Source of the DNA: a virus
DNA length: 32,121 bases
Reading direction: 5' to 3' (one strand)
Virus record (IMG/VR): IMGVR_UViG_3300009418_004704
Span: 1-32,121 of that record
The translations under genes and the position numbers were made by a program. Positions 1-32,121 of the stretch are shown one piece after another. Under the pieces are notes generated by a model that saw only the letters and a list, made by a program, of their open reading frames with translations, had not been told where the DNA came from and searched no databases. The number at the start of each line of letters is the position of its first letter. Position 1 is the first letter of the stretch.

Positions 1-758
1 CCATAGAACCTCATCTTACCATCTACTATTTCTCCGTCACATTCATCATGTCCTGCGAACATTCCACCTATCATCACAAAATCTGCACCAGCTGCGAGAG
101 CTTTTACTATGCCGCCGGCAGTTTTAATGCCGCCATCAGCAATTATTTTAACGTCATAGTTGGTCTGCGCGCAATTTACAATACTTTGAAAAGTTGGAAT
201 TCCATGACCAGTGACTAGTCTGGTTGAGCAAATTGAACCGCCGCCTATGCCAACACGAACAGAATCCGCGCCCCAGGAAGCCAGAGCATCAAATCCCTCT
301 AGTGTCGCAACATTTCCAGCCATCAAATGTACCCTGTCTCCAAATTTATCTTTTAAGGTTTTTATGCACCGCTCCATCATAACATGATGACCGTGGGCCA
401 CATCAATACAAATAATTTGAGTGCCTACAGAAATTAGCGCGTGGGAGCGGTCGTCAAAATCAGTCATGCCAACAGCCGCGGCTATTTTTATATCTCCATA
501 CTTAAAAAAAGCGTCCGACACAATTGAAGCCTGCTCTTGCACAGTATTATATCTGTGCACTACACCCAAGCCTCCTGCTCCGGCCATGGCCAGGGCCATG
601 TCACTTTCAGTAATGGTGTCCATTGGACTTGAAATAACAGGTAAGTCTAAATGAATATTCTCGTCTAAATCATTACCAATTTTAACAGAAAAGCGACTTT
701 CGATGTCACTAAATTTTGGTACTAACAATACATCATCGAAGGAATAGGCTTGTTTCAT
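1..758 (-). CDS. IMP dehydrogenase / GMP reductase family enzyme, C-terminus cut by window edge
   Basis: The reading frame starts at the ATG at 758-756 and runs off the left edge, so about 252 residues are visible. It begins [14 protein letters not shown], as the family does. The catalytic cysteine loop reads [19 protein letters not shown], followed by the phosphate-binding [14 protein letters not shown] and a GMP-reductase-like [11 protein letters not shown]. The family makes XMP from IMP or returns GMP to IMP on a TIM barrel. The barrel runs straight from VVHRYNT to IAAAVG with no room for the CBS pair of ordinary IMP dehydrogenases, which favours GMP reductase or a CBS-less IMP dehydrogenase. 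The loop CSTRLVTG is closer to IMP dehydrogenase (CTTRxVTG), so the direction of the reaction is undecided. The start overlaps the stop of the upstream small gene (TAATG), implying translational coupling. A purine role fits the nearby dUTPase. Confidence 0.85.
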
Positions 759-973
759 TACACTTTCTCCAAAATATTTTTAATGTTTTTATGTACACCA
801 CGTATTTTTTTTATTACCTGGTCTTTGGCTTTTTTCATATGTTCGGTAATATGTTTAATAACATCTTGTTTTTTTAAATCATCTTGTGGATCCGGCTTGG
901 GATCGGGTGGGAGTTTCTCTCGGAAGGGGTATTCATAAACACTACGATTCCATTCTTCTTTATTAATCTTCAT
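758..973 (-). CDS. Small charged protein of unknown function (71 aa)
   Basis: I do not recognise this protein. It starts MKINKEEWNRSVYEYPF, has a proline-rich stretch (PPDPKPDPQDD) near residue 25, and then a strongly basic amphipathic helix rich in Lys, Ile and His to the end. There is no membrane segment or cysteine motif. Its ATG overlaps the stop of the dUTPase gene and its stop overlaps the ATG of the purine enzyme gene (TAATG both times). This tight packing is the main evidence that it is real. The opposite-strand frame over the same bases is a shadow. Confidence 0.6.
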   Translation of the reverse strand: MKINKEEWNRSVYEYPFREKLPPDPKPDPQDDLKKQDVIKHITEHMKKAKDQVIKKIRGVHKNIKNILEKV

Positions 974-1473
974 TAAAAACCCCCAACTGGCATGCCGTTA
1001 AGAGAGTTTTCAGCTACAGTGTCGTCTGTACTTCCTAAGGCGCCGTCGCCTCTTCCAGAGATTGTAATTGATTCGCGATATAGACCATGCGTAGTTTGTC
1101 TCGCCCTAAAGTGCACCACTGGCACCATAACTAGCTGTGCAATCTTGTCCCCCACACAAACAAGTTGTTCTTCTTGGCCGATATTATGTAAATCAATAAA
1201 CACCTCACCATCGTAACCGCTATCTATAATATGTGCACCTACGATCAATGATCTCTTTACCCCCATGCTGGACCGGTTACACACTTGTAACATATATCCA
1301 TGTGGAATTCCAAAACTTAAACCAGTTGCCAACATCATGTTAACTCCCGGCTTTAATCTTACAACAGAAACATGTGGATCGGCTGGACAAAAATAAACAT
1401 CCAAGCCTGCGTCACTAGGGTTGGCTCTCGTCGGTGCCTTCGCTCCCGGTCGAGCCTCGTATTCCAATATCAT
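973..1473 (-). CDS. dut: dUTP pyrophosphatase (dUTPase)
   Basis: Trimeric dUTPase hydrolyses dUTP to dUMP and pyrophosphate, keeping uracil out of phage DNA and supplying dUMP for dTMP synthesis. At 166 residues it has the usual length for the trimeric family. The conserved motifs appear in order: DAGLDVYF (motif 1), NRSSMGVK (motif 2), IDSGYDGEVFIDL (motif 3), GDKIAQLVMVP (motif 4) and a glycine-rich C-terminal arm GRGDGALGSTDD (motif 5). Motif 5 has Ala-Leu where the classical form has Gly-Phe, so the aromatic lid residue over the base may be missing; about 20 extra residues follow it. The ATG at 1473 is preceded by AAGGAGG six bases upstream, which fixes the start inside the end of the zinc-ribbon gene (59-base overlap). 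It works in the same pathway as the dCMP-deaminase-like enzyme at 13979-14437. Confidence 0.95.
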   Translation of the reverse strand: MILEYEARPGAKAPTRANPSDAGLDVYFCPADPHVSVVRLKPGVNMMLATGLSFGIPHGYMLQVCNRSSMGVKRSLIVGAHIIDSGYDGEVFIDLHNIGQEEQLVCVGDKIAQLVMVPVVHFRARQTTHGLYRESITISGRGDGALGSTDDTVAENSLNGMPVGGF

Positions 1474-1732
1474 CTTGTGCCTCCTTAATTAATTTATTTG
1501 CCTTGTCCCAGCACTCAGGACAATATAACCTTACAACTTCCTCTTCCTCCCTGACAACCACTTTCCAAGTTTGCGCGTGTTCTTTTGATTTTCTATCAAA
1601 AGGAGTTTCACATGCAGCACACTCGTCTTTCAATTTGTCAAACATTGTAAGTTGTTGTTTCATTCGCTTCTTAATGTCTTTCTTAAAACGCTTAAGTTTT
1701 GTTCGAGTCATTTTTCTTTTTAAACTTCCCAT
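1415..1732 (-). CDS. Small zinc-ribbon protein
   Basis: This 105-residue protein has a very basic N-terminal helix (about residues 5-30, mostly Lys and Arg) followed by two CxxC pairs, C38/C41 (CAAC) and C71/C74 (CPEC). They probably bind one zinc ion as a ribbon. A patch of acidic residues (REEEEVV) lies between the knuckles and the tail is Gly/Ser/Glu-rich. The basic helix plus zinc ribbon suggests nucleic acid or polymerase contact, but I cannot assign a function. It begins three bases after the stop of the DnaE polymerase gene and overlaps dUTPase by 59 bases, so it belongs to the same transcript. The overlap, the clean cysteine spacing and the gene order support it over the opposite-strand frame. 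Confidence 0.75.
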   Translation of the reverse strand: MGSLKRKMTRTKLKRFKKDIKKRMKQQLTMFDKLKDECAACETPFDRKSKEHAQTWKVVVREEEEVVRLYCPECWDKANKLIKEAQDDIGIRGSTGSEGTDESQP

Positions 1733-1734
1733 AT

Positions 1735-4700
1735 TTACCCTAACAATTTAAAATTGTAACGAAGTGATCTCGTGCTAAAACCCCAATCTTTATTGTGGTC
1801 TAGTTTTGCTGCGTATGGACGGTTTAAATAGATTTGGTCATACTCCTTTACCCCCCAGCATCTAATCGTAGTCATCGTTGAAGTATCATCTATTACCTTG
1901 AGAATCCAGTATGGTTTATCATTTTTGGTCTTCTTAGGAATAACCTCTCTTGGTATAAACCAAGCAACACCCAAGTCTTTGTCCCAATTACCTAAAGCTG
2001 GAACACAATTTCTTTCGATAGAGTCTCTAATCTCTTGTGTCATAACCAAATCAAAAGGGAATATACCAGTTAGATCAGAAACATACTCAATCTTTTCCTC
2101 AGAGGTAAAATCTTCTTCTGGTGAATAAATTTCAATATTCTCATCTAATTTCTTTTGGCTTTTTGGCTTATCTTGTATACACGATATCCAGAAATGCTTA
2201 CAGCCATTAAAACGATCATCAATTATATCGTCCAGCGCTCCGGAGCGACATAATACGTCCAAGGCTTTTTTGTTTAGTTTGGCGTGGACAATATCTTCGT
2301 TAAACAGAATGTCTTCAATTTTTTCAAACGGTCTGTTCTGCATGATTTGTTCAATTGCTTTGTCGCCCAGACCTTTAATCGAGCTAAAGGGTTGGATAAG
2401 GGTTTTGCCATCGTCACTGATTTCCCATTGTCTGGTCGAAGTATTAATATTAATATTTTCAATTTCAAAGCCAAACTTCTGAGCCAAGCCGATTGCTGCC
2501 TCTTTGCGTGATTCAAGCTCCTTGTCTAGGAAAGCAGCCATCCAGCACTCAGGGTAATAATTAAATAGCCAAGCGCATTGGTAAGATAGAATAGAATAAG
2601 ATACAGCATGCGATTTGTTAAAGCCGTAACCTGAGAAATATTCAAAGTTTTGCCAAAGGCTTTTGGCCGTGTCGGCTGGTATCGACTTGTTAAGGCACCC
2701 TCTAATGAATTTCTCCCTAATCGTCTCTTTCTCTTCCTGGCCCTTGCCTGTACCCTTTTTAGTCAGGAGTTTACGTAGTTTGTTGCCTTCTTCTAAGGAG
2801 ATGTCTTCGCCCAACTTATGGGCTAACAAAGCAATTTGTTCCTGAAAAATAAGAAAACCGTAAGTTTCTTTGGTTACCTCTTCAACAGCGTCAATAAGAT
2901 AATTAGCACCCTTGTTCTTCTTCGCTTTGATATACGCTTTGTCAACTCCAGCGCCTAGAGGGCCCGGGCGGTAAATCGAAGTGATAGCAGAGATATCAAT
3001 AATATCATTTGGCTTAGAATTAATGCTCAGCCGCTGGGCTCCCGAGTTGGTGAATTGAAAGATGCCGGCGAACTTTCCTTTCTGAAAAATATTTCTATAC
3101 ACTTTTTTGTCATCCAAATCTAGTACGTCCGGATGCAAAGTGTTCTTATAGTATTCTTTAACGTCAGCAAAGGTTGGATTTTCAACTCCATGATATCTTT
3201 TAAGAACATGGCCGACGGCGCTCTGAATCATCTCAAGAGTTGAAAGACCTAACAAATCAAATTTGATATAGCCGAGCGGCTCTAAATGGCGTACGTTTTG
3301 TCCTTCAGACCAAGGAGTTTGTATCACGCCACCAGAGCATATAAGAGGCATGTGTTTGTCTAGGTCCTCGCCAATTACAACTCCGCCGGCGTGTCGGCTA
3401 GTCGATCTTACTTGACCGACGAGAGCCTCGACGTGTGTTTTAATGTGAGGGTATTTTTGTAGGAAATTGATCAAAGATTCAGAATACTTCATTACCTCCT
3501 CAAAAGTTGGAATATAAACACCTGATTTAATATCATGGTCTTGTTTGGCTTTTGGGGTTGCCTCTTTGACCATTCTGCCGGTCACGGTATTAACTTCGAT
3601 CCAGGGCACATTGTAAAATTTACCGATGTCTTTGATTAACGAGCGAAGTTGCAGCGTATTAAAATTAGAAATTGGTACAACTGTAGTTTCTCCCCACTCC
3701 TTAGCTAAAATCTCTTTTAATCCAAATGCGTCGCTAACATCATAGTCGATGTCTGGGTAGTCAGTCGCGTCTGATCTCAGGAACCGACTAAATAGCAAGC
3801 CATATTTGATTGGGTCGACCTGGGTAATTCCCAGCACATAGGAGACCAAGGAGCCTGCTGCCGAGCCCCGACCGGGGCCTGCTAGCATGTGCTGATTCGC
3901 TGTATCTGAAACCGCCTTCATGGTGAGAAAATACTTGCTGAATCCTCGGTTGTTTATAACAGTAAGCTCGTGCTTGAGTCTATCAACATACTCTTGGTTA
4001 TCAGTCAACCCTAGCTTCCTCAGGCCTGCAATAGATTCCTTGACCAAGGTCTGTTCACCAGTTTCGCCATCTGGAATGACAAATCCCGGGAGACGAACCG
4101 TGTCGTCTGGCATGAAATCCTCGATTCTTTCATTAGCAATCCAGTGAGTTTTTACAAGGGAATCATATACAAGATCGTCGTCATAAGAAACGCCGCACTC
4201 TTTCGAGTACTTCTTATACGATTCCCACATCTGGTCTCCGTTCTTTGGGTATAACTCCATGCCCATTTCATCGATGTCGACTGGAAGTTCCGACTTAAGG
4301 TACTCTGGTGTTTTTGATTTACCAAGCCAGCCTAGGCGTTTATAAAGCTCGCGATCCTTCCATGCTTCTGCGCTTGGATAGTGAGAATCAGCCGTAGAAA
4401 TAAGCTCGATACCAAATTCTTCGTGCATCTGGATGACATGCTTATTCAGTTCATGTTGCTCCGGTACATTGTTCCACTGAAGCTCACCGTACCAACGGTC
4501 TCCTAGACAATCGATCATGCGTCGAGTAGTTGTACGCATGGCCTCCAAAACAGACTCCGAACCGCTTTCTCGGTTGTTCCAGTAATCTTTAGCGTATACC
4601 CCGCCTAGGCATGCCGATGACGCGATGATACCGTCGCCATATTCTTTTAATAGTTTGTAGTCCAGGCGTGGTTTCCGATAGAAGTTGTCGCCCTGGTGTG

Positions 4701-5163
4701 AATCAGATACAATTTTAAAAATGTTGTTTAGCCCGGTCTGATTCATCGCCACCAATACGAGATGCCCGCTAGAATTGATTATACTCTTGGATTTGCTCTT
4801 CGATGCGCCTTCGTCTTCGGCCTCGACCTTGTCTGTATCGTTAATGACCTTTCTAGCTTGTTTTTTATCTAGCTTAACTTTTTCGTATTCGTCTTTCCAA
4901 TCTTCAATGGAGGGCACAAAGTATGCTTCAACACCAAAAATTGGCTTGAAGTTTTTGCCCTGATCCTTCATTTTCTTAGCGTGTAGGACCTGGTAAGACA
5001 TACCATTCATGTTTCCATGGTCTGTCAAAGCTAACGCTGACATACCATTCTCGTAAGCAAAGTCCATATGATCTTGCGGATATCCGAATCCGTCGAATAC
5101 GGATCCTGCAACGCTGTGAGCGTGCAACCCAACAAATGGGATTTTAGATTCAGTTCTTTCCAA
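1735..5163 (-). CDS. dnaE: DNA polymerase III alpha subunit (family C replicative polymerase)
   Basis: This is a full-length DnaE-type polymerase of 1142 residues, close to bacterial DnaE, and probably the phage replicase. The N-terminal PHP domain is visible as LHAHSVAG (H14, H16), LTDHGNMNG and later TADSHYP. The polymerase core follows: GPGRGSAAGSLVSYVLG, the catalytic pair D471/D473 in PDIDYDVSD, a third aspartate D636 in KFDLLGLSTLEM, YRPGPLGAG, and GYGFNKSHAVSYS. A beta-rich OB-like end (YWILKVIDDTST) closes the protein. I saw no obvious clamp-binding QxxLF motif. No 3'-5' exonuclease domain is inserted in the PHP domain, unlike PolC. The start is a TTG at 5163-5161, chosen because the first PHP motif lies only 12 residues in and AGAGAGG sits just upstream; the next in-frame ATG would remove the metal site. 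A candidate promoter lies immediately upstream. A family A polymerase is also present at 18406-19584. Confidence 0.97.
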   Translation of the reverse strand: MERTESKIPFVGLHAHSVAGSVFDGFGYPQDHMDFAYENGMSALALTDHGNMNGMSYQVLHAKKMKDQGKNFKPIFGVEAYFVPSIEDWKDEYEKVKLDKKQARKVINDTDKVEAEDEGASKSKSKSIINSSGHLVLVAMNQTGLNNIFKIVSDSHQGDNFYRKPRLDYKLLKEYGDGIIASSACLGGVYAKDYWNNRESGSESVLEAMRTTTRRMIDCLGDRWYGELQWNNVPEQHELNKHVIQMHEEFGIELISTADSHYPSAEAWKDRELYKRLGWLGKSKTPEYLKSELPVDIDEMGMELYPKNGDQMWESYKKYSKECGVSYDDDLVYDSLVKTHWIANERIEDFMPDDTVRLPGFVIPDGETGEQTLVKESIAGLRKLGLTDNQEYVDRLKHELTVINNRGFSKYFLTMKAVSDTANQHMLAGPGRGSAAGSLVSYVLGITQVDPIKYGLLFSRFLRSDATDYPDIDYDVSDAFGLKEILAKEWGETTVVPISNFNTLQLRSLIKDIGKFYNVPWIEVNTVTGRMVKEATPKAKQDHDIKSGVYIPTFEEVMKYSESLINFLQKYPHIKTHVEALVGQVRSTSRHAGGVVIGEDLDKHMPLICSGGVIQTPWSEGQNVRHLEPLGYIKFDLLGLSTLEMIQSAVGHVLKRYHGVENPTFADVKEYYKNTLHPDVLDLDDKKVYRNIFQKGKFAGIFQFTNSGAQRLSINSKPNDIIDISAITSIYRPGPLGAGVDKAYIKAKKNKGANYLIDAVEEVTKETYGFLIFQEQIALLAHKLGEDISLEEGNKLRKLLTKKGTGKGQEEKETIREKFIRGCLNKSIPADTAKSLWQNFEYFSGYGFNKSHAVSYSILSYQCAWLFNYYPECWMAAFLDKELESRKEAAIGLAQKFGFEIENININTSTRQWEISDDGKTLIQPFSSIKGLGDKAIEQIMQNRPFEKIEDILFNEDIVHAKLNKKALDVLCRSGALDDIIDDRFNGCKHFWISCIQDKPKSQKKLDENIEIYSPEEDFTSEEKIEYVSDLTGIFPFDLVMTQEIRDSIERNCVPALGNWDKDLGVAWFIPREVIPKKTKNDKPYWILKVIDDTSTMTTIRCWGVKEYDQIYLNRPYAAKLDHNKDWGFSTRSLRYNFKLLG

Positions 5164-5185
5164 TTTTACCTCTCTTTACAGAAAC

Positions 5186-5213
5186 AATATAATCATATCA
5201 CAGTCAGAGTCAA
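5186..5213 (-). promoter_or_regulatory. Sigma70-like promoter candidate in front of dnaE
   Basis: Read on the minus strand, TTGACT (5213-5208) and TATATT (5191-5186) are separated by 16 bases, close to the TTGACA/TATAAT consensus. Initiation would fall near 5179, leaving a very short leader before the ribosome site and the TTG start at 5163. It overlaps the stop codon of the DUF6356-like gene. It would let the replicase gene be transcribed early by host polymerase, independently of the genes upstream. Confidence 0.5.
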
Positions 5214-5410
5214 TCTTCAAGTTCATTATTTCTTTCAAAGAGATATAGTGCCATGGATTCTAAATTCAAATTATATGGAATTTCAATAAACGGGAATAAA
5301 GCATGTACAAAGAACGCTGTCGATGCAAATGTTAATTTTAAACTCACCCTCATCGCAAATATAAAATGCTGTAAGTAAGTTACTTTTTTTTCTTTTAAGT
5401 GTTTAAACAT
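5210..5410 (-). CDS. DUF6356-like small membrane protein (66 aa)
   Basis: A longer in-frame start exists within the preceding gene, but the ATG at 5410-5408 is preferred. It is preceded by a strong GAGGAGG site and begins directly after the TAG of the upstream gene. The protein starts MFKHLKEKKVTYLQHF and has one hydrophobic stretch (about residues 18-38) containing FVHALFPFIE. The layout of N-terminal MF, TYLxH, a hydrophobic core with HALFPF and a C-terminal ESM recalls the small bacterial family DUF6356 (established family; assignment from memory of its pattern). Function is unknown. It is probably an inner membrane protein. It is the last gene before the dnaE promoter. Confidence 0.65.
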   Translation of the reverse strand: MFKHLKEKKVTYLQHFIFAMRVSLKLTFASTAFFVHALFPFIEIPYNLNLESMALYLFERNNELED

Positions 5411-5411
5411 T

Positions 5412-6266
5412 CTACTCCTCCTCGTCGACACCAACTCCATTCCACTCTGTGGCGCTAAGTATTTTTGGTCTTTTAATGGAAGAATTACACGATAAGAAAT
5501 CACAGTAATCAAGCCAATTATCTAAATTATGGTAACTATCAATATTAATTCTACCATAATTAGAACATTCTAACATTTCGAATGCTTCTTGTAAAGTAAA
5601 ATTCCTATACGAAAATCTTTCTTCAGGCGAATATCTCTCCTGCCTCGTTGCCGGATCGACCCACATGCCATTTGATCTGGTCTTGGACTCGGTTATCAGT
5701 TGTTCTACTTGCTGCATGTCGAGTGTCAGCCCTAAATACAAATTGTCTTTAGCTGTCTTGCCCTCGTAAGAAAGCATGGCGTGCCCACTAGCTATTTCTT
5801 TCCTCAATTCTCGTGTGACCCGGGGATCAACGTACCCATATGGCCAAGATATCCAGAATTTATCTGGCGCTAGGTGGAGGCTTATTTTTCGTAAAATCTT
5901 GTTGGCGGTTTTTGCGCCATGTATCGCAGACCATGCTAGATTATCTCTCTTGTTTATGTCTCTAATATTAATAGGCACATAGTATATTCTTATTGGTCGT
6001 TTAAACTCTTTCTTATTGTGTTCAAAATGCCTGTAATTATAAACAGGATCTTGAATCATCTCGCCAACTTGGTATCTAATCAACGGCGTGACGTCATCGT
6101 TGCACACAATCCATATTGTATTGCAACCAGCATACGCACATTCAAGAACTGAACGCTCAACTGCAAGATAATTTGGCCCAATTGGCATGAGACTTTCATG
6201 CCATGGCATATCAAAATCGGATTTAATTCCTGAAACGGGAATTATTCCTGCAAGATGTTTTTTCAT
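5412..6266 (-). CDS. Nucleotidyltransferase-like protein (sugar-nucleotide transferase fold candidate)
   Basis: The N-terminus (about residues 6-60) reads like a GT-A nucleotidyltransferase: AGIIPVSGIKSDFDMPWH, then MPIGPNYLAVERSVLECAYA, then GCNTIWIVCNDD. This matches the order nucleotide-binding strand, product-pocket PIG segment, helix, and AGxxxIxIV strand of sugar-1-phosphate nucleotidyltransferases. The usual GxGTRL loop is changed, so the exact substrate and even catalysis are uncertain. The remainder (about residues 120-284) contains tryptophan-rich segments and no second domain I can name. It follows the metallopeptidase candidate by a few bases and precedes the DUF6356-like gene by one base. 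The gene group 5210-8056 may act on the host surface or on glycans, which is inference. Confidence 0.55.
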   Translation of the reverse strand: MKKHLAGIIPVSGIKSDFDMPWHESLMPIGPNYLAVERSVLECAYAGCNTIWIVCNDDVTPLIRYQVGEMIQDPVYNYRHFEHNKKEFKRPIRIYYVPINIRDINKRDNLAWSAIHGAKTANKILRKISLHLAPDKFWISWPYGYVDPRVTRELRKEIASGHAMLSYEGKTAKDNLYLGLTLDMQQVEQLITESKTRSNGMWVDPATRQERYSPEERFSYRNFTLQEAFEMLECSNYGRINIDSYHNLDNWLDYCDFLSCNSSIKRPKILSATEWNGVGVDEEE

Positions 6267-6270
6267 TAGC

Positions 6271-7407
6271 CTACTCTGCTGTTGCCGTTCTTCCAGGAAT
6301 TTTAGACGGCAGCTCTTTTTCTAAAGAAGCTATTTGATTCAACATTATCACCGTGCCCCCATGTATTTTTTCGCAAGCCATATATCCAACAAAGTCATTA
6401 TGATCCAAAAGCAAGTCGCTCCAGCCCTTCCTGTTAAGATTTTTTCTGAGGCGCTGTTCTTCTTTAACCATATCTAATTTAAGATTCTCCTCATCGATCT
6501 GGTCATCCAGTTCTCTCCATTCGCACACTTCTTTAAGATCTTGTTCCTTAATACCTTTAGGAAATTGATAAAATAGCTCATACAAGTGGGCCCACACTTC
6601 CCATGGTCGCCGTTTATATTCTGGATAGTCAGTACGGTTCTTTCCGATATATGCTAAGCCTCTCCCTAGATCTAGATCTCCCTGTGTCACGGCCATGAGT
6701 TCCCCATAGATCTCCTGGATTATTTTCATCTGACTAGTAGAAAGAAGGCGGTCTCTCTCAGCGGTCTCGTCTTCTCTACCGGTGGCTTTTCCAGAATATT
6801 TTACTTTTTCTGTTGAAAAAAGAAAATCTATCATATGGTTTAATTCATGATAAACAGTTAATTTCAAAGCCTCCATCCTTTCTTCGTGGGATTTAAAAGG
6901 AGATAGCCGAGCATTTAAAAACCAGTCCAAATTAAGATCTACAACCCCGTATCCGCCGCCTCTGCTGTGATCAACAGACCGGTCATCCCAAGTACCAAAC
7001 ATTTGTTCGTCTTCCGGCTCGGAGCGTTGGCTAGAAAAACGAACCGCTGTATTCGCCACGCCGGCGTGAAGAACCGGAAGAATATTTTCATCATAATTTT
7101 TAGCCACTGCTACCTTAGAATTTGCCCGGCCTTCGACGTGGATGTCACCCAAATGATATAGAAAAGCCTGTTTTCTTCTACCGTGGGCAAGCTCTTTATG
7201 AAGCCGGAATCGTACAGCTGCTATTGCTCGTAAGGCATCTTCATAATAAGGCGAACGGTCTGCAGATTGTAGACCTCTGACAAATCTTTGGCCAGGATGC
7301 CGGTTGAACTCTTTTGCTTTTTTGGCGTATGTGGTTCTCCAGCCGGTATCGTGTTCTTTTAAGGTTCGTTCTCTAAAAAGACGCCAATTTTCCATTATTA
7401 GTTTCAC
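6271..7407 (-). CDS. Putative zinc metallopeptidase (HExxH protein)
   Basis: A 378-residue protein with one clear zinc-peptidase signature, TVYHELNHMIDFL (H187, E188, H191), where two His bind zinc and Glu acts as base in zincins. A possible third ligand lies downstream in RPWEVWAHLYELF. No signal peptide is present. The N-terminus VKLIMENWRLFRE begins at a GTG at 7407; the start is not certain because there is no clear ribosome site, and an ATG four codons in is possible. The gene starts a few bases after the stop of the upstream gene, so coupled translation is likely. Possible roles are virion maturation, host protein cleavage or wall degradation; the sequence does not decide. A shared MENW-type N-terminus in other phage proteins is my recollection only. 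Confidence 0.6.
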   Translation of the reverse strand: MKLIMENWRLFRERTLKEHDTGWRTTYAKKAKEFNRHPGQRFVRGLQSADRSPYYEDALRAIAAVRFRLHKELAHGRRKQAFLYHLGDIHVEGRANSKVAVAKNYDENILPVLHAGVANTAVRFSSQRSEPEDEQMFGTWDDRSVDHSRGGGYGVVDLNLDWFLNARLSPFKSHEERMEALKLTVYHELNHMIDFLFSTEKVKYSGKATGREDETAERDRLLSTSQMKIIQEIYGELMAVTQGDLDLGRGLAYIGKNRTDYPEYKRRPWEVWAHLYELFYQFPKGIKEQDLKEVCEWRELDDQIDEENLKLDMVKEEQRLRKNLNRKGWSDLLLDHNDFVGYMACEKIHGGTVIMLNQIASLEKELPSKIPGRTATAE

Positions 7408-7411
7408 ATCA

Positions 7412-8056
7412 CTAAATAGTTGTATAAATTGGATAAATGTCTCTTTTCCACAAAGAGACCTTGGCTTTGGCCCCTCGCCTCTTAAGTAAATCTATGATCT
7501 TGAACCTGGCCATTGTATCACTATAATCAAAGCTTTTTAGCTGGTTCTCGGTTAAAAATGACTCGCACAGCAGATCAAGATACCTCTGATTACCATCGAT
7601 ACGGAGGGACTTAAAAAGCTTGATTTTGTGGACAAATCTGTCTTCTGTCACGATCTCTTCGAAACTAAGATCGTATAGGCCTTGACAATCAAACCAGTCG
7701 ATCACACGGTAATGAAGAAGCTCACGATTTAACGAGAAACCTTCAACATTTTCGTCATCATACACATACAAGTTTTTGTACCTTACCACAAACACATTGT
7801 GATCTGCAAAAACCTTTATGAGTTTGTCCTCTGGAAAAATCCTTATGTTATTTGATTTATTTGTAAAAGGAACAAGTGCTAGATCGTAAAGTTGATAAAG
7901 TTTATCAGCCCACTCTTTTTCAACGCCCTCATAGGAATGATGATAGGGCTTGTGATTTTTAATTAAAAAATAATTATTATCGTGAGCAAATCTGACCGCG
8001 TCTAAGCTTGCCCCAATAACAACGTCTTCCCACTCGAAATCAACAACCGCATCCAT
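7412..8056 (-). CDS. Protein of unknown function with Rossmann-like N-terminus
   Basis: I do not recognise this family. The ATG at 8056 is preferred over a GTG four codons earlier because CAGGT lies at a suitable distance; either start overlaps the end of the transglycosylase gene. The protein (214 residues) opens with EWEDVVIGASLDAVRFA, a hydrophobic strand, glycine turn and helix resembling a dinucleotide-binding start, but no second motif confirms it. The middle is rich in Tyr, Phe and Asp (for example YKNLYVYDDENVEGF) and the end is basic. No membrane segment or signal peptide is visible. It lies between the cell-wall hydrolase and the metallopeptidase candidate, which suggests an accessory function. 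Confidence 0.7.
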   Translation of the reverse strand: MDAVVDFEWEDVVIGASLDAVRFAHDNNYFLIKNHKPYHHSYEGVEKEWADKLYQLYDLALVPFTNKSNNIRIFPEDKLIKVFADHNVFVVRYKNLYVYDDENVEGFSLNRELLHYRVIDWFDCQGLYDLSFEEIVTEDRFVHKIKLFKSLRIDGNQRYLDLLCESFLTENQLKSFDYSDTMARFKIIDLLKRRGAKAKVSLWKRDIYPIYTTI

Positions 8057-8693
8057 TTTGACCTGCACAGTCTGTTACAGCTTTTCTATCTCTCTCAATA
8101 TTTTTGTGCCATTTCTTCAACAAACGATAGTGAAGTGGTCTCTCATTGCAGCGGCCACCTTTCTTCTTGAAGCGGATTCCCGTTACCCAGGCAGCGAGCC
8201 ATATCTTGGCCTCTGTCTTATGTCGACACATTTTTCTTACTTTTGGAACTTGCTTAACAATATGTTTCATCCAACCGACAGCCGCCTGCTTCGGGTTTGT
8301 TCTGTCTAGACCCGGAAACATCTTTTCATAGATTGGCCACAATTGCAATATGCCTATAGCCATCGGAGTTTTTTTGTTCTTGCTAAACTTTCTATCGCCC
8401 TTCGCTTTTGGATTGAAGCCTGATTCCATACAGGCTGCAGCCAAGATCATGCCCCTCATCTCGGAGGGGGGGTTAAAAGACTTTTCAATTTCAATTAACT
8501 GACTAATAATTTCTTCTTTCGTCGCTGTCATTTTAGCCCATGGGCAATTAAACAACGCCTGATCGTGAAGCTCCTCGTAAGTGGGTCCTTTATCAATTTC
8601 CACACTTTGAATAGGCTTCACAAAACCTTGAGTTAAATCAATTGTTCCAGTTGTAGGGCTGGTAAAAAGTAGTGTTAGTAGTAGGTAGTTCAT
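8040..8693 (-). CDS. Lytic transglycosylase (probable endolysin or secreted wall hydrolase)
   Basis: The SLT-type lysozyme-like domain is seen at about residues 60-160: AAACMESGFNPKAKG with the probable catalytic glutamate E90, then AIGILQLWPIYEKMFP, and a helix with AVGWMKHIVKQVP. Such enzymes cleave the MurNAc-GlcNAc bond of peptidoglycan, forming anhydro ends. The first 15 residues (MNYLLLTLLFTSPTT) are hydrophobic without a basic n-region, suggesting a signal peptide or signal-anchor export route instead of holin-only release. The C-terminus is cysteine-rich (CNERP, DCAGQNGCGC), so disulfides are possible. No Shine-Dalgarno match lies before the ATG (the upstream bases are A-rich), so translation may be weak or delayed. 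No holin was identified nearby. A virion-associated role is the main alternative. Confidence 0.8.
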   Translation of the reverse strand: MNYLLLTLLFTSPTTGTIDLTQGFVKPIQSVEIDKGPTYEELHDQALFNCPWAKMTATKEEIISQLIEIEKSFNPPSEMRGMILAAACMESGFNPKAKGDRKFSKNKKTPMAIGILQLWPIYEKMFPGLDRTNPKQAAVGWMKHIVKQVPKVRKMCRHKTEAKIWLAAWVTGIRFKKKGGRCNERPLHYRLLKKWHKNIERDRKAVTDCAGQNGCGC

Positions 8694-8745
8694 AGTTTTA
8701 TTTTGTTTAAGTAGAGGTTACAAGCTAAAAAGTTAAATAATTCTC

Positions 8746-9009
8746 TTATTCTTCGACGAAACCCATAACATGATTCTCTAATACTAAATAGTAGGTTTTC
8801 CCGAAAAAGGTAGCCTCCTCAATCATGTGAGTCGGCACCAGTACCTTCATGCCCGCCTTTAATCCAGAGTCAAGATGGGGCTCCAGAATTTTAACTAGCT
8901 TAAACGCAGTTGATTCAATACTAACATCTTCCGGAATTATAACGCCACTAGTGGTTTTTTCTTCTTCTAGCGGTTCAACGACCAAATATCTGTTTAAAGG
9001 GAACAACAT
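8746..9009 (-). CDS. GroES-like co-chaperonin
   Basis: This 87-residue protein matches the Cpn10 fold along its length. It opens with FPLNRYLVVEPLEEEKT, then SGVIIPEDV in the position of the GroES mobile loop segment, then LKAGMKVLVPTHM and a hydrophobic end YYLVLENHVMGFVEE. It is slightly shorter than bacterial GroES (about 97) and similar in idea to T4 gp31, which replaces GroES on host GroEL to fold the large capsid protein. The IIP tripeptide of the mobile loop, which contacts GroEL, is kept. Its ATG overlaps the stop of the preceding gene (TAATG), so it is cotranslated with the GapR-like gene. No phage GroEL is visible in the window. Confidence 0.85.
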   Translation of the reverse strand: MLFPLNRYLVVEPLEEEKTTSGVIIPEDVSIESTAFKLVKILEPHLDSGLKAGMKVLVPTHMIEEATFFGKTYYLVLENHVMGFVEE

Positions 9010-9257
9010 TAAGAAGCACCAACCTTTTTGCTCAGCTGATCAAAAAAATCAGTAAATTCGTTTATATCATCACCTTTCTCAAGCATGCGATAAGCCCGCA
9101 CAGCTTGTCGCATTTCATCTTTAGTAAGCCAGCCATTTTGAGCATAGTTTTTTCTAAGATCTCGTTTATGTTCTTTATAAGGCTCCATTTCATCTTCGAC
9201 TGCTTTAAATGCCTTGATATATTCTACAACGTATTCTTTGGTTGTTAAGTCACTCAT
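9009..9257 (-). CDS. Small helical protein, possibly GapR/DUF2312-like
   Basis: An 82-residue, highly charged helical protein. The order of a long helix (EYIKAFKAVEDEMEPYK), a short segment ending in a glycine turn (YAQNGWLTKDE), a second helix with Arg residues (MRQAVRAYRMLEKGDD) and an acidic last helix resembles GapR/DUF2312. GapR proteins of Alphaproteobacteria bind AT-rich, overtwisted DNA ahead of the fork. The resemblance is in layout and spacing, not in strong identity, so the call is tentative. A good AAGGA site precedes the ATG at 9257. The gene is coupled to the GroES-like gene and follows the ribonucleotide reductase gene after a 67-base gap with a palindrome. Confidence 0.5.
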   Translation of the reverse strand: MSDLTTKEYVVEYIKAFKAVEDEMEPYKEHKRDLRKNYAQNGWLTKDEMRQAVRAYRMLEKGDDINEFTDFFDQLSKKVGAS

Positions 9258-9279
9258 GTTTATTTCCTTTTGGATTAGA

Positions 9280-9303
9280 GAAACATATGTTTCATTTTAT
9301 ATG
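9280..9303 (-). promoter_or_regulatory. Perfect 14-bp palindrome with TATAAA box before the GapR-like gene
   Basis: The gap 9258-9324 holds a perfect palindrome GAAACATATGTTTC at 9280-9293. Directly upstream on the minus strand is CATATAAAATG (9303-9293), which contains a TATAAA box reminiscent of sigma70 -10 or T4-type late promoter elements. No good -35 element is present. The arrangement of box then palindrome then ribosome site looks like a promoter with an operator over the start of the transcript. The palindrome could also occur by chance in AT-rich DNA. Confidence 0.3.
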
Positions 9304-9324
9304 ATAAGAACAAATTATGATTTG

Positions 9325-11181
9325 TTAAAATATTTCGCAAGCGCCGCCAGAGCAAGCCAGTTCTCCATTCAAATTTGTTTCATCTTCTAACTCAATAACT
9401 TTTGTAAGATCTACTTCCTGGAGGGTATCTAAAAGCACTTGAAATTTTTCGGGTGAACAATCTTCAAATGGGGGTTGTCTGTAGGCATGATCACTGTAAG
9501 GTAAAACAGATAAACCGTTATAATAATTACGATTTTCCCACATCCATTCACCAACGTCAATCCATTCGGCGTCTTTAATAGAGACAGTCGCAGAAACATT
9601 GTGAGTGTTTTGACCACGCTGGTGGCCGGGTTTCACCCACTCTTCTGTAACCTTTTTAACTCTTTTTAAAAGCTGTAAAGCGCTTTCTGATCGAGTAATC
9701 GCTCCTTCGGGAGCTTTTTGTGGAATAGTTATAACAGCAGTATCGTGTGGCCTAAAATATTCATCCTCAACCAATTCCGGATGATGAATCGCAAGATGAT
9801 TATAAATCATTTCATTTTTTCCAACTCTCATCCGACGTACATAATAATCACTATGCCAAGCATGCACACCGGAGGACGTTCCCAGAGCTAACGACGTCGT
9901 ACCAGCTAGTTTAACGCAGGTAGTTCGCGCTGCTGGTTTAACACCAATTTGTTTTGCTACTCGACGGTTTTCTTTTTTAACTACAAGAGAAGCAGCTTTC
10001 ATATCCAAGTCTAATACTTTACCGGATGCAATGCCAGTCATCGATACACCAATGAGCGAATCTTTTTCTGTGGTCCGGTTCCAAACATCTCGAAGGTAAT
10101 GAAAATCGGTATACCCAGTTTGAAGGGTGCCAATAAAAGAAGCCACTTTAGCTCTGTTTTCATATTCTTCCTGTGTTTCTACATCAGAAACATTAATTTC
10201 TGTTAAATTACAGAACTGGTAAGGTCTTAAAGCAATTTCACAGCAAGGATTAGTACCCCAATCTTTGTCATTGGAAAAATAAAACCCGGGTTCACCAGAA
10301 CCAGATTCCCTGACGCGCTCCCATATGGCCATGAAGAAATCATGAGTTATCAGATGTCGCATGAGGACAACTGAATTGTTGGCACGTCCTCGTTGGGGAT
10401 TTGTTTCCCACCAGCTGCCTGTCTTGGCGGCAAGCATCTCCTCATCTTCTGCGGAAAAAAGCGAAATAAGAGCAGCCCGGCGAATCCCCCCGGCAAGAAC
10501 AGCATCAGCAATATAACAAATAATGTCGTGTACTTCAATAGGCTCAAGCTTATCTCCACTATCCTTTTCGTCAAGGATACCCTGAATCTTAAGGAGGCAT
10601 TCTTTCAACGGCTGAGGACCGGGAGCTTTGCCTCCACTAGTAACTAGTCTGCTTCCCTTCGGACGGATATCAGAAAAATCAAATTTTATTTTTGAGCCGC
10701 CTTTAAAGTAAGATTGTATCAAAACTTTTATCGAGTCGGACCACCCTTCAATCGAATCTCCAATAAGAAACCGGCGAGATCTTTTCGAAGTTGGCCTCTG
10801 AATTTCGGGGAGCTTATCAACATGGTGCCTTTGAACAGAAAATCCAACACCAGTGCCACCGAGAAGGAGAAACATGCACTCAGAAAAAGAAGCGATATGA
10901 TCGACAGGCATGTAAGCACAGTTATATATCCGGTTAGGTGCCACTTCAATCGGCTTGCCGCCGAATTGCATGGAGCGCATGGATGGTAAAACTTTTCTTT
11001 CATAGACGTAATTATACGCCTCTTCTATTTCGTTCCCTAAAAAAGGATACTTCTTAATGTGCATTTTCTTGTTTCTAGTAACTAACTCATCCCAAGTTTC
11101 TCTCCTTTCTAATCTTGGAATGTACCTAGAATACTTCATATGTACTGTAATGTCTGATAAAATTCTATTCTGCAGCTCCAT
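9325..11181 (-). CDS. nrdJ: Class II (adenosylcobalamin-dependent) ribonucleotide reductase
   Basis: A monomeric class II enzyme, reducing ribonucleotides to deoxyribonucleotides with a 5'-deoxyadenosylcobalamin radical. The ATG at 11181 (618 residues) is chosen because AGGAGG lies eight bases upstream; a TTG two codons earlier is less likely. Active-site residues align with the Lactobacillus leichmannii reductase: N311, the radical cysteine C313 and E315 in NPCCEIALRPYQFC, the redox partner C324 eleven residues later, and C88 in NRIYNCAYMP. A C-terminal pair C610/C615 (CSGGAC) shuttles electrons from thioredoxin-type donors. The protein is shorter than the roughly 740-residue type enzyme, and no ATP-cone is evident. 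A single-subunit, oxygen-independent enzyme needs no radical-generating subunit gene, and none is seen. It needs host B12. The gene overlaps the helicase end by 17 bases. Confidence 0.92.
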   Translation of the reverse strand: MELQNRILSDITVHMKYSRYIPRLERRETWDELVTRNKKMHIKKYPFLGNEIEEAYNYVYERKVLPSMRSMQFGGKPIEVAPNRIYNCAYMPVDHIASFSECMFLLLGGTGVGFSVQRHHVDKLPEIQRPTSKRSRRFLIGDSIEGWSDSIKVLIQSYFKGGSKIKFDFSDIRPKGSRLVTSGGKAPGPQPLKECLLKIQGILDEKDSGDKLEPIEVHDIICYIADAVLAGGIRRAALISLFSAEDEEMLAAKTGSWWETNPQRGRANNSVVLMRHLITHDFFMAIWERVRESGSGEPGFYFSNDKDWGTNPCCEIALRPYQFCNLTEINVSDVETQEEYENRAKVASFIGTLQTGYTDFHYLRDVWNRTTEKDSLIGVSMTGIASGKVLDLDMKAASLVVKKENRRVAKQIGVKPAARTTCVKLAGTTSLALGTSSGVHAWHSDYYVRRMRVGKNEMIYNHLAIHHPELVEDEYFRPHDTAVITIPQKAPEGAITRSESALQLLKRVKKVTEEWVKPGHQRGQNTHNVSATVSIKDAEWIDVGEWMWENRNYYNGLSVLPYSDHAYRQPPFEDCSPEKFQVLLDTLQEVDLTKVIELEDETNLNGELACSGGACEIF

Positions 11182-12559
11182 TGTCAATTCCTCCTGGTCG
11201 TTGATTTTTTAAAATTCTGTATTGTTTATATTTTTCTCTCAAGGCATCAGCTAATTCGTTTGGGCGCATCGATGGCGAAACGACAGGAGTATCAACCTTG
11301 GCTAAAACTCTTATTTTTACGTTACTCGTATCCATAAAGATAGGAAACACTAAACCATCCGGTCCATTCCTATTTTTGGCAATGAACATCCGGCCAGTAT
11401 TTGCATTTTTGTCCTTGATCGTTCTAGAAATAGAACAGATAAAGTCAGATACAAAACACTTGTTAAAGGCTTCTGAAATAGATTCCATAGTTACAACTTC
11501 TGCATTCAATCCTGTACGATTTGTCTGTGAGGCGGTCCAAACTGGGCACTTAAACTCTTGCGCGATGGCGCGTAGGTTTTCATAAATAGACTCCAGCTCA
11601 TTGCGTTTCTCTTTGAAAGCTGTGACCGGCCTAAGCAGATCAGCGTAATCTACTAGAATCATATCGATTTTGTGATTTCTTTTTTTTAATTTTTCTAGAT
11701 GTGTTCTTATTGTATTTGTCGTTGCAGTTTTAGTAGGATATTCTTTAATAATCAAAGTACCTTCTAGATCATTAATAACTTCCAATACTTCTTCTTTCTG
11801 ATGGAAGAGAGTATTTAAAGAAACACCACTAATGCAACTGTCATATCTCTGGCCGGTCGCGGCCTCAGAAAGCTCCAGGGTATAGTGTACAATGCTCTTG
11901 CCATCTTTAATCGCATGAGAACCTAGATGCGCCAGGACCATTGACTTGCCGGCGCCCGTGGGAGCAATTACAACTCCAAGCTCGCCAGAACCCAAGCCCT
12001 TCTTCATCAAAGAATCAATTTTTTCCCAACCGGTAGAAACTGGATTTCTAGTTTTGATCTCATATCGTAACTCAAAATCTTTCAGAAAGTCATGACCGAA
12101 GTTGTTGTCAGTACCAAGCTTAAGAGCATCGTCAATCACCTTGCGCACTTCGCCATATGAGGAATTCTGGATCAAGTCCACTGACTGCATTAATGCTTCT
12201 TTGAGCTTTTGTTTCTTGCAGAAATCCAGGCTGGTATCTTTTATATATTGGCTGTCTTCGACACCCTTAATACAAGTTCTGGCAAAGTAATCTCTTACCT
12301 GCTTTTGTATAGATTCGTTAAGGCTTGTCAACTCCGTTCTTAAAATTGAAGCTAAGATCTTCTTAGTCGGATGTACACCATACCTCTTACGATATTCATA
12401 GATTTTTGATGTAAAAACACGAAGATAGTTCAGTTCGAAAAATCTAGTGTCAATTACTTCTTCAATTTGATCAGCAAACGGCCGATCTTCAAGGATCATT
12501 TGTGCTAGTGATTCTTGAAACTGCTTCCCATATTTCGAGAAGCTAAGCTCTTTAGTCAT
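11165..12559 (-). CDS. DnaB-like replicative DNA helicase
   Basis: A 464-residue RecA-fold hexameric helicase, equivalent to T4 gp41 or bacterial DnaB. The N-terminal part (to about 150) is helical with SLAQMILEDRPFADQIEEV, as in DnaB-type N-domains. The Walker A motif is APTGAGKSMVLAH (about residues 199-210) after STGWEKIDSLMKKGLGSGEL. A Walker B-like strand is MILVDYADLLRP, followed by the sensor region CPVWTASQTNR and an arginine-rich end. It would unwind the fork ahead of the DnaE polymerase. TGGAGAA precedes the ATG at 12559. It overlaps the reductase gene downstream and follows the exonuclease gene after 33 bases. No primase domain is fused to it and no primase was seen in the window. 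Confidence 0.92.
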   Translation of the reverse strand: MTKELSFSKYGKQFQESLAQMILEDRPFADQIEEVIDTRFFELNYLRVFTSKIYEYRKRYGVHPTKKILASILRTELTSLNESIQKQVRDYFARTCIKGVEDSQYIKDTSLDFCKKQKLKEALMQSVDLIQNSSYGEVRKVIDDALKLGTDNNFGHDFLKDFELRYEIKTRNPVSTGWEKIDSLMKKGLGSGELGVVIAPTGAGKSMVLAHLGSHAIKDGKSIVHYTLELSEAATGQRYDSCISGVSLNTLFHQKEEVLEVINDLEGTLIIKEYPTKTATTNTIRTHLEKLKKRNHKIDMILVDYADLLRPVTAFKEKRNELESIYENLRAIAQEFKCPVWTASQTNRTGLNAEVVTMESISEAFNKCFVSDFICSISRTIKDKNANTGRMFIAKNRNGPDGLVFPIFMDTSNVKIRVLAKVDTPVVSPSMRPNELADALREKYKQYRILKNQRPGGIDNGAAE

Positions 12560-12592
12560 TCTGTTCTCCAGTAATAATATTTTAGTTACAAT

Positions 12593-13549
12593 CTAACGAT
12601 TGTCTATGGAGATTCTGTTAAACTGCTGGAAGAGTTCGATAAAATTAATTTCTCCAAAACCATCTTTTATCATCATCTTAATTAACTCTGTCTTGTTGAA
12701 AGAAAGATCCGGGTTTTTGATTGTGTCGCGGATAGTCTTTTTTGCTTCGATACTAAGGATAGGAGTATAAAGCTGCATCATATGATAATTTCTTCTCAAG
12801 ATATCTTCGTTATCTAATACTTTTTGATATGCTTTCACATTTGTTTCCTGGTCCATCTTTTTACAATGTTCTATTACATCTGTAAAACTAGCTGCTTTTT
12901 CTTCTTTTAAAAAAGGAAATCGTTTGGCCACAGTTTTCAAACCCAAGCCGCCGATGCCCTCGATATTATCTGATTTATCACCCTCCATAGCCCTTGCCAT
13001 GGCAAAGTTAGATGGATGCACATTAAATTTTTCTAAAATAATATTTTTGTTTAAAGCCTCTTTTTGTATCGGTCGGTATTGTACTGTTTTGGCGTCTAAA
13101 AGCTGAAAGAAATCTTTGTCACTAGAGATAATAAGTTTTTCAGCATTCTCCAGTTCCTTTATTTGTGTAAGATAGGCGACAATATCATCAGCCTCTGTGC
13201 TTTTAAACATGAATTGAATAATAGGCGTCTGGTTATAGTACTCGATCAACCTAGTCTGTTGCCAAATCTTATTTTCTACCTCTTGATCCTCAGACATATT
13301 TCTTATGCCTCTATTTAATCGAATTGGCTTGCGGCCGGCTTTGTAATCCTTCTTTAATAGCTTGCGCTTTTTAGATCCACCTTCTCCGTCCCAACAAATG
13401 ATAATTAAATCAGGTTTGGATTCTCGGCTTATCTTTTGGATGCTCTGAAAACATCCCTTCAACCCCCCAATTGGGGCGCCGTTAGTTGATAAGCTGGGAT
13501 TAACAATGTAGTTTCTAAAAAACAAATTCAGTTGATCAATGATCAGCAC
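12593..13549 (-). CDS. 5'-3' exonuclease / flap endonuclease (RNase H-like, T4 rnh type)
   Basis: A PIN/FEN-family nuclease of 318 residues that would remove RNA primers and 5' flaps from lagging strands. Metal-binding acidic motifs are visible in order: LIIDQLNLFFRN at the start, ICWDGEGGSKKRK, STEADDIVAY, ISSDKDFFQLL, and GDKSDNIEGIGGLGLKTVAK, the helix-three-turn-helix DNA-binding element. It is about the size of T4 RNase H and corresponds to the N-terminal domain that bacterial PolA carries; here the polymerase part is a separate gene at 18406-19584. The start is a GTG at 13549, giving an N-terminus with the first metal aspartate at residue 5. A tiny upstream frame overlaps this GTG. Confidence 0.92.
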   Translation of the reverse strand: MLIIDQLNLFFRNYIVNPSLSTNGAPIGGLKGCFQSIQKISRESKPDLIIICWDGEGGSKKRKLLKKDYKAGRKPIRLNRGIRNMSEDQEVENKIWQQTRLIEYYNQTPIIQFMFKSTEADDIVAYLTQIKELENAEKLIISSDKDFFQLLDAKTVQYRPIQKEALNKNIILEKFNVHPSNFAMARAMEGDKSDNIEGIGGLGLKTVAKRFPFLKEEKAASFTDVIEHCKKMDQETNVKAYQKVLDNEDILRRNYHMMQLYTPILSIEAKKTIRDTIKNPDLSFNKTELIKMMIKDGFGEINFIELFQQFNRISIDNR

Positions 13550-13566
13550 TCTTTCCCGTCGTGCAT
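13543..13566 (-). other. Candidate 7-codon leader frame overlapping the exonuclease start
   Basis: An ATG at 13566, with AAAAAGG six bases upstream, opens a frame MHDGKEC that ends in TGA at 13545-13543. Its last sense codon and stop overlap the GTG start of the exonuclease gene. Ribosomes ending here would be positioned to restart at the GTG, so it could be a coupling device. It is too short for codon evidence and may be chance. Confidence 0.3.
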
Positions 13567-13585
13567 TTTCTACCTTTTTATAATA

Positions 13586-13951
13586 TTATTCTTCTTGAGC
13601 GATCATGTGTGAGCGATCTGGTCTATAAATTCTGCTGACCACTTTGTTCGCATTTTTAGGGATGAATGAATAAACGCCGCTGATCTTTCTAGCGTCTATA
13701 GACATCCTTTTTAGATGCTGGTCTATTGTTGGTTCTTGTCTAAAGAACTTAATTCTTAATATAGTTCGCTCGACTGTTAAATTGATCGGTTCTGCCGGGC
13801 CCGTTACCGTAACAACGGTTATGCCACAAACACCACGCAAGTTATCAGTAATTATTGTGATGTTTTCACTTCTATCTGAACGCATAATCACTTCCGACTC
13901 CCAAAGCGTGTCATCTAGCACTTCCTGTACCAATTTTTTTAGTTCATGCAT
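13586..13951 (-). CDS. Unknown phage protein with ferredoxin-like layout (121 aa)
   Basis: No firm family. After an N-terminal helix (MHELKKLVQEVLDD) the sequence alternates strands and helices: ENITIITDNLRG, CGITVVTVTGP, TILRIKFFRQEP, a helix around QHLKRMSIDARK, and a final strand GVYSFIPK. This looks like a beta-alpha-beta domain of ferredoxin type. GGAGG precedes the ATG at 13951, so the start is sound. It lies between the deaminase-like and exonuclease genes in the replication and nucleotide block, with short spacers, and is probably cotranscribed with both. No catalytic motif is visible. Confidence 0.75.
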   Translation of the reverse strand: MHELKKLVQEVLDDTLWESEVIMRSDRSENITIITDNLRGVCGITVVTVTGPAEPINLTVERTILRIKFFRQEPTIDQHLKRMSIDARKISGVYSFIPKNANKVVSRIYRPDRSHMIAQEE

Positions 13952-13978
13952 AAATTATCCTCCAATACAATAAGTAGT

Positions 13979-14437
13979 TTATAATTTATACATTTCAATG
14001 GTGTCGTCTCCAGTGGTATAATAAACTTTTTTAACACCAACATATTTTAATACATCATGGCACATAGCACAAGGCTTGGAAAGTCTAAATTCTTCGTCCC
14101 TGTTAATTCTGACAACATATATAGCAGATCCAGATGTCTTAGCTCGGTTCAGGCCGAGTATACATCCTAGTTCCGCATGATGTGTTGCTTGCCCACAGGA
14201 CGGTGTACGAAACCGGTTGCCAAAAGCACTAAAATTATCCTTGTTGTAAGAAGCATTGATAACGGAGCCGCCCTTTACCAACACAGCGCCATGTCTAATT
14301 TTACCATATTTGCTTTGCCTGGCCATGTTCTTGGCCAGCTCTAAGAATCTTTGAGTCTTCTTAGATTTTTCAACTGTGTATCCCGTAATTGAATTACGGG
14401 GCTTGAAAGCGTCTTCTTTTATTTTAGTAGATCTCAT
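13979..14437 (-). CDS. dCMP/cytidine deaminase family protein
   Basis: Zinc deaminase of about 152 residues. Motifs are KIRHGAVLVKGGSVIN, then THHAELGCIL (HAE: zinc His and proton-shuttle Glu), then SKPCAMCHDVLKYVGV (PCxxC zinc pair). Deoxycytidylate deaminases convert dCMP to dUMP, which becomes dTMP; this fits with the dUTPase and reductase in the same genome. Other family members act on free cytidine or nucleic acids, so the substrate is inferred from context. A longer start at 14461 would place the first residues inside the transcription terminator; the ATG at 14437 is therefore used. Its only ribosome site candidate is the GGGGGG arm of that terminator hairpin. Confidence 0.85.
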   Translation of the reverse strand: MRSTKIKEDAFKPRNSITGYTVEKSKKTQRFLELAKNMARQSKYGKIRHGAVLVKGGSVINASYNKDNFSAFGNRFRTPSCGQATHHAELGCILGLNRAKTSGSAIYVVRINRDEEFRLSKPCAMCHDVLKYVGVKKVYYTTGDDTIEMYKL

Positions 14438-14440
14438 ACA

Positions 14441-14477
14441 AAAAAACCCCCCTGCACACAATATAGGTACAGGGGGG
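14441..14477 (-). terminator. Intrinsic (rho-independent) terminator after the lipoprotein gene
   Basis: On the minus strand CCCCCCTG (14477-14470) pairs with CAGGGGGG (14454-14447) to form an 8-bp, GC-rich stem with a 15-base loop, followed at once by seven T (14446-14440). It lies 20 bases past the stop at 14498 and just before the deaminase-like gene. It is the clearest terminator in the window and splits the recombination block from the nucleotide block. Confidence 0.88.
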
Positions 14478-14497
14478 CTATAGTCTAGACTTCTTGT

Positions 14498-15244
14498 TTA
14501 TCGTCGGTCGCGACGGCTATTTTGTCTTTTACTTTTATGCTTTCGCCGATTGTGCTTTTTCCTGGCGCCAGGCTTATCTTTTCTCTTATATAAATTAGGC
14601 GGAATATTTAACTTGGTTTTTGAATTATTACGCCGATAATTTTTTTGTACCTTTGACCTCGGGTTCTTCTTGTGAGCCTTCTTCTTGTGATGATATTTGC
14701 GGCTTTTACTTTTATTAGGCTTGTTTTTTTTCGGCTTGATAATCACGTTCGCCGGGCCTGATCTATGGTGTCGTGACTTCGCCTTGTGCTTGCGATGATG
14801 GTTATATTTTCCCTTTGGCTTAATAACCACCTTCGAAGGACCGGGGCGATGTACAATAACCTTCCGTTTCTTGTGCTTCTTATGATGTCCATAATGGGCG
14901 CCCGGGCGGTGAGCGTGGTGGTTGTGCCTGTTCCAAGTCTTGTACTTCTTCTTCCAGGTATACCAATGATTTCCATGGTAGTGACTGTGAGCGTTAGTGC
15001 ACCAAGGATGTGCTCGGTGATGGCTTGTGTATGTAGGCCAATACAAACGAAGCGCGCCGACGGTAATCGACGGTGTGTGAGATCTGTGGTAGTGGTTACT
15101 AACACATTGAGGTGCATCATATACATATACAGGTGACACCTCCTGACTCGTCAAATACGGATCGCTTGTTTGTATATGGCCGTCAGTGCAACCTGTTACC
15201 ACACCGGCCACGACAAAACAAATTTGAATAATTAATTCATGCAT
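14498..15244 (-). CDS. His/Lys/Arg-rich putative lipoprotein
   Basis: After an N-terminal hydrophobic segment ending in the lipobox VVTGC (Cys19), nearly the whole 248-residue protein is basic. It has about 30 histidines, concentrated in clusters such as NHYHRSHTPS, NAHSHYHGNHWYTW and NRHNHHAHRPGAHYGHH, followed by a Lys/Arg-rich tail. Two imperfect repeats occur: HRPGPSKVVIKPKGK and HRSGPANVIIKPKKN. The ATG at 15244 overlaps the recombinase stop (ATGCATGA) and has AAGGAGG upstream. A TTG four codons further out from AGG AGG AAG AAA would add Arg-Arg-Lys-Lys, giving a better signal peptide, so the start is not fully settled. If exported it would sit on the periplasmic membrane face. Metal binding, or binding to DNA or anionic surface polymers, is possible. 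I know no matching family. Confidence 0.7.
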   Translation of the reverse strand: MHELIIQICFVVAGVVTGCTDGHIQTSDPYLTSQEVSPVYVYDAPQCVSNHYHRSHTPSITVGALRLYWPTYTSHHRAHPWCTNAHSHYHGNHWYTWKKKYKTWNRHNHHAHRPGAHYGHHKKHKKRKVIVHRPGPSKVVIKPKGKYNHHRKHKAKSRHHRSGPANVIIKPKKNKPNKSKSRKYHHKKKAHKKNPRSKVQKNYRRNNSKTKLNIPPNLYKRKDKPGARKKHNRRKHKSKRQNSRRDRR

Positions 15245-16358
15245 TTTCTTCCTCCTTATCAATGTTATAGAAGCTGGCTGCATCACCAGATCGATTAATG
15301 AACTTCATAATAATCTCTTCATCCATTATTTGAAGTACTCTATTTTTAAATTTCTCGCTTTGTAATTTTTCTTTCCACTTAGCGGCTTGGAACTTTTCGC
15401 TGGTGCCATCTTTGTAAACAAGGTCGTACCATGCGCCTGATTGTCTTAAATTATCAGAAACTTTTATGGCTTCTAGCCAACTTTCTTCATCTTGGATGCC
15501 TACGTTTTCGCCCCAAAGAATTTTAAAAGTACATTGGCGTCCTTCCGTACCAAAACGGCTCTTCTTTAATGTTGTCTTGACTTCAGAGCCAACTCTATAT
15601 CCATTATCGTCCACGATGAACGAGGCCTTGGCCTTGCGTTTTGTCAGCCAGATACGCAATGAGTATGCGTAGTGCATCGCTTTTCCACCGGGCGTGACAT
15701 ATGGTGTTGTCATAGCTTCGGATGGGCTCCGGGTAATATTTGTTTTAAGCTGGTTTAAGACCAAAAAAGTTGATTTGGAGGCGGCGATAGGAACTGTCAA
15801 TTTGGACATTCCTTTAGCCAGAATTCTAGGCTTAACTGCCATCGAAGATTGAGGGTTAAAATCGCCCTCTACATCACTCACAGAAGGAGTCAGAGCTAGT
15901 GAGTCCCAGATAAACAACATTCTATTGTCATTTGAGCCTAGTAATTCTTCAATAGTCTCCAAGACATACTCAACGCTAGGAGGTTGTGTGTACAACAAGT
16001 TGTCGATGTCACAGCCGGCGTTTGTTAGGAAGCTTGGATCAATGGCTGACTCAGAATCAAAGTATACAACATCCATGCCCATTTTTTGAGCATTAGCTGC
16101 TATCTGTGCTGCCATATACGACTTCCCTGAGCCCTCAAGGCCAGCGATTTCTACAATTTTGCCAACTGGTATACCCGCCAATTGCCCACGGCAAATAATG
16201 CTATCAAGCCAGCGTGAACCAGTAGAAATCCAATCTTTAACTTGTGTTGGGTTTTCTTTTGTTAGATCAAAAGCTACTTCAATGCCGGCCTTTTTGTTAA
16301 TGAGATTTCTCATCTCACCAATACTTAATCTTCCCAGTTTCTTTGATTTTCTCGCCAT
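15237..16358 (-). CDS. uvsX: UvsX/RecA-type recombinase
   Basis: A 373-residue RecA-fold ATPase that pairs homologous strands and drives recombination-dependent replication in T4-like phages. The sequence shows STGSRWLDSIICRG, Walker A GLEGSGKS (residues 73-80), the YFDSESAIDPSFL segment typical of RecA/UvsX, the Walker B-like strand MLFIWDSLAL, the loop around FLVLNQLKTNI and TPYVTPGGKAMHYAYSLRI. The C-terminal extension (from about 300) is charged. A good AGAGGAAG site precedes the ATG. The start lies 34 bases inside the upstream membrane protein gene. The gp32-like protein just upstream is its natural partner. No UvsY-like loader was identified. Confidence 0.93.
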   Translation of the reverse strand: MARKSKKLGRLSIGEMRNLINKKAGIEVAFDLTKENPTQVKDWISTGSRWLDSIICRGQLAGIPVGKIVEIAGLEGSGKSYMAAQIAANAQKMGMDVVYFDSESAIDPSFLTNAGCDIDNLLYTQPPSVEYVLETIEELLGSNDNRMLFIWDSLALTPSVSDVEGDFNPQSSMAVKPRILAKGMSKLTVPIAASKSTFLVLNQLKTNITRSPSEAMTTPYVTPGGKAMHYAYSLRIWLTKRKAKASFIVDDNGYRVGSEVKTTLKKSRFGTEGRQCTFKILWGENVGIQDEESWLEAIKVSDNLRQSGAWYDLVYKDGTSEKFQAAKWKEKLQSEKFKNRVLQIMDEEIIMKFINRSGDAASFYNIDKEEENA

Positions 16359-16663
16359 TCTTCCTCTTTTAAATCTAGTTCGCTTGTTAGTGACTCGTAA
16401 ACAGGGATGTCCATCGTTTCCTCTGGATCCCTCATATATCTATAATCAACGAGAGTATGGTTTATAAAGTGCCTTTGTCTCATATCAAAATGTGTTATCT
16501 TGTCTGTTAGCGGAATCAATAATTGTTGTGTTTCTTTGAGAGATTGATTAATGCTTTTAACAAGTTTTACTGAATAAAGTCTTTTGTTTTCTATATAAGC
16601 ACCAAGTGACATACCCGATATAAACAAACCAATTGACATGGCTATTATTATGAAAATGTCCAT
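16325..16663 (-). CDS. Small membrane protein of unknown function (112 aa)
   Basis: Residues 2-22 (DIFIIIAMSIGLFISGMSLG) form one membrane segment at the N-terminus. The rest is a soluble helical domain with an acidic, Trp-containing end (KEEEWRENQRNWED). The likely topology is a short N-terminus and a cytoplasmic C-terminal tail, but it could be reversed. AAGG precedes the ATG. It sits between the SSB and UvsX genes and overlaps the latter by 34 bases. A membrane role beside recombination genes could mean tethering of replication or host exclusion; nothing in the sequence decides. Confidence 0.7.
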   Translation of the reverse strand: MDIFIIIAMSIGLFISGMSLGAYIENKRLYSVKLVKSINQSLKETQQLLIPLTDKITHFDMRQRHFINHTLVDYRYMRDPEETMDIPVYESLTSELDLKEEEWRENQRNWED

Positions 16664-16716
16664 AACCTTAATTAGTTGTTAAATAAATTTTAAAATGAGA
16701 CCTCTGTAAACCCAGG

Positions 16717-16733
16717 CCTCCCTGCGGTGGAGG
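16717..16733 (-). terminator. Weak hairpin after the SSB gene
   Basis: Five base pairs (CCTCC with GGAGG) close a 7-base loop directly after the SSB stop codon. No T-run follows at once; an AT-rich stretch begins some 20 bases later. It may be a weak attenuator or an mRNA 3'-end stabiliser, lowering readthrough from SSB into the membrane protein and UvsX genes. The spacer 16664-16736 has no gene. Confidence 0.3.
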
Positions 16734-16736
16734 AAC

Positions 16737-17477
16737 TTATGATAGAAGTTCAGCAAAAGCCTTGTCAACGGCAGTACCGCCGGTGGACTTGCTATATTTT
16801 GTGGTTTCAACAGAAACATCTTCTGCGTCATCCTCACTAAGCAAAAACTCATCCAACATGACTTGGACCTGCTCCGGTGTCTTTCGCTCGAAGACAGAAT
16901 CAAAATCAGGAATTTGATCTAAAAATTTACCAATCTCCTCCTCAGTCCCAGCCATAGCCGACGGCTTACGGCGAGGCGTAATTGTAGTTTGTGGGAACTG
17001 TGCTCCAGGTGGCTTACCATAATTGATGGTCAAATCAGTGCCCTCATCAGTATCGGTGATATCACCGTATTCAGGGTTAAGAACAAGGTTCAGTAATTCT
17101 TTGTATGCAGTCTTACCGAAGCCCCATAGTCGTACACCCTTATCTTCCTCGCCGCGCACTAGAACCGGTGCGAAGAAGCGTTGACGAGCAGACAAGTCTT
17201 TGGCCATCTTAATAGATTCATCAGATCCTTCCTTGTATAGTTGACGAACAAAGTCATTTAGCGGATCATCTTCACCAAAATTTCTCTTCGGGCTCAAAAA
17301 ACCTGGGTTTCTGCCCAAGTTGTAATGAAACCAATACTCCTTAAACGGATCTCCATCGGGAGTTGGTACGATTCGAATCGTTGTCTCTCCGTCGTCTGGT
17401 CGCCAGAAAACACTCTGACCGCCGCGATTTTCTAGGGCGTCGCGCTTTTCCTTCATTTTTGCTAAATCAATACCCAT
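16737..17477 (-). CDS. Single-stranded DNA-binding protein, T4 gp32-like
   Basis: A 246-residue gp32-type SSB. The N-terminal part MGIDLAKMKEKRDALENRGG is basic, as for the cooperative LAST-type domain. The core contains FWRPDDGETTIRIVP, EYWFHYNLGRNPGFLSPKR, ARQRFFAPVLVRGEEDKGVR, LWGFGKTAYKELLNLVLNPE and GAQFPQTTITPRRKPS, a series typical of gp32 homologues in T4-like phages from marine hosts. The C-terminal third is acidic (LLSEDDAEDVSVE), the usual protein-interaction tail. The zinc-binding subdomain of T4 gp32 is not visible. The ATG is preceded by AAAAGGAG, a candidate -10 box and a hairpin leader, consistent with high and perhaps self-controlled expression. It supports DnaE, helicase and UvsX. 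Confidence 0.93.
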   Translation of the reverse strand: MGIDLAKMKEKRDALENRGGQSVFWRPDDGETTIRIVPTPDGDPFKEYWFHYNLGRNPGFLSPKRNFGEDDPLNDFVRQLYKEGSDESIKMAKDLSARQRFFAPVLVRGEEDKGVRLWGFGKTAYKELLNLVLNPEYGDITDTDEGTDLTINYGKPPGAQFPQTTITPRRKPSAMAGTEEEIGKFLDQIPDFDSVFERKTPEQVQVMLDEFLLSEDDAEDVSVETTKYSKSTGGTAVDKAFAELLS

Positions 17478-17510
17478 TTGTATTTCTCCTTTTTGCTTTT
17501 AGCTATAGTA

Positions 17511-17541
17511 CAGTCGGCTAATCTTCCGACCGTCTATTATA
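17511..17541 (-). promoter_or_regulatory. TATAAT box and leader hairpin in front of the SSB gene
   Basis: The 98-base gap 17478-17575 holds a perfect TATAAT on the minus strand (17541-17536), with a weak -35 region. Starting about 7 bases after it, a hairpin of seven pairs (CGGTCGG at 17532-17526 with CCGACTG at 17517-17511, one G-U) with an 8-base loop would lie near the 5' end of the message, ahead of AAAAGGAG. This resembles the position of structured control elements in the T4 gene 32 leader, where the protein represses its own translation; no pseudoknot was verified. Confidence 0.45.
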
Positions 17542-17575
17542 CAAAATAATAACTTTAAATTAGAAGTAAAATATA

Positions 17576-18409
17576 TTATTCTATTTTTTGTTCCTGAATA
17601 AATGACGCATAATGCGTCGAATAAATGTAGTTGTGTTCGTAGTTTGTTGAATAAATTTTAAAATTTGCTGCCACTCTTTCAGCAGCCTGTGCTCTTACAA
17701 AAGAACGTATGCTGTGTAGCGTTTCTTTGTCTTCTTCCAGCGTCTTCTCACTAATACCATAAAAATAATTTTTTGATCTTGGATACTGCATATCGTAAAA
17801 TAATTTTTCTTTGTTAGTTTCATAGTTAACAACGCCCATAGTGCCAATTCTTGCCGTAATAGGCTTGGGAGAGGACACCGTCAACAATGGTTCTGTTTTG
17901 TTAAATACATTTAACATATGGTATGTACTTGAAATTATATTATTTATATCCTCCCAATAGCTTTTGATTGACACAGTTTCAACTGCGGCCTCAACCAAAC
18001 TATTAGAAATAATATACATATTTTCAAACAACGCCGACCTAGCGTAATGCTGCATTATGCCAAAAGTAGCTCTATCTTTTAGAGCCTGCTCATCTGATAT
18101 TTGTACAATATCAGGTTTTACATAGATAATTGTAATTGGATTCTCTTTTAATTGTTCCAATATCCTCAAGCTGCAACCACTGACATTTCCTGTCCCGCTC
18201 ACGATGAAAGTTGTTTCTCCTTTGCACTTTGCTAATTTCAGCTTTTTATAGTTTTTTTCATAATTCTCATGAGAAATTTGATGTTTTAGAGGTAAAAAGG
18301 TGGGGTACCCTTTATCTTCTACATCAATACAAAAAACTTGATATTGTCCATAATCCTGGAAGTTTTTAGCTATTTGGCATCCGGCGCTTCCCAAGCCAAC
18401 AATATTCAT
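17576..18409 (-). CDS. Divergent tubulin/FtsZ-like GTPase
   Basis: The 277-residue protein follows the tubulin/FtsZ pattern in order. The start MNIVGLGSAGCQIAKNF matches the T1 nucleotide loop (FtsZ GVGGGGGNAV), followed by VFCIDVEDK (FtsZ FIAINTD). ETTFIVSGTGNVSG and LRILEQLK match the T4 signature GGGTGTG and its helix, then ITIIYVKPD (FtsZ VAVVTKPF). FENMYIISNSLVE matches the T6 segment (TLIVIPNDKLL). DINNIISSTYHMLNVFN and TARIGTMGVVNY correspond to the T7 region and the following strand, but the catalytic T7 acidic residue is not clearly kept. A second domain ends in YIYSTHYASFIQEQ. It overlaps the family A polymerase stop by four bases (ATGA). Phage tubulins such as PhuZ move or centre phage DNA in jumbo phages; that role here is inference. 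Confidence 0.62.
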   Translation of the reverse strand: MNIVGLGSAGCQIAKNFQDYGQYQVFCIDVEDKGYPTFLPLKHQISHENYEKNYKKLKLAKCKGETTFIVSGTGNVSGCSLRILEQLKENPITIIYVKPDIVQISDEQALKDRATFGIMQHYARSALFENMYIISNSLVEAAVETVSIKSYWEDINNIISSTYHMLNVFNKTEPLLTVSSPKPITARIGTMGVVNYETNKEKLFYDMQYPRSKNYFYGISEKTLEEDKETLHSIRSFVRAQAAERVAANFKIYSTNYEHNYIYSTHYASFIQEQKIE

Positions 18410-19584
18410 CTCACCTTCCTCATACTTCCAAAATTTTTGCCTAGACTCAAATTTGTGTTAAAAAAGCCAAATTTGGTATTTGAAAATTCTTGTGCAACTT
18501 CATTTAAGATGCTCTGATCCTCCTCAGCATAGTCCAATACCAAGCTATCATGTACACAAAAGCATATATTAGATTTTTTATTTTCTAACATCTTATCAAC
18601 TTTGATTGCAGATGTCAAGAACAAATCACTAGTTGTGCTCTGTATGAGATAATTAACTGCCTTGTCTTCTGACACTTTGATCTTGCGTCCAAACGGTGTT
18701 TCTACGTAGCCATCTTTATAATATTTATCGTATAAAGCATCTCGATTCAAATAGCTATTTAATTTTTTATTTTTAGCTTTTGGATTGTAGAGCCATGCGA
18801 AAACCTTCTTTTTGCTCTGGGCGCGGTCGTGTTTGTTATCAAAAATATTTTCTGCAATCCAATTATGGATATCGCCGCTTGGTTGTGTCTGGCCCAGGAG
18901 AGAAAACAAAACCCTAATTTCTGCAGCATTATAATCCAGTTCTAGAAAATAACTGTTTTTTGGCTGTAAGGCCGGCCTCAGCTCCTTGTTCAGGGTTAAA
19001 ATAGGGAAGCTGTTCTTGTTAGTCGTCAAGCGACCTGTAATGGTGCCCCATGGGTTGTAACTAATAATGCAAGATGTGTCTTTGATCTTGGGCAGTATCT
19101 TTCGTATTTTATCACTTGCCATATCCAAATTCTTAAAGTTTAAACTCAAGTTTTGTGACTCGATTTTTTTGAGAAGAAGTATCAGGTCAAACATAAAATC
19201 ATGATTTTCTGGACGAGAACGCGTATCGAAAATATGTTTGGTAATTGTGTTTTTCAATTTATGGAAATACAATAAAAAATTGTTTGGTAGCAAATCGTAA
19301 AAGCATACTTCCTGCAAATTAATTTTGCTCTTATGAAACGAATTCAAAAAAGCCATGGCCTTTTTATTAACCATCTGCCACTCTTCTTTCAACTCGTTTG
19401 GACAGCAGGTATCTAGTGGCTCGCCTTGAGCCCAGATATTAGCGTATTCAATATTTTGTTTCTGAAAGTGAGCCGATGGAGCCCAGGTGCCTGTTAACTC
19501 TGAACTATTGTAATCCTTTGTGATTCGTCCATCAACGTACAAAGCTATACATCCAGTCTTATTGTCTAACGTTTGAAAAAGCAA
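18406..19584 (-). CDS. Small family A DNA polymerase (polymerase domain only)
   Basis: A 392-residue protein with a complete family A palm and fingers but no exonuclease motifs. TITGRLTT precedes motif A, LELDYNAAEIRVLFSLLG (D217, E222, R224). Motif B keeps R254-x3-K258-x3-F262-x3-Y266 in DRAQSKKKVFAWLYN, matching E. coli R754, K758, F762 and Y766; the Phe favours dNTPs over ddNTPs. ETPFGRKI and NYLIQSTTSDL follow. Motif C is CVHDSLVLDY (H345, D346): the usual HDE is HDS, so one acidic residue is lost. The first 170 residues are not recognisable. The start is a TTG at 19584 with no strong ribosome site, and the frame is open a little further upstream, so the exact start is unsure. It may be a repair, recombination or gap-filling enzyme beside DnaE, paired with the separate 5'-3' exonuclease. 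Confidence 0.85.
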   Translation of the reverse strand: MLFQTLDNKTGCIALYVDGRITKDYNSSELTGTWAPSAHFQKQNIEYANIWAQGEPLDTCCPNELKEEWQMVNKKAMAFLNSFHKSKINLQEVCFYDLLPNNFLLYFHKLKNTITKHIFDTRSRPENHDFMFDLILLLKKIESQNLSLNFKNLDMASDKIRKILPKIKDTSCIISYNPWGTITGRLTTNKNSFPILTLNKELRPALQPKNSYFLELDYNAAEIRVLFSLLGQTQPSGDIHNWIAENIFDNKHDRAQSKKKVFAWLYNPKAKNKKLNSYLNRDALYDKYYKDGYVETPFGRKIKVSEDKAVNYLIQSTTSDLFLTSAIKVDKMLENKKSNICFCVHDSLVLDYAEEDQSILNEVAQEFSNTKFGFFNTNLSLGKNFGSMRKVR

Positions 19585-19591
19585 ACTTAAC

Positions 19592-20908
19592 TCATTTAAT
19601 ATTTTTGGTGGCGGTGAGAGGATAATTAACGGTGCTGGGATTCACAGCTCTTTCCAAAGCTATTTTCTTTTTTTGCTGGTATTCATCTTCAGTCATGCCG
19701 CCCCAGAAGGAACCTCTCTTTACAAAGTTAGGAACAAAGAAGCCCTTTGTCAAGTCATTAATATATTTAAGAGCGGCGTCTAGACCAAAGGCCCTCTTGT
19801 TGTCCAGCATCTCATTAACAAAAAAATTAAAATTTTGTGTTGTGTGATGAAATTTAGTTTCTGCAAACCTTAATTTGAGAATAATTTTTAACCAGTATTC
19901 GTGATGTTCCTCGTTGGTCATATCCTGTGGAGGTTGTCTGTTTCTCCTGATGTTTTTAACAGGGCGTTGACATCTAACAGAGGAACTCTTGTGCTGAATT
20001 AATTCTTCGTATGTGCCGTATTGTTGATAAAAAGAAGTGTAAAGAGTTTCAAACACATTTTTTATGTTTAGAGCTTCTTCCATATGTGGCCGTCGATAAT
20101 AATAATCAAACACATTTCCATAATCAATTCCAAAGTGATTCATGGACATTTGTCCGCCTGCCAGTTTAGAATTTGAAGAAGTGTTCCCAGTCCAGCCAGA
20201 CGCCAAATTAAAAACTAATCGCCATGGTGCATTCTTATCTAGCATAAATCCATATTTTTTTGTTTCTTTTGCGAAGAAAACAAAGTTTGGATCTTTTGTA
20301 TATTTAAGTATCGCGGTATTAGTAGGTAATCCGTGTTGCTCCGATGCTATCTCGACCATCAGCCCACTAATAAACGGACTACAGTGAGTCGAAAGAACGA
20401 AACCAGTTTTTGTAATTGGAAAATAATGAGCATTTCTTAAAGCATATCGTACAAATTCCTTAATAAAAGATTTATGATCTTTTATTCTTTCATGTCGTCG
20501 ATCAATCTCAAGGTAATTGTTGACAAAATCAGTATATAATTTATTTAAATATTGATTGTAGCTGAATTCTAAATCATGGTAGTCCCATGCCTTGTGTGCC
20601 CTTAAATTAATAGAATATGCGCCACTTCTATTAATTAATCCGCGGTCGGCCGCTTTTTTAACACTCCTTCTAAGATTAAAAAAAGCTTCGCTAACAAAGT
20701 CAGCTGCAAAATGTGTCTTCTTAGAACCACCATAAATTTGTTTTAAATTTGAATCGTCCAAATAAATTGCGTCGCCCTTAGGATCTATACGCCCATAAAA
20801 CAAATGTTTACGTTCCAAATCAAAAACACCAACCCCAGCTAAATTCGGATAATAATTACTTAAATTATTTTTTGAATTAAATATCGACTCGGTGAGATTC
20901 TCAGACAT
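19592..20908 (-). CDS. Probable virion structural protein, function unknown (438 aa)
   Basis: I do not recognise the fold. The protein is rich in Tyr, Phe, Asn and His, with NYYPNLAGVGVFDLERKH near the start and WRLFNLAS-type aromatic segments. It has no membrane segment, coiled coil or catalytic motif. Its ATG overlaps the stop of the 968-residue tail gene (TAATG), so it belongs to the tail operon. It is the last gene of that operon before the replication genes, whose start follows seven bases after its stop. A baseplate or tail-completion role is inferred from this position only. Confidence 0.6.
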   Translation of the reverse strand: MSENLTESIFNSKNNLSNYYPNLAGVGVFDLERKHLFYGRIDPKGDAIYLDDSNLKQIYGGSKKTHFAADFVSEAFFNLRRSVKKAADRGLINRSGAYSINLRAHKAWDYHDLEFSYNQYLNKLYTDFVNNYLEIDRRHERIKDHKSFIKEFVRYALRNAHYFPITKTGFVLSTHCSPFISGLMVEIASEQHGLPTNTAILKYTKDPNFVFFAKETKKYGFMLDKNAPWRLVFNLASGWTGNTSSNSKLAGGQMSMNHFGIDYGNVFDYYYRRPHMEEALNIKNVFETLYTSFYQQYGTYEELIQHKSSSVRCQRPVKNIRRNRQPPQDMTNEEHHEYWLKIILKLRFAETKFHHTTQNFNFFVNEMLDNKRAFGLDAALKYINDLTKGFFVPNFVKRGSFWGGMTEDEYQQKKKIALERAVNPSTVNYPLTATKNIK

Positions 20909-23814
20909 TATTTAGGTTTTCCCTGTTGTGTCTGTACTCCTGTAACTTTTGTTGTGTAAGAACCTGCGGAAATTGTGCTCGTCACGTTCATTATCAAATG
21001 GTACCCACCAAGATTCATTTGATATGCTAAAGATCTCGCATCTTCAACACTGCCTAGGCCGGCCATGCTTGGGTTTACATAATAATACATGCCCGGTGTA
21101 AAAAGTGAAGTTCCAATTAAATCTAAATTCGTATTATACGGAAATTTTAACTGAGCTAGCGCGCTGACTCCCTGTTCTTGGGACTGTTTAAATCTCAGCT
21201 CAGCCATTCCAGAAAGCGCGACGCGCTTGAAGTCCATTTTCTTTAAAAGACCCGTATCCGATCCAATATTAAAATGATAAATTCCATCTTTTAAATCAAC
21301 AACAGGATTGCCGGCTCTAGATCTAAGGTTCTTTACAGTTGTCACGTACATTAATAAATAATCATATGAAGTTTTGAGCATCGATTCAGATGATTGGCCG
21401 CCTTTTAACTTATCCAGATATGTCTGTTTAAAAATTGGGCTGTCAACATCAATAGCCCGATGAAGAGGCAACAACTCTGCCACCTTGCCAACCATTCTGC
21501 CACAAATATTTATTGGTTGTTCTTTTGTTTGCATACCGGGTAAAGTTAAGGCGACCATACTCGATCTAGTTTTTGGGGCCTTAACACTTTTGGGCATTCC
21601 AACTCCCATAGCAGGTATAACTAGGTTGTTTAGGCAGGTTGTCAAAAAGTCTCCCAACGGCAAGGACGGTCTTTTTTTACTAATAACCTTTTTTAAAAAC
21701 CAAGCTCTGAAATAATTAAATGATATCGGAAATTGTGCCAAGTTTATAGTTTTTATTTTGCCAGTTTGAGCATCGACATATTCCATTGGGCCCAACAAAA
21801 CCCTAGTACCGCTGAGGCCGTAGCTTAAGCCTGCCTCTTTGTTCAGCTCTCCCTTCTTTTTTTTGTTGTTACCATAATAAGAAGTTTCAGGGAACGGAGG
21901 GTAAGCTCTTTCACCAGAGCCCTGATTTCCCTGCTCTGAATGTAGCTCGCCCATTGTATCTGCATTAACCAAATCCAAAGCTCTAAACCCGGCGTTTTTA
22001 CAAGCTAGCTCTATTAAATCACCAAGGTAAACAAAATAAAATTTATAATTTTCTCCATCATAGTTAAGAGTTGATGTACGTGAAGGATCTTTCTTCTTGT
22101 CACCCGTTTTGCTATCAGTAGAGGCAGTCTGGTTCTCCACCACGGTTGTTACATCTTGGGCTACCTCACTCTGTAGTGCAGCGTCCTTTGCGACCAGCTT
22201 GTTACATCGATCAATTTTAATTTGTGGTTCGCCCTTAGGCGTCGCCGTTGTTCCGCCTTGGATAGCTTGTTGTGCTGCATCTTCGTAACTAACGCCTTGT
22301 GAAGTTAAATATTCTATTTCAGCTTGGCCAGGGTTGGATTTAGGTTCAGGTTCTGGAACGCCGCCCAAATACTTTTCAACCTCTCTTTTAGGTACGTTAA
22401 TACAAAATAATCTAGTTTCTGGAATGCCGTCGTCTCTCTGATCATTACCAGTAATAAGTTGATCAACAAAGGTTTTGTATATATCTTTCTTAAAAGAGCC
22501 AACTCTTTTTCGTATGATAGCCAGCATTGCATTAGCATTGTCTAAATTTTTAAACCATATAAATATGTCCTCGCCATCGCCAACAATTTTTGTTACACCC
22601 TTTTTTACAGTAATCGCTGGGCCGCCGGCCTCTTCATATACAGAGGAAAAAACAGGATCGCCTACCAGAACTTGTCTAAGTTTCTTCCTTGATGTGCATT
22701 TATCATCTTTGCAGGCCGTCTCGTTTAAACCTTTGTGGAATTCGTGTATCATAGCCTGCACTTTAAAAACATGTGCAGGGTTGTTTTTAGGGTCAACTGT
22801 TTTGGAAATTTCTTTCTTACCGCCCTTGCCCACCCTCATTGTATCCTGAAAAATGTTAACTTGGTTGGTGCCAACTACCGTCTCCAAGCGACCTCGGTAA
22901 TTAGCAGTCATGGAAACCTGGCCTTGTTCTCCTATATTCAACTTGTAGTCTACCAAAGAAAGGGAAACCAAAGTATTCAATTTTTCAATATCGTGGATCA
23001 TTTGTACTTCTTTTGGAGATAAGTTCAGGCCCTCTAAAGCCTGTTTCGAGGGAGAAGTGTAGCCCATAACAACTTTTATTTCATAATGTTTAGGATTGTA
23101 TGTTTCCGAATCTTTTACAAATTTTGCGGGAGGCCACAATATCAAATCAACATATCTAAGACCACCCTTTTCAGGGTTAGGCTCACCTGGTGGTTGCGCA
23201 TTAAGATCTTTCAACGACTTAAACGTTACTACTAAAGTACACGCAATATTTTGTTCGAGTATACCATGCGACTTGCCATCCTGGGTAATTGTAAACGATT
23301 TCAAGCCGACATTTCGATAGGTAGGTTTTGAGCTTTCATATTTTAAATAATCTTGTACGGTCGCCGCTGTTTCTTGACCAAAGTTGTCAGAAAATTTGAA
23401 CTCTTTATAACAAGGATATGGCAAAGATTCTATTTTTCCTTCGTCAGGGGTGCCGTCTTCAGTAAAAACTGCTTCTTCATAATTAACCTTATAAATTCTT
23501 ATTTTTGGCTGCATAAGAGATAGTACAGAAGTTTTTATACCATAAAATACACCAACATTATCAATACCTCTTAACTTATTAACAATTTGTGTACCGTCAC
23601 CGTTAACCTGTCTGTACGTTTGATAGTTGAAAAGATCTTTTCTAGAATGATAATAATTTGCGGCTTTGTCAATGTTCTGACTTAAAATATATTGTTCAAT
23701 ACTTTCTCTGTCTCTGTTGTCGTTCGTTAAATGTTTCTTATCGCGAACTTTGGCAGAGTCTTTCTTAGTATTTAAATCAGTTGTACCGTCGGCGCTGGTA
23801 ATATCTTTAGCCAT
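20908..23814 (-). CDS. Large probable baseplate/tail structural protein (968 aa)
   Basis: A 968-residue protein with alternating strand-like stretches, no signal peptide and no enzyme motif. The N-terminal 50 residues are polar and Lys/Asp-rich. The middle contains VGVFYGIKTSVLSLMQPKIR, YVDLILWPPAKF and NYRGRLETVVGTN; residues about 500-590 are low-complexity, rich in Gln, Thr, Lys and Pro. The end has TGLLKKMDFKRVALSGMAEL and YHLIMNVTSTISAGSY, a beta-rich layout that could form hub- or ring-like domains. Its place between the gp53-like wedge gene and the 438-residue gene suggests a baseplate hub or wedge component. I cannot match it to a specific T4 gene product. Confidence 0.6.
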   Translation of the reverse strand: MAKDITSADGTTDLNTKKDSAKVRDKKHLTNDNRDRESIEQYILSQNIDKAANYYHSRKDLFNYQTYRQVNGDGTQIVNKLRGIDNVGVFYGIKTSVLSLMQPKIRIYKVNYEEAVFTEDGTPDEGKIESLPYPCYKEFKFSDNFGQETAATVQDYLKYESSKPTYRNVGLKSFTITQDGKSHGILEQNIACTLVVTFKSLKDLNAQPPGEPNPEKGGLRYVDLILWPPAKFVKDSETYNPKHYEIKVVMGYTSPSKQALEGLNLSPKEVQMIHDIEKLNTLVSLSLVDYKLNIGEQGQVSMTANYRGRLETVVGTNQVNIFQDTMRVGKGGKKEISKTVDPKNNPAHVFKVQAMIHEFHKGLNETACKDDKCTSRKKLRQVLVGDPVFSSVYEEAGGPAITVKKGVTKIVGDGEDIFIWFKNLDNANAMLAIIRKRVGSFKKDIYKTFVDQLITGNDQRDDGIPETRLFCINVPKREVEKYLGGVPEPEPKSNPGQAEIEYLTSQGVSYEDAAQQAIQGGTTATPKGEPQIKIDRCNKLVAKDAALQSEVAQDVTTVVENQTASTDSKTGDKKKDPSRTSTLNYDGENYKFYFVYLGDLIELACKNAGFRALDLVNADTMGELHSEQGNQGSGERAYPPFPETSYYGNNKKKKGELNKEAGLSYGLSGTRVLLGPMEYVDAQTGKIKTINLAQFPISFNYFRAWFLKKVISKKRPSLPLGDFLTTCLNNLVIPAMGVGMPKSVKAPKTRSSMVALTLPGMQTKEQPINICGRMVGKVAELLPLHRAIDVDSPIFKQTYLDKLKGGQSSESMLKTSYDYLLMYVTTVKNLRSRAGNPVVDLKDGIYHFNIGSDTGLLKKMDFKRVALSGMAELRFKQSQEQGVSALAQLKFPYNTNLDLIGTSLFTPGMYYYVNPSMAGLGSVEDARSLAYQMNLGGYHLIMNVTSTISAGSYTTKVTGVQTQQGKPK

Positions 23815-23815
23815 T

Positions 23816-24154
23816 TTAATATCCTATGCTATACAAAATAGAATCTAAAGGAGTTGGTATATAAATAACATCGCCCAATTTTATATGAAATTCTGTTGGT
23901 TTTTGATTATAAAAAGCGATAACCCACCACATATTAGAATCTCCATAGTATTCATTTGCCAGCTTAAAATACCTGTCTCCAGTACCCCAAATATGTCTAA
24001 TTGTAGTAAAAGTCTGTGATGCCTCCTGCGCTGTAGGATATCTCATATGAGGCGTATCATATTGTTTTACTTGTTTTATGCCTCGATCTTTAAGATATTT
24101 CCTATAAGGCTCGGTATCGTTTGTAAAGACTTTTTGATTTTTATACCTTCTCAT
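23816..24154 (-). CDS. Baseplate wedge protein, T4 gp53-like with LysM fold
   Basis: This 112-residue protein carries a LysM-like C-terminal half: HIWGTGDRYFKLANEYYGDS, NMWWVIAFYNQKPTEFHIKL and GDVIYIPTPLDSILY. The order tGDryfkLA, YGdsxxWWviA, and GDxIyIP is that of gp53-type baseplate proteins and tail LysM proteins in contractile phages. In T4, gp53 joins neighbouring wedges to each other. AGGGAAC precedes the ATG. One base separates its stop from the start of the 968-residue gene. Confidence 0.8.
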   Translation of the reverse strand: MRRYKNQKVFTNDTEPYRKYLKDRGIKQVKQYDTPHMRYPTAQEASQTFTTIRHIWGTGDRYFKLANEYYGDSNMWWVIAFYNQKPTEFHIKLGDVIYIPTPLDSILYSIGY

Positions 24155-24166
24155 AATATTTGTTCC

Positions 24167-25126
24167 CTACTTAACATTAGAACTTTCTATACCAACGTCA
24201 GCGCTGGTATCACTAACTACTGTTTGTGCGCTTACATTGTTTTGCTGTTCCTGCGGACTCCCGGGTGGCGGGGCTGCAACTGCGGGTGCGGGTGTTGGTG
24301 TTGTAGTATCTTCTTCGACTCGGCCGGCGGGATCCATGCTGGGGCCATCCTTTGTATCTCGGACCAGACCAAACTTATATGGATATCCGGGGGCCGATGA
24401 GCCGGCGCGCCAGTGGCCGGTTTGATGATCCCACCCCATAGCATGATCATGAACAATGTCCAATCCAAGATTAATTTTTATTTCTTTTGGAATTAAAATC
24501 TTTTCACCATCTCTGACAATATTTTCAAATCCCGCAGATTTTATTAAAACACCTGCGGTAGTACCTCCGCCAGTACGCATCCCAGAAGCAACTGCACCAA
24601 TATATCCCTCTTTATGGTTGTGTGTCACTGTTATTCTTTTGATTATACACAGTATACCCAAGCCGCCGTTGGCCATTGACGCTATTAAGTTTCCGTATCT
24701 TACCCTGAACATTGGCGACGCAGACACAGATGTCGCGGTAAACTTATCTTTATATGAAGGGTACATCGCCGCCAACAACCAACTTAAGTTGTTTAAATTG
24801 TCTAAGCCTTTCGCGACAGAGCTAGACGGTAGAATAAAATTAAGTGATATGCTTCTCTTGTTGCTAGACCAAATATGGTATGGATCACTCCTGCCAAATG
24901 GCTGTTCCGATTTGAACCCAGCACTAAAAGTATCAGCAAGGGTTCCTAAATAAGCTAAAAATTGTATAACAGGAGGATTTTTAATATGCACTGGAATAAA
25001 TTCTAGTATTGTACCCGACGATGCTGCATCACTATTATTAAAATCACGTTTCTTAAATTTAACATTTTGAAAAGTGTTTTTCTCTCCGGCATATCCAGCT
25101 ATCTCTGTTTGAAAAAATTTAGGCAT
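24167..25126 (-). CDS. Probable tail-tube/baseplate junction protein
   Basis: The 319-residue protein follows the tape measure gene. The first 230 residues are beta-rich with LEFIPVHIKNPPVIQFLAYL, YHIWSSNKRSISLNFILPSS and KILIPKEIKINLGLDIVHDH; the last 70 are low-complexity Pro, Ala, Thr and Gln. Position after the tape measure and before a gp53-like gene, plus strands resembling tube-fold segments, suggests a tail tube initiator or cap (T4 gp48/gp54 role). This is context-based; there is no motif proof. AAGGAA precedes the ATG at 25126. Confidence 0.5.
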   Translation of the reverse strand: MPKFFQTEIAGYAGEKNTFQNVKFKKRDFNNSDAASSGTILEFIPVHIKNPPVIQFLAYLGTLADTFSAGFKSEQPFGRSDPYHIWSSNKRSISLNFILPSSSVAKGLDNLNNLSWLLAAMYPSYKDKFTATSVSASPMFRVRYGNLIASMANGGLGILCIIKRITVTHNHKEGYIGAVASGMRTGGGTTAGVLIKSAGFENIVRDGEKILIPKEIKINLGLDIVHDHAMGWDHQTGHWRAGSSAPGYPYKFGLVRDTKDGPSMDPAGRVEEDTTTPTPAPAVAAPPPGSPQEQQNNVSAQTVVSDTSADVGIESSNVK

Positions 25127-25141
25127 TATAGTTATTCCTTA

Positions 25142-27268
25142 TCATGCAGGGACCTGTTCTGGTGGTAGTCCTCTTGCTGTTCTGGTCATGTTCTCTTTAA
25201 CATTGGCAACGGCTTGAGCAGATGTTCTTTGTGTTATAGTATCTATTGTTTTCCCGTCTAATTGTACATTTGTTGTTATATCGGCCTGTAAAAGAGACCC
25301 TTCTCTTATCGCGTTTGTAAGCTGCAATATTTGGTCTGCTAAGCCTGATTCCCCGGTTGCCCCCTGTGATCTCTCAGCTTCGAGCCTGGCTCTTTCTGCT
25401 AGGCCCATGGGACGAGGTCCGGTAGTCGTCGGGCCCCCTCCGGGGTGAAGGCCCATGGCATCAGTGGCCTCCGGTATCAGAGAAGCACCACCGATGACTG
25501 CGCCGCCGGTGATGACTTTCCCAACAGCTTCCGTAAGATTCCCCTTTGCTAGAGACTCCGCAATTCCAGTTCCACCAGTAATTATCAGATCAAAAGCAGC
25601 AACTGTTCCCAAAGCAGCAGCTTCCGAATCCTTTGCTACTCCTAAAACTTGTTTAAACGTGCCCAGCACAATCTTGGCGCCTTTTTCTCCAAATTCTAGT
25701 GCTCTTTCATTAAATTTATACATGCCACCCTGCATGGCAGTACTACTTTTAGTCAATTGCTCCTGCATGGTAAGAGTTTGATTGACTTGTGCCTGAATGT
25801 CTTCGTTGCTTTTTGCTTCGGTGCTTACTTGCTTAGCTTTGATTTCGTAATCAGCTGCAGTACCACCGGATAACAGTCTGGCCGCTTCAGCTGTATCGTT
25901 TAGGCCGAGGGCGCTTGTTATTACTTGTTTCATCCTACGATCTGCAGTCTCAAAGCTGACTCCTGATTCCTCCATGGCTTGTTGAATCATCAAAATTTTC
26001 TCATCGTGGTCGGCGTTCACTAGATCTGTTGTCGACAAAAAAGTGTCGCCCATAACAGCATTAAATTGCTGTGCAACCTTTGCGGCGCCTTCGAAAGTAT
26101 CAAGACCAGATGCATATTCAGTCAGTCTGTTAACGCCTAGACCAGTGTTGATAGACTGCGCCTCCAACCTTGAAAAAACATCAATAGCTCCTTCACCATA
26201 TTGGGACATCGTTCCTATGTTATCGTTAAAATCTTTAAATGCTCGTGCAGCACTAATTTCCAAAGTATCTGCAACAGAAAGTAGAGATTTTACAGATTTA
26301 GCTGAGTCCATTGGCGTCTGACGAATAACCTTGTTCATGTTATCAAAAGATTTTGTTGAGGACTCCAACGGCACACCCACTTTTTTCATGTTAGCAAATA
26401 GGTTGGCAGAGACGACTGCGATGCCTTGGTTCGCTTCCATGAAAGAAGAGCGCATTATTTGTATATTATCATGCATCGCCTGGAAGGTAGGACTAGTATC
26501 AGCTATTCTAAGGCCTGTGTTGTCTATGGTGCCCCCCATTTTGTTCATTTGGTCAATGGCTTCTTGCGGCATCATTCGTCGGGCCCAGTCAGTATCGGCC
26601 GACATAACCTGGAGTTTTTCAAATCCGGCACCCACAATACCAGTTTCCTTGCCCACCTTCTTGATCTCGGTTTGCATGTGGCCATAATCATCTTTCAAAT
26701 CTTGAACAACACTTTGGGCTTTGCCTGGGAATAAGAAGGCCATGGCCGCCATCTCTTTACTAAATCCCTGAACCGTCGCACCCATGCCTTCCGCCATGCC
26801 GCGGCCGGATTCAAGGGCGACCTGGCTGAGATTCAATTGCGCATTCGTTTGTTCCCGGATATGATCCATATTCATTTTGCTATCTTTTATAGCCTGATTG
26901 ACATTTTCGTTCCTGATTTCCTTGCGCTTAGCTTGTGTTTTCTGCAAAGCAGCATCAATTGATGCCTGGTTTGCCTGGTATGCTGCTGCTTGAGCTTTGG
27001 CTGTTTGTATGCTCTGTTCAAGGCGCGCTTGGGCAGCGGTGTCGACAACTGCTTTTTCTCTCTCTACAGCCAGCTCTCTGCTTTTTGTTGCTATAATGTT
27101 TTCTAATTGAGCAGCCTGCTGCTTGTACTGTTCTAGCTGGGCGCCCTGCTGAACAAGCAGGTTTTCCTGTTTCGCACTTAAATTTTCGAGATCAGCGCCA
27201 AGCTTCTCAAGAGAAGCTGCGAGTGCCGCGGCCTCGGCCGCAAGTGCTTGTGGGTCTTTTGTTGACAT
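25142..27268 (-). CDS. Tail tape measure protein
   Basis: A 708-residue protein with the expected design. Residues 1 to about 140 form a heptad-like coiled coil rich in Ala, Gln, Glu and Leu. A long helical middle region follows, including MNKMGGTIDNTG and the SVADTLEISAARAFKDFNDN stretch. A Gly/Ala/Ile-rich hydrophobic section around residues 560-610 (DLIITGGTGIAESLAKG, VITGGAVIGGASLI) could insert in the membrane during DNA delivery. A Pro/Gly-rich tail ends it. Tape measures fix tail length; at about 1.5 angstrom per residue a helical ruler of this size suggests a tail near 100 nm. It lies after the tube and the gp26-like genes, as in other myoviruses. Upstream is the shared leader motif with an AGGAG site. 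Confidence 0.8.
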   Translation of the reverse strand: MSTKDPQALAAEAAALAASLEKLGADLENLSAKQENLLVQQGAQLEQYKQQAAQLENIIATKSRELAVEREKAVVDTAAQARLEQSIQTAKAQAAAYQANQASIDAALQKTQAKRKEIRNENVNQAIKDSKMNMDHIREQTNAQLNLSQVALESGRGMAEGMGATVQGFSKEMAAMAFLFPGKAQSVVQDLKDDYGHMQTEIKKVGKETGIVGAGFEKLQVMSADTDWARRMMPQEAIDQMNKMGGTIDNTGLRIADTSPTFQAMHDNIQIMRSSFMEANQGIAVVSANLFANMKKVGVPLESSTKSFDNMNKVIRQTPMDSAKSVKSLLSVADTLEISAARAFKDFNDNIGTMSQYGEGAIDVFSRLEAQSINTGLGVNRLTEYASGLDTFEGAAKVAQQFNAVMGDTFLSTTDLVNADHDEKILMIQQAMEESGVSFETADRRMKQVITSALGLNDTAEAARLLSGGTAADYEIKAKQVSTEAKSNEDIQAQVNQTLTMQEQLTKSSTAMQGGMYKFNERALEFGEKGAKIVLGTFKQVLGVAKDSEAAALGTVAAFDLIITGGTGIAESLAKGNLTEAVGKVITGGAVIGGASLIPEATDAMGLHPGGGPTTTGPRPMGLAERARLEAERSQGATGESGLADQILQLTNAIREGSLLQADITTNVQLDGKTIDTITQRTSAQAVANVKENMTRTARGLPPEQVPA

Positions 27269-27278
27269 GTTACGTGTA

Positions 27279-27303
27279 CTCCTAGACTTAATAAATAGTC
27301 AGC
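27279..27303 (-). promoter_or_regulatory. Shared leader motif before the tape measure gene
   Basis: The 68-base gap 27269-27336 has on the minus strand GCTGACTATTTATTAAGTCT followed by AGGAG. Almost the same string stands before the tail tube gene (28952-28976). The core GACTATTTAT and the AGGAG are common to both. Here the core is flanked by GACT and AGTC, a 4-bp inverted repeat. It may be a phage-specific promoter or an mRNA-processing or translation element. The rest of the gap holds T-rich DNA with no gene. Confidence 0.4.
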
Positions 27304-27336
27304 AAAAACAAATTAAAAAGGTTAACAGGCAACCAA

Positions 27337-27489
27337 TTATTTATTCATGGCTTCCGCTTCAAGATCAAACTGTTCTTTAAGCTTACCTAAATACCACTTT
27401 CTCAAACCAACGGGCAAATTGTAAGCTTCTAGGAAACTACTAACACCGTGATATTGCAAAACAAAAAATTGTTCATAGACCGATTCCAT
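27337..27489 (-). CDS. Small tail assembly protein, possible frameshift partner of the gp26-like protein
   Basis: Fifty residues from the ATG at 27489 (MESVYEQFFVLQYHGVSSFL to the end), or 61 if the frame is entered at a GTG at 27522 within the preceding gene. The segment YNLPVGLRKWYLGKLKEQF resembles the ends of tail assembly chaperones, where a small aromatic and basic helix-rich frame follows the main one. It starts 8 bases after the TGA of the gp26-like gene, so coupled restart is possible. The overlapping frame also contains a run of seven T (see findings), so it may instead be made as a C-terminal extension. Confidence 0.65.
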   Translation of the reverse strand: MESVYEQFFVLQYHGVSSFLEAYNLPVGLRKWYLGKLKEQFDLEAEAMNK

Positions 27490-27496
27490 GTACTCT

Positions 27497-28333
27497 TCAT
27501 TTAGGCCAAAAAAAGTCCGCACTAAGCGGAACCTCCATTTCTTTCTGATGAAAGCACCGAGAGCACGAGAAATCTTCTTTTAATTCTATGTTTGGAATAA
27601 GCTTAGAATAGACGTCTCTAATATACTTTGAATCTTTTGCAGGCATATTATTAATAAATTCTTCTATTTGATCGCGATCAAAAGTGTCTTCCACCTTCTC
27701 CACGAGAGTAGACAAAAATGTTGTTACTGCGGTATCTTGATTATTTTCCGTAATACTGCCAGCTTCTTTTTCGCTGTGTCCGTCTATAAGTCTAAGACCA
27801 ACTTTTAATTCAGTTGTAGGTAATGTAACGACAAGTAGACCATTATCAATCTCAATTGAGTTGTCCGTCATAAATTGCTCGTCAAAGCAACGGCCACCTA
27901 TATTCATTTTAGTGAGATCAAACAATAAATTATTTTTGAGTTCACAGGAAGGACATGTTACTTCAGTTTCATATATCTTTCCGTAACTAGAGATTCTTGT
28001 AGCGACCATTATTGCAGATCGATCGCCGAGTAACAAGCTGTCAGGTTCCATATCGAGGACCAAGATGTTTTCCAAAAGTCGATCTAAAATCAATCCTTTT
28101 TTAGCTAAAGCTGTGGAAGCCAATATATCTTCTTCCTTGGCTGTCATAAATTTTATTTCAACAGTTTCTTGGTTACGTAACGGATGTCCTTCGGGATAGA
28201 AGATCCCCCTAGAGGGAAGTTCAACAAACTCTGTAGGTACTTGATACACCAAATTAGAAGTCACGGCCGGGGCAGTAGGTGCTGAGCGGCCTCTTTGGCT
28301 CGGGGCACCTGTGCGCCTTTGATTGTTTCTCAT
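27497..28333 (-). CDS. T4 gp26-like baseplate hub / tail assembly protein
   Basis: A 278-residue protein. After a low-complexity N-terminus it shows VPTEFVELPSRGIFYPEGHP followed by VEIKFMTAKEEDILAS, the characteristic start of gp26-like baseplate proteins of T4-type phages (PSxGxxYp, then a helix starting at an Ala-Lys-Glu-Glu turn). Two cysteine pairs, CPSC near residue 126 and CSRC near residue 262, can bind zinc. The gene lies between tube and tape measure, the usual place of the tail chaperone in long-tailed phages, so it may act in assembly. The last codons include GAC TTT TTT TGG, followed by the overlapping small frame. Confidence 0.75.
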   Translation of the reverse strand: MRNNQRRTGAPSQRGRSAPTAPAVTSNLVYQVPTEFVELPSRGIFYPEGHPLRNQETVEIKFMTAKEEDILASTALAKKGLILDRLLENILVLDMEPDSLLLGDRSAIMVATRISSYGKIYETEVTCPSCELKNNLLFDLTKMNIGGRCFDEQFMTDNSIEIDNGLLVVTLPTTELKVGLRLIDGHSEKEAGSITENNQDTAVTTFLSTLVEKVEDTFDRDQIEEFINNMPAKDSKYIRDVYSKLIPNIELKEDFSCSRCFHQKEMEVPLSADFFWPK

Positions 28334-28345
28334 TTAAACCTCGTT

Positions 28346-28942
28346 TTAACCTTTATAAACCATGCCACCAGGAACCGCGCTATATGTAGCGTAATCAAAA
28401 GTTATCTTAGCAGTAATACTAACCAAATCTTCAGTAGCGTAAGTCAGTTTTCCAAAGGCAACGTTATTGAGCCAAGCATTTTTAAGCGTCCACTCTTCAA
28501 CAATTCTGGTATCGTCAACGGCAGCGATTATATCACCTGGGTCGACACCAGCTGGAAGTAGGACCCCACCGCCATCTAGTTGTTTTATTCTTACTTCTCC
28601 CAAAGTACTGGTAGCCTGAACTTTGGTTATACCAGTCAAAAGGCTAGTCGAATCAACAGGATTAACATAACCAGCGTTTAATAGGGCGTTATAAAATTTT
28701 GAACCAACGTTGGGGTCAACTGCGTCAACAAATTCCACTGAAACATCCTCCCAAGTTACTTTGCCTGGAAATTTGAATACATGGTTAAGAATTTGGTGCT
28801 CTCCGGCTTTAATAGTATAGGATGGTTTATCACAGGTTTTTACCATAAAAGTCATGTTAGATAACTCAGTAAAACTAACTAAGAACCTAAAAGCTCTTTT
28901 AGGCTGAAATCCACCTGGACCTGAATCTGAAAAAAATGGCAT
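28346..28942 (-). CDS. Tail tube protein (T4 gp19-like)
   Basis: A 198-residue tube protein forming the hexameric inner tube of the contractile tail. The N-terminus PFFSDSGPGGFQPKRAFRFL is typical, followed by NMTFMVKTCDKPSYTIKAGE, HQILNHVFKFPGKVTWEDV and VSVEFVDAVDPNV. The C-terminal strand ITAKITFDYATYS also fits gp19 homologues. Residues about 110-150 hold a loop region (VRIKQLDGGG, IIAAVDD). It directly follows the sheath gene, the conserved order of myovirus tails. The ATG at 28942 follows the leader motif and GGAG. Confidence 0.9.
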   Translation of the reverse strand: MPFFSDSGPGGFQPKRAFRFLVSFTELSNMTFMVKTCDKPSYTIKAGEHQILNHVFKFPGKVTWEDVSVEFVDAVDPNVGSKFYNALLNAGYVNPVDSTSLLTGITKVQATSTLGEVRIKQLDGGGVLLPAGVDPGDIIAAVDDTRIVEEWTLKNAWLNNVAFGKLTYATEDLVSITAKITFDYATYSAVPGGMVYKG

Positions 28943-28951
28943 GTATTTGGT

Positions 28952-28976
28952 CTCCTGTCTCTATAAATAGTCTAGC
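28952..28976 (-). promoter_or_regulatory. Shared leader motif before the tail tube gene
   Basis: In the 41-base gap between sheath and tube the minus strand reads GCTAGACTATTTATAGAGAC followed by AGGAG. It is the second copy of the string found before the tape measure gene. CTATTTATAG is nearly self-complementary; its complement contains TATAAATA, the T4 late promoter box, but pointing against the genes. Confidence 0.4.
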
Positions 28977-28983
28977 TTAAAAA

Positions 28984-31900
28984 TTAATCATCAAAAGATG
29001 CGCCACTTCTGGTAACAATGAAGTCAAGAGCGATGAATTCAATAGCTCTTGCAGGCTTCAAGAAAATCTTTGCATACAAGATATTTCTGTCAATCAAATC
29101 GGGCGTCGTTGTAGTTTCGTCCAGCACAACTTTGAAGTCGGTTAATCCCAGACCAGCCTTAACCCCCTCAAGGAATGGTACGACCTTACCGGTGAACCTA
29201 TCCCAAGTAGCCTGAACATTCTGATCAAACAGAATCTTGGCTGCAATTCTAGAAATTTCTTTCTTGAGATAAATAAGTAGTCTTCGTACGTTGATTCTGT
29301 CCAGCGCAGATTGCGTGACCTGTAAGGTTTTCTGTCCAAAGATTACGATGCCCTCGGCTGGGAACGTAGCAATCGGGTTGATGTTTGCATCGTAGAGCTT
29401 GTCTCTCATGGCTGAGGTTACACGCTCTTTGACGCCGATTACCGGAAGTCCTGCTGAGCCCTCGCTTAAGCCACCCCTGGTAAACCCAGCTGGAGCAAAC
29501 CAGACTGCTGATTTGCGCTGTGAGCTTGAGAAAGTGCCCAAAGCAACAACTGAAGGTGGTACATAAAGCACCGCATCGTTGATGGTGTCTCTAATCCTGA
29601 CAAACGGATAGAAAGTGCAGCCATAACTTGAATTAATATTCAAAGATCCTAAATCAAGAACTACGTCACCCACAGAACCGGCGTAATTGGGATCCGTAGG
29701 GAGTGCATCGTGCTCATGAGGCGGTTCGTAATTGCCTTTTAGATCAATGATAGCCAAGGAATCAGCTCTTGACTCACAGGCCTCAACAAGGGCAGTATTT
29801 AACGGTCCATTGGTAACGCCAGGCATGCATGCAACGTCATATTCAACGAACTCAGGATCCGCAGTTATATCAATGGCCTTCTTTAAGCTGTAGAAGGCAT
29901 AATTAGTTCTGTTTGTTCCAGACGAGCCCCCAGGGGACGTAAACGTATTGCGAAGGGGATCTTTTTCAGTGATATCCCACCCGTCGCGACCGCCAAACAT
30001 CGGAGATGTAAACTGATCAATGTCCTGGTCGAGGGCCCCAGTTATTGAACCGCTCTTCACTGTCCAAGAATTTCCCGTTGCTCTGGATCCAGATACCCAC
30101 ACATTATGATCTGTATCAGCAGCATTTTGCTGGACGTCGTCTAGTGTAAATACCCATGACCACTGTGATTTGTCGTCAACAACAGCATGTGGATCATGGT
30201 CTGCAGGCTTGCTCCGGAGTAAGTCCAAGTTTGTTTGGTCAAACCTCTTTTTGTCTAGGATGGCTGACTGATATCCAAAGTAGGCCTTCGAGGCTAAAGC
30301 TAGCCCACCCTCTGAAGAAGAAACTCTTAATCTAGTCGTTGGAAATTCAATTGAAGCTGTTAGCACATCTGCAGCAAACACGAGGTGGTTAGTAGCATGG
30401 TTGTCAACAAGTGCAGAATCAGGCAAGAGGCCGTTTCCCGTAGCCCAGTTCGATAGCGGGTTGGCTGCGTCGGCTCCGGTGCCGGCGGAGCCGCTTATCA
30501 GCGTCCAAGTTCTGGGTACCGATGGCCCGTATACGCCGAATGGTACGTATCCTTCAGCTCCACCACCATCGAGGAAGGGAGAGCATTCAACTCTGATATG
30601 TTTAGATTTATTTTCATATTCGCCGAGGTCGGTTATTAGTTTTGTTGATGCATCGTAACTATAAGATCTATCACCAATAACTCTCCTAATGTAATTAGCA
30701 GATGACGGGTTCAAATTAAGATTTGAATACCGCTCTATTACCTGTGGTCTATGATCAAAGTCAGAAGAACGTCGGACGACTAAACTAAAAGTACCCCATT
30801 TGTTAAAGTTGTCGCTGGGAACTTTTATATTTTCAATAGAAATTTTTATGTCTCTGTTTGTTGCCTCGCCGCAGCCTGGATCCTCGGAACCTCCGGAGCC
30901 TCCCAGCGCATGAATCTTGAAAAGTTTTTCTGCATGGCTAGTAGGATTAAAGCTAGCAGTTGTAGCACCACGTGTATCCTGAGAAATGAACCATCCCGTT
31001 GCTGCAGCTTTGGCCACTTGTTGATGGTCCTCCCATCCGATACTCGTGCCGACGGCTGAGTCCAGCTGAAGAATAACACCAAGCACGTGATTATTGGCCG
31101 GCGTGGATCCGCTTACTTTAAGCTGAGAGTTCTCAGCGCCTTTATTTCCAACGTTGGATTCAAATGTTTCTCCAAGCCAATAATTTTTCTCTGCATCGCC
31201 GAAGCCGGCAGCTGCGTTGGTATAGATTAAATCACCATTTGTTACGGTGGGGTCTGTGTTAAAAACTTTTCGAATAAAAAGCTTTGAGTCTCTATCAAAA
31301 TTAAATGTAGCTTCATGCTTTGTGGCAGGAGACACCGCGCTGTCGCGAATTTTTGCAACAAACTGGGGACTAGAAGTATTGCTTCGAATCATCACACCAG
31401 CGCCCTCTGCTTCAGCGCCTGCACGAGTTGTTCCGGAAAGAACAACAGATCCTGCCTGTACATACCAGACAGCAGCTAGAGAACCGGTGACAGCGGGCCC
31501 TGAGCCGCCAGTGAAACTGTGATTGCCATCGGCCAGGTCAGTACCTTGAGCGCCTGCATCGTTAACATTTAAAACGGCGCTGTTGGTTGCACTCCCCTTG
31601 GCAACAGTCGTAATAACCACTCGGCCGTTACCACCAACATCACTAGAAACAGCACTTAAGCTGCCGTGAGAGTTAAAGGCAGCTGCTATTTCAGCTGCCT
31701 TGAGTACGTTACTTAAATCGACTGCTCCGGCGCCGTCGACTGTGCATCTGAATACGCCCGCGGCGGACACCGACACGCCGCCGAAGTCCGACGTCGCGAT
31801 TGTCGAGTGACCCGTTATGGCTATCGTAGTAGACCCATCAGGCAAAGTAACTGTGTATGTAGTTCCAGTTCCTATTTCAGCAGTGGTAGTAACATTCATA

Positions 31901-32121
31901 GTTACTGACGCTGCTGTACCAGTGGCACCTGAATCCTCATAATTATCCGGGTTGGGGAATATAAACAAGCCATAAGCGCCACCATGAGTGGCGCCGGCGG
32001 CAGGGGAGTTAGCGGTTGTCCAGCCAGCCTTGGCGTCGGCGCCCTCGGCGGCGTCTTCGAGCTGCTGACCCAGAACCCTGTAAACAGTACAGGGAGAATT
32101 GTTTCTTAACCAGGCTTGGGC
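28984..32121 (-). CDS. Tail sheath protein, unusually long, N-terminus beyond the window edge
   Basis: The frame is open from the right edge (visible start AQAWLRNNSPCTVYRVLGQQ), so at least 1045 residues are encoded, against about 660 in T4 gp18. The N-terminal sheath strand, AGWTTANSP and GAYGLFIFP are followed by an inserted beta domain of about 140 residues (31492-31909). Later come FNKWGTFSLVVRRSSD, DNHATNHLVFAADVL, a linker, and the conserved C-terminal half: YAFYSLKKAIDI, YDVACMPGVTNGPLN, RADSLAIIDLKG, VYVPPSVVALG-type strands, IVIFGQKTLQ, NVRRLLIYLKKEIS, and the end RAIEFIALDFIVTRSGASFD. The C-terminal sheath domain attaches to the tube and links subunits on contraction. A TTG at 31968 is not the real start. 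Confidence 0.92.
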   Translation of the reverse strand, partial: AQAWLRNNSPCTVYRVLGQQLEDAAEGADAKAGWTTANSPAAGATHGGAYGLFIFPNPDNYEDSGATGTAASVTMNVTTTAEIGTGTTYTVTLPDGSTTIAITGHSTIATSDFGGVSVSAAGVFRCTVDGAGAVDLSNVLKAAEIAAAFNSHGSLSAVSSDVGGNGRVVITTVAKGSATNSAVLNVNDAGAQGTDLADGNHSFTGGSGPAVTGSLAAVWYVQAGSVVLSGTTRAGAEAEGAGVMIRSNTSSPQFVAKIRDSAVSPATKHEATFNFDRDSKLFIRKVFNTDPTVTNGDLIYTNAAAGFGDAEKNYWLGETFESNVGNKGAENSQLKVSGSTPANNHVLGVILQLDSAVGTSIGWEDHQQVAKAAATGWFISQDTRGATTASFNPTSHAEKLFKIHALGGSGGSEDPGCGEATNRDIKISIENIKVPSDNFNKWGTFSLVVRRSSDFDHRPQVIERYSNLNLNPSSANYIRRVIGDRSYSYDASTKLITDLGEYENKSKHIRVECSPFLDGGGAEGYVPFGVYGPSVPRTWTLISGSAGTGADAANPLSNWATGNGLLPDSALVDNHATNHLVFAADVLTASIEFPTTRLRVSSSEGGLALASKAYFGYQSAILDKKRFDQTNLDLLRSKPADHDPHAVVDDKSQWSWVFTLDDVQQNAADTDHNVWVSGSRATGNSWTVKSGSITGALDQDIDQFTSPMFGGRDGWDITEKDPLRNTFTSPGGSSGTNRTNYAFYSLKKAIDITADPEFVEYDVACMPGVTNGPLNTALVEACESRADSLAIIDLKGNYEPPHEHDALPTDPNYAGSVGDVVLDLGSLNINSSYGCTFYPFVRIRDTINDAVLYVPPSVVALGTFSSSQRKSAVWFAPAGFTRGGLSEGSAGLPVIGVKERVTSAMRDKLYDANINPIATFPAEGIVIFGQKTLQVTQSALDRINVRRLLIYLKKEISRIAAKILFDQNVQATWDRFTGKVVPFLEGVKAGLGLTDFKVVLDETTTTPDLIDRNILYAKIFLKPARAIEFIALDFIVTRSGASFDD

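Follow-up and report, generated by a model that had tools for sequence, protein, structure and literature searches.

Gene organization of the locus

The window, by which we mean the whole stretch of DNA analysed, is a virus record of 32,121 bases. The gene under study, which we label FtsZL, is an open reading frame of 277 codons with an ATG start on the minus strand (17576–18409), a segment across which the plus strand has many stops and no open reading frame of 60 residues or more. In the order of transcription, a gp53-like baseplate gene and several unknown genes are followed by a DNA polymerase, FtsZL, a single-strand DNA-binding protein (SSB), a small protein with a hydrophobic start and the recombinase UvsX, with an exonuclease and a DnaB helicase further on (Table 1). 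The original prediction, which was made from this DNA alone, had remarked on a 4-base overlap between the polymerase stop and the start of FtsZL, and this is exact (18406–18409). Within the polymerase only the C-terminal polymerase part of PF00476 is matched, and no 3′–5′ exonuclease domain was seen in its 392 residues; the polymerases of Flavobacterium phage immuto and Microcystis phage Mel-JY01 are of similar size.

Table 1. Positions of FtsZL, its sequence landmarks and the neighbouring replication genes in the window
Feature	Position	Strand	Basis or remark
FtsZL, predicted tubulin/FtsZ-superfamily gene	17576..18409	-	277 aa; 284 full-length relatives analysed
T1 phosphate loop GLGSAGCQIA, residues 5–14	18368..18397	-	Conservation; profile alignment to PhuZ T1
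Reduced T4 loop SGTGNVSG, residues 71–78	18176..18199	-	Pairing with GGGTGSG by eye
T5 loop YVKPD, residues 96–100, corresponding to FtsZ VTKPF	18110..18124	-	Conservation
QHYARS, residues 120–125, family-specific motif, C-terminal end of the helix after T5	18035..18052	-
T6 loop IISNSLVE, residues 133–140, with putative guanine-contacting N136	17990..18013	-	hhalign
HMLNVF, residues 164–169, family-specific motif, bottom end of central helix H7	17903..17920	-
Residues 171–187, position of T7 and H8 in FtsZ: no helix, no conserved acid	17849..17899	-
Family-A DNA polymerase, polymerase part only, 392 aa	18406..19584	-	PF00476 E 1e-19, phrog_17
gp32-like SSB	16737..17477	-	PF08804, phrog_1192 E 4e-26
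Small protein with a hydrophobic helix at its N terminus; part of the family has it between SSB and UvsX	16325..16663	-
UvsX/RecA-type recombinase	15237..16358	-	phrog_97 E 2e-55, PF00154
5′–3′ exonuclease	12593..13549	-	32–37% identity to the annotated 5′–3′ exonuclease of immuto and the Mel-JY01 equivalent
DnaB-type replicative helicase	11165..12559	-	31–40% identity to annotated helicases of immuto and Mel-JY01

A family that marks one clade of T4-like phages

By sequence, FtsZL has no significant match in PHROGs, Pfam, NCBIfam or the sequences of the PDB, and a tblastn search against 50,697 phage records likewise returned nothing significant; a match in Rhodothermus phage RM378 was dropped, as it amounted to 8 bits over a single short stretch. 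Iterated pattern searches of IMG/VR raised the number of contigs encoding a relative from 2 to 12, then 407 and finally at least 588, with one match per record and no second FtsZ-like gene in those records, and none of the 40 pattern matches in GTDB species genomes proved to be a relative. We measured conservation in 172 non-redundant full-length relatives (24–89% pairwise identity) and used a second alignment of 53 sequences, among which PF00091 (Tubulin) is touched by two (best E 0.044) and TIGR00065 (ftsZ, NCBIfam) by four (best E 0.04), in each case below the curated cut-off. Comparison of profiles with hhalign gave P-values of 0.044 against FtsZ and 0.0039 against PhuZ, where PhuZ against FtsZ gives 6.5e-5, and the statistics for FtsZL are by themselves too weak to prove homology. 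In the open literature on tubulin and FtsZ in T4-like or marine phages we found no description of this family; among marine jumbo phages, tubulin has been reported only in the PhiKZ-like ones (PMC9123017).

The order polymerase–FtsZL–SSB–UvsX is found in all 120 contigs that hold the four genes. Because this sample had been fetched through FtsZL itself and was hence biased, we searched afresh by polymerase or SSB alone, and FtsZL lies between the two in 113 of the 113 contigs holding both; in the eight contigs from this search that are without FtsZL, the contig ends at or near that slot. Distances between FtsZL sequences follow those of the polymerase (Mantel r 0.74) and the SSB (r 0.72), when the best of 999 permutations stays below 0.08, and its evolutionary rate is about that of the polymerase. 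Of 143 contigs, 46 show the 4-base overlap of stop and start, and in many more the two genes overlap by some other short length or stand one base apart. FtsZL is thus a single-copy core gene of the replication module in one phage clade. The original prediction had placed the gene in a replication block, and this slot has held up as a conserved one, but the polymerase in it is a short family-A enzyme and not of the T4 gp43 type.

That the carriers are T4-like, as had also been proposed, is borne out by UvsX, the gp32-like SSB, the gp53-like gene and a gp23-type major capsid protein, which was matched at E about 1e-60 in 7 of 10 related records; the window, being a fragment, does not include it. 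Records carrying FtsZL, all of them possibly incomplete, reach 203,859 bases. By capsid, the nearest cultured relatives are immuto and Mel-JY01, with RM378 more remote; the first two share the order SSB, recombinase, exonuclease, helicase, and have a related polymerase upstream. We looked in their slot for a split or distant FtsZL, and found immuto gp002/gp003 and the Mel-JY01 equivalents to be unrelated to it. Since immuto and Mel-JY01 have unrelated small genes at this place, FtsZL marks one clade, a large one, of uncultured T4-like phages. The two cultured phages have in common a small protein downstream of the polymerase (ILVHRKKESNTxYTIN; L184:1346–1801 and L185:11675–12064), which is again unrelated to FtsZL.

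Predicted fold

An AlphaFold2 model of FtsZL built from the 53 sequences is confident (pLDDT 94.2, pTM 0.92). Its Foldseek matches in the PDB include Staphylococcus aureus FtsZ (E 2.8e-13) and Bacillus cereus TubZ (E 3.8e-12), and VIA-align, with matches that span residues 1–277, gave CetZ at Z 24.4 (2.9 Å over 253 residues) and both TubZ and FtsZ at Z 22.4. We built a second model from a distant family member and 29 distant sequences, leaving out the near kin of the window, so that the result on the fold is independent of these close relatives. This model (pLDDT 91.7) has an identical order of elements and matches CetZ at Z 25.5 (PDB ID: 3zid), TubZ at 23.5 (PDB ID: 2xka) and FtsZ at 23.1. 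Taken over both models, Z lies between 22 and 25.5 over 253–276 residues of tubulin-superfamily proteins, and a single chain combines a GTPase-type Rossmann domain, a long central helix H7 and a C-terminal activation-type domain. Among viral predicted structures (BFVD) the best match is A0A6J5RW92 (E 3e-13, TM 0.76 of the query). From these models we consider it nearly certain that FtsZL has the tubulin/FtsZ fold, which is what the original prediction had proposed.

The nucleotide side

The three landmarks that had been named at the outset (GLGSAGCQIA, SGTGNVSG and IISNSLVE for T1, T4 and T6) are present in the open reading frame and conserved in the relatives, and the VKPD that was likened to FtsZ VTKPF is part of the T5 loop YVKPD. 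Across the 172 sequences the T1 glycines G5, G7 and G10 are 97–100% conserved, a T2-like D29 is acidic in 92%, Y96 of T5 is kept in 97% with D100 acidic in 95%, and N156 is conserved in at least 95%; in the smaller alignment the T6 residue N136 is kept in 52 and the T4 residue G78 in 50 of the 53. Conserved to this degree, the T1, T4, T5 and T6 landmarks stand far above chance. The superfamily set is uneven, with T1 and T6 strongly conserved and T4 present only in reduced form. Where tubulins have the T4 signature GGGTG[TS]G, the family has GxGx[IV][ST]G, and T3 reads SHExYE and is not glycine-rich.

Run with no structural input, hhalign places N136 on N165 of Escherichia coli FtsZ and the pair W152/N156 on F183/N187, three guanine-contacting residues, and it also weakly pairs the T1 loop of FtsZL with that of PhuZ. 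Since loops T1, T5 and T6 are conserved, as is the aromatic-xxx-N pattern at residues 152 and 156, FtsZL likely binds a guanine nucleotide, as far as can be judged from its sequence.

The opposite face

In FtsZ, two catalytic aspartates of the T7 loop act on the GTP of the next subunit (PMC8936486), and the canonical protofilament contact is made by T7, the base of H8 and S9 (PMC3678025). FtsZL departs from this arrangement. In both models H7 (residues 151–170 in the first) runs into a helix-free stretch and then into the next strand, so that no H8 is found; where FtsZ has H9, the strands that come next are likewise joined without a helix. No acid is conserved where T7 would be, columns 157–190 being acidic in at most 68% of the 172 sequences. 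The original prediction had noted a reduced T4 and no obvious T7 acid in this one copy, and both hold family-wide in the 53- and 172-sequence sets. The C-terminal tail and H11 are absent as well, and the chain stops 9 residues past the last strand.

Two other motifs are almost invariant in the same 172 sequences, namely QxYxRS (Q120, R124 and S125 at 99–100%) and HMxNxF (H164 and M165 at 99%, N167 at 95%). From the topology of the fold, in which the helix after T5 covers residues 106–124 of the first model, each of them would sit at the lower end of its helix, on the side that T7 would occupy. Because the two motifs are 95–100% conserved where T7 and H8 are gone, the lower face looks rebuilt and not merely lost. 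With T7 and the base of H8 altered or missing, filaments may nevertheless not form.

Relation to known tubulins

The best full-length structural match is the archaeal CetZ (PDB IDs: 3zid, 4b45), with Z 24.4 and 25.5 across some 255 residues. CetZ, however, is a protein of cells, exceeds FtsZL by about 60 residues and shares 10–15% identity with it. Its T4 and T7 loops are canonical. TubZ, which serves in plasmid and phage segregation (PDB IDs: 4ei7, 2xka), resembles FtsZL both in fold (Z 22–23.5, 14–16% identity) and in being a tubulin of mobile elements; FtsZL, however, is some 100–130 residues shorter, lacks both H8 and a C-terminal tail, and belongs to a replication operon, where polymerase, SSB and UvsX are its neighbours. 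With bacterial FtsZ it shares T1, T5, T6 and the aromatic/N pair at the start of H7 (Foldseek E 3e-13), but identity is about 10%, the GGGTGTG of T4 and the glycine-rich T3 are missing, and neither the T7 motif NxDxxD nor H8 is present. The viral protein A0A6J5RW92, annotated as “FtsZ cell division GTPase” in an uncultured Caudovirales phage, is far longer than FtsZL (452 residues) and 14% identical. Because FtsZL has the fold of the superfamily but lacks the features looked for in FtsZ proper and in PhuZ, we place it in a new, reduced family of the tubulin/FtsZ superfamily that is neither of the two.

Possible function

We favour, with a probability of about one half, a reading in which FtsZL would form a guanine-nucleotide-dependent assembly that organizes replicating phage DNA, has weak or altered hydrolysis and is made in step with the polymerase. 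The upper face would bind the nucleotide, and the remodelled lower face, with QxYxRS and HMxNxF, would contact either the next subunit or a partner in the replisome. What results would be an assembly with slow hydrolysis or none, produced jointly with the polymerase, by which replicating DNA is gathered or positioned. Hydrolysis would be weak or altered because the T7 aspartates that act in trans are absent. Nucleotide binding, assembly, partner and purpose are all steps that we infer, and placement in a replication operon does not prove that FtsZL acts on DNA; a job in positioning replicating DNA, at which the original prediction had hinted, is one that it may have. More tentatively, we suggest that FtsZL could represent a tubulin family not described before whose role is viral DNA replication, in T4-like phages with no nucleus, and which assembles through a non-canonical lower interface (QxYxRS and HMxNxF in place of T7 and H8), either without GTP hydrolysis in trans or with an arginine/histidine-based substitute for the aspartate mechanism.

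Several other readings bear on the same evidence. The main rival, which we think less likely, is that FtsZL is a scaffold or switch of the replisome that does not polymerize, being a sensor of GTP or dGTP or an adaptor for polymerase or SSB with no filament. A protein of this kind would fit with the absence of H8, of H9 and of acids in T7, with the missing C-terminal tail and H11, with the strict polymerase/SSB neighbourhood and with a short polymerase that may need partners; yet Q120, R124, S125, H164, M165 and N167 are retained in 95–100% of relatives, as one would expect of a specific interface, and self-assembly might just as well be its role. That FtsZL instead poisons or caps host FtsZ, joining one filament end only and stopping division, we think improbable: its two faces are indeed conserved asymmetrically relative to FtsZ, but the strict polymerase–SSB slot and the co-inheritance are unlike variable early host-takeover genes, and the upper-face loops are FtsZ-like only in part, with T3 and T4 differing.

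A kinship with PhuZ in particular is not supported. FtsZL resembles the PhuZ of phiKZ and other jumbo phages in being a phage-encoded protein with a tubulin fold and in the weak alignment of T1; none of the 50 VIA-align matches listed is a PhuZ chain, though this does not exclude one. However, the PhuZ C-terminal domain (PF22334), which gives phiKZ PhuZ 128 bits, is absent in the 53 family members; H11 is missing, and so are GxGKxR of T3, replaced by SHExYE, and the aspartates of the T7 motif DxxD, of which G, G, R, D and D are invariant in nine PhuZ sequences. The carriers differ too, being T4-like, and the suggested link to a phage nucleus found no support: in 12 records of 148–204 kb, possibly incomplete, neither the PhiKZ-type chimallin (PF25677, a PhiKZ-specific model) nor the multi-subunit RNA polymerase (PF00562) was matched, with the phiKZ control positive for both. 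A PhuZ-type spindle that positions a nucleus-like compartment is therefore very improbable. We give hardly any credence to the idea that an NAD(P)-binding protein, such as a Rossmann-fold dehydrogenase, has been mistaken for FtsZ. FtsZL does begin with GxGxxG, owing to which 15 of the 53 relatives weakly match TrkA_N (best E 6.8e-6), but a plain dehydrogenase with no tubulin match is not what the structure search returned: the full-length matches listed for the two models all belong to the tubulin superfamily and take in the central helix and C-terminal domain, although a ranked list does not exclude what is absent from it.

The phage tubulins whose descriptions we found belong to jumbo phages that form a nucleus or to plasmid-like phages. 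FtsZL, strictly conserved as a single copy at its slot in hundreds of contigs from phages in which no nucleus machinery was detected, would, read as we prefer as an assembly on replicating DNA, extend the cytoskeletal organization of viral DNA to T4-like phages. Because it is set between a polymerase and a DNA-binding protein and has lost the GTP-cutting loop, this very small and hitherto unlabelled superfamily member suggests that a cytoskeletal protein in modified form serves these phages when they copy their DNA. Its natural loss of the T7 acids, H8, H9 and the tail also makes it a test case for what tubulin assembly requires, and makes the need for hydrolysis in phage tubulins directly testable.

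Other genes of the block

The small protein at 16325–16663 is found in 18 related contigs, and some open reading frame with a hydrophobic helix occupies the gap between SSB and UvsX in 38; it is possible that this protein is a membrane anchor for the replication block. The same gap can hold an FKBP-type peptidyl-prolyl isomerase-like frame (11 contigs, for instance L058:5128–5568) or one of 533 residues resembling a GHKL-type ATPase (5 contigs, for instance L042:11813–13414). Between polymerase and FtsZL, 26 contigs have a frame of about 100 residues that we named MazG-like by eye (VRDKIPEIL; for instance L123:2246–2557). After UvsX in the window lies a strongly His/Lys-rich frame with a lipoprotein-like start (14498–15286), to which related frames occur in a few contigs. 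Upstream, two long frames (20908–23814 and 25142–27268; 968 and 708 residues) match no family and are syntenic in many relatives; their products are probably tail or baseplate proteins.
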